Source: Spirochaetae bacterium HGW-Spirochaetae-3
GTDB lineage: Bacteria > Spirochaetota > Spirochaetia > Treponematales > UBA12059
Length of the DNA stretch: 64,000 nt
Direction of reading: 5' to 3'
NCBI GenBank assembly: GCA_002839315.1
Contig: PGXV01000002.1
Span: 124,001-188,000, forward strand
Below are positions 1 to 64,000 of this stretch, one piece after another. The position numbers and the translations under genes are program-made. The notes under the pieces were generated by a model, which made no database searches, had not been told where the DNA came from, and saw nothing but the letters and a program-made list of their open reading frames with translations. The first letter of the stretch is position 1, and each line of letters begins with the position of its first letter.

Positions 1-256
1 CGTAGGTTCGATCCCACGCCGGCGGAGTCCTCGTAACGCGTAGCGTCTCGTCGTCGGATACGAGGGCCGCATCCGAGCCCGCTTCGAAGAAGCGCGTCGT
101 ATCCTTGCCCGGCACGTTGAAGCTACCCCCGTGACGCACGCACTTGATGGTCCCGGACCTGACGCCACGAGCGGCGAGCGAGGCGGCGCAGGCTTCCATG
201 AAACCGGTTTTCCCGGTATTCGACCAGCCGATGAACCCGGCTATCCGTATTCTCAT
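1..256 (-). CDS. mobB: MobB-like molybdopterin-guanine dinucleotide biosynthesis protein (partial, N-terminal part)
   Basis: The reading frame starts at ATG 256 and runs off the left edge, so only about 85 N-terminal residues are visible. They contain a P-loop (GWSNTGKTG, residues about 10-18) near the N-terminus and a later D-T-T-R-F-x-x-A-G-like stretch, which is the MobB pattern. MobB is a GTP-binding helper of MobA in attaching GMP to molybdopterin. The start lies 4 bp after the stop of the Rsm22-like gene, so it is the last visible gene of the minus-strand operon that begins at 3850. Family assignment is fairly secure; whether a MobA partner follows cannot be seen. Confidence 0.8.
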   Translation of the reverse strand, partial: MRIRIAGFIGWSNTGKTGFMEACAASLAARGVRSGTIKCVRHGGSFNVPGKDTTRFFEAGSDAALVSDDETLRVTRTPPAWDRTY

Positions 257-260
257 TGGC

Positions 261-1364
261 TTATACTATAACCGCGCCGCCGGCGGAGGCAAGGGCGCCG
301 AGCCGCCGGATCGAAGTCCCGGGTCCGAAGCCCCAGCCGCCTTCCCGTATTTCAGGATTCTCGATGCGAAGCAGGTCGTATCGACCCAGCGAGAAGAACC
401 CGGCCCGACGGGCGGCTTCGTCGTCCTTCCTCGCGGAGAACGGGAATCGGCCTCCCGGGCCGCACAGCAGGTATCGTACCCGCCCGCCCTTGTTGAGCAT
501 CGGCATCGAAACGACGCGGTATTCCTCATAACCCGAGCTGTCGTCCGGCGGAAGAACAGGCGACGAGGGGATACCGGGAGGCGGAGCTACGATGAACCAG
601 GTCATCTTTATCAGGTCGCGATCCAGCCCCGCCGACTCGGCCTGGCGTCGTACTTCCGGGGGTACGTCCCAGGCGGATTCATCGTGGCAGGTATGCGACG
701 GCCCGGCCGTCAACGCCGGGCACGGCCCCGGCGCGGTGCACGGAGATAGCGCGCGCCAGCCCTCGGCGACCAGCGCGTCGCGCAGGGCGAGGGCGTCGCG
801 GCTCGAAGCCAGCGTCGCCGGCTCCAGTATAAGCGCGGCGCCGCCAGGCGCGATGGCCGAGGCCGCCCGCCTGACTACGGCCAGGCGCCTGGCGACCCCG
901 TCGGCGCCGGCACCAATCTCGTTGAGGCAATGCCCGAAGGCGACGAGGTCGAACGCCCGCGCGGGATACGCCCCGGGCGCCTCCAGGTCCGACGCGGTCA
1001 GCGTCACCGAAACGGCCGTCCCGAGGCGGTCAGCCATATTCTTCAGGGAGGATCCCGCCAGCTCGAGCACCGCCCGCGATGAATCGACCAGATGGAATTC
1101 CCGGGCGCCGCTGCCCAGGGCTTCGAGCGATACGGACCCCGGGCCGGCTCCCATATCGAGGATAGACCGCGGGGATATACCGGAAACGGCGAAGATTCGC
1201 GCTACCTGCGCCATGGAGACGGCTCGATAATAATCGGCGTACGCGGCTCGGTACGCCGGGTCGTCCATATATCCGGATCCCGCCAGCTCACGATTGCCGG
1301 TCAGGCCGCGCTGCAGCGATAGCAGCGCCGAAGGAGTTGCCTGACTAGAACGGTCGCGTTTCAT
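261..1364 (-). CDS. Rsm22-like small ribosomal subunit methyltransferase
   Basis: A 367-residue class I SAM methyltransferase-like protein. The SAM-binding motif I is visible as ILDMGAGPGSVS (residues about 68-79), followed by an acidic strand HLVDSS and a motif IV-like AFGHCLNEIG. The C-terminal part has the Rsm22 signature of closely spaced cysteines and histidines (SPCTAPGPCPAL...HTCHDE), thought in this family to bind Zn or an Fe-S cluster. Rsm22 proteins act in small-subunit rRNA modification or ribosome assembly. A GGGAG element precedes ATG 1364. It sits between the two hydrolases upstream and mobB downstream with gaps of 18 and 4 bp, so it is probably cotranscribed with functionally unrelated genes. 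Confidence 0.75.
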   Translation of the reverse strand: MKRDRSSQATPSALLSLQRGLTGNRELAGSGYMDDPAYRAAYADYYRAVSMAQVARIFAVSGISPRSILDMGAGPGSVSLEALGSGAREFHLVDSSRAVLELAGSSLKNMADRLGTAVSVTLTASDLEAPGAYPARAFDLVAFGHCLNEIGAGADGVARRLAVVRRAASAIAPGGAALILEPATLASSRDALALRDALVAEGWRALSPCTAPGPCPALTAGPSHTCHDESAWDVPPEVRRQAESAGLDRDLIKMTWFIVAPPPGIPSSPVLPPDDSSGYEEYRVVSMPMLNKGGRVRYLLCGPGGRFPFSARKDDEAARRAGFFSLGRYDLLRIENPEIREGGWGFGPGTSIRRLGALASAGGAVIV

Positions 1365-1382
1365 CTCGCGGCTCCCATGACG

Positions 1383-2609
1383 CTATCGTGCTACGCCCAG
1401 GCCCGCGGCCACCCCGTCCATCCACGAGACCGAGGCGTCGAAACCGGCCATCCTGGCGTACTTGTGGCTCACCTTCGGGTAGACGAAAAACCTGACCGCG
1501 CTCCCCTTCTCCCTGAGCGCGACGACGAACCTGGTCTGCGTGGCCGTCGTCACGATGAAGTCGGCGCCGCCCTGTATCACGAGCGCCGGAATACCGTGGC
1601 CCGAGAGCCCGGTATGGTTGTCGGCCATCAGCCGATGCAGCTCGGGGTACTCGGAGGCCAGCTTCCCGCCGTACAGCGCCGTAGCGAACGCGGGATCGTA
1701 CAGCTTCCTGTAGTCGTAGCCGTAGTGCTTCTGGAATTCGTCTACGGGCATCGTCGAAGCGTCGGAGTCGAACGTAGGCATCCAGCTCTCGCGGAGATAC
1801 TCGGCCGGCCGGATCGCGTCGCCGCCGTACATGCTCCTGTACGAGTAGAATATGAGGGGAGCGTACGCCACGCCCTCGCGCACGAGCGCTTCCACGTCGT
1901 TCGTGGAACCGTAGGTGACGACTCCCGCCAAAGGGAGGTCGGGCGCGTACGCCGCGCGCATGTCGGCCGCGGCCATCGCGGCGTGGCCTCCTTGCGAATA
2001 GCCGGCGGTAAAGACCGCCTTGGAAGGTACGGCGGCGCTGCCCTGGAGCGGGAAGGCGTCGAGCGTAGCCCGGATAGCGTCCAGCATCATGTACCCTTCG
2101 GCCAGCTTAGAGAAATACCGTTGCGGCCGATCGGGATCGTTAAAGCCGGTGTAGTCCGGGAATACGGCTATATAGCCTATCGCGGCGTAGGCGAGCATGT
2201 TCTGCTCGTACCAGCCCCAGCGCTTCGTATCGGGCGTCTCGAGCGACGGCGCGCAATTGTCGCCGATGCCCGTAGTGCCCGAAGCGAACACGTAGACGGG
2301 GCGTTGGCTCCAGGCATCCACCACCGGGACGTAAACCTGCGCCTTTATGGTAACGGGAGAGCCGTCGAAATCGAGGCTCGAGAAGCGCATGATATACTTG
2401 GCGACCGGATAGTCGACCCGAGGGCTACCGTAGCCCTCGAAGAACTTCGGTAGCGAGGCGCGTATCGAAGCCGTCTCGAACACGCCCGCCGGCTCTATCG
2501 ACACGATCCTGCCGCCCTTGGCCGCGTCCGTCGCCTGCGCGAAGGCGCCGCCGACAGTGGCGAGCGCCAACGCGATAGCTAGAATAGCGCTCTTCCGTCG
2601 TTTCATCAT
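1383..2609 (-). CDS. Secreted alpha/beta hydrolase (lipase-like), copy 1
   Basis: A 408-residue protein with a cleavable signal peptide (MMKRRKSAILAIALALATVG, cleavage near AFA). The nucleophile elbow GYSQGGHAA is in the middle; the acid and histidine of the triad are probably in VIQGGADFIV and VSHKYA near the end. The overall plan resembles secreted lipase/prolyl-oligopeptidase-like hydrolases; the substrate cannot be told. Its start overlaps the end of the upstream paralogue at 2606-3850 by 4 bases (ATGA), which indicates translational coupling. The two proteins share motif order (VYVPVVDAW/VFMPSFE, GYSQGGHAA, TGLSGHG/TGLAGHG), so they arose by tandem duplication. Confidence 0.8.
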   Translation of the reverse strand: MMKRRKSAILAIALALATVGGAFAQATDAAKGGRIVSIEPAGVFETASIRASLPKFFEGYGSPRVDYPVAKYIMRFSSLDFDGSPVTIKAQVYVPVVDAWSQRPVYVFASGTTGIGDNCAPSLETPDTKRWGWYEQNMLAYAAIGYIAVFPDYTGFNDPDRPQRYFSKLAEGYMMLDAIRATLDAFPLQGSAAVPSKAVFTAGYSQGGHAAMAAADMRAAYAPDLPLAGVVTYGSTNDVEALVREGVAYAPLIFYSYRSMYGGDAIRPAEYLRESWMPTFDSDASTMPVDEFQKHYGYDYRKLYDPAFATALYGGKLASEYPELHRLMADNHTGLSGHGIPALVIQGGADFIVTTATQTRFVVALREKGSAVRFFVYPKVSHKYARMAGFDASVSWMDGVAAGLGVAR

Positions 2610-3850
2610 CGATCGCTCCCTGTATCGGCCGGCCGGTTCATCCAGGCCTGCACGTCCTCGAAAGACGCCTGCCTCGTATCGTGGCGGACGCCTTTATAAA
2701 TATTATACTCAACGGTCGACCCCGCTTCCTCGAGGGCCTTGACGAACGCCGCCTGCGTAGGGCCATGGACCACGATATCGTCCGTACCCTGGCATATCAG
2801 TACCGGGACTCCGTGCCCCGCCAATCCGGTCGAATTGTCAGTCAGCGCCTTGAATATGCCGGGATACGCCTTCTGTAACGTTCCTCCCAGCAATGCTTTG
2901 GAGAACTCCGCGTTGAACAGTCTCTTCGGGTCTATCGGATAGTATGACTGCATGCCGCCGACGCATTGGCGAGTAATATCGTAATCCAGGCTCGGGGCGA
3001 ACACCTTGGCGAGCGCTAGATCAGGATCTACCGCTTCCTTGCCGTACAGGTTCCTGAACGTATACAGGACCATCGGCGCGACGTCGGGGAATTCCTTGAA
3101 AAGGGCGATGAGGTCGGCGCTCGGGCCGTAGCCGATGACCCCGTCGAGCCGTAGCTCGGGCGCGTACGACTTCAGGCAATCGGCTGCGGCGAACGCCGCG
3201 TGCCCTCCCTGCGAGAAGCCCGCTACGTAGTTGCGCGTATCCGATACGCCGCCGAATCCGCCGCGGACGACGATCGTCTTAACGGCTCGTATCGAGTCAA
3301 GCATCGCGCTCGCCTCCGCCTTGGCGACCATATAGTATTGATCCCTATCGGGATCGCCGAAACCCAGGTAATCGGGCATTACGCCTATCGCGCCCTGGCC
3401 GGCGTGCGCCAACGTATGAGCCCGGTAATACCCCCAATGCAACCTGGACAGATGCTCCCTCGACGGGCGGCATGCGTCGATAACCCCCGTGGACCCGGGA
3501 CCGAAGGCGTACAGGGGCCTGACGGCTACGTCGCCGGGCTCGAACGAGGGCATGAAAACCTGGGCGGTCGCGACGGCCTTCTCGCCATCCGGATAGAGGC
3601 TCTCGAATTTGAGCCAGTATACGTCAACGGGATACTTCGCCTTCGGGGCCTCGTACCCGACGAACAGCTTTTCGATGAAGGCGTCTACATCAGAAGGCGT
3701 CATCCTCTTCTCGAAATCCAGCGAGACGATGTCTCCGGGTGCAGCGAACAGGTCCGGCGCGCTCGAGCCGCAGAGGAACGCTAGAAGGAACAGCGTGAAG
3801 GCACGACGGAAGGGACTGGAACGAATGAATGGCGGAGTAGTAATAATCAT
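2606..3850 (-). CDS. Secreted alpha/beta hydrolase (lipase-like), copy 2
   Basis: A 414-residue paralogue of the following gene, with an N-terminal hydrophobic export signal (AFTLFLLAFLCGSSAPDLFA) and the nucleophile motif GFSQGGHAA. The likely acidic residue lies in ICQGTDDIVV and the histidine in GVRHDT. It is the first gene of the minus-strand operon. No Shine-Dalgarno sequence precedes ATG 3850. Instead a promoter TTGCCA-17 bp-TATCGT ends 8 bases before the start, so the message may be leaderless. Divergent from the algF-like gene. Substrate unknown; an esterase or lipase of the periplasm or outside the cell is the reasonable guess. Confidence 0.8.
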   Translation of the reverse strand: MIITTPPFIRSSPFRRAFTLFLLAFLCGSSAPDLFAAPGDIVSLDFEKRMTPSDVDAFIEKLFVGYEAPKAKYPVDVYWLKFESLYPDGEKAVATAQVFMPSFEPGDVAVRPLYAFGPGSTGVIDACRPSREHLSRLHWGYYRAHTLAHAGQGAIGVMPDYLGFGDPDRDQYYMVAKAEASAMLDSIRAVKTIVVRGGFGGVSDTRNYVAGFSQGGHAAFAAADCLKSYAPELRLDGVIGYGPSADLIALFKEFPDVAPMVLYTFRNLYGKEAVDPDLALAKVFAPSLDYDITRQCVGGMQSYYPIDPKRLFNAEFSKALLGGTLQKAYPGIFKALTDNSTGLAGHGVPVLICQGTDDIVVHGPTQAAFVKALEEAGSTVEYNIYKGVRHDTRQASFEDVQAWMNRPADTGSDR

Positions 3851-3858
3851 CGATAGCG

Positions 3859-3887
3859 ACGATACCAGCAGAAGCCCTCGATGGCAA
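3859..3887 (-). promoter_or_regulatory. Promoter of the hydrolase/Rsm22/mobB operon
   Basis: On the minus strand TTGCCA (3882-3887) is followed after 17 bp by TATCGT (3859-3864). The -10 ends 8 bases before ATG 3850, leaving no room for a leader with a ribosome-binding site. The fit of the -10 is moderate. Confidence 0.45.
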
Positions 3888-3904
3888 GCGTACGAACATC
3901 GTGA

Positions 3905-3910
3905 TATACT
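3905..3910 (+). promoter_or_regulatory. -10 element before the algF-like gene
   Basis: TATACT lies 6 bases before ATG 3917. The -35 position at 17 bp spacing (3882-3887, TGGCAA) is poor on this strand and coincides with the -35 of the divergent promoter. Transcription would start at or next to the start codon, giving a leaderless message. Confidence 0.4.
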
Positions 3911-3916
3911 CTTCCG

Positions 3917-4561
3917 ATGCTCGTAACCAGACGGAATCCCATAGCATTGCTCGCGTTAGCGATCGTAGTAGCCGCGTCGGCGGCGACGCCCGCATCGGCC
4001 CAGTCCAGGTCTATATACGGCGGCGGGGTCGACGAGGAGGCGGTGCTCGTACGGCTAGTGGACGCCGGCGCGGCCGAAGCCGTAACTCTGCGGCTCGGAG
4101 CGGTTTCGCTAAGCACGTCAGCCCCTGGAGACGCTACCCCGTATCGGCAGATCGCGGCCGACATCTATATGCTGACGTACCTGGGCGAGCGCTACGAGTT
4201 CCTGCCGGAACCCGGCTCGTTCTATACCATAGCGGCTCTCGACGACCGGCTGGAGATACTGAGCGACGTGAAGCATGTCGATCCCGCACGCGCCCAACTG
4301 TATTTCTATAACCTGAGCCCCGCCGCGGCCGAACTCAAGACCGGCGACGGCTCGGTCTCGGTCGCCGGCCCCTGCCCGAGCGACTCCTCGGCGCAGGCGC
4401 CGGTCAACCCCGTACGAATAACCCTCGCCGTTTTCGCAGGAGGGACGCGGCTCGGAGAGCCCGTCTCGCTCAGACTGGAGCGCGGCGCCTCCTATTCCAT
4501 ATTCGCATACGGCAAACCGGGGAATATCGACTCGTTTTCAATAAAGGCGGCGACGGAGTAG
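3917..4561 (+). CDS. AlgF-like periplasmic polysaccharide O-acetylation protein
   Basis: A 214-residue exported protein with a signal peptide ending near TPASA (residue about 28). After it come the features of AlgF: a short YGGG segment followed by two beta-rich halves (VLVRLVDAG..., ...YFYNLSPAA). In alginate O-acetylation AlgF works with AlgI and AlgJ to pass acetyl groups to the polymer in the periplasm. The assignment rests mainly on the next two genes, which are clear AlgI- and AlgJ-type proteins; the sequence itself is divergent. No Shine-Dalgarno sequence is present; a TATACT -10 lies 6 bases upstream. Confidence 0.6.
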   Translation: MLVTRRNPIALLALAIVVAASAATPASAQSRSIYGGGVDEEAVLVRLVDAGAAEAVTLRLGAVSLSTSAPGDATPYRQIAADIYMLTYLGERYEFLPEPGSFYTIAALDDRLEILSDVKHVDPARAQLYFYNLSPAAAELKTGDGSVSVAGPCPSDSSAQAPVNPVRITLAVFAGGTRLGEPVSLRLERGASYSIFAYGKPGNIDSFSIKAATE

Positions 4562-4562
4562 C

Positions 4563-6056
4563 ATGGTCTTTAGCTCGCCCACCTTCCTGTACCTCTTCCT
4601 GCCCGCGTTCATGGGCGTCTATTACCTCGTGCCGCCTCGCGCCCGGACAGGCTGGATATTGGTCGGAAGCTGGTTGTTCTACGCGCTCTGGCGGCCAGAT
4701 TTCCTTGCGCTGCTCATAGTCGTGACGTTCTTCGACTGGGCGGCTGGATATTTCGTCGACACGCGGAGATCGAAGGACCCGGCCGGAGCGAAGACGGCGC
4801 TCGTGGTCACGGTCGCCGCGAACCTCGCGGCGCTCGGATATTTCAAGTATTTCAACTTCGGCGTAGATACGCTGAACGCGATCCTGACGCGGTCCGGCGC
4901 CGCTCCGCTCCGCGCGTGGGACGTCGTACTGCCCGTCGGCATATCGTTCTATATCTTCCAGGCGATGAGCTATGTCATCGACGTATACAGGGAAGACGCG
5001 CCGCGCTCCGCCTCCTTCATCGACATGGCCGCCTATATCGCGCTCTTCCCCCAGCTCGTCGCGGGCCCGATAATCCGATACAAAGACCTGGCGGGACAGC
5101 TTCGCCGACCGGATTACCAATCCGACGGCGCCCTGTACGGCCTACGGCGGTTCGTCGTCGGCCTGTGCCGCAAGGTCCTGATCGCCGACTCGGTCGCGCC
5201 GATCGCCAACGCCGCGTTCTCCATAGCGGCGCCGAACGCTACCGACGCGTGGCTCGGCATCATCGCGTATTCCATACAACTGTACTTCGACTTCTCCGGC
5301 TACTCGGACATGGCCGTCGGTCTCGGGCGCATGATGGGCTTCTCGTTCATGGAGAATTTCGACGCCCCCTACCGAGCTACGAGCATAGGAGATTTCTGGC
5401 GACGATGGCATATCAGCCTATCCACGTGGCTACGCGACTATCTGTACATACCGTTAGGCGGTAACCGGAAAGGCGTTTCCAGGACATACCTCAACCTCGC
5501 GCTCGTCATGGCGATAGGGGGCCTATGGCACGGGGCGTCCTGGAACTTCGTCATGTGGGGATGCTGGCACGGACTATGGCTGTGCGCGGAACGGGTCGCG
5601 GCCTCCATCGCCGAGTCCAGGCGAAAACCGGAACGGCCGCGCCGCCCGCTCGCCCCCCCGCTAGCCCTCGTCGTTACGATGGCGCGCTGGGCCGGTTGTC
5701 AGGCTATCGTCATCGCCGGATGGGTCGCGTTCAGGGCCGAGGACCCGGGAACCGCGCGGCGAATGCTCGGCGCGCTGTTCGGCGCGGCCGGAATCCCCTC
5801 CGGCGAGATCAGCCCCGACATGGCGTGGCGATTCGGACGGCTAGAGACCTTCGCCCTGGCCGCGGGCGTCCTGTACGTCGCGCTGGAGCGCAGATCCCGC
5901 GAACGCGCCTTCAAGACGCCATCGCGGTCCCGGTCGGCGCTCAAGCGGCGGGTCGGCGCGGCGGCCGTCGCGCTCGGCACGGTAGCGGCGCTCGCCGGCG
6001 TCGCCGTCAAGCTGTCGGCGGACGGCTATTCGCCCTTCCTGTATTTCCAGTTCTAG
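4563..6056 (+). CDS. algI: MBOAT-family O-acyltransferase (AlgI-like)
   Basis: A 497-residue polytopic membrane protein of the membrane-bound O-acyltransferase family. The N-terminus FSSPTFLYLFLPAFMGVYYL is typical of AlgI. The conserved segment WRRWHISLSTWLRDYLYIPL and the catalytic histidine region IGGLWHGASWNFVMWG are both present. AlgI proteins move acetyl groups across the inner membrane for polysaccharide O-acetylation. GGAG precedes ATG 4563, and only one base separates it from the algF-like stop, so the genes are cotranscribed. No alginate polymerase or epimerase is in the window, so the acetylated polymer is unknown. Confidence 0.9.
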   Translation: MVFSSPTFLYLFLPAFMGVYYLVPPRARTGWILVGSWLFYALWRPDFLALLIVVTFFDWAAGYFVDTRRSKDPAGAKTALVVTVAANLAALGYFKYFNFGVDTLNAILTRSGAAPLRAWDVVLPVGISFYIFQAMSYVIDVYREDAPRSASFIDMAAYIALFPQLVAGPIIRYKDLAGQLRRPDYQSDGALYGLRRFVVGLCRKVLIADSVAPIANAAFSIAAPNATDAWLGIIAYSIQLYFDFSGYSDMAVGLGRMMGFSFMENFDAPYRATSIGDFWRRWHISLSTWLRDYLYIPLGGNRKGVSRTYLNLALVMAIGGLWHGASWNFVMWGCWHGLWLCAERVAASIAESRRKPERPRRPLAPPLALVVTMARWAGCQAIVIAGWVAFRAEDPGTARRMLGALFGAAGIPSGEISPDMAWRFGRLETFALAAGVLYVALERRSRERAFKTPSRSRSALKRRVGAAAVALGTVAALAGVAVKLSADGYSPFLYFQF

Positions 6057-6071
6057 CGGCGCGGAGGATAG

Positions 6072-7154
6072 ATGATTCGGAATGGACATGTCGCTCTCAT
6101 CCTATTCGTCTCTACGCTCGGCGCCATCGGCGCGATGGGCCTGTCCGCCGCGGCCGCGGTCGGTCCGAAGACCGTAGGCCCGCGATCGATCCTGAACGGC
6201 TCCGCGGAGGCGGCGTTCCTCCGGAAGTTCGAAAAGGCGGTTCCGTTCAAGGACGCCGCCGTCTCATTGGTCGCGGCCCTCCGGTACGACGCGTTCGGGG
6301 AAGGATATCAAGGCGTCGTCATAGGCGACGATGGCTGGTTATTCTCCACGGAAGAATTCGAGCCCTCGCTGGCCCGTCGCGAAGACTACCTTCGAGGGTC
6401 GGCGGAAGATGCGCTCGTCGCCGCCCGCGACGGGCTCGCGACCGACGGCATCACGCTGGTCGTCGCGGTCATCCCGTCGAAGGCGCGCGTCTACGACGAT
6501 GAGCTCGCAGGCAATAGCATCCCTGCAGCGATACAAAATCGCTACGGTAACGTCCTCGACATGCTGAAGCGCCTATCGATACCCGCCGTCGACGTAGCCG
6601 AGGCTTTCCAATCGGCCAGGCGCGGCCGGGATACCGATGGAACCGAACTGTTCTTGCGGACGGATAGCCACTGGACGCCCGCGGGAGCGGCTACGGCGGC
6701 GAGAGCCGTGGCGGACAAGATCAGGGAGCTCGGCGTCGACCTTCCGGAATCGGCTATAGAATCCATCGACGCGCAGCCTACCGTACGCGACGGCGACCTG
6801 ATGTCCTACATGCCGAGGCGAGGCACGACGCGCCGCCCCCTCCCTCCCCCCGAGGCGATCGCGGGCTATGAGACCTACTCGGACTCGGGAACGAGCCTGT
6901 TCGATTCGCAGGAGATTCCCATAGCCCTCCTGGGCACCAGCTACTCGGCCGATCCGCTATGGCACTTCGACGGCTTCCTGAAGCGCGAACTGAGGACGGA
7001 CGTCCTGAACCTGTCGGAATCGGGGAAGGGGCCGTTCCGCCCTATGAGCGACGCCCTGACGGGAGGCGTACTGCGGACGAACGGAATACGGCTCGTCGTC
7101 TGGGAGATCCCGGAGCGCTACGTCCCGACGGACGAATTCGAGCGGCCCAGATAG
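6072..7154 (+). CDS. AlgJ/AlgX-like SGNH-fold acetyltransferase
   Basis: A 360-residue protein with an N-terminal signal anchor (VALILFVSTLGAIGAMGLS). It has the AlgJ/AlgX pattern: VVIGDDGWLFS near residue 80, an Asp-Ser-His block (TDSHWTPAGA) and a serine strand LLGTSYSADP that would supply the SGNH nucleophile. Such proteins receive acetyl from the AlgI step and transfer it to the polysaccharide outside the membrane. It has a GGAGG-type site and follows algI by 15 bp. It converges with the ykgJ-like gene, with stops one base apart. AlgJ-like fits better than AlgX, because I see no carbohydrate-binding extension. Confidence 0.8.
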   Translation: MIRNGHVALILFVSTLGAIGAMGLSAAAAVGPKTVGPRSILNGSAEAAFLRKFEKAVPFKDAAVSLVAALRYDAFGEGYQGVVIGDDGWLFSTEEFEPSLARREDYLRGSAEDALVAARDGLATDGITLVVAVIPSKARVYDDELAGNSIPAAIQNRYGNVLDMLKRLSIPAVDVAEAFQSARRGRDTDGTELFLRTDSHWTPAGAATAARAVADKIRELGVDLPESAIESIDAQPTVRDGDLMSYMPRRGTTRRPLPPPEAIAGYETYSDSGTSLFDSQEIPIALLGTSYSADPLWHFDGFLKRELRTDVLNLSESGKGPFRPMSDALTGGVLRTNGIRLVVWEIPERYVPTDEFERPR

Positions 7155-7155
7155 A

Positions 7156-7827
7156 TCACCCGGCTCGCGGCAGGGTCGGCCGTATATCGGGGCCACCGTC
7201 CAAAATCTCGCTATCCGGCATGCCGACGAGGAACAGCACCCGCGACAGGGCCTCCCTCACCGCCTCGGGAAGGGGTTTACGCGAACCCGACGATTCGGGT
7301 TCTATGGAAGCGAGTTCCGATCCGAGGTCGGCCATGACGGGAGGTTCGACGCCGAAGGCTTCGATCAAGGCGTCGCCCTTGGCGGAACGTACGCCCCCTA
7401 GGCTCGTGCCCTTACGGCATACGGCGAAGGTAGGCGCGCCGAGCTTGTCCCGCGTCGCCGAGAACGCGAACATCCTGCATATGAGCGGCCTGGCCTCGTA
7501 GACGGTGCAATGGTATGGATTATCGTCGGCGTAGAGCGGGCAACCGACGCGGCCGTCGTCCCGGGATCGCGCCTCGAGGCCGTTGGCGGCGATGGAATAC
7601 GCGAGCGGCTTATCGGCTCCCGCAAGGTACGCAGCCAGGTACGCCGCTTCGAGCGGTACGATATCCGGCACGAAGCCCTCGCAACAGGAACCGCAACCGG
7701 CGGGGCACGCGACGCCCGAGCGCTCGGCGAATTCCGCGACCGCGGCATCGGACCTGCGATACAGGTACGCCAAGGCTTCGAGCCGTTCGGCCAGTAGCGA
7801 GCGGGGGAGAATGTTAAGGATATCCAA
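7156..7827 (-). CDS. YkgJ-type cysteine-cluster protein
   Basis: A 223-residue protein if the TTG at 7827 is used. I prefer this start because GGAG lies 7 bases before it and the stretch up to the alternative TTG 7929 does not look coding. Cysteines occur as CPAGCGSCCEG near the N-terminal third and later as GCPL, HCTVYEARPLICRMF and VCR, the pattern of the YkgJ family (putative Zn or Fe-S chelating proteins). The biochemical role of the family is not known. Last gene of the uvrC-vanZ-ykgJ operon. Confidence 0.75.
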   Translation of the reverse strand: MDILNILPRSLLAERLEALAYLYRRSDAAVAEFAERSGVACPAGCGSCCEGFVPDIVPLEAAYLAAYLAGADKPLAYSIAANGLEARSRDDGRVGCPLYADDNPYHCTVYEARPLICRMFAFSATRDKLGAPTFAVCRKGTSLGGVRSAKGDALIEAFGVEPPVMADLGSELASIEPESSGSRKPLPEAVREALSRVLFLVGMPDSEILDGGPDIRPTLPRAG

Positions 7828-7951
7828 GAAAACGCTCCGCGACGGCGACTCCGGGCAGGACGTCCGGGTTCCGACGGGTACCGACCAAGTCGATGCGAAC
7901 GGCGGGTTGAACTCCGTGCGTCGATACAATATCGAGGCGTGGAGCTCCTCG

Positions 7952-8362
7952 TCAATATCTCCTGCGACGGGAGGCGAGACGGGAGGCCCGGCGGACCATG
8001 GCGGAGAATCCGAGCGCGATAGCCGACAAGGGCCTGCTCAGCATCAGTCCGACGACGAAGCCGGCCATATCGGCCGCGGCGTCGTACGGATCGGCCGACC
8101 TGCCGTCGACCGCGAGCTGGAGCGCCTCGGTCGCGGCGGCCACGGCGAGCGCCGCGACGATGGCGAGCCCGACGCTCCGTCCGTCGCCCAAACCCAGCTC
8201 CGCGCGCATCGCGACCGCGAGCGCCAGGAACAACAGCGCGTGGACGAGCTTGTCCAATCCGGGGACGCCGGGCCCGTCGGGCAGAGAGGAGGCGGGCAGC
8301 AGCAGGGCGAGGAGTATGATCGCGACGATCGCTATCGTCGCGACGGGGATTTTTCTCTTCAC
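7952..8362 (-). CDS. VanZ-like small membrane protein
   Basis: A 136-residue protein with three or four hydrophobic segments: an N-terminal helix (VATIAIVAIILLALLLP), a LDKLVHALLFLALAVAM segment and AALAVAAATEALQLAVDGRSADPYDAAADMAG in two parts. The D-K-x-x-H and E-x-x-Q-x-x-V-x-G-R-x-x-D-x-x-D patterns are those of VanZ-like proteins. The function of most members is unknown; some relatives alter glycopeptide sensitivity. It starts 3 bp after the uvrC stop, so it is cotranscribed. Confidence 0.8.
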   Translation of the reverse strand: MKRKIPVATIAIVAIILLALLLPASSLPDGPGVPGLDKLVHALLFLALAVAMRAELGLGDGRSVGLAIVAALAVAAATEALQLAVDGRSADPYDAAADMAGFVVGLMLSRPLSAIALGFSAMVRRASRLASRRRRY

Positions 8363-8365
8363 GGC

Positions 8366-10222
8366 TCAGGTTGTCCCGGAACCGGGTATCGCATCCAGCC
8401 CCTTATCTACGCCGAGCCCCGCGGCCGCGGCCCGCGCGGCGGCCTCCTTTACGGCGGCGGCGGCGGCGCGGTCCAGCCCCGACCGCGCCGCTATGTACGA
8501 AGGCTCGGCCTCCGCGACGGCCGACAGCGAGCCGAAGGCCTCCATGATGCGGCGCGCGCGCGCGGGGCCGACGCCCCGGACCGCCTCGAGCACCGGGAAC
8601 CCGACCGCCTTGCCGCGCAGGCGCTGGTTCATGCCGGTCGCGAAGCGGTGGGCCTCGTCGCGTATCGCCACGACGAGGCGTAGCCCGGCCGAATCCTTCG
8701 GTAGCACGATCGGTTCGGAGGCGCCGTGCGGCCACAGCTCCTCGTTCTCCTTGGCCAGGCCGACGACGCTCAGGTCTAGCCCGAGCGCGTCCAGTATCTC
8801 CCAGGCCGCGTTGACCTGGCCCCGGCCGCCGTCTATCAGCACCAGGTCCGGCGCCTCCGCCTCGTCGTTGGCCACGTGCGTATAGTGCCTGGCCGTCGCC
8901 TCGCGCATAGCCCCGTAGTCGTCGATCGCCCCGTCGAGGCTCTTTATCTTGTATATACGATACCCCTTCTTGTACGGGGCGCCGTTTCGGAACGACACGA
9001 GCGAGGCGACCGTGTGCTTGCCCGATAGCTGGGCGATATCGAAGCCTTCAATGAGTTCCGGCAACGATTCGAGGCCGAGCGCCGCCCGTAACGCCTCCAG
9101 CGCCTCGACGTCCCCGAACTCGCGGCGGCGCTTCGCGAGATCCTCGCGGGCGTTGTGCTCGGCCATCGCCAGGGCCGCCTCGTGGCGGCGCTCATCAGGG
9201 GTCGCCAGCCTGAATTCGGAGCCCAGGCTCCGCCTGAGGAAATCGGCCGCCAAGTCGAGCCCGGCGGCGTCCTCGACGAAGACTTCGGGAGGCGGCAGGC
9301 GGCCGGGACCGTAATACGTAGTAAGGAATTCGCCGGCGGCCTCGGCCTCCGAACCGAAGCTGCGCTCCCTGAACAGGTCGCGGCCGACGAGCCTGCCGCC
9401 GCGCGTCTGGAACACGACGAACTCGGCGAGGCTCCCGTCGAAGGCCCAGGCCACGTAATCCCGGTCGCCGGACGCGAAGTCGACGACGCCGGAATCGCCA
9501 CGGAACGACTCGATCGCCTGGATAGTGTCGCGAAGCGCGGCCGCCTTCTCGAACAGCAGCGCGGCCGACGCGGCCTCCATGTCGACCCGGAGCGAATCGG
9601 CGAGCAGCTCGGAATCGCCGGAAAGCAGGGTCGCGACGCGCTCGACCTGCACGGCGTACTCTTCCCGGGTCGTCTTGCCGGCGCATGGCGCGGAACAGCG
9701 GCCGATATGGTAGTACATGCACGGCGCTTCCCGCTTACGCATCGCCTTGCATCGCCTCAGCGGGAAGAGTCGCCGCACGAGGTCGAGGTATCGGTCGATG
9801 ATATCGGCGCTCGGATACGGCCCGAAGTAGCGGCTACCGTCGTCGACGATGCGCCTGGTCCTGAATACGCGCGGGTATTCCTCGTTCGTGATCCTGATGG
9901 ACGGGTAGGTCTTGCCGTCCTTCAGGTTTATGTTGTACTTAGGCGCGTACTGCTTGATCAGGTTGTTCTCGAGGAGGAGGGCCTCGTATTCCGTCTCCGT
10001 CAGAATCCACTCGAGCGTCGCGGCCTTGGACACGAGTAGCCTGGTCTTGACCTCCCGCTTTCCGGTAAAGTACGAAGCGAGCCTCGCCTTAAGCGATTTC
10101 GCCTTGCCGACGTATATAACGACCCCTTCGGGGTCCTTCCAGAGGTAGACGCCGGGCGTTTCCGGAGCCTGTTTGGCGCTATTCCGCAATCCGGCCGAAG
10201 GCCGGGCTTTATTCTCGTCCAT
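8366..10222 (-). CDS. uvrC: UvrABC system protein C
   Basis: A 618-residue excinuclease subunit when ATG 10222 is used; the extra 20 residues from 10282 are not conserved-looking. The GIY-YIG nuclease domain is at the N-terminus (GVYLWKDP...VIYVGKAKSLKARL). A cysteine-rich spacer follows (CKAMRKREAPCMYYHIGRCS, APC), then the UVR motif near residues 205-235, the RNase H-like second nuclease domain (GFDIAQLSGKHTVASLV; LVLIDGGRGQVNAA) and a C-terminal helix-hairpin-helix (VRGVGPARARRIMEAFGS). UvrC makes both incisions in nucleotide excision repair. A TATTAT -10 lies 8 bases before the start. Confidence 0.97.
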   Translation of the reverse strand: MDENKARPSAGLRNSAKQAPETPGVYLWKDPEGVVIYVGKAKSLKARLASYFTGKREVKTRLLVSKAATLEWILTETEYEALLLENNLIKQYAPKYNINLKDGKTYPSIRITNEEYPRVFRTRRIVDDGSRYFGPYPSADIIDRYLDLVRRLFPLRRCKAMRKREAPCMYYHIGRCSAPCAGKTTREEYAVQVERVATLLSGDSELLADSLRVDMEAASAALLFEKAAALRDTIQAIESFRGDSGVVDFASGDRDYVAWAFDGSLAEFVVFQTRGGRLVGRDLFRERSFGSEAEAAGEFLTTYYGPGRLPPPEVFVEDAAGLDLAADFLRRSLGSEFRLATPDERRHEAALAMAEHNAREDLAKRRREFGDVEALEALRAALGLESLPELIEGFDIAQLSGKHTVASLVSFRNGAPYKKGYRIYKIKSLDGAIDDYGAMREATARHYTHVANDEAEAPDLVLIDGGRGQVNAAWEILDALGLDLSVVGLAKENEELWPHGASEPIVLPKDSAGLRLVVAIRDEAHRFATGMNQRLRGKAVGFPVLEAVRGVGPARARRIMEAFGSLSAVAEAEPSYIAARSGLDRAAAAAVKEAAARAAAAGLGVDKGLDAIPGSGTT

Positions 10223-10230
10223 ATTCTTCG

Positions 10231-10236
10231 ATAATA
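10231..10236 (-). promoter_or_regulatory. -10 element before uvrC
   Basis: TATTAT on the minus strand, 8 bases before ATG 10222. The -35 region is poor. If this is the promoter the uvrC message has almost no leader. Confidence 0.35.
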
Positions 10237-10314
10237 TGATAGCGGGGTTTCTACAAAATGTGGAGCCTCCCCGGCTTAGCAAGCCGATTTTCCCGGATCG
10301 AGGAACGATACAGC

Positions 10315-11859
10315 ATGATGGATTCTCGCGACCGTAGTAACACCTTCTTCGTACGAGGCTTGGCGGTAGCGGCGGCGCTTTCGCTGGCAGCCGTCGCCGC
10401 CCCGGGCCCCTGCGCCGAGGAAACGCTCTCCGTCAACGCCGCTACCGTCTCCGCGAGTTCCCCCCGCCAGTGGGTCTTCGACGGAACAGCAGTCGTAGCG
10501 GGCCCTATCGGACCGGATATAGAGCTCCGGGCGGCCGCTTCCGAGGACGCTACGCCTCCCGATCTCTATCTATCGTTCGACGGCGAAGCCCCGGCCGACG
10601 ATTCGGGCCGTTGGGGCGTCGACGTCGTCGGGCCGTACGCCAGATCGGCAAAGGCCAGGTTCGGCGCCGGCGCCGGGTCGTTCAAGGCTCCCGATACCAA
10701 GCTAACCCTACAACCGAAGGCAGCCACGTCTTTCGCCCCCGACCAGCCGATGCGCGATCTTACCCTCGAATTCTGGGTCAAGCCGACCCGGGCGGATTCC
10801 GGCGAGATCGTATTGCTGTGGAAGGCGAATAGGCGGAACGGCAAGTCGTGGATACCGCAGCAAATATCGTGCATCATATTGCGCAACCGCGTCGTGTTCG
10901 GCTTCATCAACTTCTTCGCCGATCCCGACGGCAGGCAGACCACGTTCAGCCTTCAGGGTACGCAGGCCATAGTCCCGGGAACCTGGTCCCATCACCTCGT
11001 ACGATTCGACTCGTCCACGGGACTGCTCGAATACCTGATGAACGGCGAGGTCGAGGCAGTCACGTACGCTACGTCCACGAAGAAGCAGGCAGGCGCTGTT
11101 TTCAACCCGGTACCCGGAGGATCGGGCCGCCTCGAGCTGGCGCCCAATTTTACGGGCCTCATAGACGAATTCCGTATCGTCCAGGATTTCATAGAGGAAC
11201 CGGCGCTCAGGCGCTATCCCGCGGCGGGCGGTTCGGCCGTCTCCCCGATATTCGACCTTGGAGCGACGAACTCGGCCATTCTCGGCATAGAGGCGACAGC
11301 GAGGACGCCGGGCGAGGCCGCCGTGCATTGGCGTTACAGGGCGGGGGATACCTCCGCCGGATGGCGCGACGACGATCCGGAGTGGGTTCCATTCGTTCCG
11401 GGCGCCGACCTCGCGGGCGACAGAGCCGCGCCGAGGGGCCGCTATCTGCAGCTGCGCATGGAACTCTACCCCGACGCCGCGGGAGAACGTTCGCCGGCCG
11501 TCTCGGAGATTCGGATACGGCACGAGCAGGACCGCGCGCCCAGCCCGCCATCCGCCGCTCGCGCCGCGCCCGGGGACAATCGCATAGCTATAAGCTGGAC
11601 GCCGGTCTCGGAGTCCGACATCGAGGGGTATGTGGTATACTACGGTCTCTCTTCGGGAGACTATTTCGGTACGGGGGCGTCCGAGGGACCGAGTCCGATA
11701 TTCGTTCGCGGCGCCAAGACGGCGGGACTAACCCTCCACGGCCTCAAGAACGGAACGCTGTACTTCATCGCCGTCGCCGCGTACGACGGCGCGAATCCGC
11801 CCCATATAGGGGAATCATCGCGCGAGATAAGCTCGCGTCCATCGAGGGCCTCACCATGA
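10315..11859 (+). CDS. Secreted LamG-like / fibronectin type III protein
   Basis: A 514-residue exported protein. GAGGAA lies 9 bases before ATG 10315, which fixes the start; the signal peptide ends near GPCAE (a lipidation-like cysteine is present but the lipobox is not clear). Residues about 75-300 look like a LamG/concanavalin-A-type jelly roll ([33 protein letters not shown]). The C-terminal 100 residues form a fibronectin type III domain ([42 protein letters not shown]). Its stop overlaps the ATG of the TPR gene (ATGA), so the two are translationally coupled. Likely a surface or periplasmic binding protein; ligand unknown. Confidence 0.75.
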
Positions 11860-14642
11860 CCGATTCGAAAAAAGGATCAGACAACCTCTCCCGGGCCCAG
11901 AGCGCCCTCAGGCTCAGGGACTTCGAGACCGCCGAGCGCTATTCCCGCAAGCGGCTACTCGAGGAACCGACGTCGAAGACGGCCCGCATGGTACTCGGAA
12001 CCGTATACCTGCGCACGAACAGGGCGAAAGACGCGCTCGCCGCGTTCTCGAGCGCCGTCGAGGCCGACGCGAAGGATGTCAGGGCGCTAGAAGGCATGGC
12101 GGTCGCGTATCTAAGGCTCGGCAAGCCCCTCGACGCGTTGTCGGCGCTGGAACGGGCCATCGACCTGAGACCGACCGACGCGGAGCTGCTCTTCAACCTC
12201 GGCAACGCCCATAAGGCGCTCGGCAACCTCCGCGCGGCCGAGATGTCGTTCGCCAAGGCCATAGAGATAGACGGCAGCCACGTCATTGCCTTTAACAATC
12301 TCGGAAACGTCTACCTGGCGATGGGCGACAACGCCAAGGCGGTCCAGGTTTTCTGGCGCGGCCTATCGGTCGATCCCAACTACCCCTCGTTCCATTACAA
12401 CCTGGGCATAGCCTACGAGGCGCTGGGCAAGCCGGACGACGCGATCACCGAGTACGACGCGGCCGTCAAGGGTCGGCCGGGTTGGATAGAGGCGATGACG
12501 CGCTACGGCGAGTGCCTGGCCAAGAACGACGAGCAGAAGCGCTCCATCGACGTCTTCTCGCAGATAATCGCCATCGATCCGCTGAACGCTCCCGCCCGCA
12601 ACGGTATCGGGCTGGCCTATGCCGAGGCCGGCAAGCCGGACGAGGCGGTCTCGTGGTTCCGCAAGGCGCTCGAGGCCGACCCGAAATTCCTCTCGGCCGC
12701 GGTCAACATACAGGACGTGCTCGAGAAGACCGGTCGGTACGCGGAGGCCGTCGGCGAGATACAGGCCCTCGTCGACCTGATGCCCGACAACGACGGCCTG
12801 CGCGTGCAGCTCTCGAGGCTGTACAAGGCGCTCGGCCACCTCGACCTGGCTATGGATACCATCTCCGAGGTGCTAAGGCGTTCGCCCAACGACATAGAGG
12901 CCCTCAAGATATACGGCACCCTGCTCCAGGCCCTCGGCAAGCCGGCCAAGGCCAAGGAAGTCTACAAGAAGATCGTCAGGCTCGATCCGAACCAGGCCTC
13001 GTTCAGGATCGAACTAGCCAGGCTCTACCGCGAGTCGGGCGATCCGGATTCCGCGGCGAAGGAGCTCGAGGAATACCTGATATCGAGGCCGAAGGATAGC
13101 GTCGCGAGGATCGAGCTCGCGAGGGCGTACGCAGACAAGGGAGACCATACGCACGCGGCGCAGATACTCCGCGAGCTCGTCGACGCGAAGCCGGACGACG
13201 CGGAGGCTTGGCTGGAGCTCTCGGCCGCCTACCAGGCCCTGGGCGACAAGGACCGCGCCGTGGAAGCGGCCGGCATGCTCGTCAACCTACGGGGAGGCCG
13301 CGGCAGGCCCGACGACATGAACGGCCTCAACGATTCCATAGACACCTACGAGAAGGCTGTACGCGCGTATTCCGAGGACATGCGCGACGCGTGGGACCGT
13401 AATATCAAGGTACTTCGCGACGCCCTGAGAAAAGAATCGCCGGAAGCGTCGGCCGGGGAATCGGGCGAGGACGAGGACGCCATCTTCGGGCTCGGCAACG
13501 CCGACGCGATTCCCGTGGATGAGGAAGAAGAGCTCGTGTTCCTTGACGAGCGAGAGGAACCGCTCGACGGCGAGGAAGAGATCGAGGAAGAACCTGAACT
13601 CGAGATTGCCGAGGAAGAGGAAGAGCGAGGCGTAGACGCACTGCTCGAAGGCCAGGAGCTGTACGATAACGACTCGGGGTCTGGCTCCGATGCTACGCAG
13701 TCACCGCAGGAACAGGCGCCGAGCCCGCCACAGCAGCCGGAACCGCCCTCTTCCTACCCAACTTCCCCCGCGGACACCCCGTATTCGCTCCCCCAGCCGC
13801 AGCAATCACCTCAACCTCAGCCTCAACCGCAGCAAACGGCTCAACCTCAGCAGCCGCAAACGGCTCAACCTCAACCTCAACAACAGCAAGCGGCTCAGCC
13901 ATCGCCACCGCAATACCCGCAGTTTCCGCCGTTCCCCCAGTTTCCGCCGTTCCCGCCCTATCCTTCGCCGCCGCAACCCTTCGAGAGACCGAGGCCCCCG
14001 AGTCTCGATCCACCCAATCTATCTCAACCAGAAGACGAAGAATTGCTCGATATTCCGCTGGAGCATGATATCGATGAACTCGCCGAAGGCGAGGAGGCTC
14101 CGGAATACATAGACGAACCGGTATTCGAAGAGGACGACGCCGTCATTACCGAGGAGGAAGAAGAGAATCCATGGGAAGACGCGGATCCCGAACTTGAACC
14201 CGAACCCGAACCAGAGCCCGAACCCGAACCCGAGCCTGAGCCTGAACCCGAACCTGAGCCTGAACCCGAACCCGAGCCTGAACCCGAACCCGAGCCCGAG
14301 CCTGAACCCGAGCCCGAGCCTGAACCCGAGCCTGAACCCGAACCCGAGCCTGAACCTGAACCTGAACAGACGAAGAAGGATTCTTCTATCGATCCGTTCG
14401 GCGAGGAAGCGGCGAAGCTCTACGTTTATCTAAAAGACCTTACGCAATCGTTGCCTCAGGAAAAAAGAGAGGCTATGGAAAAAAGCGGCGTCGCGACGAA
14501 GCTCGATACCATCATAGACAGGTTATCCAAGCCAAAGGAGGCGCACGTCCTGCCGACGGAGATACTCGGAGTACCGATATCGCCTCGTCTCGCGAAGCTC
14601 ATAGACTTCATGCGCCGGGAGAAGAACCATGCCGGTCAATAA
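11856..14642 (+). CDS. Large TPR protein with acidic, Pro/Gln and Glu-Pro repeat tail
   Basis: A 928-residue protein starting at ATG 11856, coupled to the upstream stop by ATGA. Residues 1 to about 500 are at least eleven tetratricopeptide repeats (for example [60 protein letters not shown]). Then come a Glu/Asp-rich stretch (about 545-610), a Pro/Gln-rich stretch (about 615-722), a second acidic stretch and 28 uninterrupted Glu-Pro dipeptides (781-836). The last 90 residues form a small conserved-looking domain with an [21 protein letters not shown] segment. No signal peptide is seen, so it is probably cytoplasmic. Role unknown; TPRs suggest a scaffold, and the tail an extended rod. Confidence 0.85.
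14196..14363 (+). repeat. Hexanucleotide coding repeat encoding (Glu-Pro)28
   Basis: The 168 bases consist of GAR-CCN units with synonymous changes (GAACCC, GAGCCT, GAACCT, GAGCCC). The repeat keeps frame with the TPR gene. Such tracts can change length by slippage or unequal recombination. The mix of synonymous codons shows it is not a recent perfect expansion. Confidence 0.95.
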
Positions 14643-15498
14643 CAACATCCTGAAGATCCAACGCTATATCGGTTCCATGCCCAGCCTGCCCACGTCGGTC
14701 GCCAAGATCATGGAGATATGCAACAACCCCAAGACCAGCCCCATCGACCTGGACAGGGTAATAGCGCTCGATCCGGTACTGATGGGCAAGGTCCTCAAGC
14801 TTATCAACTCCGCCTACTACGGATTGCAGAACCAGGTGACGAGCCTCGTACGCGCCATAATCATGCTCGGCGTAAACACGGTCAAGAACCTGGCCCTCAG
14901 CACGGCGATCCTGGACAAGCTCGCCGACAAGTCAGGATTCCGGGCGCTCAACATGGAAGGCTTCTGGCGCCACTCGCTCTGCGTCGGCGTCGTCGCCAAG
15001 ATGATCGCCAAGAAGAAAGGCGTCGAGCCCCAGCGCCTGGACGAATTCTTCGCCGCGGGGCTACTCCACGATATCGGCAAGATCCCGCTTAACAACGCGC
15101 TCGCCGACGAATACATCCGCGCGATGGGGCTCGCCGACCACGAGCGCATCCCCTTGCACCTCGCCGAGAAGCGTAGCATCGATATCGACCATGCCGAGGT
15201 CGGGTCGATGATAGCCGAGGCCTGGCACCTCGACGGTCCCATAGCCGACGCTATACGCTACCATCACGACGTCGCGCTATACGAAGGCAAGAGCGCGGAT
15301 ATCGTCATGGCGGTCGCCGTGGCCGATTATTACGCGAGCAGGGAAGGCATCGGCTTTTCGGGTTGCCTGTACCCGGAGAAGGTCGCCCCGGAGATATTCG
15401 ACAGGCTCGGCGTCCCCAAGGCCTGGCTCGAGGAGATCGACGCCGCGGTCGCGGCCGAGATAGAGAAGGCTTCGATCTTCCTGAAGATCAAGTCGTGA
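14629..15498 (+). CDS. HDOD-domain signalling protein
   Basis: A 289-residue protein that is almost all HDOD domain: [20 protein letters not shown] at the start, [15 protein letters not shown], and a HD-like core ([15 protein letters not shown], then [12 protein letters not shown] and IRYHHDV). The HD histidine and aspartate are retained, unlike in many HDOD proteins, so nucleotide or phosphate hydrolysis is possible. HDOD proteins act in signal transduction and developmental or stress regulation. The ATG lies 14 bases inside the end of the TPR gene with GGGAG eight bases before it, which indicates coupling to the TPR scaffold. Confidence 0.88.
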
Positions 15499-15511
15499 CC
15501 GGAGGCCGAAC

Positions 15512-16429
15512 ATGTTCAGCGTGAAGATCTGGGGCGACAGGGGCTCGATGCCCGTACCGGGGCCGGACACCGTGGTATTCGGCGGCAACACGTCGTGCCT
15601 GGAGGTCAGGTGCGGCAAGCGCCTCATCGTCATAGACGCCGGTTCCGGGATTCGTAGCCTCGGAGACTGGATCGTCCGCAACGACCTCAAGAACGGGCCA
15701 ATAGACGCGGACGTCTTCCTGACCCATACGCACTGGGACCACATCATGGGCTTCCCGATGTTCACGCCCATCTACGTTCCCGGCACGACGATCCGCATCC
15801 GCGGGCCGGTCAACTTCGAGGACGAGACGCTCGAGCAGATAATAGGTTCCCAGCTGTCGTACCGCTATTGGCCGGTCAGGCAGGACGAACTCGCGGCCAA
15901 GATAACGTACCAGAGCCTCAAGGAGACCCAGCTGGACCTCGGCGACGGCGTCGTCGTCAAGACGAAGTACCTGAACCACCCGGTGCTATGCCTCGGATAC
16001 CGCATAGAATACGAAGGCAAGGCGTTCGTGACGGCGTACGACCACGAGCCCTTCGTCAACCTGTTCCCGACCGACCCGACCGACCCGGATTACGACGCGG
16101 CGATAGCGGAAGAGGGAAACAAGGCGGCGAAGGAAGAGAACGAACGGATAGAATCCTTCTACGGCGGCGTCGACCTGCTGATACACGATACCCAGTATAG
16201 CGCCAAGGAATACAATGCGAGCAAGATAGGATGGGGACACTCCTCGTTCGAGTACGCGATAAACGCGGCGCACAGGGCCCGCGTCAAGCGCCTGCTCCTC
16301 TTCCATCACGACCCCAACCGCTCCGACGCCGAGTTACAGGAGCTGGAGCTCTTCTATCAGGAGAAGATATGTGGCAAGTCGAGCCTCCGCCTCGACGCGA
16401 GCAGGGAAGGCATGACGATCAACCTCTGA
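15512..16429 (+). CDS. Metallo-beta-lactamase-fold hydrolase (phosphodiesterase-like)
   Basis: A 305-residue MBL-fold protein. The metal site THTHWDHIMG (HxHxDH) is at residues about 71-80; further ligands are likely in NHPVLCLGYR, IHDTQ and GWGHSSFEYA, with LLFHHDP at the end. The N-terminus (VKIWGDRGSMPVPGPDTVVF) and GGNTSCLEV segment are typical of the PhnP/cyclic phosphodiesterase branch. GGAGG precedes ATG 15512, 13 bp after the HDOD gene. Its position next to an HDOD protein suggests turnover of a phosphorylated signal, but the substrate is not known. Confidence 0.85.
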   Translation: MFSVKIWGDRGSMPVPGPDTVVFGGNTSCLEVRCGKRLIVIDAGSGIRSLGDWIVRNDLKNGPIDADVFLTHTHWDHIMGFPMFTPIYVPGTTIRIRGPVNFEDETLEQIIGSQLSYRYWPVRQDELAAKITYQSLKETQLDLGDGVVVKTKYLNHPVLCLGYRIEYEGKAFVTAYDHEPFVNLFPTDPTDPDYDAAIAEEGNKAAKEENERIESFYGGVDLLIHDTQYSAKEYNASKIGWGHSSFEYAINAAHRARVKRLLLFHHDPNRSDAELQELELFYQEKICGKSSLRLDASREGMTINL

Positions 16430-16439
16430 TCGCCCGGCC

Positions 16440-16468
16440 TTGACAGACGGCCCGGTTGCGCGGACAAT
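16440..16468 (+). promoter_or_regulatory. Promoter of the nucleoside-recognition membrane protein
   Basis: TTGACA (16440-16445), a 17-bp spacer and GACAAT (16463-16468). The -10 ends 8 bases before ATG 16477, and no Shine-Dalgarno sequence is present. This is one of the clearest leaderless candidates in the window. Confidence 0.65.
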
Positions 16469-16476
16469 CCGCCCCG

Positions 16477-17436
16477 ATGAAGGATACGTCGAACATAGCG
16501 GGCCGGAGCCGATCCGCGATAGCCAGCGGCTTGAGGGCCGGCCTTGGAACAGCGCTTTTTCTCATGAAGATAATGGTTCCGGTCAGCCTGGCCGTAGCGC
16601 TTCTCAAATGGAGCGGCGCCTTGACGTGGGCGGCCCGTTTCCTGGCTCCGGCCATGGGCATCGTAGGCCTGCCCGGCGAGGCCGCGCTCGTGCTGCTGAG
16701 TTCCATGCTTCTTAACGTCTATAGCGCCATAGCCGTGATAGGGACCCTGCCCCTGACGATGAGGGAAATCACCATACTGGCGATCATGTGCCTGACTGCA
16801 CATAACCTTCCGATCGAGACGGCGGTCATGAAGAAATCCGGGTCGTCGGCGACCAAGATGGTGATAATGAGGATAGGCTGGGCGATCGCGCTGGCCTTCG
16901 TCTTCAACCGCATACTACCGGCCGGGCAAGCTCTCGCCGTCAAGGCGGCTGGCGCCGGCGCGTCGACCGCGGGATTCTGGCCGATGCTCTCGGCCTGGGG
17001 CCTATCGACCCTTCGCCTCGTCGTCAAGATATTCGTCCTCGTGCTCGCCATCATGGTCGGCCAGCGCCTGATGGAAGAGTTCCATATCATGGATTTCCTG
17101 TCGAGGCTCGCGGCTCCGGTGATGCGCGTCTTCGGTCTGTCCGAGAGCGCCAGCTTCCTGTGGATAGTGATAAACATAGTCGGATACGCCTACGGGGCGG
17201 CGATCATCATGGAACGCGTCAAGGACGGCAAGATGAAGCCCCAGGAGGCCGACTTGTTCAACCACCACGCGTGCCTGTGCCATAGCCTGCTCGAGGACAC
17301 GTCGCTCTTCCTCGCGATAGGCGTACCGCTGTTCTGGATATCCGTACCGCGACTCGGACTCGCCTTCCTCGTCGTCTGGTTCGAGCGATTCAGGCGACGG
17401 CGCTTCAGGAAATCCTTCAAGATCGGCACGGTCTAA
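16477..17436 (+). CDS. Nucleoside recognition (Gate) domain membrane protein
   Basis: A 319-residue polytopic membrane protein from ATG 16477, chosen over the upstream TTG 16456 because the promoter -10 covers that TTG region. It has hydrophobic segments through its length, with two Gate-like blocks (VSLAVALLKWSGALTWAARF and KIFVLVLAIMVGQRLMEEFH) and the typical polar pieces LSSMLLNVYSAIAVIG, ITILAIMCLTAHNLPIETAV and NHHACLCHSLLEDTSLFLAI. Such proteins, related to the SpmA/SpmB and nucleoside-transporter gate domains, are thought to move or sense small solutes. Substrate unknown. Confidence 0.8.
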   Translation: MKDTSNIAGRSRSAIASGLRAGLGTALFLMKIMVPVSLAVALLKWSGALTWAARFLAPAMGIVGLPGEAALVLLSSMLLNVYSAIAVIGTLPLTMREITILAIMCLTAHNLPIETAVMKKSGSSATKMVIMRIGWAIALAFVFNRILPAGQALAVKAAGAGASTAGFWPMLSAWGLSTLRLVVKIFVLVLAIMVGQRLMEEFHIMDFLSRLAAPVMRVFGLSESASFLWIVINIVGYAYGAAIIMERVKDGKMKPQEADLFNHHACLCHSLLEDTSLFLAIGVPLFWISVPRLGLAFLVVWFERFRRRRFRKSFKIGTV

Positions 17437-17450
17437 GGCGACGCGGACCT

Positions 17451-18389
17451 TCAGGCGCCCTGGAACAACAGCCAACCGGAAACGATACCCGCCAGGGAGA
17501 GGACGCCGAGCGATTCCAGCAGGATGGCTATCGCCAATACGGACAATACCGCGAGCCGCAACGGCGTGGCGAGGCGCCTTCCGCGCAGAGCCGGAACGAT
17601 CGCTATCGCCGCGGCCGTCATGGACAGGATCGCCACGGTCCATGCCGTAGCGGCGGACGGCCGCGTCGCGACGAACGCCGTCAGCGCCATGCCCGCGCGA
17701 GCCGCGATGGCGTTGAACGCCGTCAGCCTCCCGAGCGCCATCGTTAGCCCTATCGCCGTCAAGAGTATCCCGGACGCGACGCGAACGGCTCCCCCATGGC
17801 GCTTGAACCATGCCCAGAGAGGCGCCAGTCGCTCGAAGAACAGTCCCGCCGCCAGAAAAGGCAGGGCGAGACCGGCGGAATAAGCCGACAGGAGCAGCGC
17901 CGCCTCGGTCGCGCCGCCCGACCTCGCGGCCAAGAGCAGGATGGACGCTAGAATCGGACCGATACACGGAGTCCAACCCGCGCCGAAGGCCATACCTACG
18001 ACGAATGCGCCAGCGGCGCTCGCGGGCCTGGCTCGGACATGGATGCGCGCCTCCGAATTCAGGAACTTCATGAAGCCGAATATCATGTTCAACCCGAGAA
18101 CGACGATGATGGTTCCCGCCAAGATGGTGACGAGCCTATTCGACCTGCCGCTAACGAACATGCCGCTACCCGAGAATACGAGGCCGAGGCCGACGAAGAC
18201 CGCGGAGAAGCCGAGAACGAAGAACAGCGTCCGGAAGAATATACCGCCCCGCCTGGAACCGATCCTCAGCTCCTCGACTCCGGCTCCGCTGATAAAGGAC
18301 AGGTAGCCGGGAATCAGGGGTAGCACGCAAGGCGACAAGAAGGACAGGAGCCCGGCTCCGAAGGCCGCGAACACGGGAACGTCCGTCAT
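17451..18389 (-). CDS. ccdA: Cytochrome c biogenesis / thiol-disulfide transporter CcdA-like protein
   Basis: A 312-residue membrane protein starting at ATG 18389, which shares a base with the TGA stop of the TlpA-like gene. The N-terminus FGAGLLSFLSPCVLPLIPGY carries the proline-flanked cysteine of CcdA/DsbD transmembrane domains, and the second cysteine is in FGAGWTPCIGPILA. About six to eight helices are visible. CcdA passes reducing power from cytoplasmic thioredoxin to periplasmic thiol proteins, so the adjacent TlpA-like lipoprotein is the probable partner. The C-terminal 60 residues add further helices beyond the usual CcdA length. Confidence 0.9.
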   Translation of the reverse strand: MTDVPVFAAFGAGLLSFLSPCVLPLIPGYLSFISGAGVEELRIGSRRGGIFFRTLFFVLGFSAVFVGLGLVFSGSGMFVSGRSNRLVTILAGTIIVVLGLNMIFGFMKFLNSEARIHVRARPASAAGAFVVGMAFGAGWTPCIGPILASILLLAARSGGATEAALLLSAYSAGLALPFLAAGLFFERLAPLWAWFKRHGGAVRVASGILLTAIGLTMALGRLTAFNAIAARAGMALTAFVATRPSAATAWTVAILSMTAAAIAIVPALRGRRLATPLRLAVLSVLAIAILLESLGVLSLAGIVSGWLLFQGA

Positions 18390-19027
18390 CAGAGCCGCTC
18401 CGCGAGTTCCCTGAATAGCGCGAGCGTCTCCGGGTCGTCGTACGACCGGGCGCCTATGACGGCGGCTATGGCGCGGCCCTGCTTGTCCAACAGGAACGTA
18501 GTCGGTATACCGCGCCCCGCGAACGGAGCCGAGGCGTCGCCGCTCTCGTCGAGGTATATCGGGAAGGTATACGGGTTGGTCGACAGGAAGTCGCGGACGG
18601 TCGAGGGTCTCTCGGCGACGCTGATGGCCATGACCTCGAAGGCCGAACCCTTCATACGCTCGTGAAGCGCCTGGATCGACGGCATCTCGGACTTGCACGG
18701 AGGGCACCAGGTGGCCCAGAAATTGAGCAGCACGACCTTGCCCCCGAGTGATCCTACCCCGACATCAGCCCCGGAAAGCGTCCGGACCGAGAACGGAGGC
18801 AGTGGTTCGGGCGAGGGGAATACGAAGAATCCCATCTTCTCGAGCCGTTCCGAATACCACGGCGCGTCCGTAGTCGACGTCTCGACGATAGCGCCCGCAT
18901 CCGCCGGAACCGTTTCCTTGGCGATATCGGCCTTGATGTTGGAGCATCCGGACACGAACGCCGCAGTAGCCAAGATTACCAGGGACGTTGCCGCGGTCAT
19001 TGCCCGGCGGAAACTCGTCTTCTTCAT
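18389..19027 (-). CDS. TlpA-like thioredoxin-fold lipoprotein
   Basis: A 212-residue protein. ATG 19027 is chosen because GGGGGA lies just upstream and a lipoprotein signal follows directly, with the lipid cysteine at residue 28 (AAFVSGCS). The thioredoxin active site is WATWCPPC with Cys108 and Cys111, followed by PTTFLLDKQG with the cis-proline region. It should be a membrane-anchored thiol-disulfide reductase on the outer face of the inner membrane, reduced by the CcdA protein encoded next. An alternative ATG 11 codons upstream would place charged residues before the signal and is less likely. Confidence 0.88.
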   Translation of the reverse strand: MKKTSFRRAMTAATSLVILATAAFVSGCSNIKADIAKETVPADAGAIVETSTTDAPWYSERLEKMGFFVFPSPEPLPPFSVRTLSGADVGVGSLGGKVVLLNFWATWCPPCKSEMPSIQALHERMKGSAFEVMAISVAERPSTVRDFLSTNPYTFPIYLDESGDASAPFAGRGIPTTFLLDKQGRAIAAVIGARSYDDPETLALFRELAERL

Positions 19028-19066
19028 GCTCACTTCCCCCTCAGGTACGGTTGTCGGCAATAAAGT

Positions 19067-19096
19067 AATATATGAAATTTACTATAAAGCGCCCAA
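19067..19096 (-). promoter_or_regulatory. Possible promoter of the tlpA-ccdA operon
   Basis: TTGGGC (19091-19096), an 18-bp spacer and TATATT (19067-19072) on the minus strand, about 40 bases before ATG 19027. The region is AT-rich in an otherwise G+C-rich sequence. Confidence 0.4.
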
Positions 19097-19207
19097 GGAG
19101 GCAAGCGCCCCGTAACCGCGTAGGCGAATGTCGGTATTTTCATTATACTGATATCTGCACGCGATGCTCGCGGCCGCGCCAGGCAACCATACGAACGAGG
19201 AGAATAC

Positions 19208-19828
19208 ATGCCATTAGCCAGCCAGATATACGGTCGATACGATGACGATGACGACGAAGAAGATGAAAAGGCCCCGAAGGGACCAGACGCCCTCGCCGAG
19301 CGCTTGCTCGAGACGAGGACCATACTGCTTTCCGGACAGGTAAACAAGGAACTGGCCGAGCGCGTCGTCAGGCAGCTCCTGCTGCTCGAGGCGAAGAGCT
19401 CGGATCCCATCAAGGTGATGATCGACTCTCCCGGAGGCGACGTCGACGCAGGCTACGCGATCTTCGACATGGCCCGCTTCGTAAAGCCGGACGTATGGAT
19501 GATAGGCATGGGCCTCGTCGCGAGCGCCGGCGCGCTTATACTGCTGGCCGCTCCCAAGGAGCGCCGCGTCGCCTTCCCCAATTCCCATTACCTGATCCAT
19601 CAGCCCCTATCCGGGCTACGCGGCGTGGCTACCGAGATAGAGATACACGCCCGCGAGATAGAGAAGACCCGCGACCGGATCAACAAGCTCATCGCCGACG
19701 AGACGGGCCAGCCGCTGGAGCGCGTCGTAAAGGACACCGACCGAGACTACTGGATGGGAGCGGAAGACGCCGTTTCCTACGGCCTGGTATCCAGGATCGT
19801 CGCATCCAGGGAACAGCTCGGTTTCTGA
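19208..19828 (+). CDS. clpP: ClpP-family serine protease
   Basis: A 206-residue ClpP. The catalytic triad is visible: Ser106 (GLVASAGALIL), His131 (YLIHQP) and Asp180 (DTDRDYWM); the oligomer-interface IDSPGGDVDAGYAIFD segment is intact. ClpP degrades unfolded or tagged proteins with a Clp ATPase. The N-terminus is odd: residues 12-20 are nine consecutive Asp/Glu residues in place of the usual axial-loop sequence, and the serine motif reads ASAG instead of the common ASMG. No Clp ATPase gene is adjacent. GAGGAG precedes ATG 19208, and TATACT at 19144-19149 may be its -10. Confidence 0.92.
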   Translation: MPLASQIYGRYDDDDDEEDEKAPKGPDALAERLLETRTILLSGQVNKELAERVVRQLLLLEAKSSDPIKVMIDSPGGDVDAGYAIFDMARFVKPDVWMIGMGLVASAGALILLAAPKERRVAFPNSHYLIHQPLSGLRGVATEIEIHAREIEKTRDRINKLIADETGQPLERVVKDTDRDYWMGAEDAVSYGLVSRIVASREQLGF

Positions 19829-19854
19829 TAGCCGTAGCGCAAGCGCCCTGACGC

Positions 19855-19908
19855 GCGGCCCCGTAACCGGTTTCGGAGAGCGATCTCCCGCCTGGGCGGG
19901 GCCGCTTT
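19855..19908 (+). terminator. Branched GC-rich hairpin after clpP
   Basis: GCGGCCCC (19855-19862) pairs with GGGGCCGC (19898-19905), followed by TTT. A second hairpin GGAGA-GCGA-TCTCC (19875-19888) sits inside the loop. It is probably the clpP terminator, although the T run is short; a structured leader of the next gene is the alternative. Confidence 0.5.
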
Positions 19909-19925
19909 CCGTATAAGGGGGCCTC

Positions 19926-20984
19926 ATGCGCTTTACGCGACTCTTCACTATCGTCGGCGTTCCGCTGCTTTTCATCGCCAGCGTCCGATGCGAAGCGCCC
20001 GAATCGCGAGCAGAAGCGGTTTATATCATGTCGTACAACCTGCAGACGCTGTTCGACCCCGTGGACCAGGGCGGCGAGTATGAGGAATTCCGCGTATCGT
20101 CCGGCGCATGGAGCGATCGACTATACCACGCCAGGCTGGCCGCGCTGGCGTCGTCCGTACTGGCCGCGAGGGTGCCCGGCGGGTCGTCGGGGGGACCGGA
20201 TATTCTGGTCGTCCAGGAGGCTGAAAACGAGCGCGTACTGCAGGATCTCGCGGATGCGGCAGGAGGCTATCCCTACGTCGTGTCTTCGCCAGACGAGGAG
20301 GCGACGCTGCGTTGCGGAATCCTGTCCCGATTCCCGGTCGCGTCAGTACGCGCCCATCGCGTTCGTCAACCCGACGGTCGCCCGTCGTCGATTCCCCGAT
20401 ACATGCTCGAGGTGGAACTGGACCTGCACGGTCGCCGACTGCTCGTCGTGGCCTCCCATTGGAAAAGCAAGCTCGGAGGGGCGATGGAGACCGAGCCCGA
20501 GCGCCGCGCGGCCGCGATCTTCGCCGGGACGCTCATAGAAACCAGATTGGCGGCCAATCCGACGCTCGCTATCATACTCGCGGGCGATTTCAACGAGAGC
20601 CCCGATGAGTATGAGCGCGTCGATCGGGCGTACCCTACCGCCCTTATGCCCGCGGAGGCGGGAGCCGGCGCCTGGCTACTCGTCGAAGGCGACAGGGAAG
20701 CGGTTCCGAGAGGCGCTCCCCCGCTCATCATGTATTGCCCGTGGGAAGAGGCCGGCGGGTACAGCTACAAGTACCGAGGCGACGAGGAGCGCATCGACCA
20801 ACTGCTTATGTCGCCCGGGCTGGTATCGCGGGGCCCCTGTCCGCTCCGTTTCGAGTCGTTCAGCGCCGAACCGCCGGCGTTCGCGGTGGACGGCTCGGGC
20901 TCGCCGCTAGGTTATAACGCCCGGACCGGGTCCGGCTATTCGGACCACCTGCCTATACGCGCTCGCCTGGTATACTCGCCGTAG
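19926..20984 (+). CDS. Secreted endonuclease/exonuclease/phosphatase family protein
   Basis: A 352-residue exported protein with a hydrophobic N-terminus (LFTIVGVPLLFIASVRC; Cys22 could be a lipid attachment site, though Arg before it is unusual). The EEP-fold motifs are in order: YNLQTLFD, LVVQEAEN (catalytic Glu), VASHWKSKLGG (His), ILAGDFNESP (Asp-Phe-Asn) and SGYSDHLPI (final Ser-Asp-His). Members cut DNA or remove phosphates from lipids or nucleotides; export suggests an extracellular or periplasmic nuclease or phosphatase. It appears to be a single-gene unit. Confidence 0.88.
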   Translation: MRFTRLFTIVGVPLLFIASVRCEAPESRAEAVYIMSYNLQTLFDPVDQGGEYEEFRVSSGAWSDRLYHARLAALASSVLAARVPGGSSGGPDILVVQEAENERVLQDLADAAGGYPYVVSSPDEEATLRCGILSRFPVASVRAHRVRQPDGRPSSIPRYMLEVELDLHGRRLLVVASHWKSKLGGAMETEPERRAAAIFAGTLIETRLAANPTLAIILAGDFNESPDEYERVDRAYPTALMPAEAGAGAWLLVEGDREAVPRGAPPLIMYCPWEEAGGYSYKYRGDEERIDQLLMSPGLVSRGPCPLRFESFSAEPPAFAVDGSGSPLGYNARTGSGYSDHLPIRARLVYSP

Positions 20985-21062
20985 GCGCTCGCCACAGTAT
21001 TTGTTAGTTTTTATTATCGCGTCTTTGACAGTATAGGGCCAAGCGTGGTACAAAGACTGGAT

Positions 21063-22742
21063 ATGGATGGTCGACCTCTGATCGCTCAAAGCGATCAATC
21101 CCTGCTTCTCGACGCACACGACCCCGCTTTCGACGAGGCTAGGGCAGAGCTTTCGGCCTTCGCGACCCTGGAAAAGAGCCCCGAGCACTTCCACACGTAC
21201 AGGCTAGACGCATTATCGCTCTGGAATGCCGCGTCGGCCGGTCTGACGCCGGACGCGGTCGTAGCGACGCTGGAGCGATGGACCAGGTACGACCTTCCCC
21301 CTTCGATAGGCCAATCGGTGCGGGAGACGATGTCTCGTTTCGGACGGGTCGTCATGTCGGCAGGTCCGGACGACCGCACGCTACGCCTTTCCTGCGACGA
21401 CCCGTTCGTGCGAGCCGAGATGGAAGGATCGAAGAAGCTAGGCAAGTACCTGAGCCCGGACGAAGACGGCTTCATCATCGAGCTGACCGAGCGCGGCACC
21501 GTGAAGCGCGAACTCGTGAAGATGGGCTGGCCCGCCCTGGATACGGCTCCGCTCTCGGACGGCGATCCGTTCCCCATCAGGCTGAAAGAATCCCGGACCA
21601 ATGGATCGCCCTTCGGACTACGCGCTTATCAGGAAGACGCGGTCCGCGCTTTCGCGGGCCGGGGAGCGCCGGGCACGGGGTACGGCGTCATCGTGATGCC
21701 CTGCGGGGCCGGGAAGACGATCGTCGGCATGGCGACGATGGCGGCGATAGGCCGCAAGACGCTGATCATCACCACGAACGTCGCGGCCGTACACCAGTGG
21801 ATGGACGAGCTGCTCGACAAGACCGAAATATCGCGCGACGACCTCGGAGAGTATACCGGCGCCGCGAAGGACGTACGGCCTATCACGATAGCCACCTACC
21901 AGGTTCTCACGTGGCGGCCGGACAAGGAATCAGAATTCCCTCACTTCGATCTGTTCCGCAAGGAACGCTGGGGCCTTATAATATACGACGAGGTGCATCT
22001 GCTACCCGCGCCCGTGTTCAGGGTGGTCGCCGAGATACAGGCGATACGCCGCCTCGGCCTGACGGCGACTCTTATTCGCGAGGACGGGCTCCAGGAGGAC
22101 GTTTTCAGCCTCATCGGCCCCAAACGCTACGACGTACCTTGGAAGGAACTCGAGGCGAAGGGTTTCATAGCCGAGGCCTTCTGCCGCGAGATCCGCGTTC
22201 CGATGTCGGATCACGAGCGTATGCGCTACGTCGCCTGCGGGACGAGGGAACGGCATCGGGTAGCCGCGGAGAACCCGATCAAGGCCCGAGTCGTCAGGGA
22301 GCTCATCGACAACCACTCGGACGACCTCGTTATGGTCATAGGCCAGTTCCTGGATCAGCTACGCGCGATAGCCGCCGAGCTTGGAGCCCCGCTGATAACG
22401 GGCGCGACGCCTAACCCGGAGAGGGAACGGATATACTCCGACTTCAGGACCGGGAAGGTGCGCGTCATCGTGGTATCGAAAGTCGCCAATTTCGCGATCG
22501 ACCTTCCCGACGCCTCGGTCGCCATCCAGGTATCGGGCACGTTCGGTTCCAGGCAGGAGGAGGCGCAGAGATTGGGGCGCGTCCTCAGGCCCAAGGAGAA
22601 GAACTCGTACTTCTACTCCATCGTATCGAGGTACAGCGTCGAGGAGGAGTTCGCCGACAACAGGCGGCGCTTCCTCACGGAGCAGGGCTATCGGTACACG
22701 ATCGAGGCCTGGGAGGAATCGGAATGGGTACCGACGAGCTAG
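21063..22742 (+). CDS. XPB/ERCC3-type DNA helicase
   Basis: A 559-residue superfamily 2 helicase. Walker A is CGAGKT with Lys218, motif II is DEVH at Asp309, and the XPB-specific RED motif follows in TATLIREDGL; motif VI is QRLGRVLRP. The N-terminus (MDGRPLIAQSD, then FATLEKSPEHFHTYRL) matches the start of bacterial XPB proteins, so I start at ATG 21063; a GTG at 21045 is possible. TTGACA at 21025 with a weak TACAAA would give a nearly leaderless message. XPB unwinds DNA in repair. Its end overlaps the next gene by 19 bases. Confidence 0.93.
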   Translation: MDGRPLIAQSDQSLLLDAHDPAFDEARAELSAFATLEKSPEHFHTYRLDALSLWNAASAGLTPDAVVATLERWTRYDLPPSIGQSVRETMSRFGRVVMSAGPDDRTLRLSCDDPFVRAEMEGSKKLGKYLSPDEDGFIIELTERGTVKRELVKMGWPALDTAPLSDGDPFPIRLKESRTNGSPFGLRAYQEDAVRAFAGRGAPGTGYGVIVMPCGAGKTIVGMATMAAIGRKTLIITTNVAAVHQWMDELLDKTEISRDDLGEYTGAAKDVRPITIATYQVLTWRPDKESEFPHFDLFRKERWGLIIYDEVHLLPAPVFRVVAEIQAIRRLGLTATLIREDGLQEDVFSLIGPKRYDVPWKELEAKGFIAEAFCREIRVPMSDHERMRYVACGTRERHRVAAENPIKARVVRELIDNHSDDLVMVIGQFLDQLRAIAAELGAPLITGATPNPERERIYSDFRTGKVRVIVVSKVANFAIDLPDASVAIQVSGTFGSRQEEAQRLGRVLRPKEKNSYFYSIVSRYSVEEEFADNRRRFLTEQGYRYTIEAWEESEWVPTS

Positions 22743-24808
22743 GCAGGTGGCGCGACGCGCTGATCATCGACAGGGACGACGCGCTCATCGGGGGGGCCAA
22801 GCGCTGGCTCGGGCCGGTCAGGACGCCGTTCAACAAGCACGAGTTGATATCCCAGCTCGAATCGTTCCTGCGCCGGCCGGAAACGGCGAACGCCGTCGTA
22901 GCGCTTCTCGACGGCAATGACAGGCGCCTGGTCGCGCTGGCGCTCTATTCCGGTACGTCGCCCGACGACGGCTTGCCCGCTCCGGAACTGGCCAAGCTGG
23001 CGACCGACGAGCCCGCCTTCGAGGCGATAGCGCTCGAGCGGATACGCAACCTCAAGGAGCGCCTCGTCCTCTACTCGTATCGGGGGACCCGCGGTCGCGA
23101 GCGGGTGGCGGTAGCTCCTCCGCTCCTTGAAAGGATGCTCGCCGAGATACTTCCGGCGGACGCGCTGACTTCGGCGAAGTCGACCGAGGAACCGGACGCG
23201 CCGGGACCTTTCTCGGACTTCTGCGCCATACTGTCGGCCTGCGTCCACGCCAAGCCGGCGTTCAAGGGCAAGAGGGAGCCGAGCAAGCGGGCGACCGAGA
23301 TACTCGACGCGGCGGCTCCGGGTCTTTCGTCCGACAAGGAACGCTTTTCTTCGCTACTCTATGCGCTCGAGGCCGCAGGGGTATTCGGCGCGGGCGACGA
23401 CGGCCGGCCTATCGCCTATCCGAGGCGCTTCGTCGAAGCGTGCGACGAGACCGGTTACGCCGCGGCGCTGGCTCTTTCGGCGGGGTGCTCGTCGTACCGA
23501 AGCCCTTCGTACCATAGTTCCCCGGAAAACGACAGGCGCTTGGCGCCCGGCATACTGAGGGCGGCGCTGGAAGCCATGCCGCGTGGCCTCGCTTTCTCGC
23601 CCGCCGACCTCCGGAGACTGACGGCCATGGCTATGGGCCGCTACCTGGAGCCGCTGGCGGACGCGGGCGAGCCCGGGGCGCAGGAGCTGCTAGAGCAGGG
23701 GTTCATCGCGTCGGTGGCCGCGGTCGCGGAGGCGCTGGGCACCCTGGGCTTCGTCGCCCTCGGCGGCGACGGCCTCGTGCGCGCGACCAGCGCGATAGAT
23801 TCCGCGCTACGACCCGTCGCCTCGTCCGGCGCCGCCGGCGCCGTCATAGTCGAGGAATCGCACGAGATACGGATAATGCCCGAAGCCGATCTGCCCACCC
23901 GCGCCTTCATATCGGCGATCGCGCGGCTGGAACGGACTGGTCTCGTCTGGTCGGCGATCCTGGACAAGGCGTCAGCGAAGGCCGCGTACGCCTACGGGTT
24001 CGGCTCGGAAGAGATAGCCGCGCGCCTCGAGGCCGTCTCGGGAATGAGCCTGCCCCAAAGCGTCCGATTCTCGCTAGGAGCGTGGGAGGCCGAGGTTCGA
24101 TCCGCGCGGCTCAGGGTCGGGGTCGTCGTCGCGTTGGACGGCCACCTTTCAGGCGTGCTGGAGCATTCGCCCAAGGCCGAAGGCCTCGTTCAGGAGAGGC
24201 TCGCGGAGGGCGTGTATCTCCTGGCGGCGAGGGACGCCGCCGAGGCGGAGCGCATGCTCAAGAGCGCCGGGATAGACGTAGATATGCGGCCGTCGCCCGA
24301 AGACGACGGGTCCTCCTTCCAACCGCTATGGGACGAGGCGAAGTCGGCGCTCGTAAAGCCTATCGGCGCCCCGCCCCTTGCGTTCCGACCGATAAGCGAT
24401 ACAATCGTATCCAAGGAAGCGCCGCTCGTAGAAAAGTTGCTTTCAACCCTCGAAGGGCTGGTCGTATCGCTGGACGAGAGAGCGGACCTCGAGGCGAGGA
24501 TACGAGCGAAGCTCGTCCTCGACGAAAGCGAATTGATCCGGGCCGAACCGACGGAACAGGATATCGTCGCGGGAGCCATGGATTATCCCGGCAAGGTCCG
24601 ACTCCTGGAGCGGGCCATGAAGGACGGCGCGACCGTCCGGATCGAGTACCTGGATGACGATGGAACGCTGGTCAAGATCGCCGGCGTCCCGAGGGACGTA
24701 AGGCGCGAAGCGTCCGGAACCGTCGTCGCCCTGTCCTCGGGCGGCGCGGAGCAGACCGTCGTAGCGATCGGCGCGATAGAGATCGTTCGCCGACGCATAG
24801 TAAACTAA
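22724..24808 (+). CDS. XPB N-terminal-domain / helicase-associated protein
   Basis: A 694-residue protein without helicase motifs. The central part (SAGAAGAVIVEESHEIRIMP region through SGVLEHSPKAEGLVQERLAE) resembles the XPB/Ssl2 N-terminal domain found as a separate protein beside bacterial XPB. The C-terminal 70 residues (VRLLERAMKDGATVRIEYLD) look WYL-like. It overlaps the XPB gene by 19 bases and is read in another frame, so the two are made together and probably form a complex. No catalytic residues can be named; a DNA-binding or regulatory partner of the helicase is the best inference. Confidence 0.75.
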   Translation: MGTDELGRWRDALIIDRDDALIGGAKRWLGPVRTPFNKHELISQLESFLRRPETANAVVALLDGNDRRLVALALYSGTSPDDGLPAPELAKLATDEPAFEAIALERIRNLKERLVLYSYRGTRGRERVAVAPPLLERMLAEILPADALTSAKSTEEPDAPGPFSDFCAILSACVHAKPAFKGKREPSKRATEILDAAAPGLSSDKERFSSLLYALEAAGVFGAGDDGRPIAYPRRFVEACDETGYAAALALSAGCSSYRSPSYHSSPENDRRLAPGILRAALEAMPRGLAFSPADLRRLTAMAMGRYLEPLADAGEPGAQELLEQGFIASVAAVAEALGTLGFVALGGDGLVRATSAIDSALRPVASSGAAGAVIVEESHEIRIMPEADLPTRAFISAIARLERTGLVWSAILDKASAKAAYAYGFGSEEIAARLEAVSGMSLPQSVRFSLGAWEAEVRSARLRVGVVVALDGHLSGVLEHSPKAEGLVQERLAEGVYLLAARDAAEAERMLKSAGIDVDMRPSPEDDGSSFQPLWDEAKSALVKPIGAPPLAFRPISDTIVSKEAPLVEKLLSTLEGLVVSLDERADLEARIRAKLVLDESELIRAEPTEQDIVAGAMDYPGKVRLLERAMKDGATVRIEYLDDDGTLVKIAGVPRDVRREASGTVVALSSGGAEQTVVAIGAIEIVRRRIVN

Positions 24809-24820
24809 ATGGAGAATGAC

Positions 24821-25594
24821 ATGAGCAGGAATAACGATTACGACGCGGGCCAGTTGAAGCTGGCCGTACTGATAGACGCCGACAATACGCAGCCTAGCAT
24901 CGCCGAGGGACTCCTCGCCGAGGTCGCCAAGTACGGCGTCGCCAGCGTCAAGCGCATCTACGGCGACTGGACCACCACCAAGCTTACCCAATGGAAGGCC
25001 AAGCTACTCGAATACGCGATTCAGCCTATACAACAGTTCGCGTACACTACGGGAAAGAACGCGACGGACAGCGCGATGATCATCGACGCGATGGACCTCC
25101 TGTACACGGAGAAGCTCGACGGCTTCTGCGTCGTGTCGAGCGACTCGGACTTCACGCGGCTCGCCGCGCGCATGAGGGAAGCCGGCAAGCTCGTGCTCGG
25201 CTTCGGAGAGCGAAAGACGCCCAAGCCCTTCGTCGCCGCCTGCGACAAATTCATCTATACCGACATACTTCGCGGACCGGTCGAGGAGGAGATTTCCTCC
25301 AAGGACGAACCCAAGCGCGCGAAGCCGCAGGCTCAGGATCCAAAGCTGGACAGGAAGCTCAAGGCGCTGCTCGGGGACGCCGTAGAGGATTCCGCTGACG
25401 AGTCCGGCTGGGCCTATCTCGGGCCCGTCGGCCAGTACGTGGCCAACAGGCAGCCCGACTTCGATCCGCGCAACTACGGCTTCCGTAAGCTGGCCGAGCT
25501 GATCCGCTCGTGCGGATGGTTCGACGTCGAGGAACGCTCGAGCCCGACCGATACCGGCAAGCAGATATACATCCGCAAGCGCCAGGGCCGCTGA
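24821..25594 (+). CDS. NYN-domain ribonuclease-like protein with OST-HTH/LOTUS domain
   Basis: A 257-residue protein from ATG 24821, chosen because GGAG lies six bases before it. Residues 13 to about 150 form a NYN (PIN-like) nuclease fold with acidic residues in LIDADN (Asp19, Asp21), NATDSAMIIDAMDLL and SSDSDFTRLA. Residues about 175-257 form an OST-HTH/LOTUS domain (AWAYLG-like WAYLGPVGQYV, NYGFRKLAELI, GKQIYIRK). Such proteins cut or bind RNA. The gene begins 12 bp after the XPB_N gene and is probably cotranscribed with the helicase. Confidence 0.88.
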   Translation: MSRNNDYDAGQLKLAVLIDADNTQPSIAEGLLAEVAKYGVASVKRIYGDWTTTKLTQWKAKLLEYAIQPIQQFAYTTGKNATDSAMIIDAMDLLYTEKLDGFCVVSSDSDFTRLAARMREAGKLVLGFGERKTPKPFVAACDKFIYTDILRGPVEEEISSKDEPKRAKPQAQDPKLDRKLKALLGDAVEDSADESGWAYLGPVGQYVANRQPDFDPRNYGFRKLAELIRSCGWFDVEERSSPTDTGKQIYIRKRQGR

Positions 25595-25602
25595 CCCTCG
25601 GG

Positions 25603-27882
25603 CTATAACGCCCTGGACGGCTCTCCCGCGAGCAGGGACCCGTGGACGTCCCATACGGTCACTCCGTCGGATACGCCGTCCGGGCCGATAGACCATCGAA
25701 TTCTCGCGGCGCCGGTATAATCGGCCGCGAGGGCGCCGTCCTCGCCGTAGAAACTCACCTCGAGGAGCCCCCCTCGCTCGTCGTACTCGTGCACGCGCCG
25801 GTGGAAGCCGTCCGTGCACGTAGTCGCGTCGCCGTTCGAATCGAAGAACGCGACGGAAACGATGTCGCCAAGATCGTCAAGCTCGTACCTGGCCTCGTGG
25901 AAGCCGTCTACGGAACCGGCCGGCGAATCGTTCGAGGAATAGTAGCGCAGGCTTTCGGCCAGTCCGTTCTTCCACGATATCCGCTCGATGGCCCAACCCT
26001 GGTCGCCGTCCACCTTCCCGCCCTCGGAGTCAAGGAATTCGTACTTCCGCCCCGAAGCGTCCATGACGACGCGCTCGTTGGTAAAGCCGCCGAGGACCGG
26101 AGCGGGCGAGCCGTCCGCGTCGAGGAAGGCCACGTCGATGACGACGCCGCCGTCGATGCGCGTCTTGATCATCGAAGAGCTATGATAACCGAGGGCCAGC
26201 GACAGGGCCGGCCTGCCCTTGTCGTCGAAATGCGTCCGTACCGTCTCTCCGCCGAGCCCGGTCCGCCTGGAATCGAGGGCGTATCCGAAGGGCCCGGAGC
26301 GGAGATCCCCGCCCGCGGACAGGTACGTCAGGTCATAGCCGCCTTCGCGCCGGGCGAATGCAACGATCCATGATCCGGTGCAGTCGGGCACCCGCCGGCC
26401 GTCGGGAGCGTAGAACGACAACGAGTAGCCGTCCGGGCTTATCGAGCGGCGCGTATACGCGTAGCCGGACTCGTTATAGAACGGAGCGCCGTACGCGTTT
26501 TCCCATACCGCCCACTCGCCCGTCTCGTCGCGACCGGTCCTGATCCTGGCTGCCCATTGCAGGAAATCCGATGATCGCAAGCGACCGTACACGAAATGCT
26601 CGACGGCCAAGACCTCGCCGTCCGGGCCGTACGAGAAGCGGAAAGCCGAACCGCGAAGCGCTTCTTCCCGATCGATCGGGACATCGCCGGAGCACTCATA
26701 GGCGTTCTCCTGAAAGCAGAAACGATACCACGTCTCCGAGGAGCTACCGGGAAAAGCCCCGGGCCCGCCTGATTGGTCGTCGTAGGTTATCGATTCGCCG
26801 TCAAGTCGCGGGGCGCCCGGATCGGGGAGACGGAAGCGGAGCTCGTTGAGGCGTTTCCTCGTATCGGACATCACCAGGGGATCGAGATACGAATACGACG
26901 ACGACAGGGAGGCCAGGGCCGCGACGAGGCCCGAGACGGCGGATGCGACGGCGGGATCCTTGCCGGAGGGGCCGTTCATTATCGTCCGCGCCATCCAAGG
27001 AAGGGCTATCAGCATCGCTCGGGCCTGCGACCCCCTATCGAGTTCCGCCGGGTTGGCTTGCGACTTGAGCGCGGCGACCATCGAGGAAGAAGCGAGCTCG
27101 GAGGCTGATCGGGTAGCGCCTCTCGTATAATCGACGAGCGCGTCCACGGAAGGAGCGTTACGCGCCATCCGTACGGCCTCGTAAGCCAGGTCCAGGTCGA
27201 CGCGGAACAGCTGCGCCGCGGCTCCGCGAAGGTTATCCCGGGAAGCGCTGGACAAGAGGACGTCGATATAATCGGGGGCGCTACCCTCGGGCTCCGCCAG
27301 CTTGATCACCTCGAGTAGGTACAGGGACTCGACGTAGAGGCCGCTCATCAGGGCCGAAAGCTCCGATGCCGCGTTACGGCCTTGATAGCTTCCCGGGACT
27401 GAAGCGGACGAGTCGGTATAGAACAGCGTGGCGGCGGCCCTCAGGAAGGAAGACCGATACAGGACGTCGTCCGGCGACAGCCCGGACAGCTCGGCGGCGT
27501 TGATCGCGATGACCCGCCTCGTGCCGTCCTGCCTGCCCGCCCAGAATCCCGGCAACGGAGGTATATCCTCCACGGAAACGACTTTGAGCCGGCCGGCCGC
27601 CGATTCGCGTTCAACGAACTCTATCAGGTATGAGAATTCATCATACCGTCCTACGGCCGAGATATCGGAGGCGAGCCGCCGTAGCGCTATGCCCGGGTCG
27701 ATGACCGCCGTTCGCTTCGCCTTCCCGATCCTGGAATACTCCGATGAGCATTCCCATAGCCTCGAGCCTTCGGCGACTATCGCGTTCAGGGCCTTTATAT
27801 CGACGGGAGCGGCCGACGCCGAACCCGCGGATAAGACGAACGATACGGCGAGCGCCCCAGCGAAACGAACCGACAACCTCAT
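25603..27882 (-). CDS. Large secreted protein of unknown function with YD-like repeats
   Basis: I do not recognise the family. The 759-residue protein has a clear signal peptide (MRLSVRFAGALAVSFVLSAG, cleavage near ASA); ATG 27882 has GGAGG four bases upstream and places the signal at the very start. The N-terminal half is helical with a short VIAINAAELSGLSPDDVLY segment. The C-terminal half is made of repeated beta units of the form tyr-x-asp-asp/x-gly-x-(hydrophobic)4 (for example YELDDLGDIVSVAFFDSNGD, HEYDERGGLLEVSFYGEDGA), similar to YD/Rhs-type or MORN-like repeats. It probably lies outside the inner membrane. It follows the glycosidase-like gene by 15 bp. Confidence 0.7.
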   Translation of the reverse strand: MRLSVRFAGALAVSFVLSAGSASAAPVDIKALNAIVAEGSRLWECSSEYSRIGKAKRTAVIDPGIALRRLASDISAVGRYDEFSYLIEFVERESAAGRLKVVSVEDIPPLPGFWAGRQDGTRRVIAINAAELSGLSPDDVLYRSSFLRAAATLFYTDSSASVPGSYQGRNAASELSALMSGLYVESLYLLEVIKLAEPEGSAPDYIDVLLSSASRDNLRGAAAQLFRVDLDLAYEAVRMARNAPSVDALVDYTRGATRSASELASSSMVAALKSQANPAELDRGSQARAMLIALPWMARTIMNGPSGKDPAVASAVSGLVAALASLSSSYSYLDPLVMSDTRKRLNELRFRLPDPGAPRLDGESITYDDQSGGPGAFPGSSSETWYRFCFQENAYECSGDVPIDREEALRGSAFRFSYGPDGEVLAVEHFVYGRLRSSDFLQWAARIRTGRDETGEWAVWENAYGAPFYNESGYAYTRRSISPDGYSLSFYAPDGRRVPDCTGSWIVAFARREGGYDLTYLSAGGDLRSGPFGYALDSRRTGLGGETVRTHFDDKGRPALSLALGYHSSSMIKTRIDGGVVIDVAFLDADGSPAPVLGGFTNERVVMDASGRKYEFLDSEGGKVDGDQGWAIERISWKNGLAESLRYYSSNDSPAGSVDGFHEARYELDDLGDIVSVAFFDSNGDATTCTDGFHRRVHEYDERGGLLEVSFYGEDGALAADYTGAARIRWSIGPDGVSDGVTVWDVHGSLLAGEPSRAL

Positions 27883-27897
27883 ACGTCCTCCCATAGG

Positions 27898-29862
27898 CTA
27901 ATAAAACGCCGGCGTCAGGTCGATGACGACGAAGTCGAGGTACCCCAGGTCGACCTCGACGGTTCGGCCCGATCCAACGCCTACGCCGACCGAGTCAGGC
28001 AATCGATAGGCGCGGCCTTCCATCTCGCCCCACTTGGGCTCGATCGGTATGGATATTCGGCCGGGAACGACGCCGTCGGCCGTCTCGAGCGAGGCGACGG
28101 CGACGAGCAGCCTGGAGCGTCCCTCGCCCCGTATCTGCCACCACGCGTAACCCGCCTCGACGCGACGCTCGGTTATGATGGCGGCGTCGAGGAAAGGACG
28201 TAGCCGGGCATACAGGCGCTCTATCGACGCATAGCCCGCGGCGAAGTCCGCGTCGTCGGCCCAATCGAGGCCGCGGACCGACAGCCCGGCCTCGTACAGC
28301 CCCGTAGAACCGTCCTGGAAGCCCATGGTCTCGAACATAGGCCTGCGTCCGCGGCCGACCGACAGGAACCGGGCCATGCCGTGCCTGAGCCGCATGCGAT
28401 CGGACCCCATCACCTTGGCCAGGGCGGAGCCCCATAGTCTCGTAGCGCCGGATTCCGGCACGTCGACGGCGAAGCAGACGGACGCGACGCGCATTCCCGC
28501 TGGCCGGGCGCACATGTCATCGTACAACGCGAGCGAGTCCCTGACGAAAGGAGCGTCGACGCGCCTGAGCGTCTCGCTGCCCATGGTCAGGTCGAAGCCG
28601 AGCCCCGCGTAGGCCGCCGCCTCGGCGCCTTTTCGGGAGGCCAGGGCGCCCGTTCCAGGCGCCCCTTCTCTCGACGCGCGTATCGCGGCCGCGACGACCT
28701 CCCGGCTCGGCCGGTCCGAAGCCACTACGGCGCCGTCCTCGTCCAAGGACTCCTCGAAGATTCGGTCTACCGCGTTGTACCTGACGAAATCGAATCCGAA
28801 CGAGTCCCGCCAGTACGAGAATACGTTGGCGTAATAGTCTATTGCGTCGCGGTTCCCGACGACGGCATCCGTGGGGGCGACGTTCGTCGGCATGTCGTCG
28901 TAGAAGGCGAACGGCGCGACGACGCTATAGGCGTCCTCGCTGACGTCCAAGCCGTCGCCGTCGCGGTACGAGAATACGGGGAAGTCGCCCTGGCCGTCGC
29001 AGCGAAGGAATGCCGGGATACCGACGCCGTTCCTGGCTTGGGCCGGCACGGGCCAGAGCCCGTGATCGACGCATAGCCGGATCGCGGAGAAATAAGCCTT
29101 GTCCTTGGCCGCGCACAGATCGCGAGAATCGTCCTCGTGACGGCGTAGCGTCGATACGCCGTAGTCTTCCTTGGCCGAGGCGACGATACCGGAGACGAGA
29201 TCGGCATCGCGAAGCCTATCTTCCGCGCGATACGGGAAGGCCGGATCGGCGTGCGCCAGGCCGGTACGCTCGTCGTCGAGCGCGATCCAGCGGAAGAGGT
29301 GGGGGCGCTCCATCGCGATACGACTGAATTGGGAGGCGTACGGCAACAGCTCGTAGCCGACGGTCTTGCCCAGGAGGCCGCACGCGGCTACGAAAGCCCT
29401 GAGCTGATTCTCCGGGCTTATGCCCGCGTCTACCAGCGCCCCGTCGGCTAGCGCGGTATCCACTATCGTCATGGACTCCGGGGCATAGCACAGATCGAAC
29501 TGGGTAGGATGGAACGGAGCCAGGAGAATGGCGTTAGAGGCTACCGCGGGGAGGAGCTTGGCCGCGCGGACGAAGGATCCGGGAGCGCTGTCCGTCGCGC
29601 ATGCCCGGATGTTTACCCAGCAGATATCGGATTCGATTATCCAGGAGGAGTCCGGGTTCAGGCGTCTTGGCTCAGGCGGAGAACGCCGATTCTCTAGCTC
29701 CGCGTAGAACGCCGCGATGGCCGCGTCTCCATAGCGGATGAGAGCCGTCTGGGTCGACGGTATCGGTATCCCGCGCTCTATCTCGGCCGCCAGACGCTTC
29801 GCTATATCCTTATCGTTCCCGTCGGGAGCGAGAACTCTTTCTATATCGGTCCATATTCCCAT
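27898..29862 (-). CDS. Glycoside hydrolase-like protein, probably catalytically inactive
   Basis: A 654-residue protein without a signal peptide. Several segments resemble alpha-amylase-type (GH13) barrels: AILLAPFHPTQFDLCYAPES, GKTVGYELLPYASQFS, and YWRDSFGFDFVRYNAV, which aligns with region II (G-F-R-x-D). At the position of the catalytic aspartate the residue is Asn363, so hydrolysis is unlikely. The C-terminal part is a beta-sandwich-like tail. I infer a sugar-binding or regulatory pseudo-enzyme; the family call is tentative. A TATAGT -10 lies 6 bases before ATG 29862, inside the end of the HD gene. Confidence 0.5.
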   Translation of the reverse strand: MGIWTDIERVLAPDGNDKDIAKRLAAEIERGIPIPSTQTALIRYGDAAIAAFYAELENRRSPPEPRRLNPDSSWIIESDICWVNIRACATDSAPGSFVRAAKLLPAVASNAILLAPFHPTQFDLCYAPESMTIVDTALADGALVDAGISPENQLRAFVAACGLLGKTVGYELLPYASQFSRIAMERPHLFRWIALDDERTGLAHADPAFPYRAEDRLRDADLVSGIVASAKEDYGVSTLRRHEDDSRDLCAAKDKAYFSAIRLCVDHGLWPVPAQARNGVGIPAFLRCDGQGDFPVFSYRDGDGLDVSEDAYSVVAPFAFYDDMPTNVAPTDAVVGNRDAIDYYANVFSYWRDSFGFDFVRYNAVDRIFEESLDEDGAVVASDRPSREVVAAAIRASREGAPGTGALASRKGAEAAAYAGLGFDLTMGSETLRRVDAPFVRDSLALYDDMCARPAGMRVASVCFAVDVPESGATRLWGSALAKVMGSDRMRLRHGMARFLSVGRGRRPMFETMGFQDGSTGLYEAGLSVRGLDWADDADFAAGYASIERLYARLRPFLDAAIITERRVEAGYAWWQIRGEGRSRLLVAVASLETADGVVPGRISIPIEPKWGEMEGRAYRLPDSVGVGVGSGRTVEVDLGYLDFVVIDLTPAFY

Positions 29863-29869
29863 GGCTCAA

Positions 29870-30919
29870 CTATATAGTCCGCGGGCTGGGCCTGTGAAGC
29901 GCATCCTGTCGTCTTTTTCCGTCCCGGTCCCTGTACGGATTCTTGGCGTTCCTCAAGTAGGCCTTATACGCGGCGCAGGCGTCGTAATAACCGCCGGGCC
30001 CGCGGAAGGTCGACGATTCGTCGCATCGGTACAGCTCGAGCAGAACGGGGAACAGCGGGTCGTCCAGGATTCGCCCTATGCTGGACGGAGGCAGTCGCGG
30101 TAGCGCGGCCGGTAGCATATGGTAACGGACGAGGAAGGCGACGGAATCAGTCGTGGACCCGGGATATCCGAGTCGGGAGAGCAGGCCCCGCGCCGCGCGC
30201 TCGCCGAGCTCGGAATGCCCGTCGAATCGATTACCTCCCGCCGACACCGCCTCCGGCTTGCCCGTATCGTGGAGCAGCAGGGCCAGCGACAGGAGGAGGT
30301 CGGGCGACTTGCGATACCCGAAGGTCTCCATGGTATGGCGCCACGCGTCTCCCTCGGGATGGAAATCCTTGGATTGGGAAACGCCGACCAAATCGGCGAT
30401 CTCGGGCCAGTACCCGTCGATGAACCCCGCGCGGAAAAGGAGCTCGAGGCCCTTCGCCGGACGTCCGCCGGTCACGACGAGCTCGAGGAGGTCGCGCTGG
30501 TAACGAGCGGGGAGTCCGGCCGGGGCGGACGGTATATACGCCGGATCGGGGTCGTACGGATAGCGGGAAGCCAGGACGGCCGCCTCGAAGAGAACGAGCT
30601 CTGGCGGGGCCGAGACGGGGACCGGGGTGGCGTCCCGAAGGCGAGCGTAGACTCCGTCCCGGGCGTCGAAGCTCTTCCTGGCGGAGAGGCGGGCGAGCCT
30701 GGCCTGGGGATACGCGACCCCGGCTTCGCCGTCGGAACAGCGATAGCGTACGCGCGCGGCGCCCGCCTCCGACACGGCGTCGGCGTAGGGCAAGCCGGGG
30801 AACGACAGCCCGTCCACGGTCTTCGCCAACGCGACGAGGTCACCGTCGAATCGCTCGAAGGAGAGGGGCGCGGAGCCGACGCCAAAGAACTCGTCAAGCG
30901 CCGTGAACGAGCAAACCAC
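29870..30919 (-). CDS. HD-domain protein related to the C-terminal half of tRNA nucleotidyltransferases
   Basis: A 349-residue protein starting at GTG 30919, with GGAGG five bases upstream. An HD phosphohydrolase core is present: DAWRHTMETF, LALLLHDTGKPEAVS (His-Asp), FDGHSELGERAARGLLSRLG and VAFLVRYHML. The order resembles the HD part of polyA polymerase/CCA-adding enzymes, including the preceding LLFRAGFIDGYWPEI segment, but no nucleotidyltransferase head (G-G-x-x-R-D) is seen. It may be a stand-alone phosphatase or phosphodiesterase. Downstream gap to the glycosidase-like gene is 7 bp. Confidence 0.75.
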   Translation of the reverse strand: MVCSFTALDEFFGVGSAPLSFERFDGDLVALAKTVDGLSFPGLPYADAVSEAGAARVRYRCSDGEAGVAYPQARLARLSARKSFDARDGVYARLRDATPVPVSAPPELVLFEAAVLASRYPYDPDPAYIPSAPAGLPARYQRDLLELVVTGGRPAKGLELLFRAGFIDGYWPEIADLVGVSQSKDFHPEGDAWRHTMETFGYRKSPDLLLSLALLLHDTGKPEAVSAGGNRFDGHSELGERAARGLLSRLGYPGSTTDSVAFLVRYHMLPAALPRLPPSSIGRILDDPLFPVLLELYRCDESSTFRGPGGYYDACAAYKAYLRNAKNPYRDRDGKRRQDALHRPSPRTI

Positions 30920-30953
30920 CGAGACCTCCGTAGATTGGCTTTAAGGAACCGGA

Positions 30954-31253
30954 TTACCTAGCGGGACAGGGGGCGTCGTACAGTTCGTCCGCGGCGGGTA
31001 GCGAGGTGCGAAGATCGCGCAGGAATTCGGGGCCGTCGCCCATATCCTCGTAGCAATCGCAGTCGTCGATACTCCTGCGGGCCACGGTGCAGTACTTGTA
31101 TATCTTCTCTTCGCCTAGCTTCTTGCGCCATTTACCGGCATCGCAGCGGACGCGGAGATAGTAGCGGCCGGCGCCCGCAGGGGAGGGAACAAGCTTGCAA
31201 TGAATGCAGTTCGCGCAGAATATTTTGGTTTCGCGTTCGGCTTCCATGTGCAT
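30954..31253 (-). CDS. Small cysteine-rich protein
   Basis: A 99-residue protein with a clear cysteine pattern: CANCIHC near residues 14-20, then VRCDAG, KYCTVA, DCDCYED and a terminal PCPA. This suggests a zinc or Fe-S site of the treble-clef or rubredoxin-like kind; I do not recognise the family. The start at ATG 31253 (or 31247) is decided by the promoter, whose predicted start site near 31266 lies inside the longer reading frame, and by an AAGGTGG site. Its good promoter shows it is transcribed on its own and probably feeds into the HD operon, 34 bp downstream. Confidence 0.7.
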   Translation of the reverse strand: MHMEAERETKIFCANCIHCKLVPSPAGAGRYYLRVRCDAGKWRKKLGEEKIYKYCTVARRSIDDCDCYEDMGDGPEFLRDLRTSLPAADELYDAPCPAR

Positions 31254-31272
31254 TGCCACCTTTACCATTCTC

Positions 31273-31301
31273 ATAGTATATACTGAAACAGGCGCGGTCA
31301 A
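31273..31301 (-). promoter_or_regulatory. Strong sigma-70-type promoter of the small Cys-rich gene
   Basis: TTGACC (31296-31301), a 17-bp spacer and TACTAT (31273-31278) on the minus strand. Predicted start near 31266, 13 bases before ATG 31253. Confidence 0.65.
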
Positions 31302-31391
31302 GGCACGTTCGGCTCAATAAACGCATAAAGCCAAACAGGCCCGTCCGCCTACCAAGCCATCCGTCCCGTCTTACTATCATCGGAGAAAAAA

Positions 31392-32102
31392 ATGATCGCG
31401 ACAATCATCAATGCATTTGCGATAATCCTGGGCACCGTCATCGGGCTGCTCGCCCGAAAAGGGTTCTCTGAAAAGGCGCGCGACGCCGTCTATAACGCGA
31501 CGGGAGTCATCTCCCTGGTCATAGGCATTACCATGGCCATAAGGACGGAGCACGTCCTCGCGTTCGCGATCGCCATCATCGCCGGCGGACTCATAGGTAC
31601 CGCTATGGATATCGAGGGAGCCGTCTATGGCCTGGGCGAATGGCTTCGTCGAAAATTCTCGAGGCCCGGAGCGGCGGAGGGATCCGGCGAGAGTTTCGCG
31701 TACGGCTTCCTCAACGCGTCGGTACTATTCTGCGTCGGCGCCATGGCCCTCGTCGGGTCGTTCAAGGCCGGCGCCGAGGGCGATTACGACCTGATACTGA
31801 CGAAGAGCGTCATGGACGGCGTGATAGCGATCATGTTCGCCGGCGCGATGGGCGCGGGGGTAGGATTCTCGGCCGTCTCCGTGCTCGTATACCAGGGTAT
31901 CCTGACTCTAGCCGCCTCGTGGGTCAAGCCGTTCGTAACCGCTACGATGATGACGGAACTCTCAGCCGTCGGAGGCGCGCTCGTCGTGATGATAGGCATT
32001 AACCTGCTCGGTCTCAAGAAGATCCGCACCGGAGACTTCCTGCCGGCCCTCGTCATCGTCGTTGTGCTATCGATGCTATTCAAGTATATTCCTATACTAT
32101 AG
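31392..32102 (+). CDS. DUF554-family membrane protein
   Basis: A 236-residue protein with six or seven hydrophobic segments. The N-terminus (ATIINAFAIILGTVIGLLAR), GLIGTAMDIEGAVYGLGEWL and the GFLNASVLFCVGAMALVGSF segment are typical of DUF554, a widespread family of unknown function with likely transport or channel roles. GGAG precedes ATG 31392 by six bases. The response-regulator gene follows after 33 bp and may be cotranscribed. Confidence 0.85.
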   Translation: MIATIINAFAIILGTVIGLLARKGFSEKARDAVYNATGVISLVIGITMAIRTEHVLAFAIAIIAGGLIGTAMDIEGAVYGLGEWLRRKFSRPGAAEGSGESFAYGFLNASVLFCVGAMALVGSFKAGAEGDYDLILTKSVMDGVIAIMFAGAMGAGVGFSAVSVLVYQGILTLAASWVKPFVTATMMTELSAVGGALVVMIGINLLGLKKIRTGDFLPALVIVVVLSMLFKYIPIL

Positions 32103-32135
32103 CCAAATGTTAACCATGATATTGAAAGGCTACGC

Positions 32136-32864
32136 ATGCCAGATTCCACGATTCTGATCGTCGAGGACGAAGCCCTCGTCGGCATGGAACTGAAGGAAAC
32201 GCTCGAGCGATACGGCTATCTCGTCCCGGCCCCGATAAAGAAGGGAGAGGACGTGCCCGAGGCCATCATAGTCCACAAACCCGACCTCATCCTCATGGAC
32301 ATACGGCTCAAGGGATTCCAGGACGGCATCGAGACCGCGTACATGGTAGGAGGCGAATTCGAGGTGCCGTTCGTGTTCCTGTCCGCGTACTCCGACGACG
32401 AGACCCTGTCGAGGGCTCTCGGGACCCGCGCCTACGGCTATCTGGTCAAGCCGTTCGACGAGAAGACCCTTCGGACGACGATAGAGCTGGCGTTGCGTCG
32501 CTCGAAGGAATTCCATGATCGCGACCACGACGACTGGTATCGCGGCATACTAGAGCGATTCCCCCGCCCGGTTTTCCTGACCGATCTCTACGGACGCATC
32601 ACGTTCGAGAACGCGGCCGCGCGGGCGAGGTTCAATTCGGCCGATGCAGGCAGGACCGGAACGGCCATGCACCTCCTTTTCACCGAGCCGGCCGAGATGA
32701 CCGACCTACTCGCGGAGGCGATAGTGGTGGAACCGGCCCGGCCGGCGATCATACGGGCCATGCGGTTGAAATCGGAAGTCGCCCCCGCGACGTTCGAGGT
32801 CGCCCCCATCCGTGACGAGACCGGGAGGACGACCGGCTTCGCGATACTGGTCGGATGTGAGTAG
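32136..32864 (+). CDS. Response regulator (REC) with PAS-like output, no DNA-binding domain
   Basis: A 242-residue protein. Residues 5-120 are a receiver domain with the acidic pair (VEDE), phosphorylation site Asp55 (LILMDIRLKG) and Lys105 (YLVKPF). Residues about 138-240 look like a PAS domain (RFPRPVFLTDLYGRITFENA, ETGRTTGFAILVG). There is no helix-turn-helix and no enzymatic output, so it probably signals by protein contact, for instance with a histidine kinase elsewhere. AAAGG precedes ATG 32136 by about seven bases. No kinase is encoded nearby, so it is an orphan. Confidence 0.88.
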   Translation: MPDSTILIVEDEALVGMELKETLERYGYLVPAPIKKGEDVPEAIIVHKPDLILMDIRLKGFQDGIETAYMVGGEFEVPFVFLSAYSDDETLSRALGTRAYGYLVKPFDEKTLRTTIELALRRSKEFHDRDHDDWYRGILERFPRPVFLTDLYGRITFENAAARARFNSADAGRTGTAMHLLFTEPAEMTDLLAEAIVVEPARPAIIRAMRLKSEVAPATFEVAPIRDETGRTTGFAILVGCE

Positions 32865-32887
32865 ACGAAGCGACATCGAGGAGAAAC

Positions 32888-32921
32888 GGCGGCCCGCCCC
32901 GATGATTCGGGGCGGGCCGCC
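32888..32921. terminator. Bidirectional GC-rich hairpin between convergent genes
   Basis: GGCGGCCCGCCCC (32888-32900) and GGGGCGGGCCGCC (32909-32921) are perfectly complementary with an 8-base loop. It lies between the ends of the response regulator and the M16 peptidase. No T run follows, so termination may be weak or factor-dependent. Confidence 0.7.
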
Positions 32922-32946
32922 GCGTATGGTCCTGCTCTAGCGACGC

Positions 32947-35802
32947 CTACTCCGGCAGCATCACGTATACGAACGCGCGATCGTCCGCCAGCAGTTCCGA
33001 GGCGAGGGCCTTGAAGCCGTCAGGATCGGCCAGCGCCGCGGTCTGCTTCCCGCGCCCCAGGATATCCAGGTCCAGCCCGGACGCGAGCGCGTTGCCGATG
33101 CGGTTGACCCAGTAGTCGTTGGTCCGGCTGCGGCCGCCGTAGTCGCGTTGCGCCGCGGCCCTCACCTGGTCTACGTAGAGCCGCTCAAAAGAACCGGACG
33201 CGATGCGGGCGACCTCCGACTTTACCTGCGCTATCATCTCGTCGACCCGCGCCGGATCCGTATCGAACTGCACGATGAGCGAATACTGCTCGGTGGGCAT
33301 CTTGGCGAACGCCGCCTTGGTCGAGACTACGTAGGTGCCTCCGAGATCCTCGCGCAGCGCGTCGAGCAGCCTGTTGTTCAGGGCCTGCGCGAGGAGTTCC
33401 AGCGAGGCCTCGCGCTGCCAGGTCCACTCCGCCGGAGCCGCCCATACCATGCGTACGCTCGCCCTCGATTCCCTGGAATAGGGGAAGTCGACGCGTCCGC
33501 CGCCGCGCTTAGCGATCAGCGGCGACAGCCAGAGGGGCTCGTCGGCCGTTCCGGCCGGGATCGCGCCGATGTGCTTGGCGACCAGGAGCTTCGTCGACTC
33601 GAGATCGAAGTCCCCGACGAGGACATAGGTAAATTCGGACGCGTCGGCTAGCGACGAGAGAACGAGCTCGCGGGTCGATTCGAAATCGACTTTCAGGAAC
33701 GCGGCGGCTGCGAGCGGCGCGGCCCTCGGATTATCGCCGAAAAGATCCAGGCTCCACGCCGACTCGAATCGATAGGCGGGATCGCGGACGTACGGGCCTA
33801 TCTGCTCGGCGAGCCTGTCTCGCGCAGCGTCGAAGGCCCTGGCATCGCGGCCGGGCTCGGCGGCGGTCAGGTATACGAGCCGCAAGAAGGATTCGAGATC
33901 GGCCGTAGCGGTCTTTCCGACCAATACTTCGCCGTTCTCGCCGATAGACCACTGTAATCCGGCGTTCAGGTGCGCTGACTCCTCGGCGAGCCTCGTGGCG
34001 CTCATCGGGCCGAGCCCGGCGGCGGACATCAGGGTCGGGGCGAACGAGGCGACGGTCTGCATTTCTACGGGCAGGCTCGAATAGCCTCCGTCGGACCAGG
34101 CCAGGAAACTGATAGCGTCCTTGTCGTAGCTCGTCGGCTTCAGCAGCACCCGGGCGCCGTTGGACAGGTACAGCTCGGTGATATTGTCGCGCAGGAGCTT
34201 GTCGGAGACGATCGTGCCCGGCTGGGGCATCGCGTCGAACAGGCCGCCGGAGGCGGCCGTCGCGGCGATAGGCTCGAGCGCGGCCGTTCGGGCGTCCCGG
34301 AGCGTCTTCTCGAACGCGGACTCCGTCAGGGCGGCGTTGCCCGGGCCGGTCTTGGCTCGAACGGCGACGAAACCCTCGTCGGCGGCCAGTATCTCTCGCC
34401 CGGCCTCGTTGAGGGCGTCGAGGGTAAGGGTATCGAGCACCTCGCGTATATATACGCGCTCATTGATGATGCCGGGTACCGGCTCGCCGTACATGAAGTT
34501 GCGCACGTACTCCTCGGCGAAGCTGAAGCTCTTCAGGTCGTCGTCCTCGACGTCGAGGGTGCCGACCCAGCGCCGGTACAGGTCGACGGTCCTCCGGAAT
34601 TCGCTGTCGGTGAATCCGAAGCGCCGGATGCGCTCCACCTCGGACGCGAGGCCGGAGAAGGCCTCGAGCTCCTTGCCGTCGGCCGCCGATATCGAGAACG
34701 AGTACAGGCGGGTGAGCCCGTAGAAATAGTCGTCGTCGAAGTACGCGTCCCTCCACGCGGACCCGCCCGAGCTCGAGAGGTCGGACAGGCGCATGCGTAT
34801 AGCCTCGGCCGCTATTCGCGTCCGGAGCAGGGCGCCGTAGTCGCCTATCCTCGTCTCGGGCACGTACGGGACGATCTTGCGGTACGTGACTATAGACCGC
34901 TCGAAATTATCGTCGAACGAGGCGACGAAGCCGAGGTCGACCGAAGGCTGTACCGGGAGGCTCGGCCTGGGCCTAACCTCGCCGTCGGCCGCGGGGAACG
35001 AGAATTCCTTCTCTATCTTCGCCGCGACGGTCCTGGGATCTATATCGCCGACGACGATGACGGCCATGCGGTCGGGGCGGTAATGCTCGTCGTAGAAGTC
35101 CTTGAGACCCGCGGCGGTCGCTTCTTTTATGGACCCCTGGTACCCGATAGGCTCACGGTCGTCGTGAGCCGTGCCGGCGAGAAGGCCGCCGACTTCCTTG
35201 ACGCGGGCCGTCTCGTCCGGGCCCAGTCCGAGCCTCAGCTCCTCGAGGATGACGCCCTTCTCTTTCTCCACCTCGACGGGATCGAACGTCACCGCCGTGG
35301 CCCACTCCTTGAGAACCTTGAGGCCGGTATCGAAGAAGGACGGATCGTTCAGCGGCATCTGCAGCGTATACAGCGTCTCTTCGCGCGTGGTATGCGCGTT
35401 GATCTCGGCGCCGAAATCCATGCCGATAGAGCGGAGGTACTTTACCAGCTCGTTCTCAGGGAAGCTCGCGGTGCCGTTGAAGGCCATATGCTCTACGAAA
35501 TGGGCGTAGCCGGACTGATCGTCCCGCTCGTTGCTCGATCCTGAATTGACGATGAGGAACATCACCGCCCTGCCGCCGGGATTGCCGTTACGCCTGACGT
35601 AGTAGGTCAGGCCGTTGGGCAACGTCTTTTTCGTCAGCTCGGGCGCGAGCGGCAACGGATCGGCCGGGGTATAGGCCGATCCGCCAGGTAGCTGCACCGA
35701 GGCGTTCTCAAGCGAAGCCGGCTCGGGCGAACCGACGCAGGATAAGAGCGAGGTTGATACTATCAGGGCCCAGACGAACGGGCCGCGCAGTCTGCGTGTC
35801 AT
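32947..35802 (-). CDS. M16-family zinc metallopeptidase, lipoprotein, two-domain
   Basis: A 951-residue protein from ATG 35802, which has AAGGAGA upstream. It begins with a lipoprotein signal (STSLLSC, Cys22). The inverted zinc motif HFVEH (His101, Glu104, His105) is in the first domain, with the distal glutamate in EKGVILEELRLG. The second, inactive M16-like half starts near residue 500 (LYLSNGARVLLKPTSYDKDA). Length and order match periplasmic PqqL-like or pitrilysin-type peptidases, which degrade peptides in a closed chamber. TTGTTC-18 bp-TATATT upstream is a likely promoter. It is a single-gene unit. Confidence 0.93.
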   Translation of the reverse strand: MTRRLRGPFVWALIVSTSLLSCVGSPEPASLENASVQLPGGSAYTPADPLPLAPELTKKTLPNGLTYYVRRNGNPGGRAVMFLIVNSGSSNERDDQSGYAHFVEHMAFNGTASFPENELVKYLRSIGMDFGAEINAHTTREETLYTLQMPLNDPSFFDTGLKVLKEWATAVTFDPVEVEKEKGVILEELRLGLGPDETARVKEVGGLLAGTAHDDREPIGYQGSIKEATAAGLKDFYDEHYRPDRMAVIVVGDIDPRTVAAKIEKEFSFPAADGEVRPRPSLPVQPSVDLGFVASFDDNFERSIVTYRKIVPYVPETRIGDYGALLRTRIAAEAIRMRLSDLSSSGGSAWRDAYFDDDYFYGLTRLYSFSISAADGKELEAFSGLASEVERIRRFGFTDSEFRRTVDLYRRWVGTLDVEDDDLKSFSFAEEYVRNFMYGEPVPGIINERVYIREVLDTLTLDALNEAGREILAADEGFVAVRAKTGPGNAALTESAFEKTLRDARTAALEPIAATAASGGLFDAMPQPGTIVSDKLLRDNITELYLSNGARVLLKPTSYDKDAISFLAWSDGGYSSLPVEMQTVASFAPTLMSAAGLGPMSATRLAEESAHLNAGLQWSIGENGEVLVGKTATADLESFLRLVYLTAAEPGRDARAFDAARDRLAEQIGPYVRDPAYRFESAWSLDLFGDNPRAAPLAAAAFLKVDFESTRELVLSSLADASEFTYVLVGDFDLESTKLLVAKHIGAIPAGTADEPLWLSPLIAKRGGGRVDFPYSRESRASVRMVWAAPAEWTWQREASLELLAQALNNRLLDALREDLGGTYVVSTKAAFAKMPTEQYSLIVQFDTDPARVDEMIAQVKSEVARIASGSFERLYVDQVRAAAQRDYGGRSRTNDYWVNRIGNALASGLDLDILGRGKQTAALADPDGFKALASELLADDRAFVYVMLPE

Positions 35803-35829
35803 TGTATCTCCTTGATTGCGTTCCAACAC

Positions 35830-35859
35830 AATATACCGCAAAGGCGGAGAACCGAACAA
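35830..35859 (-). promoter_or_regulatory. Probable promoter of the M16 peptidase gene
   Basis: TTGTTC (35854-35859), an 18-bp spacer and TATATT (35830-35835) on the minus strand, about 28 bases before ATG 35802. Confidence 0.5.
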
Positions 35860-35892
35860 CGTTACAGGCCGGCGAGGCCGTTCATAGCGATT

Positions 35893-36471
35893 TCAGCGCT
35901 GGCTCCACCCGCCGTTGCCGTCAGTGAATCGAAGATTCGAGTCATCTGCGCCTCGTGCGGGGTCAACGATGGCCGGCGCGACGAAGGAGATCGGTCCTAC
36001 GGCATTGCCGTCGACATGCCGCAGCACGGATTTCCATGCCTCATGGCTTCGTCCGGACGCAATGCTCGTCGTCATGGCGCGGCCGGCGGGACTGGCGCAC
36101 AGGTCCGAGCATTCGTGGAGCCACTGCGCGGTCCTGGTCAGCGACGCGGTAACGGAATAGGAGCCGCCCGTAACCATCGACGCGCGGATAAGCGTCCTGA
36201 TATCGGCGCCGGAGAGACCGAAGCGATCCAGCGCTCCATGCTGGTAGGAGGTGACGACGACATCGGCCTGCTTTATCAGCTCCTTGGCCCGGCGGAGATC
36301 GTAGGCGACGTTGAAGTCCAGCTGTATGGAATTCTTGCCGGCCCAGCCGTCGAGCTCGAGGAACGACTACTCCTGGGAACCGAATCCGCCGCGTCGCACG
36401 AGAAGTACGTCGGCACAGCGATCGCGCAAATCAGGATGATCGCCGCCATAGATGCCTCTTTTTCGGTTCAT
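35893..36471 (-). pseudogene. Decayed CaiB/BaiF-type (family III) CoA-transferase
   Basis: Reading the minus strand in one frame from ATG 36471 gives a short head, an in-frame TAG at 36367-36369, and then about 158 residues to the stop at 35893. The part after the stop matches family III CoA-transferases: GKNSIQLDFN, KQADVVVTSYQHGALDRFGL (the usual K-R-S-I-x-L-D-L and A-D-V-V-x-x-x-x-x-P-G-x-L-D-R-x-G-L), then SVTASLTRTAQWL. The middle 100 or more residues between these blocks are missing, and full-length members have about 400 residues. So it has an internal deletion and a nonsense codon and cannot be functional. No start signal is evident. Confidence 0.6.
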
Positions 36472-36655
36472 CTGGCGAAACGATCAGCGTCATCCGGCTT
36501 GACGTCGACCGCCAGTCAAGGTGATTTCTTCGTCATGTTTTACGCCGAGATATCTAATCGCTCTATTTTTGATCTTTACACATGTGTCTGTCAAGATTGC
36601 ATGGCCGCGGCGGCCCCGGCACGCGCACGGTCGACGTAGGGAGCGGGGCGGGCCG
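36472..36655. other. Intergenic region between the CoA-transferase remnant and the YgiQ-like gene
   Basis: No gene is visible. There is a TTGACA on the minus strand at 36589-36594 without a good -10, next to the 10-bp palindrome ACACATGTGT (36578-36587 or one base off), and a CTTGAC/GTCAAG inverted repeat (36498-36520). These may be remains of the promoter of the decayed gene. Confidence 0.4.
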
Positions 36656-38536
36656 CTATCGCACCAGGCATTTTGGCCCAGTGCCTATCAGGTCGGACCG
36701 ACCCGCCAGGCGGAGCGCTTCCAGGACGAGCGAACGGTTCTCGGGCTTCGAATACTGCAGCAAGGCGCGCTGATACGAGCGCTCCTTGGCGCCGCGCGCC
36801 ACGAAGACCGGTTCCATGGTAAGCGGATCGAGGCCCGTGCGGTACATCGCCGTAGCCAGCGTCCCCGGCGTCGGATAGAAGTCCTGCACCTGGTCTGGAA
36901 CGAAGCCCGAGTCGCGCAGGTACTCGGCCAACTCGATGGCATCCGACAGCTCGGAACCGGGATGCGACGCTATGAAGTACGGCACGAGATACTGCTTGAG
37001 GTCGAGCTCGCGGTTGACGGCGGCCCACTCCGCCGCGAAGGCGTCATAGACGCGCCGGGGCGGCTTGCCCATCAGAGCGAGCACGCGATTGGACACGTGC
37101 TCGGGCGCTACCTTGAGCTGGCCGGACACGTGGTGGGCCGCGAGCTCGCGCAGGAAGGTATGGTCGCGGTCGGCCATCAGGTAGTCGAAGCGAACCCCGG
37201 AACGGACGAAGGCCTTCTTGACGCCGGGCACGGCTCGAACGGCCCTCAGTACGTCGATATAGTCGCGATGGTCGACTTCCAGCGACGGACAAGGCTCGGG
37301 CGCCAGGCAACGGCGATCGACGCAGGCGCTACCCTTGGCCTGCTTCCGGCACGCGGGACCGCGGAAGTTGGCCGTAGGGCCGCCGACGTCGTGGACGTAG
37401 CCCTTGAAACCGGGAAGGCGCGTCAGTTCCCGGGCCTCCTCGACTATCGACTCCCTGGATCGTCCCGACACGATGCGGCCCTGGTGGAACGCGAGCGCGC
37501 AGAAGGCGCAGGCGCCGTAGCAACCGCGGCTGGAGCTTATGCTGAAGCGTACCTCCGCGAGCGCGGGCACGCCCTTGAAACGCTCGTATACCGGGTGCCA
37601 GGCCCGTTCGAAGCGCAGGCCGTAGACGACGTCCAGCTCCGCCCGCGACAAGGGCGGTTGCGGCGGCTCCTGGACGACGAACTGACCGGCCGCCGCCTCG
37701 ACGAGCGGCTTCGCGGAACCGGGGTCGGTATTTCGGTACTGGGCCGCGAACGACTCGGCGAAGGTCTTCGCGTCCCCGGCCGCCGCCTCGTGGTCAGGGA
37801 GGCGCAGCGCGCCGTCCGGCAGGTCCTCCGCCCTGGACGTACGCCACGTCGTACCGCGGATACCGCGTAGCAGACCCGTATCGAAGGAACGGCCTTCAAC
37901 GGAGGCCGCCGAACCGGCGGCCGCTTCCGAAAGGCGCCGGGCAGCCTCCGCGATAGCGCGTTCGCCCATACCGTAGACGACGAGGTCGGCCTTGGAGTCC
38001 AGGATGACGGGCTTGCGTACGGTATCGGACAGGTAATCGTAATGGGACAGCCGCCGCAGCGACGCCTCGAGCCCGCCCGCTATGACGGGTACGCCCTTGT
38101 ACGCCTCGCGGCACTTACCGGAATACGCGATGACGGCCTTGTCCGGGCGCGCGCTCGCCGGCTTCCCGTTGACCGAGAATCCGTGGATGGAGCCGTCGGC
38201 GCCCCGGCACAGACAGGGATCGCCCCCGGGGGCGTACTCGTCCTCCGACCGCGGCTTGCGGTTGGCCGTATACTTGCAGACCATCGAATCGATGGCGCCG
38301 CCGGCGACGAGGAACGCGAGCCGAGGCCGGCCGAGCGCCCGAAAAGCCTCGACGTCGGACGGGTCGGGCCGCGCTATGACGCCGACGGCGTAGCCGAGGC
38401 TCTCGAGCCAGCGGCCGATGAGCGCCGAGCCGAACGAAGGATGGTCGACGTAGGCGTCGCCCGAGACGATAACGAAGTCGACGCCGTCCTGGCGGCGAGC
38501 CGACAGTTCAGCGCGGGTAGTGGGTAAGAATGCCAT
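36656..38536 (-). CDS. YgiQ-family radical SAM protein
   Basis: A 626-residue protein of the YgiQ/UPF0313 family. The radical-SAM Fe-S motif is CYGACAFC in SISSSRGCYGACAFCALAFH; the N-terminal part carries the family's typical VDFVIVSGDAYVDHPSFG and GLEASLRRLSHYDYL segments, and CRKQAKGSACVDRRCL adds extra cysteines. The reaction is not known. The start ATG 38536 has no Shine-Dalgarno sequence, but a perfect TATAAT ends 5 bases upstream, so the message is probably leaderless. It is divergent from the MarR gene and stands alone. Confidence 0.92.
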   Translation of the reverse strand: MAFLPTTRAELSARRQDGVDFVIVSGDAYVDHPSFGSALIGRWLESLGYAVGVIARPDPSDVEAFRALGRPRLAFLVAGGAIDSMVCKYTANRKPRSEDEYAPGGDPCLCRGADGSIHGFSVNGKPASARPDKAVIAYSGKCREAYKGVPVIAGGLEASLRRLSHYDYLSDTVRKPVILDSKADLVVYGMGERAIAEAARRLSEAAAGSAASVEGRSFDTGLLRGIRGTTWRTSRAEDLPDGALRLPDHEAAAGDAKTFAESFAAQYRNTDPGSAKPLVEAAAGQFVVQEPPQPPLSRAELDVVYGLRFERAWHPVYERFKGVPALAEVRFSISSSRGCYGACAFCALAFHQGRIVSGRSRESIVEEARELTRLPGFKGYVHDVGGPTANFRGPACRKQAKGSACVDRRCLAPEPCPSLEVDHRDYIDVLRAVRAVPGVKKAFVRSGVRFDYLMADRDHTFLRELAAHHVSGQLKVAPEHVSNRVLALMGKPPRRVYDAFAAEWAAVNRELDLKQYLVPYFIASHPGSELSDAIELAEYLRDSGFVPDQVQDFYPTPGTLATAMYRTGLDPLTMEPVFVARGAKERSYQRALLQYSKPENRSLVLEALRLAGRSDLIGTGPKCLVR

Positions 38537-38541
38537 ACTTC

Positions 38542-38570
38542 ATTATACCGATGCGGGGCCCGCGTGCTAA
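38542..38570 (-). promoter_or_regulatory. Promoter of the YgiQ-like gene
   Basis: TTAGCA (38565-38570), a 17-bp spacer and TATAAT (38542-38547) on the minus strand. The -10 is a perfect consensus and ends 5 bases before ATG 38536. Confidence 0.6.
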
Positions 38571-38577
38571 CGGCCCC

Positions 38578-38606
38578 TTGACGGGAGTCATCCCTCTTTA
38601 TATATT
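38578..38606 (+). promoter_or_regulatory. Promoter of the marR-ABC exporter operon
   Basis: TTGACG (38578-38583), a 17-bp spacer and TATATT (38601-38606). Predicted start near 38613, giving a leader of about 34 bases with AGGA before ATG 38647. Confidence 0.7.
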
Positions 38607-38634
38607 TAGCATCACTAAATATTAGTCTTTCTAA
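38602..38634 (+). promoter_or_regulatory. Tandem TTAG-N5-CTAA palindromes (probable MarR operator)
   Basis: The first palindrome is ATATTTAG-N5-CTAAATAT (38602-38622, perfect 8-bp arms). The second is TTAG-N5-CTAA (38622-38634), its centre 16 bp further on. The first covers the -10 and start site and the second the early transcript. TTAG/CTAA half-sites are typical of SlyA/MarR regulators, and the first gene encodes one, so autorepression is the likely meaning. Confidence 0.65.
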
Positions 38635-38646
38635 CAACAGGAAAAT

Positions 38647-39153
38647 ATGGACGAACCGAAACTAGAAGAGACGAACCGAAAGCTTGCCGAACGGCTTTTC
38701 GAGGCATTCCGCGCCGTAGGACCTATACGGAGACGCCATGGCTTCGGCCACGCGGCCCGCCCGGGCGAATTCCAGGTTATACACAGGTTATCCCATGAGG
38801 AACCAGGCCTTGGATTGCGCGTCGGCGACCTGGCCGCATGGCTCGGGGTGAAGCCGCCGACGGTGACCAAGCTCGTCGACGCGCTCGAGTCGAGGGAACT
38901 CGTCGAGCGCTATGCCGACGGGGACGACCGGCGCGCGATACGAGTGAGACTATCCGCCGCCGGGCGCGACATGGCGGAATCGTTCCACGAGCGCGCCCTG
39001 GAGGAATCGGAGCGGCTGATAGCGTATCTCGGCGCCGAAGACGGCGAGCGGCTCGCGGAGCTGCTCACCAGGACGGCTGCTTTCTTCGCGGAGCGATACG
39101 GCCCCGCATGCCCGGGACGGTGCCCGGGCCACGACGAACGAGGAGCGGAATAG
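38647..39153 (+). CDS. MarR-family transcriptional regulator
   Basis: A 168-residue winged-helix regulator. The recognition region VGDLAAWLGVKPPTVTKLVD and the wing LVERYADGDDRRAIRVRLSA are of the MarR type. The C-terminus has a cysteine/histidine cluster (CPGRCPGHDERG) that might bind a metal or be redox active. It begins the operon with the two ABC exporter genes (4 bp gap to the first), so it probably represses them and itself through the tandem palindromes at its promoter and releases DNA on binding a drug-like ligand. Confidence 0.9.
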   Translation: MDEPKLEETNRKLAERLFEAFRAVGPIRRRHGFGHAARPGEFQVIHRLSHEEPGLGLRVGDLAAWLGVKPPTVTKLVDALESRELVERYADGDDRRAIRVRLSAAGRDMAESFHERALEESERLIAYLGAEDGERLAELLTRTAAFFAERYGPACPGRCPGHDERGAE

Positions 39154-39156
39154 ACG

Positions 39157-40884
39157 ATGCTTAGAATCCTACGATACCTGAAACCCTACGCGGCCCTCGT
39201 GGCGGCGGCCCTCGCACTGGAGTTCGCCAGCTCGATGGCCGAGCTAAGCCTACCGGCCATGATGGCCGTCATCGTCGACGAGGGCGTCGCCGCGGGAGAC
39301 GTGCCGCTCATATGGCGGACCGGCGGGCTTATGCTCATCGTGGCCCTCGCCGGGGTGATAGCAAACCTTACCGGCGGATTCTTCGCGGCCAGGACGGCGA
39401 TGGGCTTCGGGAAATCCTTGCGCTCGAAGGTTTTCTCGCGCGTATCCTCGTTCTCGCTACGCGAACTAGACCGCTTCGGCACGTCTTCGCTCATAACGAG
39501 GACGACGAACGACATTACCCAGGTCCAGCAGGTCGCGTTCATGATGCAGCGCATGATGGCCAAGGCGCCTATGATGGCGATAGGCGGCATCGCGATGGCG
39601 CTCGCCACCGAGCCCAAGCTGGCCTGGGTCCTGCTAATCGTCATCCCGATCATGGCCGCGGCGATCCTGCTTATAGCCAGGAGGGGTCTGCCGCTCTTCA
39701 AGTCGATACAGACCAAGATAGACTCGCTCAACCGGGTCATGCGGGAGAACCTCTCCGGTATCCGCGTCGTGCGCGCGTTCGACAGGGTGGAGCACGAGAA
39801 GGTCCGCTTCGACGAGGTCAACGCCGACCTGACGGCTACCACGCTCAAGGTCAACAGGATCATGGCCTTCATATTCCCGTTCGTCACGCTGATGATGAAC
39901 CTGACGACCGTGATGATCGTCTGGTTCGGCGGACGCGACGTCGAGAGCGGGGCGATCCAGATCGGGTCGCTGATGGCCTTCATACAGTACGCCACGCAGA
40001 TCATGTTCGCGGTGGTGATGGTCTCGGTCATATTCATCATGGTACCGCGCGCCCAGGCCTCCGCCGAGCGCATCAACGAGGTGCTCGACGTCGATCCCGA
40101 GATCGTCGACCCGGCGTCGCCCGTGCGCCCGGAAGCCCCGAAGGGCCGCGTGGAATTCAGGAACGTCAGCTTCGGCTACGACGGCGCGGCGGAACCGGCG
40201 ATCCGTAACGTCTCGTTCGTCGCGGAGCCCGGTACTACGACCGCCATAATCGGCGGAACCGGCTCGGGCAAGAGCACGATACTCAACCTGCTGGCGCGCT
40301 TCTACGACGTCAAGGACGGAGCGATCCTCGTCGACGGCGTAGACGTGCGGGACATGGCGCAGGAAGACCTGCGATCCGGCATGGGCCTCGCGACGCAGCG
40401 CGCCGTGCTGTTCTCGGGCACGATAGCCCATAACCTGCGCTTCGGCAGGGACGGCGCGAGCGACGACGACCTGGCCCGGGCCGCCGCGATAGCCCAGGCC
40501 GACGGATTCATCGCGGGCAAGGAGGGCGGCATGAGCGCCGAACTGGCGCAAGGCGGCATCAACGTATCGGGAGGCCAGAAACAGCGCCTCGCGATCGCCA
40601 GGGCCCTGGCGCGCGAGCCGCGCATATACCTGTTCGACGACAGCTTCTCCGCCCTCGACTTCAAGACCGACGCGCGGCTGCGCTCGGCCCTTCGCAAGGA
40701 GACGACGGAGGCTACCGTGATCATCGTGGCGCAGCGGGTCGGGACGATACGCGACGCCGACCAGATCATCGTCCTCGACGAAGGGCGCATAGTAGGCAGG
40801 GGCTCCCACGCCGAGCTACTGGCGTCGTGCGGCATCTACGGCGAGATCGTAGCGTCGCAGCTGTCCGCCGAGGAGGCCGTATGA
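39157..40884 (+). CDS. ABC exporter half-transporter with degenerate ATP site (subunit 1)
   Basis: A 575-residue fusion of six transmembrane helices (residues about 10-310) and a nucleotide-binding domain. Walker A is GGTGSGKST and the signature VSGGQ is intact. The Walker B aspartate is followed by Asp495 where the catalytic glutamate is expected (YLFDDSFS), and the H-loop histidine is Gln526 (VAQR). These changes mark the degenerate partner of heterodimeric exporters such as TM287/288 and BmrCD. It pairs with the next gene, whose start overlaps its stop (ATGA). It exports lipids or drugs; the substrate is unknown. Confidence 0.92.
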   Translation: MLRILRYLKPYAALVAAALALEFASSMAELSLPAMMAVIVDEGVAAGDVPLIWRTGGLMLIVALAGVIANLTGGFFAARTAMGFGKSLRSKVFSRVSSFSLRELDRFGTSSLITRTTNDITQVQQVAFMMQRMMAKAPMMAIGGIAMALATEPKLAWVLLIVIPIMAAAILLIARRGLPLFKSIQTKIDSLNRVMRENLSGIRVVRAFDRVEHEKVRFDEVNADLTATTLKVNRIMAFIFPFVTLMMNLTTVMIVWFGGRDVESGAIQIGSLMAFIQYATQIMFAVVMVSVIFIMVPRAQASAERINEVLDVDPEIVDPASPVRPEAPKGRVEFRNVSFGYDGAAEPAIRNVSFVAEPGTTTAIIGGTGSGKSTILNLLARFYDVKDGAILVDGVDVRDMAQEDLRSGMGLATQRAVLFSGTIAHNLRFGRDGASDDDLARAAAIAQADGFIAGKEGGMSAELAQGGINVSGGQKQRLAIARALAREPRIYLFDDSFSALDFKTDARLRSALRKETTEATVIIVAQRVGTIRDADQIIVLDEGRIVGRGSHAELLASCGIYGEIVASQLSAEEAV

Positions 40885-42800
40885 GCGACGCCAGCAATAG
40901 ACCGGACGGCGGACGGGCGAGCCAGGAGATCAGGCCCGGCCAGATGATGGGACGCGGCCCCAGGCACGGCCCGGGAGCGCTCGGCATGCCGGGCGAGAAG
41001 GCGAAGGACTTCAAGGGGACGATGCGGCGCCTGGTCGGCTATCTCAAGCCGCATCGCAAGGCCATCGTATTCGTATTCACTATGGCGGTACTCAGCACCG
41101 TCTTCTCGGTAGCCGGCCCCAAGATCCTCGGACGGGCTATCACCATATTGTTCGAGGGCGTCGTCGGCATGGCCAAGGGCGTGCCTGGCGCCGCTATCGA
41201 TTTCGCGGCCGTCAGCAGGATACTGCTGACGCTGCTCGCGCTGTACCTGGTCTCGTCCGGCTTCGGTTACCTGACGCAGCTCGTCATGGCGACCGTCTCG
41301 CAGAAGACCGTGTACTCGTTCCGCAAGGCTATAAACGAGAAACTCTCCCGCCTGCCCCTCAAGTACTTCGACGGCCGCACCCACGGCGAGATCCTGTCCC
41401 GCGTCACCAACGACGTCGACACGATAGCCAACACCCTGCAGCAGAGCCTCGTGCAGATCATCACCGCGAGCGTCACGCTCGTCGGTAGCGTGGCGATGAT
41501 GTTCACGATAAGCTGGAAGCTGTCGCTGGTAGCGCTCTCTACCCTGCCCTTCTACGTGCTGGCCACGACGACGATCGCGAAGCGGTCTCAACGATACTAC
41601 AAGAGCCAGCAGAAATTCCTCGGCGAGATGAACGGCCACGTGGAGGAGATGTACTCCGGCCACCAGGTCGTAAAGGCGTTCGGCTACGAGCGGCGATCGG
41701 TGGAGCGCTTCGAGGAAGTCAACGACCGCCTCTTCGGCGTCGCGTGGAAGGCCCAGTTCGTATCCGGAATCATCATGCCGGTGATGAACTTCATCAACAG
41801 CCTCGGGTACGTCATGATAGCGGCCATAGGCGGCGTCATGGCGGCCGCCCGGGCCATCACCCTCGGCGACATCCAGGCGTTCATCCAGTACGCGAGGCAG
41901 TTCACCCAGCCAATCATCCAGACGGCGAACATCGCGAACGTACTGCAGTCGACGATGGCGGCCAGCGAGCGCGTCTTCGAGGTGCTCGACGAAGGAGAGG
42001 AATCGTCCGACGCTCCATCCAAATCGGAGGCTACCAAGGCATTCGCGGCGGCGGCCGGCGACGTCAGCTTCGAGGATATATCGTTCGGCTACGACGACAG
42101 GCTCCTGATGGACGGGCTCTCGCTGAAGGCCCTACACGGGGAAACGGTGGCGATAGTGGGACCGACCGGCGCGGGCAAGACGACGCTCGTAAACCTGCTC
42201 ATGCGCTTCTACGAGCTCAAGGGCGGCCGTATAACGGTAGACGGCGTCGATATCCGCGACGTGCCCCGCGGCGCGCTTAGGCACGCCTTCGGCATGGTGC
42301 TGCAAGACGCGTGGCTTTTCGGCGGCACCATCCGCGACAACATCGCCTACGGGCGCGACGGCGCGACCGAGGACGAGATAGTCGCCGCCGCGGTCGCCGC
42401 CCACGCCGACCACTTCATCCGCGTCCTGCCCGACGGCTACGATTCGATACTTACCGAGGACGCCGCCAACCTGTCGCAGGGTCAGCGCCAGCTGTTGACG
42501 ATAGCGCGCGCCTTCCTCGCCGATCCGCGGATACTGATACTGGACGAGGCGACCAGCTCGGTGGATACGCGCACGGAACTGGTCGTCCGCAAGGCGATGG
42601 AGCGCCTCATGGAGGGCCGCACCAGCTTCGTTATAGCGCACCGCCTCTCGACCATACGCGACGCCCATACCATCCTCGTGATGAACGACGGCGGCATCGT
42701 CGAGAAGGGCTCGCACGGCGAGCTCCTGGCGGCCGGCGGTTTCTACGCCGACCTGTACCGGAGCCAGTTCCTCGGCATAGGGGACGAGGCGCTGGCCTAG
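40881..42800 (+). CDS. ABC exporter half-transporter with intact ATP site (subunit 2)
   Basis: A 639-residue half-transporter from ATG 40881. A 55-residue polar N-terminal extension precedes six helices. The nucleotide-binding domain has Walker A GPTGAGKT, signature LSQGQ, Walker B with catalytic Glu556 (LILDEATSS) and H-loop His587 (IAHR), so this subunit holds the conserved residues. The signature LSQGQ departs from LSGGQ at the third position, as is seen in the intact partner of such heterodimers. With subunit 1 it should form a heterodimeric multidrug-type exporter under MarR control. Confidence 0.93.
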   Translation: MSDASNRPDGGRASQEIRPGQMMGRGPRHGPGALGMPGEKAKDFKGTMRRLVGYLKPHRKAIVFVFTMAVLSTVFSVAGPKILGRAITILFEGVVGMAKGVPGAAIDFAAVSRILLTLLALYLVSSGFGYLTQLVMATVSQKTVYSFRKAINEKLSRLPLKYFDGRTHGEILSRVTNDVDTIANTLQQSLVQIITASVTLVGSVAMMFTISWKLSLVALSTLPFYVLATTTIAKRSQRYYKSQQKFLGEMNGHVEEMYSGHQVVKAFGYERRSVERFEEVNDRLFGVAWKAQFVSGIIMPVMNFINSLGYVMIAAIGGVMAAARAITLGDIQAFIQYARQFTQPIIQTANIANVLQSTMAASERVFEVLDEGEESSDAPSKSEATKAFAAAAGDVSFEDISFGYDDRLLMDGLSLKALHGETVAIVGPTGAGKTTLVNLLMRFYELKGGRITVDGVDIRDVPRGALRHAFGMVLQDAWLFGGTIRDNIAYGRDGATEDEIVAAAVAAHADHFIRVLPDGYDSILTEDAANLSQGQRQLLTIARAFLADPRILILDEATSSVDTRTELVVRKAMERLMEGRTSFVIAHRLSTIRDAHTILVMNDGGIVEKGSHGELLAAGGFYADLYRSQFLGIGDEALA

Positions 42801-42816
42801 CGCGCCGGCCCGGATG

Positions 42817-43128
42817 CTATCTTAACTTGGCGGCCGTCCCGTACGCTATCACCTCCGCCGCGTTCTGCATTATCGCGGAGGAGGCGTAGCGGATGTTCAC
42901 GACGGCGTCAGCGCCGAGCGCCTCCGCCTCCTCGACCATCCGCTTCGTCGCCAACGCCCTCGCCTCGTTCATCATGTCGTTATAGGCCCTCAGCTCGCCT
43001 CCGACGATGGACTTGAACCCCTGGAGTATGTCTTTCCCGATATTCTTGGACTGGATCGTGCTCCCCTTCACCAAGCCGAGCGTCTCCAACTCTTTCCCGG
43101 AAACGAAATCAGTATTTACCAAGATCAT
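42817..43128 (-). CDS. YbjQ-family protein (UPF0145)
   Basis: A 103-residue protein of the YbjQ family: MILVNTDFVSGKELETLGLV, GGELRAYNDMMNEARALATK and ALGADAVVNIRYASS are typical. These are small pentameric-looking proteins sometimes called heavy-metal-binding; the function is not known. GGGAG precedes ATG 43128. Its start lies 20 bases inside the preceding small membrane gene, so it is the last gene of the SPFH/ABC operon. Confidence 0.88.
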   Translation of the reverse strand: MILVNTDFVSGKELETLGLVKGSTIQSKNIGKDILQGFKSIVGGELRAYNDMMNEARALATKRMVEEAEALGADAVVNIRYASSAIMQNAAEVIAYGTAAKLR

Positions 43129-43336
43129 CCTCTTCTCCCTTCCGTATCTCTTTGATCCGATCGAGCAATACCCATATGACCAGTAAGGATACTAGGCCTG
43201 ACGCGGCCAATATGCTTACCTTGATCCAGCTCGCCAACGCGAACCGCAGCATCATAGTAGCCACTAACGAATAATAACCGACTAACGCTAACGCGATAAT
43301 GACGGGCGCTATCATTTTCCTGGCGTGCATGTTCAT
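43109..43336 (-). CDS. Small two-helix membrane protein
   Basis: A 75-residue protein from ATG 43336 (GGGGA upstream). It has two hydrophobic helices (IAPVIIALALVGYYSLVATM and VSILAASGLVSLLVIWVLLD) and a charged tail (RIKEIRKGEEDDLGKY). I do not recognise it beyond that. It sits between the ABC-2 permease and YbjQ genes, 13 bp after the former and overlapping the latter, so it is probably part of the same membrane system. Confidence 0.7.
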   Translation of the reverse strand: MNMHARKMIAPVIIALALVGYYSLVATMMLRFALASWIKVSILAASGLVSLLVIWVLLDRIKEIRKGEEDDLGKY

Positions 43337-43349
43337 GCCGGCTATCCCC

Positions 43350-45035
43350 TTATGCTTCCATCGCGGCCAGCCGCCTCTCCGCATAGCGCGGATAGGCCGA
43401 GAGCAGCGCGCAGAACGCGGCGAAGGGCGCGGCGCCGAACCAGAACGCTACGGCGCCGGTCCCCATCTCGAACCTGAACGCCAGGTAGCCCGATCCGACG
43501 AGGAGGCCCATGCTTCCCAGCATCGCGATCACCGAGTTGGGGTTCTGCTTCATCGCGGCTATCGGGTTGTCCCAGGACAGGCGGGGATTAGCGGTATCCA
43601 GCCACAGCCCGGCCAGGTTGAGCAGCGACGACAGCGCCAGCGCCGCGGCGAGCCCGGATAGCGCCGACGCGGGGTCCAGGCGCAGGACAAGCGCGAGGAG
43701 GCCGACGCCTATAGCGCTGCCCGCGACCCCGAAGACCAGCGCGTGGCCTAGCTTGGCGAGCATGTACGCGGCGGGCCTGACGGGCAGGCTCTTGATGAAG
43801 GGCAAGGCCTTGGCGTCCCTCGATAAGGCGGTGCACGCGATACTCGTACCGGAACCGAGGAACGCGCCGACGAGGCCGGCCAGGGCGGCGCCTAGTCCGC
43901 CGTCTATCAGGGCCCTGACTCCGGCCAGATCGGGATCGGACAGGATAGAGTCCTCGCGCGCGACCGCCATGACACCGGCTATCAACGGCAAGAGCACGAC
44001 GATGAACGGTCCGTTGAGCAGGTACATGGGTTCCCGGTTCATCATGCCGAACTCGCGCTTGACCATGGTCAGGTAGGGAGCGCCGGCCCGGATGCGCCTG
44101 ACGATGAAGGCGTCGGCTCCGGTCGCGCTCAGCTTCCTGAGATGGGCCTCGTTAAAACCGACGAGGCTCCTCGCGTACGCCCCGGACAGGAAGAAGATCA
44201 CGAGGGCCGGTCCCAGCGCGCACCAGGCGATTAACCGGAGCATCGCGAAGGAGGCTCCCGGAGCCGTCGGTTCGGACATGGCCCGCCACGCCAGGAAAGC
44301 CGGCGGATAGGCGCCGCCGAACAGCGAGACCGCCGAGCCGGGTCCGGCTACGGCGGAGGCGCGAGCGGCCGGATCGGCCACTGGAGGCATCATTCGCTGG
44401 AAGTACACGTTCACCGCGAGCGCGAAGGCTATTCCGAGAAAGCCGCCGACAAGCATGATGGTCTTCTTGTTCCGGAGGAACCTGGCGGACGATAGCAGGG
44501 GGATCTGTACCAGGTAGGACGCGGCAAGCGGCGGCAACGGCAGCAGGAGGCCGGCGATCGCGCCCCACAGATAGAATACCGGGCCCGGGCCTTCCTTTAT
44601 CCCGAATACGACCATCGTCGCGATCATGAAGAACAGCGAGAACGCCGCCTCGGAGACGTAGACCGCGGTGAACTTGGCCCCGAACATGGCCCTCGGCCGG
44701 ATAGGCATCGCCAGGAGCTGGAGCTCCATGTCGTTAAGGTAATAGGTCGACAGCGCGGTCATGAAGCCGACGACGAGCGTCATGGCGGTCGCCATCACCG
44801 CGGCGTTGAGAAAAAGTATATCCTGCATGCCGGCGAGCGCGAGCCCTTCGTACAGGTTCAGGTTGAGGCCGACGAACAGGTACCCGAAATAAGCGACCGA
44901 AAATACCATGAGCGCGCCGAAGCCTGCGACCTTGAGGATAGACTTCCCGGCCGGATTATTTCCGGCCGTCTTCTTGCCGGGGAGGTTGTAGAAACTCCTC
45001 ACGTACAGCGAGGCGAGGCTCCAATAGACGCTCAT
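43350..45035 (-). CDS. ABC-2 type permease
   Basis: A 561-residue polytopic membrane protein from ATG 45035, overlapping the ATPase stop (ATGA). It begins MSVYWSLASLYVRSFYNLPG and has about twelve hydrophobic segments, as in large ABC-2 permeases (two fused six-helix halves). Conserved families of this size pair with one ATPase. The polar loops carry no catalytic motif. It should form the membrane channel of the ABC transporter whose ATPase is encoded just upstream; the substrate is unknown. Confidence 0.85.
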   Translation of the reverse strand: MSVYWSLASLYVRSFYNLPGKKTAGNNPAGKSILKVAGFGALMVFSVAYFGYLFVGLNLNLYEGLALAGMQDILFLNAAVMATAMTLVVGFMTALSTYYLNDMELQLLAMPIRPRAMFGAKFTAVYVSEAAFSLFFMIATMVVFGIKEGPGPVFYLWGAIAGLLLPLPPLAASYLVQIPLLSSARFLRNKKTIMLVGGFLGIAFALAVNVYFQRMMPPVADPAARASAVAGPGSAVSLFGGAYPPAFLAWRAMSEPTAPGASFAMLRLIAWCALGPALVIFFLSGAYARSLVGFNEAHLRKLSATGADAFIVRRIRAGAPYLTMVKREFGMMNREPMYLLNGPFIVVLLPLIAGVMAVAREDSILSDPDLAGVRALIDGGLGAALAGLVGAFLGSGTSIACTALSRDAKALPFIKSLPVRPAAYMLAKLGHALVFGVAGSAIGVGLLALVLRLDPASALSGLAAALALSSLLNLAGLWLDTANPRLSWDNPIAAMKQNPNSVIAMLGSMGLLVGSGYLAFRFEMGTGAVAFWFGAAPFAAFCALLSAYPRYAERRLAAMEA

Positions 45036-45793
45036 ACGACCGCCTTCGGCGAAGCCTCGTTCGCGGCCTCGCCGTCGACCAACTCCAGGAACAGGCTTTC
45101 CAGCGACCCGTCCGCCCCTTGCCCCCTCTTCAGCTCCGCGAGCGTACCCATGAACACGATGCGGCCCTTGTTGACGATGGCAAGCCTGTCGCACAGCCGC
45201 TCCGCCACCTCCATAACGTGGGTGGAGAAGAACACCGTCCTACCGGCCGCGGCGCGCGCGCGCATGATCTCCTTGAGATCGAACGAGGCCTTGGGATCGA
45301 GCCCTACCATCGGCTCGTCGAGCACCCAGTTCTGCGGATCGGGGAGGAGGCTCGCGGTGACGAGGAGCTTCTGCTTCATACCGTGCGAGAAGCTGCCTAT
45401 ACTACCGCCGAGCGCGTCCTTTATGCCGAACAGCGACGCGTACTCGGAGACGCGCGCCTGCCTGGTCCGCGTATCGACGCCGTAGACGTCGCCGACGAAG
45501 TTGAGGTATTCGGCGGCCTTGAGCCGCGCGAACAGTTCCGGGTTGTCGGTAACGTAGCCTATTCGCCGCTTCGCCTCTATCGGATCCGCGGCGACGTCGA
45601 TCCCGTCGACGGAGACGTTCCCCGAATCGGGCCTGAGCACGCCGGTGATCATCTTGATGGTCGTCGTCTTGCCCGCTCCGTTAGGTCCCAGGAACCCGAA
45701 TATTTCGCCGTCGCCTATCGACAGGGACAGGCCGTCGACCGCCTTGACCGCGCTCCTGGCATAGGTCTTGGAAACGCCCTTCAACTCTATCAT
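45032..45793 (-). CDS. ABC transporter ATP-binding protein
   Basis: A 253-residue ATPase from ATG 45793, which overlaps the stop of the ribbon-helix-helix gene by four bases. Walker A is GPNGAGKTT, the signature is the less usual GSFSHGMKQ, Walker B reads WVLDEPMVGLD and the H-loop is FFSTHVMEV. This type (CcmA/NodI/BcrA-like) pairs with ABC-2 permeases. The N-terminal extension seen in the longer frame is out of frame with the family and is not used. Confidence 0.95.
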   Translation of the reverse strand: MIELKGVSKTYARSAVKAVDGLSLSIGDGEIFGFLGPNGAGKTTTIKMITGVLRPDSGNVSVDGIDVAADPIEAKRRIGYVTDNPELFARLKAAEYLNFVGDVYGVDTRTRQARVSEYASLFGIKDALGGSIGSFSHGMKQKLLVTASLLPDPQNWVLDEPMVGLDPKASFDLKEIMRARAAAGRTVFFSTHVMEVAERLCDRLAIVNKGRIVFMGTLAELKRGQGADGSLESLFLELVDGEAANEASPKAVV

Positions 45794-45999
45794 TCCACTC
45801 TCCCCGCTTCCGGATCGTCGGAAGCCGCGCCCTTGCCCGACCCCTTCCTGCGCCGCCTTACGCAGTCGGTCAGCAGGAACTCTATCTGTCCGTTGATCGA
45901 CCTGAAGTCGTCCTCGGCCCAGGCGGCGAGCTCCCGCCATAACGACGGCGAGAGTCGCAGCAACAGCTGTTTCTTGTCTGTATCCTTATCCATCGCCAT
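45790..45999 (-). CDS. Arc-type ribbon-helix-helix protein
   Basis: A 69-residue protein from ATG 45999 (ATG 45993 is an alternative). [20 protein letters not shown] followed by [20 protein letters not shown] is the Arc/MetJ ribbon-helix-helix pattern: a beta strand (LLLRL), helix 1 and helix 2 with a N-G-Q-I-E-x-L-L core typical of Arc proteins. The tail is basic, then acidic. Such dimers bind short tandem palindromes. It lies between the SPFH and ATPase genes and overlaps the latter by four bases, so it is likely the operon's own regulator. Confidence 0.85.
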
Positions 46000-46016
46000 A
46001 GGCCGCGCGCCCGGCG

Positions 46017-47033
46017 TCAGTATATGGATCCGGAATTGACCACGGGCTGGGCGTCCTTGTTGGAGCACAGCACCACGAGCAGGTTGCTTACCATCGAAGC
46101 CTTGCGTTCCTCGTCCAGCTCGACGATATTATTCGCGCTCAGCTTCTCCAGCGCCATCTCGACCATGCCGACAGCGCCTTCCACTATCATCTGCCTCGCC
46201 GCTATGATCGCGGACGCCTGCTGGCGCTGGAGCATCGCGGCCGCTATCTCGGGCGCGTACGACAGGTGCGTTATACGCGCCTCGAGTATCTCGATGCCCG
46301 CTATGACGGTCTTCTGCTGGATCTCTTCCAGCAGGCGCTGGGCGACCTCCTGGCTACTGCCGCGCAGGGAGGTCTCGTCGTCGGTCGAATCGTACGGATA
46401 CAGGCGGACGATGTTGCGGAGCGCCGAATCGCACTGGATAGACAGGTACTCGAAGTAGTCGTCGACGTTGAGGAGCGCCTTCGTCGCGTTCACTACCTTC
46501 CAGATGACGACGATGCCTATGATGATGGGATTGCCCTGCGCGTCGTTGATCTTCTGCTTGTCGTTATTCAGCGTCATCGCCTTGAGCGATATGGTCCTCG
46601 CGGCCCTCTGGGCCCTGGATGACGCGCCTTTATTCGGGCCCTGTGCCTTTTCGGCCGCCGCGAGCTCGCTCGCCTTCGGGGACGGGACGGCCGATACGAA
46701 CGGATTGACGAAGAAGTAGCCCGCTTCGGCCAGACTACCGTAATACCTGCCGAACAGGGTGAATACCATGGCCTCGTTCGGCTTGAGCACCTTCAGGCCC
46801 GCGAACAGGACGGGCCCGACGATGCAGAGGTACGCGAGCCCGACGGACAGTCCGGCCGCCAGGGCCGGCGTCATGCCTGTACCCTCGCTCAGCGCCCCGC
46901 ATAGAACGACCAGGACCGTCGCTCCGGCCATCAGCGCGATATTCAGCAGCAGTATAGCCATCCCGGAAACGCGCCACGGCGTACGCTCCTCTACGGGGAT
47001 GTTCTTCATCGGAGTACCTTCGGTTTCCTTCAT
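46017..47033 (-). CDS. SPFH/band 7 (prohibitin-like) membrane protein
   Basis: A 338-residue protein from ATG 47033, preceded by AAAGGA. Two N-terminal membrane helices ([40 protein letters not shown]) are followed by an SPFH domain ([65 protein letters not shown]) and a helical tail. A loop of about 45 residues rich in Ala, Ser, Lys and Arg (residues about 115-150) is not usual. SPFH proteins form membrane scaffolds. First gene of the operon with ribbon-helix-helix, ABC, small membrane and YbjQ genes. Confidence 0.9.
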
Positions 47034-47062
47034 CTTCTTTTCCTTTCGCCCGCGACGGGGGC

Positions 47063-47084
47063 TTGATATCATATTGATATCATA
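47063..47084 (-). promoter_or_regulatory. Two tandem 11-bp units with TGATATCA palindromes (probable operator)
   Basis: The unit TTGATATCATA occurs twice in direct contact (47063-47073 and 47074-47084), each holding the 8-bp palindrome TGATATCA (47064-47071 and 47075-47082). The centres are 11 bp apart, one helical turn. The predicted start site of the SPFH operon, near 47081, falls in the array. This is the arrangement bound by ribbon-helix-helix repressors, and one is encoded by the operon. Confidence 0.65.
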
Positions 47085-47087
47085 TAG

Positions 47088-47116
47088 ATAGTATATCGCC
47101 TTTCGGAGAACGTCAA
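47088..47116 (-). promoter_or_regulatory. Sigma-70-type promoter of the SPFH/RHH/ABC operon
   Basis: TTGACG (47111-47116), a 17-bp spacer and TACTAT (47088-47093) on the minus strand. Leader of about 48 bases before ATG 47033. Confidence 0.72.
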
Positions 47117-47147
47117 TATACCGACCTTGTTGCCCGCGGGATTTTGC

Positions 47148-47153
47148 TATACA
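47148..47153 (+). promoter_or_regulatory. -10 element before the ttcA-like gene
   Basis: TATACA ends 7 bases before GTG 47161; the -35 region is weak. Expected start at or next to the GTG. Confidence 0.4.
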
Positions 47154-47160
47154 AAGACTC

Positions 47161-47883
47161 GTGACCAGAACCATAGAACAAGCCGTCGACGGACTCGTCG
47201 TCAAGGCGCTCAAGACCTGGGACATGATACGCCCGGGCGATCGCGTACTCGTGGGCGCCTCGGGAGGCAAGGATTCGGCGGTGCTGATGCGCGACCTCGC
47301 GTTGAAGAAGCGCCAAGGCCGGCTTGACGCCGACGTCGTAGGCCTCCATATACGCAACGACTTCTCGCCGCATGCGCTGTCGGAACGGCTGAAGGCGGAA
47401 TACGCCGACTGGGGAGTGCCGCTCGTCGTCAAGGACGTCGCGGTGGAAGGCCGGCTCAAGCCGGGCCGCAGGATGAACTGCTACTGGTGCAGCACCCAGC
47501 GCCGCACGGAGCTGATACGCTACGCGATGGCCGAGGGCTTTACCGCGGTGGCCTTGGGCCACCACCTCGATGACGTGCTGGAGACGCTATTCATGAACAT
47601 GATGCGCAAGGGCGAACTGTCGACGATGCCGCCGGTAGTCGAGTACCGCAAGTATCCGCTCAGGATAATCAGGCCGCTGTACCTGGTCGAGGAGAAGCAG
47701 GTCGTCGAGCTGGCGACGAAGCTCGGCTTCGTCGCGTCAACCTGTACCTGCGGCTATAACGACCATTCGGAGCGGGACAGGACGAGGGAGCGGATAGAGG
47801 CGCTGACCGGAGGCTCGTCGGACGTCAAGCGCAACATCCTCGAGTCGCTCCGGCACGTCAACGCCGAGTACCTGCCGACCTGA
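47161..47883 (+). CDS. TtcA-like tRNA 2-thiocytidine synthase / PP-loop protein
   Basis: A 240-residue protein from GTG 47161, which is needed to keep the conserved N-terminus (MIRPGDRVLVGASGGKDS). The PP-loop SGGKDS is at residues about 35-40. TtcA proteins have a CxxC that holds an Fe-S cluster, here CYWC (in MNCYWCSTQRR), and a further cysteine pair in ASTCTCGYN. GHHLDDVLETLFMNM is the second conserved block. It probably thiolates cytidine 32 of tRNA or a related base. A TATACA -10 lies 7 bases upstream and no Shine-Dalgarno sequence is seen. Its last 26 bases overlap the convergent nudC-like gene. Confidence 0.88.
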   Translation: MTRTIEQAVDGLVVKALKTWDMIRPGDRVLVGASGGKDSAVLMRDLALKKRQGRLDADVVGLHIRNDFSPHALSERLKAEYADWGVPLVVKDVAVEGRLKPGRRMNCYWCSTQRRTELIRYAMAEGFTAVALGHHLDDVLETLFMNMMRKGELSTMPPVVEYRKYPLRIIRPLYLVEEKQVVELATKLGFVASTCTCGYNDHSERDRTRERIEALTGGSSDVKRNILESLRHVNAEYLPT

Positions 47884-48658
47884 TATCCGAGAACGCCGCG
47901 TCGATAAGCCGGCGCGACAGGCTACCGGGCATGGGCAGCGGCGGATGGTCGTCGGGGCCGAACCATCCGGCTTCCGCGATCTCGACGCCGTCGGGCGCCA
48001 GTTCCCCCGAGGCCCACTCGGCAGACAGGCCGACCATCAGCTGATCGGGGAAGGGCCAGGGCTGTGAACCGAGGTAGGCGCGGGGCTCCACCTCTATGGA
48101 AACTTCCTCGAGCACTTCACGCCTCACGCAGCCTTCGAGGGTCTCGCCCGGCTCGACGAATCCGGCCAGCACGCTCCAGGTGCCCGCCTTGAACGACGCG
48201 TTACGGGCGAGGAGGAGGCGGTCGCCCCTGCGGACGACGGCCAGCACCGCGGGCGATATGCGCGGGAACGCCAGGGCGCCGCAACCGGGGCAGAGCCTGG
48301 CTATCTCGTCGGGCTTGTCGCCGTTCGGGGCGCCGCAACGGCCGCAGAACCTCGTCGAGGCGCGCCAGCCGACGTACGCCAGAGCGCGGGCGGCGCCGAT
48401 CCAATCTCTTTCGGGCAAGGCGCCGATTACGGAGCGGAACGGCCTCCATTCCCAGCCGTCAGGCGCCTGGACCGTCTGCGGATACGACTCCGATACCGGT
48501 CCGGAGGGAAAGACGACGCGCTCGAGGGGATCGGGCAGAGGCGCCGCCGCGCAGTCCAGGTCGGCGGCGCCTCGCTCGAGCGGCGAATCCGCCCTGACGA
48601 GTATCTCGGCGCCGCGGAACGCGAGCCGGGAAGCGGCGGACGTGCGGGCGTCGGTCAT
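47858..48658 (-). CDS. nudC: NADH pyrophosphatase NudC-like Nudix hydrolase
   Basis: A 266-residue protein. A zinc ribbon (CGRCGAPNGD...LCPGCGA) lies near residues 100-125. The Nudix box is GFVEPGETLEGCVRREVLEE, and the diagnostic SQPWPFPDQLM follows. This is the NudC set: cleavage of NADH, and removal of NAD caps from RNA in known members. The start ATG 48658 overlaps the stop of the small upstream gene by four bases (ATGA), so the two are coupled. Confidence 0.93.
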   Translation of the reverse strand: MTDARTSAASRLAFRGAEILVRADSPLERGAADLDCAAAPLPDPLERVVFPSGPVSESYPQTVQAPDGWEWRPFRSVIGALPERDWIGAARALAYVGWRASTRFCGRCGAPNGDKPDEIARLCPGCGALAFPRISPAVLAVVRRGDRLLLARNASFKAGTWSVLAGFVEPGETLEGCVRREVLEEVSIEVEPRAYLGSQPWPFPDQLMVGLSAEWASGELAPDGVEIAEAGWFGPDDHPPLPMPGSLSRRLIDAAFSDIRSAGTRR

Positions 48659-48966
48659 TCTTCCGACTTCGCCTCGCCGTAGAATTTGACGTACTCGTTC
48701 TTCTTGCCGGCGTGTTTCTTGCAGACCGCGAGGACGCGGTCGAGTTCCCGCCGCTCGGCTTCGTCGAGGCCGGCCTCGAGCACCGATTCAAGCTCCGCGG
48801 TCAGCGCGGGCCCCTGGAGCGCGTTGAACGACGCGTCTACCGTATCGGAGACGAAACGCAGGCAACAACCGGAGTCCTGGGGGAATTTCCTGAAGACGCG
48901 CTCTACCTCGAATACCGCGATCAGGGGTTCGCCCTCCGGATCCTCTACCGAAACGAATACGCTCAT
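48655..48966 (-). CDS. Hypothetical small soluble protein
   Basis: I do not recognise this 103-residue protein. It has a beta-rich N-terminus (SVFVSVEDPEGEPLIAVFEV), a DSGCCLRFV segment and a helical, charged C-terminal half (DEAERRELDRVLAVCKKHAG). GAGGAGG precedes ATG 48966 with good spacing. Codon use and the four-base overlap with nudC support it as a real gene. It may help or regulate NudC. Confidence 0.7.
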   Translation of the reverse strand: MSVFVSVEDPEGEPLIAVFEVERVFRKFPQDSGCCLRFVSDTVDASFNALQGPALTAELESVLEAGLDEAERRELDRVLAVCKKHAGKKNEYVKFYGEAKSEE

Positions 48967-49029
48967 ACGGCCTCCTCGCGTGGGCGAGTATACGTCGCGG
49001 CGCCGCGTCGGTAAAGTCCGGAGCTCCGC

Positions 49030-49476
49030 CTATCGTTCGGTCGGCGCCCCGGCGAGCGCGCGCAAACCCAGTAAGTAGCTACGAGGGCCGAAGCCGCAGA
49101 TTTGGCCGACGCAGACGGGAGCCAACACGGATTCGCGCCGGAACGATTCGCGCGCGTGGACGTTGGACAGGTGCACCTCGACCACGGGAAGGCCTATAGC
49201 GCTTATCGCGTCCCGGATCGCTATCGAGTAATGCGTATACGCCCCGGCGTTGAGGACGATGCCGTCCACCGTCCCGAGGCACGCGTGGATGCGATCCACC
49301 AGGTCGCCCTCCGAATTTGACTGGAAGAACTCCGCCTCTACGCCGAGGATCCTGGCCTCGGCGGCGATATCGGCGTTTATCTCGTCGAGCGTCTTTCGGC
49401 CGTAGACACCGGGCTCGCGCGTCCCGAGCATATCCAGGTTAGGTCCGTGGATGATGGCAACCCGCTTGATAGTCAT
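49030..49476 (-). CDS. aroQ: 3-dehydroquinate dehydratase, type II
   Basis: A 148-residue type II dehydroquinase. The N-terminal [19 protein letters not shown] carries the active-site tyrosine; [31 protein letters not shown] and [15 protein letters not shown] hold the other conserved residues, including the catalytic histidine and the arginine. It makes 3-dehydroshikimate in the shikimate pathway. GGGAGG precedes ATG 49476. No other aromatic-pathway gene is adjacent. Confidence 0.96.
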
Positions 49477-49557
49477 GGGTAATCCTCCCGTCGATAGACC
49501 ACTCTAGCCGTAGCGAAGAGCGCCTGTCAAACGCGATTTTCATTGCGATAGCGACGC

Positions 49558-49586
49558 TTGACAGGAAAATACCATTGCGGTATTGT
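49558..49586 (+). promoter_or_regulatory. Promoter of the rrf2 gene
   Basis: TTGACA (49558-49563), a 17-bp spacer and TATTGT (49581-49586). The -10 ends 9 bases before ATG 49596, so the transcript has at most a few leader bases. Confidence 0.65.
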
Positions 49587-49592
49587 AATACC
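49579..49592 (+). promoter_or_regulatory. Operator 1: GGTATT-GT-AATACC over the rrf2 promoter
   Basis: A perfect 6-bp-arm palindrome that covers the -10. A second half-site pair ATACC-N5-GGTAT overlaps it upstream (49570-49584). A near copy is found at 50093-50106, 12 of 14 bases identical, so it looks like the site of the Rrf2 protein encoded here. Confidence 0.6.
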
Positions 49593-49595
49593 ATA

Positions 49596-50048
49596 ATGCC
49601 TGTTAATGGGATCGTCCATCTGTCCGACGCCAGCCTCATAGCCATCCACGCGCTCGCCGGATTGGCGGCGGCGCCCGGGCGCCTCGTTCAAAGCAAGGAA
49701 CTCGCTGCCATCATCGACGCCAGCGAAAACCACCTGGCCAAGGTCATGCAACGGCTGGTGCGGGCGGGGATAGTACGTTCGGTCAAGGGACCGAACGGAG
49801 GATTCCAGCTTGACCGTCCGGCGGGCGACATTAGCTTCAGGGAGGCGATCGAGGCCGTCGACGGTCCCTTGACCGGAGACTTCTGCCCTTTCAGGACGGA
49901 CCGATGCCATCCCGACAACTGCATCTTCGGGCACGAGATATCGCGTCATGCCGCGGAACTCGTAGCTTACCTCGGGGACAGGACCATCGCCGACATAGCC
50001 GCAGAACAGGCGGGAAAGATAGCCCCGGATTATACGGTCTCCCGCTAA
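49596..50048 (+). CDS. Rrf2-family (Fe-S type) transcriptional regulator
   Basis: A 150-residue protein from ATG 49596. The winged helix is in LVQSKELAAIIDASENHLAK and VRSVKGPNGGFQLDRPAGDI, as in IscR/NsrR. Three cysteines, Cys97, Cys104 and Cys109 (DFCPFRTDRCHPDNCIFG), have the spacing of an Fe-S cluster site, so it probably senses nitric oxide, oxygen or cluster status. The next genes encode a ferredoxin-type protein and the hybrid cluster protein, which in other bacteria are NO-response genes. It shares an operator with them. No Shine-Dalgarno sequence; leaderless start likely. Confidence 0.9.
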   Translation: MPVNGIVHLSDASLIAIHALAGLAAAPGRLVQSKELAAIIDASENHLAKVMQRLVRAGIVRSVKGPNGGFQLDRPAGDISFREAIEAVDGPLTGDFCPFRTDRCHPDNCIFGHEISRHAAELVAYLGDRTIADIAAEQAGKIAPDYTVSR

Positions 50049-50092
50049 GCGGCTCGGGAAGGGCGATACAGAGTAGCGATATTACTTGTTTG

Positions 50093-50106
50093 GGTATTTT
50101 AGTACC
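50093..50106 (+). promoter_or_regulatory. Operator 2: GGTATT-TT-AGTACC before the ferredoxin-hcp operon
   Basis: It matches operator 1 at 12 of 14 bases. The similarity goes on downstream (CCTGTTA-R-TG in both), so the two promoter regions look duplicated. No clear -10 is seen; TTGTTT at 50086 may be the -35. Confidence 0.55.
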
Positions 50107-50147
50107 ACTTTACCTGTTAGTGAGAACCAGTGATTGAGGAGGATACG

Positions 50148-51074
50148 ATGCCAACGAGAACGGTTATAGAGATCGACGAGGATCTGTGCGACGGATGCGG
50201 CCAGTGCGCCACCGGCTGCCATGAGGGCGCGCTCCGTATAATCGACGGCAAGGCCCGCCTCGTAGGAGAGAGCCTATGCGACGGCCTGGGCGCATGCATA
50301 GGCGAATGCCCGCGCGGCGCCCTCAAGACCGTCCAGCGCGACGTCGAGGAATACGACGAGCGCCGCGTCATCGAGCACATCCTGCCCATGGGCGAGGCTA
50401 CCGTCGCCGCCCACCTCGATCACCTGAAGAGCCACGGCCAGGATACCTGGCACGCCCAGGCGGTCGCCGTCCTAGAAGAGAAAGGCATCGCCGTCCCGGC
50501 CCCGCTTAGTCCCGCCGCCGGCTCCCGATTCGGCGACCTGCTTCGAAGCCCGGCCGCCGGGACGACGGCCCGCGTCGTGGATAACGGCATGTCCGGCTCC
50601 TGCCCCGGGTCCGCCGCCCGCTCGTTCGGCTACGGCGCCGCGCAGCGTTCCGCGCCGGCCGAAGGATCCCCTTCGGGATCCCCCTCGGGCGGCATGGCCT
50701 CGCGGCTGGAGCAGTGGCCGATTCAGCTCCATCTCGTCAATCCGCGCGCCCCGTATTTCGCCGGAGCCCACGTGCTCATCGCGGCCGACTGCACGGCGTT
50801 CGCGTGCGGCGCCTTCCATCAGACGCTGCTCGCCGGCCGCAGGCTCGTCATCGCGTGCCCCAAGCTCGATACCGGAAAGGAAATATACGTAGACAAGATA
50901 CGCGCGCTGATCGACGACTCGGGCGCGGCGTCGATAACGCTGGCCATCATGGAAGTCCCCTGCTGCGGCGGGCTCAAGCGACTCCTCGACGAGGCCATGG
51001 CCGGAGCGAAGCGCGACGTACCGGTCTCCGTGGTCGTCGTCGGCATAGAGGGCGGGAGCCTTACCTGGCTCTGA
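50148..51074 (+). CDS. 4Fe-4S ferredoxin-type protein with C-terminal redox domain
   Basis: A 308-residue protein from ATG 50148, with GAGGAGG upstream. Residues 8-60 form a two-cluster ferredoxin (CDGCGQCATGCHEGAL, LCDGLGACIGECPRGAL). A Gly/Ser-rich linker near residues 140-185 contains a hairpin-forming GGATCCC repeat. The C-terminal 110 residues carry more cysteines (ADCTAFACGAF, IACPKLD, MEVPCCGGLKRLL) in the way common to anaerobe proteins near Hcp. It probably hands electrons to the hybrid cluster protein encoded 120 bp downstream. Confidence 0.85.
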   Translation: MPTRTVIEIDEDLCDGCGQCATGCHEGALRIIDGKARLVGESLCDGLGACIGECPRGALKTVQRDVEEYDERRVIEHILPMGEATVAAHLDHLKSHGQDTWHAQAVAVLEEKGIAVPAPLSPAAGSRFGDLLRSPAAGTTARVVDNGMSGSCPGSAARSFGYGAAQRSAPAEGSPSGSPSGGMASRLEQWPIQLHLVNPRAPYFAGAHVLIAADCTAFACGAFHQTLLAGRRLVIACPKLDTGKEIYVDKIRALIDDSGAASITLAIMEVPCCGGLKRLLDEAMAGAKRDVPVSVVVVGIEGGSLTWL

Positions 51075-51106
51075 CGAGGTTTTTTTAAATCGAGAGGGAG
51101 GCGCTC

Positions 51107-51141
51107 GTCAGTCGAATGCACGATACTTGTATTCGACTGAC
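51107..51141 (+). promoter_or_regulatory. Long hairpin between the ferredoxin and hcp genes
   Basis: GTCAGTCGAAT (51107-51117) and ATTCGACTGAC (51131-51141) form a perfect 11-bp stem with a 13-base loop; no T run follows. It may set the relative amount of the two proteins by processing or partial termination, or be an operator. Confidence 0.55.
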
Positions 51142-51194
51142 CCAGCCTTACGTCGGACCGTCGGCCCGGCTCACGATAGAACGAGGAGGTGCTT

Positions 51195-52886
51195 ATGTTC
51201 TGTTATCAGTGTCAGGAGACCATAGGAAACAAGGGTTGCGCGGGAACGGCGGGCGCATGCGGCAAGAAGGCGCCGACGGCAGAACTCCAGGATCTGCTTA
51301 TCCATTCGCTAAAGGGCGTCTCGGCATGGACCGTAGAGGCCCGGGCTCGCGGCCTTCCTACCGACGACGCCGACGACGCGATCATGGAAGGCCTCTTCGC
51401 GACAATCACCAACGCCAACTTCGACGACGCGTACTTCCAGAAAGCCATCGGCGCGTCGCTTCGACTTCGCGACGACCTGCGCGACTCGGTTAACCGCGCC
51501 CGGGGCGCCTCCGGCTCCAAGGGCTGTCCCGCCTGCGGCGCCGACGAGGGCGTATCCGGCGAGAAGGCAATTCTCCGCTCAGACGCCGTCCTGTGGACGG
51601 CCGCGCCCCAGGACTACGCGTCCAAGGCCAGGACCGTAGGCGTACTGGCGACCTCGGACGAGGACGTCCGTTCGCTTCGCGAGCTGGTCGTGTACGGACT
51701 CAAGGGAATAGCGGCCTACGCCCATCACGCGTCGGTGCTCGGGGCGCGCGACCCGTCTATCTTCGCCTTCACGGCCCGGGCCCTGGCGGCGACGCTGGAC
51801 GACTCCATGACGGCGGAGGCGCTCACCGCCCTCGTACTGGAATGCGGCTCGACGGGAGTGAAGGCGATGGCGCTGCTCGACGGCGCCAACACGGGTACCT
51901 ACGGCAAGCCAGAGATAACGAAGGTCAACATCGGCGTCCGCGGCAACCCCGGCATCATCGTCTCCGGCCACGACCTCAAGGACCTGGAGATGCTCCTCGA
52001 GCAGACCAAGGGAAGCGGCGTCGACGTGTATACGCACGGCGAGATGCTCCCGGCCCACTCCTACCCCGCCTTCAAGAAATACTCCAACTTCGTCGGCAAT
52101 TACGGAAACGCCTGGTGGAAGCAGCGCGACGAATTCGAGTCGTTCGGCGGCCCCATACTGATGACGACCAACTGCATCGTCCCGCCCCCGGAATCTTATA
52201 AGGCCAGACTGTTCACTACGGGCGTGGCGGGCTTCCCCGGTTGCCCCCATATCGACGCGGACCCGAGCGGCCGTAAAGACTTCTCCGCGGTCATCGCCGC
52301 CGCCAAGTCCTGCAAGGCGCCCGAGGAGATCGAGACGGGAACCATCGCGGGTGGCTTCGCGCACGACCAGGTAGCGGCGCTCGCCGGCGACGTCGTAGCG
52401 GCCATAAAGGCCGGCAGGATCCGCAAATTCGTCGTAATGGCCGGGTGCGACGGCCGCGCCAAGGATCGCGGATACTATACGGATTTCGCGGCGGCCCTGC
52501 CGAAGGACGCGGTCATACTCACCGCCGGCTGCGCCAAGTACCGCTACAACAAGCTGGACCTGGGCGACATCGACGGCATTCCGCGCATCCTGGACGCGGG
52601 TCAGTGCAATGACTCGTACTCGCTCGTCGTAACGGCCCTGCTCCTCAAGGACGCGTTCGGGTTATCGGACATCAACGAGCTACCGATAGCGTTCAATATC
52701 GCGTGGTACGAGCAGAAGGCCGTCATCGTGCTGCTAGCGCTCCTGTCGCTCGGCGTCAAGAACATCCACCTGGGACCGACGCTCCCGGCCTTCCTGTCCC
52801 CGAACGTCGTAAAGGTGCTCGTCGATAGTTTCGGCATAGCGGGAATCGGCTCCGTAGAGGACGACCTTAAGCTACTCGTGGGCTGA
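51195..52886 (+). CDS. hcp: Hybrid cluster protein (hydroxylamine reductase)
   Basis: A 563-residue protein from ATG 51195, with GAGGAGG upstream. The N-terminal Fe-S motif is [20 protein letters not shown] with cysteines 3, 6, 15 and 22. The later cysteine and glutamate ligands of the hybrid cluster lie in segments such as [73 protein letters not shown] and [10 protein letters not shown]. It reduces hydroxylamine or nitric oxide in anaerobes. Placed after an Rrf2 regulator and a ferredoxin, it is most likely part of an NO or nitrosative stress response. Confidence 0.96.
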
Positions 52887-52909
52887 TTCTTCAGGATACC
52901 GAAGCGGAC

Positions 52910-53021
52910 AAGAGGATAAGAGACAAGAAAGAGAAAACGATGAACGAGAACGGCCTGCCCGGATAGCGGCATGGTTCCTTCGCTCGCTCGTCCTTGAATT
53001 CTCCTATTCTCTTATCCTCTT
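52910..53021. repeat. 14-bp perfect inverted repeat in the hcp-marR gap
   Basis: The arms are AAGAGGATAAGAGA (52910-52923) and TCTCTTATCCTCTT (53008-53021), 84 bases apart. The purine-rich left side and pyrimidine-rich right side continue weakly into the loop. It could form a long stem in RNA, serve as terminator for hcp, or mark a small mobile remnant. No transposase fragment is seen. Confidence 0.55.
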
Positions 53022-53057
53022 CGTTAAATAGATCGAATAGGCAGATCGGTTTTGTAG

Positions 53058-53063
53058 TATATT
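53058..53063 (+). promoter_or_regulatory. -10 element before the second marR gene
   Basis: TATATT ends 7 bases before ATG 53071, with no good -35 and no Shine-Dalgarno sequence. Confidence 0.4.
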
Positions 53064-53070
53064 CGTGAAC

Positions 53071-53544
53071 ATGGTCAAAGCAAGAAGCGGGGAAATGCCG
53101 CTCGAGAAGAATACCGCCGATGAGTTACTCTATAAAAGCCTGCGCTCGGTATACCATTTCGAGCGGAGCCTGATCGAGCGTTTCGGCTTGGGCTACCAGG
53201 AGATTTACCTGCTTCAACTGCTCCGCAGGCGCGAATCGGCCCGTATCGGAGAAATTTCATCCGCTCTGGGCATTCAGGTATTCTCGGCGACCAGGCTCGT
53301 GCAGCGGCTCGAGGCCCTCGGCTACGTCAGCAAGCGGCGCGACGAGCGCGATCGTCGGGGCGTCGAAGTAAGGCTGGAGCCGGAAGGCGACCGTTTCGTA
53401 GGGGAGATAGAGAAGCATAATTTCGAGTTGATATCGGGTTCCACCTCGCGGCTCTCGAGCGGCGATCAGGAAGCCTTCCTGATCGTCGCCCGGAACCTGG
53501 ACCACGCGCTCGGCGTCCAGGACAGGATAGACGTCGATCCCTAG
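53071..53544 (+). CDS. MarR-family transcriptional regulator (second)
   Basis: A 157-residue winged-helix protein from ATG 53071. RFGLGYQEIYLLQLLRRRES and IGEISSALGIQVFSATRLVQ give the helix-turn-helix, and KRRDERDRRGVEVRLEPEGD is the wing. The stop overlaps the end of the convergent cyclase-like gene. It is the nearest regulator to the palindrome between the cyclase-like and DUF362 genes, and may act there; I see no such site at its own promoter. No Shine-Dalgarno sequence; TATATT lies 7 bases upstream. Confidence 0.88.
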   Translation: MVKARSGEMPLEKNTADELLYKSLRSVYHFERSLIERFGLGYQEIYLLQLLRRRESARIGEISSALGIQVFSATRLVQRLEALGYVSKRRDERDRRGVEVRLEPEGDRFVGEIEKHNFELISGSTSRLSSGDQEAFLIVARNLDHALGVQDRIDVDP

Positions 53545-54659
53545 CGGTCGTACTCCCCGTATTCGCAACCGCCCAGCTCCCCTTCAAGGGTATCAACCTC
53601 TATCCATTCGCCGCCGCGCTTCTCCAGGATGCGGATGGTACCGGACGCGAACCCGCCGTTCCACAGGCGATTATGCTTCTTCTCGCCGTCTGGATTCTCG
53701 TAATTGACGTTGAGCATCGTAGCCCGCGGGCACGCGAAGCGTATCTCTACCTTCGACTTCCCGTCCCAGGCGTCGATGTTCCATTCCACCCTATCCTCGA
53801 GAACGGGGCAATCGAAGACCTGATTGGAACCCTTCCAGAACTTCGAGAAATTCCATTCATAGAATTTCCCTTCGTAATGGAGGGCGATGAGGAGCTTGCG
53901 GGGCAGCGAGATACCGAAGGCGACGGGCTGGGCTCCTCCTACGTCGAGGCTAGAGCGTTCCAGCTGCTTACCGGTCTTCCTGCTCTTCAGGTTATTGCAG
54001 TTGAGCCATACCCAGGGGCTCGTATAGTCGCGACCCCAGTTCTTGTCCTGGTATCCGAACGACGTCTCCGGATCGACGCGCCATTTCTCGCCGTTGAACA
54101 GTATCGTTCCCTTGTAGCGCGTTCGCATCCCGGCCGCGTGCCAATACATATTGAAGGCGTCCAGCTTGCGGAAGAAGGCGTTCGTGCCCCAGCCGACGCA
54201 ATAGGGAAGAATCTTCTCGGCCTCGAGGTCCCAGCTCATCTCGCCCGCGTCCGACATGTATTCCGGATGGGCCTTGGCATCGGGCTCGCTTAACGATACT
54301 GAGCCCTTGATCCGCGTCTCCGTCGCGGTATGCTCGCCGATGCGCACGTCCATGCGATCGCGCGACGCGGAGAATTCCGATACGGGATAGAGGTTATGGA
54401 GCTGAGCCTTGCCGTCGCCCCAACGGCCCGCCTTGATCATCGCGTAGCAGGGCTTCCTGCCGGCGGACTTGTTGGCCGGCAGCTGGCCCGCCACCGGCTC
54501 GGGCGTCGCGAACCCGGGATTGATGACGTAGTACTCGATGAAGTACGGCCGGCGCTCGCCGGTCTTCTCGTTCGTGGCGATAAGCGAGTGCCACCACCAA
54601 TCGTAACCGCGCCTGGCGCGGGCTCCGGAAAGCATGTAACCGTTCCTTGCGTCGTCCAT
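53541..54659 (-). CDS. Tocopherol-cyclase-like (VTE1-like) protein
   Basis: A 372-residue protein from ATG 54659, preceded by GGAGG five bases away. FIEYYVINPG, then MSWDLEAEKILPYCVGWGTN, FGYQDKNWGRDYTSPWVWLN and a beta-rich second half resemble bacterial proteins related to plant tocopherol cyclase, which are mostly of unknown function and may modify or bind lipids and quinones. No signal peptide is seen. It is divergent from the DUF362 gene with a shared palindrome at the two -35 elements. Confidence 0.65.
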   Translation of the reverse strand: MDDARNGYMLSGARARRGYDWWWHSLIATNEKTGERRPYFIEYYVINPGFATPEPVAGQLPANKSAGRKPCYAMIKAGRWGDGKAQLHNLYPVSEFSASRDRMDVRIGEHTATETRIKGSVSLSEPDAKAHPEYMSDAGEMSWDLEAEKILPYCVGWGTNAFFRKLDAFNMYWHAAGMRTRYKGTILFNGEKWRVDPETSFGYQDKNWGRDYTSPWVWLNCNNLKSRKTGKQLERSSLDVGGAQPVAFGISLPRKLLIALHYEGKFYEWNFSKFWKGSNQVFDCPVLEDRVEWNIDAWDGKSKVEIRFACPRATMLNVNYENPDGEKKHNRLWNGGFASGTIRILEKRGGEWIEVDTLEGELGGCEYGEYDR

Positions 54660-54702
54660 GAGAACCTCCTGGCGGAGCGTCTTCATTCATCCCCGCGAAA
54701 AC

Positions 54703-54731
54703 AGTATAGGTCTATTATTTGCATTGTGCAA
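54703..54731 (-). promoter_or_regulatory. Promoter of the cyclase-like gene (minus strand)
   Basis: TTGCAC (54726-54731), a 17-bp spacer and TATACT (54703-54708). The -35 lies on the palindrome at 54717-54733. Confidence 0.65.
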
Positions 54732-54733
54732 AT
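54717..54733. promoter_or_regulatory. ATTTGCA-TTG-TGCAAAT palindrome shared by divergent promoters
   Basis: Perfect 7-bp arms and a 3-bp spacer. It contains or overlaps the -35 elements of both flanking promoters, so one bound protein would block or activate both. The MarR protein at 53071 is the nearest candidate. Confidence 0.65.
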
Positions 54734-54752
54734 TTAACTTCGGCCTTATACT
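54724..54752 (+). promoter_or_regulatory. Promoter of the DUF362 gene (plus strand)
   Basis: TTGTGC (54724-54729), a 17-bp spacer and TATACT (54747-54752). The start site near 54759 leaves a leader of about 26 bases with GAGGAGA. Confidence 0.62.
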
Positions 54753-54784
54753 TTATTCATACAGCCGAGCCGAGGAGACCATCC

Positions 54785-56842
54785 ATGGCGACAGTCACCG
54801 TAGAACGCCTGCCCGCACTATCCAACGAGACCTTCAGGAAAGACGCCGACGGCCTCGTTGACACGGGCTATTCGCAGGACTGCGCCGCCCTACCGCGCGA
54901 TTACGGTACGGAGGCCTGGGATGCCCGCCCGGATGTCGCTGCCATAAGGACGGCCGTATTCGCCGCCCTCGACCGGCTGGAGGCGGAGACGGGCATATCG
55001 TCCCGCTTCTCGGGACGGCCCGCGCTCGTGAAGCCGAACCTGGTGACCGTATACCACGAGATGGGGATGAAGCGGCGATCGTACCCGGAGACGACGGATC
55101 CTCGCGTGCTCGACGCGACGGTACTCTGGCTCCAGCGCTTCGCGCCCTCGATACGCATCGTCGAGTCGTCGGGACGCGGCGCGCCGACGCGCGGATCGTT
55201 CAAGGTCTCGGGAATAGACAGGCTGGCGGCGCGCCGGGGCTGCGACCTCGTGGCCCTCGAGGAGACGCCGGTCGACCGCTACATCCTGCCGAAGGCGACC
55301 GTCCAGCGGGAGATCCTCGTGCCGAGGCCCTTCTCCGCCGTCGTCAGGGGCGAGGCCGCCTACGTCTCGGTTCCGAAGCTCAAGACCAACCTGTATACCG
55401 GCGTGACCCTGGGCTTCAAGAACGCGATGGGCGTGATACCGTACAACCTGCGGCAGCGCAGCCATCATTACGCCATCGACCGCAAGCTCGTCGAGATGCT
55501 GTACCTCTTCAGGCCCGACCTCGTGGTGATAGACGGCGTCGTGGGAGCCGAGGGTGAATGCCCGGCCCCGGTCGACCCGGTGGACTCGAGGATGATAATA
55601 GCGGGCGACCATCCCGTGGAGACCGACCGCGTAGCGACGCGCTTGATGGGTTTCGACCCCGCCGCGATAGAGCTCATGCGCGTCGCCGACGAGCTGGGAT
55701 TCGGAGATCCCGCCGGAGCCAGGATCTTCGCGGCTGGATTCGCGCCGAATGGCTCCGGCGGCGGATCGCCGGAGCTCGGAGGCGCCATACCGACGCCGTT
55801 CCGGCCGGCGGACTGGAAGCTTTCGTCAGGGCGCGTCAGCCGGGCCTTCCCGGGAATACTCGTCCTCATAGGGATTAACCGCGGAGGCCTCGTCGCGACG
55901 GGCGGTAAAGAGCTCGTCGACGAGATGCAGGCCTCGTGCCGGGGCGGTTGCGTGGCGACGACCAGGTTCGCGTTCTCGATGATGGAGGCCGAAGGCGCGG
56001 AGCCGCGCCGCCCGGTCGCGCTCGTCATAGGCGCCGGCGTCGAGCGCGACGGCCGGTTATCCTGGTACGACCCCGACGGCAAGGCCTACGACGAGGACGC
56101 GATACGGCGATTGCCCATGAAGAAGGCCGTCATCGGCTCCTGCACTCGAGCGCTGGCGCCGCTCGCCGACCGCTTCGTCGACGGATGCATGGTCATGCCG
56201 AACGGACCGCACATGGTCCTTCACGAGCTCTCCGGCGTCCCGTGCCGCGTCATGTCGCTACGCAACAGGAACCTGTTACCGATGCTCGTGGCCACCCTGG
56301 GCCAACGCTCGGCCCGGCGCCGCCTAATCGAGGACGGACAGCGGCTGGACGTCGCGCTACGCATGGAAGACGGGCCCATCGAGCACCGGGAGCTGACCGC
56401 GGCGGAAGCCGAGCGCGACTGGGTAGAATGGCCCCTGCCTCCGATCGAGCCCGAGGAGATGGGCCGGCTACTCGACTTCGAGGACGACGCCGCACTCGCG
56501 TCGTTCAGGGGGATCCTGGTATTCCGCCTCAAGGAGAAGGCGCTCTGGGGCGCCAAGACGGCGCTGGCGGCCGCGATAACGCTCGGGCCGGCGATCCTCG
56601 CCGCCTCGGCCGCCGCCGGCCATGCCGCGCTGGGGCTAGGTACATTCGCATGGCTCGGTATATTCGCCGCGATCGAGGCCATACACCTCGCCGAGATACC
56701 GGCCGCGCTGCGCGCCTGGAAGAAAGAGGCCGAGCGCAAGGCGCTACCGTGGACCCGGGCGCGGGCCGTCCGCGCGGTGGCGGGAACGCTAGCCTGCGGT
56801 TATCCGACCTGGGTGCCCAGGAAGCTCGGGGTATACGACTGA
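54785..56842 (+). CDS. DUF362-domain protein with C-terminal membrane segment
   Basis: A 685-residue protein from ATG 54785. The first 320 residues carry DUF362 motifs: ALVKPNLVTVYHE, IRIVESSGRG, YVSVPKLKTN, VTLGFKNAMGVIP and VVIDGVVGAEGECPAPVDPV. A middle part with cysteines (ASCRGGCVAT, VIGSCTRALA) follows, and a hydrophobic stretch (residues about 590-640) points to membrane attachment. Unlike many DUF362 proteins it has no clear ferredoxin domain. The biochemical role is not known. It is divergent from the cyclase-like gene and shares its operator. Confidence 0.8.
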   Translation: MATVTVERLPALSNETFRKDADGLVDTGYSQDCAALPRDYGTEAWDARPDVAAIRTAVFAALDRLEAETGISSRFSGRPALVKPNLVTVYHEMGMKRRSYPETTDPRVLDATVLWLQRFAPSIRIVESSGRGAPTRGSFKVSGIDRLAARRGCDLVALEETPVDRYILPKATVQREILVPRPFSAVVRGEAAYVSVPKLKTNLYTGVTLGFKNAMGVIPYNLRQRSHHYAIDRKLVEMLYLFRPDLVVIDGVVGAEGECPAPVDPVDSRMIIAGDHPVETDRVATRLMGFDPAAIELMRVADELGFGDPAGARIFAAGFAPNGSGGGSPELGGAIPTPFRPADWKLSSGRVSRAFPGILVLIGINRGGLVATGGKELVDEMQASCRGGCVATTRFAFSMMEAEGAEPRRPVALVIGAGVERDGRLSWYDPDGKAYDEDAIRRLPMKKAVIGSCTRALAPLADRFVDGCMVMPNGPHMVLHELSGVPCRVMSLRNRNLLPMLVATLGQRSARRRLIEDGQRLDVALRMEDGPIEHRELTAAEAERDWVEWPLPPIEPEEMGRLLDFEDDAALASFRGILVFRLKEKALWGAKTALAAAITLGPAILAASAAAGHAALGLGTFAWLGIFAAIEAIHLAEIPAALRAWKKEAERKALPWTRARAVRAVAGTLACGYPTWVPRKLGVYD

Positions 56843-56906
56843 GGCGCCCCACGGATGTTATATCGAGTCCCTCGACATAACAGATAATTTTCTATAGCCT
56901 CATGCA

Positions 56907-58868
56907 ATGAGTAAATATCTCGATAGCCTCGCGTCGCGGCGAACGAGCCCGGGTCGTAGACTCCTCGACCGTATAACGCCTATACCGCGGCTTAGGTTCG
57001 ACTGGAAAAAGGCGCACAGGGACATAGAAACCGAGACGCGTAGCTATCAGAAGGACGCGGCGGTATTCGCGTTCCTTATCGCCACGCTTTTCCCGATCGC
57101 CTTCCTGGTCGACGATATCCTTAGAGCCACTCCGCCTGCCTACCTCAATTATCTCATTCCCTTCGTCGCGGTCGCCTGCATAGCGATATGGCTGAGAGGT
57201 TCCAGCTTCAAGAAATACCAGCAGGCATTCGTCATAGGGTTCATGACGCTCGCATTCCTCATGACGCTCTTCCTGCCCTTCTCGAGGAACGCGTATATAC
57301 TCATCTATTTTTGCTTCCCTCCTTTTACCTTCCTCATGCTCGGCTCGCGGCGCGGACTCGCGGCCAGCATCGCCTTCTTCCTCCTGGCCACGGTCCTCGG
57401 CGTGCTCTACCTGCTCGGATACATAACAGGAAGGATCACGCCGATCAACTCGTCGATGTTCGCCATGGCGTCGGTCTCGTTCGGGTTCCAATGCGCCATC
57501 GGGATATTCAGCGAATGGAGGCATTCCCGCAACGTGGACAGGCTCGTAGAGCGCCGTTTCTTCGACACGGAGACCGGATTGCCCAACGCCAACGCGTACG
57601 CGCTTGAGCGTCTCGCCGTCGGGGAGGCCATCTTCCTCGTGCATTTCGAGAACCTGCGAGACCTCGGCGCGATCGCGGGGCACGAGGAGGTCGGCAATCT
57701 CTCCTATAATTCCGCGTTGAGCCTGCTCGAGACCAGGGGCGAGCCGGCCGGGAGAAGAGGGCCCTACCGAGTCTCGGAGACCGATTTCTGCTTCGTCTTC
57801 CCCGTCGGGGACTCGACATCGGAAGAAGCGACCTCGATCCAGGGGATTCTATCCGGACTGCCGGCCGTCATGGATACGCCCCTCCGCTTCGTAACGAGGA
57901 TAGCCTCATACCGCGTCGAAGCGGAGACGGACGCGCAGGAGGCGCTCAACGAGGCGACCGCCGCGCTTTCGGACTGCCTCGCGACCAGGGCCGCCAGCCT
58001 GCATCGGTGCGGATCGACGATAGAGAACGACAAGAACGTCCTCCGTAGCCGAGCCCCTAATCTCTTGCACAATATCAAGCGCGGGCTCTTCAAGCCGGCG
58101 TTCCAGCCCGTATACGACCTCGAGCGCGACGGCGTCGGCTTCCTCGAGGCGTTGATACGCCTCGACGAGCGGGGATCGGCCGCTTCGCCCGAGGGCTACC
58201 TCGACGCCGCGTTCAGGCTAGGCCTGGACAGCTACTTTACCGAGTTCATCCTGGAACGGACGCTCGTCATGGCCCTCGAGAGCGGGCATTCCGTTAGCTT
58301 CAACGCGACCTTCAGGGATATCGTCAGGCCGGCGTTCCGCGCCGACCTGAGAAACGCGTACCGTACGCTGTCGGGCCGGGACAATACCATCATCGTCGAG
58401 ATCACTGAACAGGCCGCGATCGAGGATTCTTCGGTACTGAAGGAATTCGTAGGCGAGGTACACGATCTCGGGGGGCTCGTCTTCCTCGACGACTTCGGCT
58501 CGGGCTATTCCAACTACTCGAGCCTGCTCGAGAGCTGCTTCGACTCGGTCAAGACCGCCGGAGACATCGTCCGCGAGATAGCGATCCGTCCCGAGGCCTA
58601 TACGCTCTACCGCGGCATGGCCGCCTTCTGCGCGGAGGCGGGGCTCTCGGTAATCGCCGAGCACATCTCGGACGACGCGATACTGGACCTCGCCGTCGCC
58701 GGAGGCGCCCGATACCTGCAAGGGTACATGCTGGCCCGACCGGTACCTGCCGAATGCATCCTGCGCGGCGACCTGTCGTTTCCCCGAGGATTCAGCTCCG
58801 CGCCGACGCCGATCGGGGCCTTTAAGGCGGCGAGGGGTACTCGACCAGAGACCGCGCCGCGATCGTAA
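56907..58868 (+). CDS. Membrane EAL-domain cyclic di-GMP phosphodiesterase with degenerate GGDEF
   Basis: A 653-residue protein. About six helices in residues 45-200 form an input module. The following GGDEF-like domain (TGLPNANAYALERL through RVSETDFCFVF) has lost the GGDEF motif, so it cannot make c-di-GMP. The EAL domain is at about 395-635 with EALIRL (near residue 414), VEITEQ, LDDFGSGYSNYSSLL, VKTAGDIV, IAEHIS and QGYMLARP. The metal and catalytic acids seem to be present, so it probably hydrolyses c-di-GMP. A weak TATAGC lies 8 bases before ATG 56907. Confidence 0.88.
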   Translation: MSKYLDSLASRRTSPGRRLLDRITPIPRLRFDWKKAHRDIETETRSYQKDAAVFAFLIATLFPIAFLVDDILRATPPAYLNYLIPFVAVACIAIWLRGSSFKKYQQAFVIGFMTLAFLMTLFLPFSRNAYILIYFCFPPFTFLMLGSRRGLAASIAFFLLATVLGVLYLLGYITGRITPINSSMFAMASVSFGFQCAIGIFSEWRHSRNVDRLVERRFFDTETGLPNANAYALERLAVGEAIFLVHFENLRDLGAIAGHEEVGNLSYNSALSLLETRGEPAGRRGPYRVSETDFCFVFPVGDSTSEEATSIQGILSGLPAVMDTPLRFVTRIASYRVEAETDAQEALNEATAALSDCLATRAASLHRCGSTIENDKNVLRSRAPNLLHNIKRGLFKPAFQPVYDLERDGVGFLEALIRLDERGSAASPEGYLDAAFRLGLDSYFTEFILERTLVMALESGHSVSFNATFRDIVRPAFRADLRNAYRTLSGRDNTIIVEITEQAAIEDSSVLKEFVGEVHDLGGLVFLDDFGSGYSNYSSLLESCFDSVKTAGDIVREIAIRPEAYTLYRGMAAFCAEAGLSVIAEHISDDAILDLAVAGGARYLQGYMLARPVPAECILRGDLSFPRGFSSAPTPIGAFKAARGTRPETAPRS

Positions 58869-58875
58869 AGGGAGC

Positions 58876-59574
58876 CTAGCCCTTCCGGTAGAACAGGGTC
58901 CGCGCTCGATCCTCGTCCTTGAGCCCCTTGAGCGCCCGCAGCTCGGCGACCAATCCGGGCGACGAGTCCGCCCGCGAGGGCACGAGCCCGCTCGCCGCGA
59001 GCCGCTCGTTCAGCACCAGCTCGTCCTTGCCCGCGAGCGCCTGAAGCCTGCACGCGAGGTTGATGCCGTAGCCGACGTAGTCGCGATACTTGAGCTGGGA
59101 CGCCTCGGCCGATATCTCGTACTTGAAGACCTTGTCGACGACGAGCGCGCCGGCCAGGCCCAGGTCGGGATAGGGCTTGAACAGCTCGTCGTCGACGAAT
59201 TCCGTATAGGTATCGAATACCATGACGGCTTCAGCCGCGTTCGCCGCGGTAGCCTCGTCCCAGATGACGATGGCTCCGTCTCCCATCAGCTTGTAATACG
59301 AGCAGCCGAAACCGAACTGGTTGACGCAGGAGAGCAGGTTGGACGTAAAATCCTTTATCAGCCCGAACACCGTATCCTCGTCGTGCGAGCAGAGGAAGTC
59401 GCTGAAGTTACGTACGTCGACGCAGAGCACGAGCGCGTCTGGCTTGACCGCGCCCAGGTATACGTCGTCGAATACGTCGACCGGCATCTTCTTGAGGCCC
59501 GCCAAGGCCGACGCGTCCAATTCCACGCACGCCCCGCCGCTTTCGAACGCCATTTTATCGGTCGCCTTTTCCAT
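58876..59574 (-). CDS. Class III adenylate/guanylate cyclase-like protein
   Basis: A 232-residue soluble protein made of one class III cyclase domain: ALVLCVDVRNFSDFL (first metal aspartate), YYKLMGDGAIVIWD (second metal aspartate), LAGALVVDKVFKYEI and YVGYGINLACRLQALAG (typical R-after-N-x-x-x-R region). The metal residues look intact, but substrate cannot be assigned. No regulatory domain is attached. It converges with the EAL gene by 7 bp. CTGTCA-17 bp-GATACT ends 8 bases before ATG 59574, a leaderless arrangement. Confidence 0.82.
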   Translation of the reverse strand: MEKATDKMAFESGGACVELDASALAGLKKMPVDVFDDVYLGAVKPDALVLCVDVRNFSDFLCSHDEDTVFGLIKDFTSNLLSCVNQFGFGCSYYKLMGDGAIVIWDEATAANAAEAVMVFDTYTEFVDDELFKPYPDLGLAGALVVDKVFKYEISAEASQLKYRDYVGYGINLACRLQALAGKDELVLNERLAASGLVPSRADSSPGLVAELRALKGLKDEDRARTLFYRKG

Positions 59575-59582
59575 ACGCCAAG

Positions 59583-59611
59583 AGTATCAGATAAACCCGC
59601 CTCGCTGACAG
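59583..59611 (-). promoter_or_regulatory. Promoter of the cyclase-like gene
   Basis: CTGTCA (59606-59611), a 17-bp spacer and GATACT (59583-59588) on the minus strand, ending 8 bases before ATG 59574. Confidence 0.45.
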
Positions 59612-59687
59612 TACGGAGGACCGTACCGACAGGGCGGCGGGCGGGACGGGGATCCGAAAACAGGAGCAATAAACGGCCGAGCCATGA

Positions 59688-59693
59688 TAGAAT
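59688..59693 (+). promoter_or_regulatory. -10 element before the chemotaxis receptor gene
   Basis: TAGAAT ends 7 bases before ATG 59701; no Shine-Dalgarno sequence is present and the -35 is weak. Confidence 0.38.
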
Positions 59694-59700
59694 CCGCTCC

Positions 59701-61758
59701 ATGGCAACAAAACGTTTGGCGCTCGGGGTCACGCTCCAATCGCTGTGCATAATACTCGGGGTCTACCTCGTAATGCAGGTTTTCACGTTCTTCAAGGACG
59801 GGTTATTGCTCGGAATGACGGGCATCGCCGCCTTGCCCGGCGCGGTGCTGTCGTTCATGATCACCGCGGTCATTCCTCCCGCCGTAGCGTTGGGACTGCT
59901 CATCTTCCTGTTCGCGCTGCGGATACAGAAGGTAGGCGAGCGCCTCGAGGCCGGAGATTCGATAACCCCCGAGGAAGCCGAGCGGACGAGGACCAGGATA
60001 CTGGGATTCTCGACCGTGGTGCTCATAGCGAACATCGTGGGATTCGCCGCCGGATACGTCCTGCTCATGGTGCTCAGGGGCCGCGCGGCCGAGATAGTGC
60101 GGCCTGATCGGCTCGTCATACTGGTCTCGAACCTCGCCGGAGGCGTGATATACGCATCGGCCCAGACCGCGCTCCACGACATCGCCTTCGCCGACTTAAG
60201 CGAGCGCCTCGGGATACGGGAAATAGGATCCAGGAAGCGAGAGAGCCGCAGCACGTCGAGGCAAGTATTCCTGACCATAAGCATCGCCGTCTACGTCGTA
60301 ACCTTTATCCAGTTCAACGTCCGGGACGCCGCTGAATTCGACGAGATAGGCGATACCGTGCTCGCCGGCCTGGTCTCGGGAACCATCGCCCCGAACGACG
60401 CCGAGAGCGAGTATCGACGGCTCCTCGGCGAGAGGATGGGAGCCTTCATCAGCCGTCCCGACGTCGACGTAGGGCGCGTACCGCTTCCATGGGAGCGCGA
60501 CGATACGGCGACCAGGCGCGAACAGCGCGTATTCTTCATATACGCGCTGTTCATCCTCATCGTCGCGTCGGGGGTCCAGGTAGCGGTATCGAGCGCCGTC
60601 GGCGATCGTATATCGGCGATATCCAGGCGCGTGAAAGACGTACTCGACGGCGGCGGCGACCTGGGCATCAGGCTGAATATCAGGGCCATGGACGATTTGG
60701 GCGAGATGACCGACCTTATCAACCGTCTCCTCGACCGATTCCATTCGGTAGCCAGGGATATCGGACGAGCGGCCGGGCAGACGCGCGAGAGCTCGAGGGC
60801 CATCGACCGCGAGCTTACGCGATCCGAGGGATCGGCTACCGCGACCCGCGACGCGGCGCAGTCGCTCGAGTCGTCGCTGCAGGAACAAGCGGTCGCGACC
60901 AGGGGCTTCGTCGCGGCCCTGCGCGCGTTCCGCGACTCGGTCACGCTCGCGGACGCCGCGACCGACGACCAGAAGGGTTTCGTAGCGGAGACGTCCGCCG
61001 CGATGGAGGAGATGGCGGCGAGCATACGATCCATATCGACGATGACCGAGCGGGCGGGCGCCTTGACAGGCGAGCTGGCGGAGCGAGGGGAATCCGGCGG
61101 CGCGGCGGTCAGGGATACGAGAGCTGCCATCGACGAGATAGACGCCGCAGCCGGAGAGGTACTGGGCGTGCTCGCGTCCCTTAACAAGATATCAGTCGAC
61201 ATCAACCTCCTCGCGATGAACGCCGCCATCGAGGCGGCGCACGCGGGCGAGCACGGTCAGGGCTTCGCGGTGGTAGCCGACGAGGTACGGACGCTGGCCA
61301 CGAACGCGGCGCAACGGACGAAGGCGATCAAGACCCTGATAGCCGCGATGGGCGACAGGGTACGCAACGGCGTCCAACGCGCCGACGCGTCGGGCGTCGT
61401 GCTGACGCGGCTCGTCGAAGGCCTCAAGGAATCCGCGTCGATATCCCGCGAGATAGCCGCGGCCGCCAAGGAACAGGCCGCGGGCACGAGCGTCGTCATC
61501 GGCTCTATCACCAAGGCCGTCGATTCGGCGGAAGCGGTAGGCGGGCTCATGAACGAGCAGTCGCGGAAGAGCGAAGGGATAGCGCAATCGCTCGAGGAGG
61601 TCCTCGTCAAGCTGGAAGCGCTAGCGGAATCCGCCAGCAGGCAATCCGAGGACGTTCGCGCCCTCGAGGAATCGTTCTCCGCCGTCAGGCGCGAGGTCGA
61701 CGCCAACCTGAAGACCGTCGGCGCCCTCGACGCGGAGATGGCGCGGTTCAAGGTCTAG
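59701..61758 (+). CDS. Methyl-accepting chemotaxis protein
   Basis: A 685-residue chemoreceptor from ATG 59701. The N-terminal 220 residues hold about six membrane helices, a short external loop follows, then a last helix (VFFIYALFILIVASGVQVAV) and a HAMP domain (ISRRVKDVLDGGGDLGIRLN). The signalling tip is EAAHAGEHGQGFAVVADEVR (from residue 511), which interacts with CheA and CheW. No methylation-site pentapeptide is seen at the C-terminus. The many-helix input domain differs from usual Cache-type receptors, so it may sense a membrane or small-molecule signal. Confidence 0.92.
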   Translation: MATKRLALGVTLQSLCIILGVYLVMQVFTFFKDGLLLGMTGIAALPGAVLSFMITAVIPPAVALGLLIFLFALRIQKVGERLEAGDSITPEEAERTRTRILGFSTVVLIANIVGFAAGYVLLMVLRGRAAEIVRPDRLVILVSNLAGGVIYASAQTALHDIAFADLSERLGIREIGSRKRESRSTSRQVFLTISIAVYVVTFIQFNVRDAAEFDEIGDTVLAGLVSGTIAPNDAESEYRRLLGERMGAFISRPDVDVGRVPLPWERDDTATRREQRVFFIYALFILIVASGVQVAVSSAVGDRISAISRRVKDVLDGGGDLGIRLNIRAMDDLGEMTDLINRLLDRFHSVARDIGRAAGQTRESSRAIDRELTRSEGSATATRDAAQSLESSLQEQAVATRGFVAALRAFRDSVTLADAATDDQKGFVAETSAAMEEMAASIRSISTMTERAGALTGELAERGESGGAAVRDTRAAIDEIDAAAGEVLGVLASLNKISVDINLLAMNAAIEAAHAGEHGQGFAVVADEVRTLATNAAQRTKAIKTLIAAMGDRVRNGVQRADASGVVLTRLVEGLKESASISREIAAAAKEQAAGTSVVIGSITKAVDSAEAVGGLMNEQSRKSEGIAQSLEEVLVKLEALAESASRQSEDVRALEESFSAVRREVDANLKTVGALDAEMARFKV

Positions 61759-61770
61759 GCCGCAGGCTCC

Positions 61771-62403
61771 CTACCGGAGCATAGTCGCTAATTCGGCGAG
61801 CACCATCGCGGTCGCGCCCCAGACGCGCTGGCCGCCCAGCCGGTAATGCGGGATTCGCCACGACGCGCCTTCGTACTCGGCCGTGTCGGAACGAACACTA
61901 CGCGGGTCCAGGAGCTCGTCCAGCGACGGCTCGAACACGGCGACCACCTCGGACGCGGACGGCGAGAACGCCGGCCGCGATTCGGCGACGCCTACGAACG
62001 GATGCACGACGAACCGGCTGGGCGTCACTTCGAGGGGGCTCAGCCCCCTTATCACGCGAACCGCGCCGGGATCGACGCCGAGTTCCTCGAAGCTCTCGCG
62101 TAGCGCGCACGCCTCCAGCGACTCCCCCGGCTCCAGCGACCCGCCGGGCAGAGAAACCTGGCCGGCATGCACGCCGTCGCCATCCGGCCTCAGCATCAAG
62201 GGGAAACGGACGACCCCGCCATGCGTATAGAGAAGCACCAGCACGGCCGCGTCGCGCCAACCGGCGCCGAGCCGCGTAGCGTCGCGCCCCGGGGGCGGGA
62301 CTACGGACGCGAGGCGGTATCCCGGTATCATGGACTCCCGCCCCGCCTGGCCCGGCAGGGGACGGTCGTCGGCCAGGGCTAGCGCTATCCGTTCAAGCGT
62401 CAT
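61771..62403 (-). CDS. Nudix hydrolase, CoA diphosphatase-like
   Basis: A 210-residue protein from ATG 62403. HAGQVSLPGGSLEPGESLEA gives the UPF0035-type lead-in and the first part of the Nudix box, completed by CALRESFEELGVDP; LSPLEVTPSRFVVHPFVGV matches the CoA diphosphatase branch. It should cleave coenzyme A or a derivative to 3',5'-ADP and phosphopantetheine. It lies 25 bp after the CBS-ACT gene. Confidence 0.88.
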   Translation of the reverse strand: MTLERIALALADDRPLPGQAGRESMIPGYRLASVVPPPGRDATRLGAGWRDAAVLVLLYTHGGVVRFPLMLRPDGDGVHAGQVSLPGGSLEPGESLEACALRESFEELGVDPGAVRVIRGLSPLEVTPSRFVVHPFVGVAESRPAFSPSASEVVAVFEPSLDELLDPRSVRSDTAEYEGASWRIPHYRLGGQRVWGATAMVLAELATMLR

Positions 62404-62428
62404 TGACGCGAGCAAGCGATACCTATGC

Positions 62429-63073
62429 TCAGGACTCCAGCGCGCTCTCGACGCGCACGGCGAACGGGCTCACGGCCGCCACGAGCTTGTCCTTCGGCAC
62501 GCCCTCGACCTTGAGCGCGCAGAAATGGTTCGTCTGGTCCTCGCCCTCGAAGGTAGCCAGCGATATGATGTTGCCGCCTATCGCGGCTATCGCTCCGGCG
62601 ACCGCCGCGAGCTCGCCGGCCTTCTCGGGCAGGAGCAGCGTCAGGCGGACGCCCGCGTGCCGGGTTCCGAACAGCTCGATGAATAGCCGGAACAGGTCCG
62701 ACTCGGTGATGATGCCGACGAGGGCGCCGTCCCTGAGGACCGGCAGGCCGGCGATTCGGTTGTCGTCCATGATCCGGGCGGCTTCCTCGACCGGCATGTC
62801 CTCGGTCACGGTGACGAGCTTTCGGGTCATCACCGTCTCTACCTTCAGCTTTGATATCAGGTAGTGGAGCTCGTAGATGTCGAGCGTCGTGGCCGGAGGC
62901 GCGGACGCGTGCCGGAGGTCGGAGGCCGTAACGATACCGACGAGCCGGCCGGCCTTGTCGAGCACCGGCAGCCTGTGTATCTTCTCGCGGCGCATGATCG
63001 CCTGCGCCTCGGGAACGGTCACGTCGACGCCGACGGTCTTCGGGTCCTTGGTCATCCAGTGCCCTACGTTCAT
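62429..63073 (-). CDS. CBS-domain pair plus ACT domain protein (AcuB-like)
   Basis: A 214-residue protein with two CBS domains (VGHWMTKDPKTVGVDVTVPE, VETVMTRKLVTVTEDMPVEE) and an ACT-like C-terminus (LTLLLPEKAGELAAVAGAIA). This matches the AcuB-type layout. CBS pairs bind adenosyl ligands and ACT domains amino acids, so it likely senses energy or amino acid status. It follows livF by 20 bp, with GGAGAGAACC before ATG 63073, so it may be linked to branched-chain amino acid uptake. Confidence 0.85.
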   Translation of the reverse strand: MNVGHWMTKDPKTVGVDVTVPEAQAIMRREKIHRLPVLDKAGRLVGIVTASDLRHASAPPATTLDIYELHYLISKLKVETVMTRKLVTVTEDMPVEEAARIMDDNRIAGLPVLRDGALVGIITESDLFRLFIELFGTRHAGVRLTLLLPEKAGELAAVAGAIAAIGGNIISLATFEGEDQTNHFCALKVEGVPKDKLVAAVSPFAVRVESALES

Positions 63074-63093
63074 GGTTCTCTCCTTTATCGGGA

Positions 63094-63807
63094 TTACAGC
63101 CCGAGGTACGCCTTGCGCACCTCTTCGTTGGCCAGCAAGCGATCGGCGCTATCGGCCATACGGATCGATCCGTTCTGGAGTACGTAGCCCTTGTCGGCTA
63201 TCTTCAACGCCATGTTGGCGTTTTGCTCCACGAGGAAGATGGTCGTCTGCCGCTCTTCGTTGATGCGCTTGATGATCTCGAAGATATTATGGACGATAAG
63301 CGGCGCCAAGCCTAGCGACGGCTCGTCCAGCAGCAGGATACGCGGCCTCGCCATCAGAGCGCGGGATATCGCGAGCATCTGCTGCTCGCCTCCGCTCAGC
63401 GTGCCGCCCTGCTGGTTGCGCCGCTCCGCGAGGCGCGGGAACAGCTCGAAGACTTCCTCCAGGTCGGCCTTTACGAGTTCCTTGTTGTTCCGCAGGAAGG
63501 CGCCCATGTCCAGGTTCTCCAGCACCGTCAGCTGCGGGAATATGCGCCGGCCCTCGGGCACCTGCGACAGCCCCATGCCTACTATGGAATGCGGGCTCTT
63601 CCTGGAAATATCCTCGCCGTCCAGGAATATATGCCCGGAGCGGATGGCGGTGATGCCGCAGATGGACATCAACGTAGTCGTCTTGCCCGCGCCGTTGGCG
63701 CCGATCAGCGTTACGATCTCGCCTTCCTCCACGGACAGTGAAATATCGCGCAGGGCCTGGATGTTACCGTAATAGGTGCAGACGTTCTTGAGTTCCATCA
63801 AAGCCAT
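63094..63807 (-). CDS. livF: Branched-chain amino acid ABC transporter ATP-binding protein LivF
   Basis: A 237-residue ATPase. Walker A GANGAGKTTTLM, signature GTLSGGEQQMLAISRALM and Walker B RILLLDEPSLGLAP are intact, and the length and the sequence VGMGLSQVPEGRRIFPQLTV are those of LivF. It powers uptake of branched-chain or related amino acids together with LivG, whose stop lies one base before this start. AGGAGA inside the end of livG is the ribosome-binding site. Confidence 0.95.
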   Translation of the reverse strand: MALMELKNVCTYYGNIQALRDISLSVEEGEIVTLIGANGAGKTTTLMSICGITAIRSGHIFLDGEDISRKSPHSIVGMGLSQVPEGRRIFPQLTVLENLDMGAFLRNNKELVKADLEEVFELFPRLAERRNQQGGTLSGGEQQMLAISRALMARPRILLLDEPSLGLAPLIVHNIFEIIKRINEERQTTIFLVEQNANMALKIADKGYVLQNGSIRMADSADRLLANEEVRKAYLGL

Positions 63808-63808
63808 G

Positions 63809-64000
63809 TCATTCTCCTAAGTACGCCCGGATCACCTCGGGGTCGCCCTTGATCCGCTCCGGCGTTCCCTCCGCGATCAGGCGCCCGTAATCGAGCACGT
63901 AGATTCGTTCCGAGACGTTCATCACGAGGCTCATGTCATGCTCTATGAGCAGGATGGTCACCTTCTCCTGATCGCGTATCAGGTTGATGGTCTCCTCCAG
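63809..64000 (-). CDS. livG: LivG-like branched-chain amino acid ABC transporter ATPase (partial, C-terminal)
   Basis: Only the last 63 residues are in the window; the rest lies to the right. [20 protein letters not shown] with the H-loop histidine (IEHDM) and [20 protein letters not shown] at the end are typical of LivG. It is the partner ATPase of LivF. The stop codon (63809-63811) is one base from the livF start, showing one operon. Confidence 0.9.

Follow-up and report, generated by a model that had tools for sequence, protein, structure and literature searches.

The palindrome between the tocopherol-cyclase-like (TC) gene and the DUF362 gene of Spirochaetae bacterium HGW-Spirochaetae-3 is probably the operator of the neighboring MarR-family regulator encoded at 53071-53544, which would shut both promoters of the divergent pair; the genes may belong to an anaerobic redox module. 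The regulatory part of this reading, a local MarR repressor released by its ligand in which one dimer shuts two promoters, is put forward with good confidence from comparison of the aligned loci. The chemical part, the aldehyde/acid redox conversion of a hydrophobic compound, is suggested by family membership and gene neighborhood and is offered as tentative. The window referred to throughout is the whole 64,000-nucleotide stretch of DNA that was analyzed, and its features are collected in Table 1.

Table 1. Positions of the genes, promoter elements and putative operator in the window
Feature	Position	Strand	Remarks
MarR-family regulator gene	53071-53544	plus	possible GTG start at 53065; convergent with TC
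TC gene	53541-54659	minus	ORF can extend to 54686
TC promoter -10, TATACT	54703-54708	minus	17-bp spacer
Palindromic operator (putative), ATTTGCA-TTG-TGCAAAT	54717-54733		core TTGCA-N3-TGCAA at 54719-54731
DUF362 promoter candidate -35, TTGTGC	54724-54729	plus	within operator; letters vary among relatives
TC promoter -35, TTGCAC	54726-54731	minus	within operator
DUF362 promoter -10, TATACT	54747-54752	plus	17-bp spacer; position kept in six spirochaete loci
DUF362 gene	54785-56842	plus	685 aa; C-terminal hydrophobic helices (alignment, model)

The intergenic palindrome and its promoters

The putative operator lies within the 98-bp TC/DUF362 gap and, as read from the sequence, has arms of 7 bp and a spacer of 3 bp. 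The earlier note on this DNA had described such a palindrome between a minus-strand TC gene and a plus-strand DUF362 gene, with an adjoining MarR gene; the palindrome is present, the gene families are as named (PF14249, E=1.7e-10 for TC; PF04015, E=8e-32 for DUF362), and the regulator, which converges on TC from the far side, is confirmed as a MarR protein (PF01047, E=2e-10, 40.9 bits vs a cut-off of 24.6). The 17-bp spacers given for both strands are likewise borne out (TTGCAC-17-TATACT, minus; TTGTGC-17-TATACT, plus). The further claim of a shared palindromic -35 holds for the TC side, where a TTGCAN-17-TATAAT-like arrangement is conserved in 14 of 15 TC loci compared among related Spirochaetota and Anaerolineaceae (the spacer is 16 bp in the remaining one). 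Its symmetry was overstated for the DUF362 side, as the weaker hexamer there varies between TTGTGC, CTGTGC and CTTTGC and only its -10 is fixed in the six spirochaete loci; the site is therefore not shared equally by the two promoters.

When the gap is shuffled, 90 of 2000 versions (~4.5%) contain a perfect palindrome whose arms are 7 bp or longer, so the palindrome alone is weak evidence; given this rate and the poor -35 hexamers on both sides, each matching TTGACA at only three of six positions, the sequence by itself would be no proof of a regulatory site. TTTGCANNNTGCAAA occurs a single time in the 3.88-Mb window genome, and the 13-mer TTGCANNNTGCAA is found in exactly one copy in each of eight distinct spirochaete genomes (G000, G003, G004, G006, G061, G062, G063 and G065), every time at TC. 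As base composition predicts 1.4 copies of TTGCANNNTGCAA per genome, so about one, as observed, the telling point is the place of the copy and not its number. A regulon of many sites in Spirochaetota was considered and dropped on the basis of the same single copy per genome.

Conservation of the site across relatives

An alignment of six spirochaete gaps shows 14 invariant columns among the 17 of the operator vs 18 among the 114 outside it (Fisher p=8e-8, for rows that are related). The gaps of Spirochaetota loci with both DUF362 and MarR have diverged save for the palindrome and the -10 boxes, and the palindrome takes the form TAAATTTGCACTGTGCAAATTTA in L007 and L028 and ATATTTGCATTGTGCAAATAT in L032. 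In the Anaerolineaceae (L035, L037-L041) the TC promoter has the core TTGCA-N3-TGCAA at the spacing seen in Spirochaetota, with one mismatch in L039; throughout L028-L041 the distance between TC and the operator in its promoter is nearly constant. A chance arrangement in two ordinary overlapping promoters would agree with the rate at which shuffled gaps yield an equally long palindrome, but sequence and position are kept across Spirochaetota and Anaerolineaceae where the flanks have diverged, and this explanation is highly improbable. By comparison with its relatives, the palindrome is judged to be a genuine regulatory site; a conserved operator, its spacing, the linkage of the genes and regulon membership can all be read from the aligned loci.

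The MarR regulator

Orthologues of the window MarR adjoin TC in relatives, and the site overlaps promoter elements of the target genes in the sequence and in the aligned loci, as is expected of MarR regulators. Among 80 TC loci, 11 carry both the palindrome and a MarR homologue, 63 neither, five the palindrome only and one MarR only; the association (Fisher p about 5e-9) is uncorrected for relatedness, and because the loci are related such p-values overstate independence. In the palindrome-only loci L032, L039 and L041 the sequence stops short of the expected MarR position, and the palindrome in L048 and L076 may be there by chance. The latter, from an Oscillospiraceae genome, has an exact TTGCAGACTGCAA upstream of TC (L076:4922), with no MarR relative of this group seen nearby.

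The sole MarR-only locus, L043 (Chloroflexi), has MarR, DUF362 and TC in one operon behind two operator copies, and is the strongest case for MarR as the cognate regulator. In four Anaerolineaceae loci (L035, L037, L038, L040) the operator, with one mismatch, lies directly upstream of MarR, and the TC gene has an operator as well; in L033 it lies between an AOR-Fd-DUF362 unit (AOR, aldehyde:ferredoxin oxidoreductase) and TC, with MarR downstream of TC. The gene order is thus rearranged between groups without separating the site, MarR, TC and DUF362. In L034 the site, TC and MarR are present, with DUF362 not seen in the available stretch, so TC and MarR may form the core.

Another factor could bind the palindrome, the MarR gene being a mere syntenic neighbor; in Spirochaetota the MarR gene is convergent rather than divergent with its presumed targets, and its own promoter is without the site. 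This is quite unlikely, given that the site precedes MarR itself in L043 and in the four Anaerolineaceae loci, and that in two phyla the site and MarR are found together although the order is rearranged. A recognizable operator was not found at the promoter of the MarR gene in Spirochaetota, so autoregulation is not visible there. The MarR gene at 53071 very probably encodes the cognate repressor, since the site is conserved, tracks MarR and precedes MarR operons in Anaerolineaceae/Chloroflexi.

An activating MarR, for example one that recruits polymerase to the poor -35 boxes, is unlikely; half-matched hexamers on both strands do resemble those of activator-dependent promoters, but the site overlaps the -35 itself, at the MarR operon the Chloroflexi copies overlap the spacer or the start region, both being positions typical of repressors, and most MarR proteins repress (PMC4992311). 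We infer that a MarR dimer on the palindrome would mask the -35 regions of the two promoters and thereby repress the TC and DUF362 genes together, and that a small lipophilic or aromatic ligand would bind MarR and make it let go, turning both genes on. Thiol redox sensing of the OhrR type was ruled out, as the window MarR protein has no cysteine. The MarR gene is preceded by genes for an Rrf2 regulator, a ferredoxin-domain protein and hydroxylamine reductase (Hcp) at 49575-52886 of the window; this order is kept in the close relatives L028-L030, but the genes were not observed at loci further removed.

Regulating divergent promoters from an inverted repeat that overlaps promoter elements is a standard design among MarR proteins (PMC4992311). 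The predicted system resembles YvmB/PchR of Bacillus subtilis (PMC4992311) in its winged-helix MarR, in its inverted repeat over promoter elements and in the single gap that serves divergent genes; it differs in that the Spirochaetota regulator gene lies outside the divergent pair, is convergent with one target and shows no visible self-control. It shares a MarR of the ligand type and a palindromic operator with the quinone-sensing MhqR, whose operator, TATCTCGAA-ATCGAAATA, differs from the site described here (PMC12893000); a redox-active ligand, lipophilic or aromatic, could be imagined for the window MarR. In the open literature, outside which most subscription journals lie, neither this specific regulon nor the TC-DUF362-AOR-ferredoxin set was found, and no paper was found that links aldehyde ferredoxin oxidoreductase to either DUF362 or tocopherol cyclase; the type of regulation is known and the gene set appears undescribed.

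The TC protein

The TC gene probably starts at 54659 and not at 54686, because an AGGAGG lies just upstream and its relatives begin at the same residue. The PF14249 match of TC scores 41 bits vs a cut-off of 26.6 and covers residues 167-311 only; a search of solved structures by sequence gave no significant match. The structure model (mean pLDDT 92) is predicted to have an AttH/CrtC-type fold and matches AttH, kievitone hydratase, fungal Diels-Alderases and 25-phosphosteroid lyase with Z of 19-23 over 260-291 residues, which suggests the fold of hydratases, lyases and cyclases that act on hydrophobic molecules. TC is thus like tocopherol cyclase and other AttH/CrtC-fold enzymes in its predicted fold and its PF14249 score; it is unlike them in its ~8-14% identity to solved members and in its hosts, which are anaerobes with no known need for tocopherol. 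To our knowledge, no explanation has been offered for the tocopherol-cyclase-like proteins of bacteria that are anaerobic and non-photosynthetic.

This MarR and this site are both missing from the loci of most TC homologues (63 of 80), so TC functions apart from the module as well. Outside the MarR group TC mostly stands alone, and its neighbors include several short-chain dehydrogenases, one aldehyde dehydrogenase, one AMP-binding ligase and two TetR genes, which is consistent with, and not decisive for, alcohol/aldehyde/acid chemistry. In several rumen Firmicutes, short-chain dehydrogenase genes adjoin TC; the neighbors lie downstream in L061, L068 and L082 and on both sides in L102, where an aldehyde dehydrogenase gene is among them. 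A gene for Wadjet JetA (PF18982) directly follows the TC gene at L052:6128-7528.

The DUF362 protein

DUF362 is a large family for which we know of no assigned reaction. The window protein, which scores 111.4 bits vs a cut-off of 24 for PF04015, is a long DUF362 that ends in hydrophobic helices; among solved structures none was found for it by sequence. DUF362 and DUF2088 (LarA) are common to Pfam clan CL0471 (PMC11770544), and the best fold match of DUF362 is LarA-like, if weak (E=7e-3). It departs from the LarA superfamily in that LarC, found in 11 of the 17 genomes searched, was not found in six, whose completeness is not established; a nickel-pincer cofactor is therefore not obviously needed, and as a requirement it is not supported. 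The last part of the DUF362 frame in L031:2770-4818 holds an in-frame stop, perhaps because the assembly is in error or the tail has been lost. Next to an AOR gene, at G019:C92:79970-82290, lies a stretch whose match to DUF362 is confined to the C-terminal tail (residues 588-682), which hints that the membrane anchor may be encoded as a protein of its own.

Partnership with aldehyde:ferredoxin oxidoreductase

The linkage of TC, DUF362 and MarR in other genomes, which the earlier note proposed as a check, is found in Spirochaetota and in Anaerolineaceae/Chloroflexi, and its guess of an unknown lipid or redox pathway gains support from relatives that add AOR and polyferredoxin genes to the regulated unit. 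In L035, L037, L038 and L040 these genes form a MarR-AOR-ferredoxin-DUF362 operon that converges on TC; they are also part of the regulated unit of L033. AOR shares one unit with DUF362 in these five loci and in L070, L167, L169, L171 and L172. Of 59 related genomes, 12 have a close orthologue of the long DUF362; in 11 of those 12 spirochaete genomes a close AOR orthologue is present too, often adjacent to DUF362 and also where TC is absent; AOR was not found in the genome of L060. The AORs of relatives score far below the curated cut-offs of the named AOR models.

AOR is not present in the window, and the window genus is without it at this locus. The closest AOR in the window genome, at G000:C4:273975-275960, lies beside a TetR-like gene; as a regulon member it was dropped, the operator not being found near L141. 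This AOR, which has a divergent TetR-like gene (L141:5018-7964, G000:C4), is the closest in this genome to the enzyme of the Chloroflexi module.

The chemistry that we infer would have TC, with its AttH/CrtC fold, act on a hydrophobic substrate, preparing or finishing it, and DUF362 act as the membrane-bound partner of an AOR that interconverts aldehyde and acid with ferredoxin as electron carrier; this AOR is encoded in the regulated unit of relatives and elsewhere in the window genome. The module resembles the AOR family with its ferredoxin partner in that AOR and polyferredoxin genes occur together in the regulated unit of relatives, and differs from it in adding DUF362, TC and a dedicated MarR. 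It may perhaps represent an anaerobic pathway, widespread and so far undescribed, that uses an AttH/CrtC-fold enzyme, an AOR and a DUF362 protein of the LarA clan anchored in the membrane to convert a lipophilic, possibly isoprenoid, substrate sensed by the dedicated MarR. The analysis predicts the regulator, the operator and the targets for two families without an assigned function, both tied to aldehyde:ferredoxin chemistry, and a MarR with one genomic target would be usable to find the inducer and hence the substrate. In the Firmicutes locus L070 (4370-10047) the TetR, TC, DUF362 and AOR genes follow one another, which places these enzymes under a regulator of the TetR family in place of MarR.
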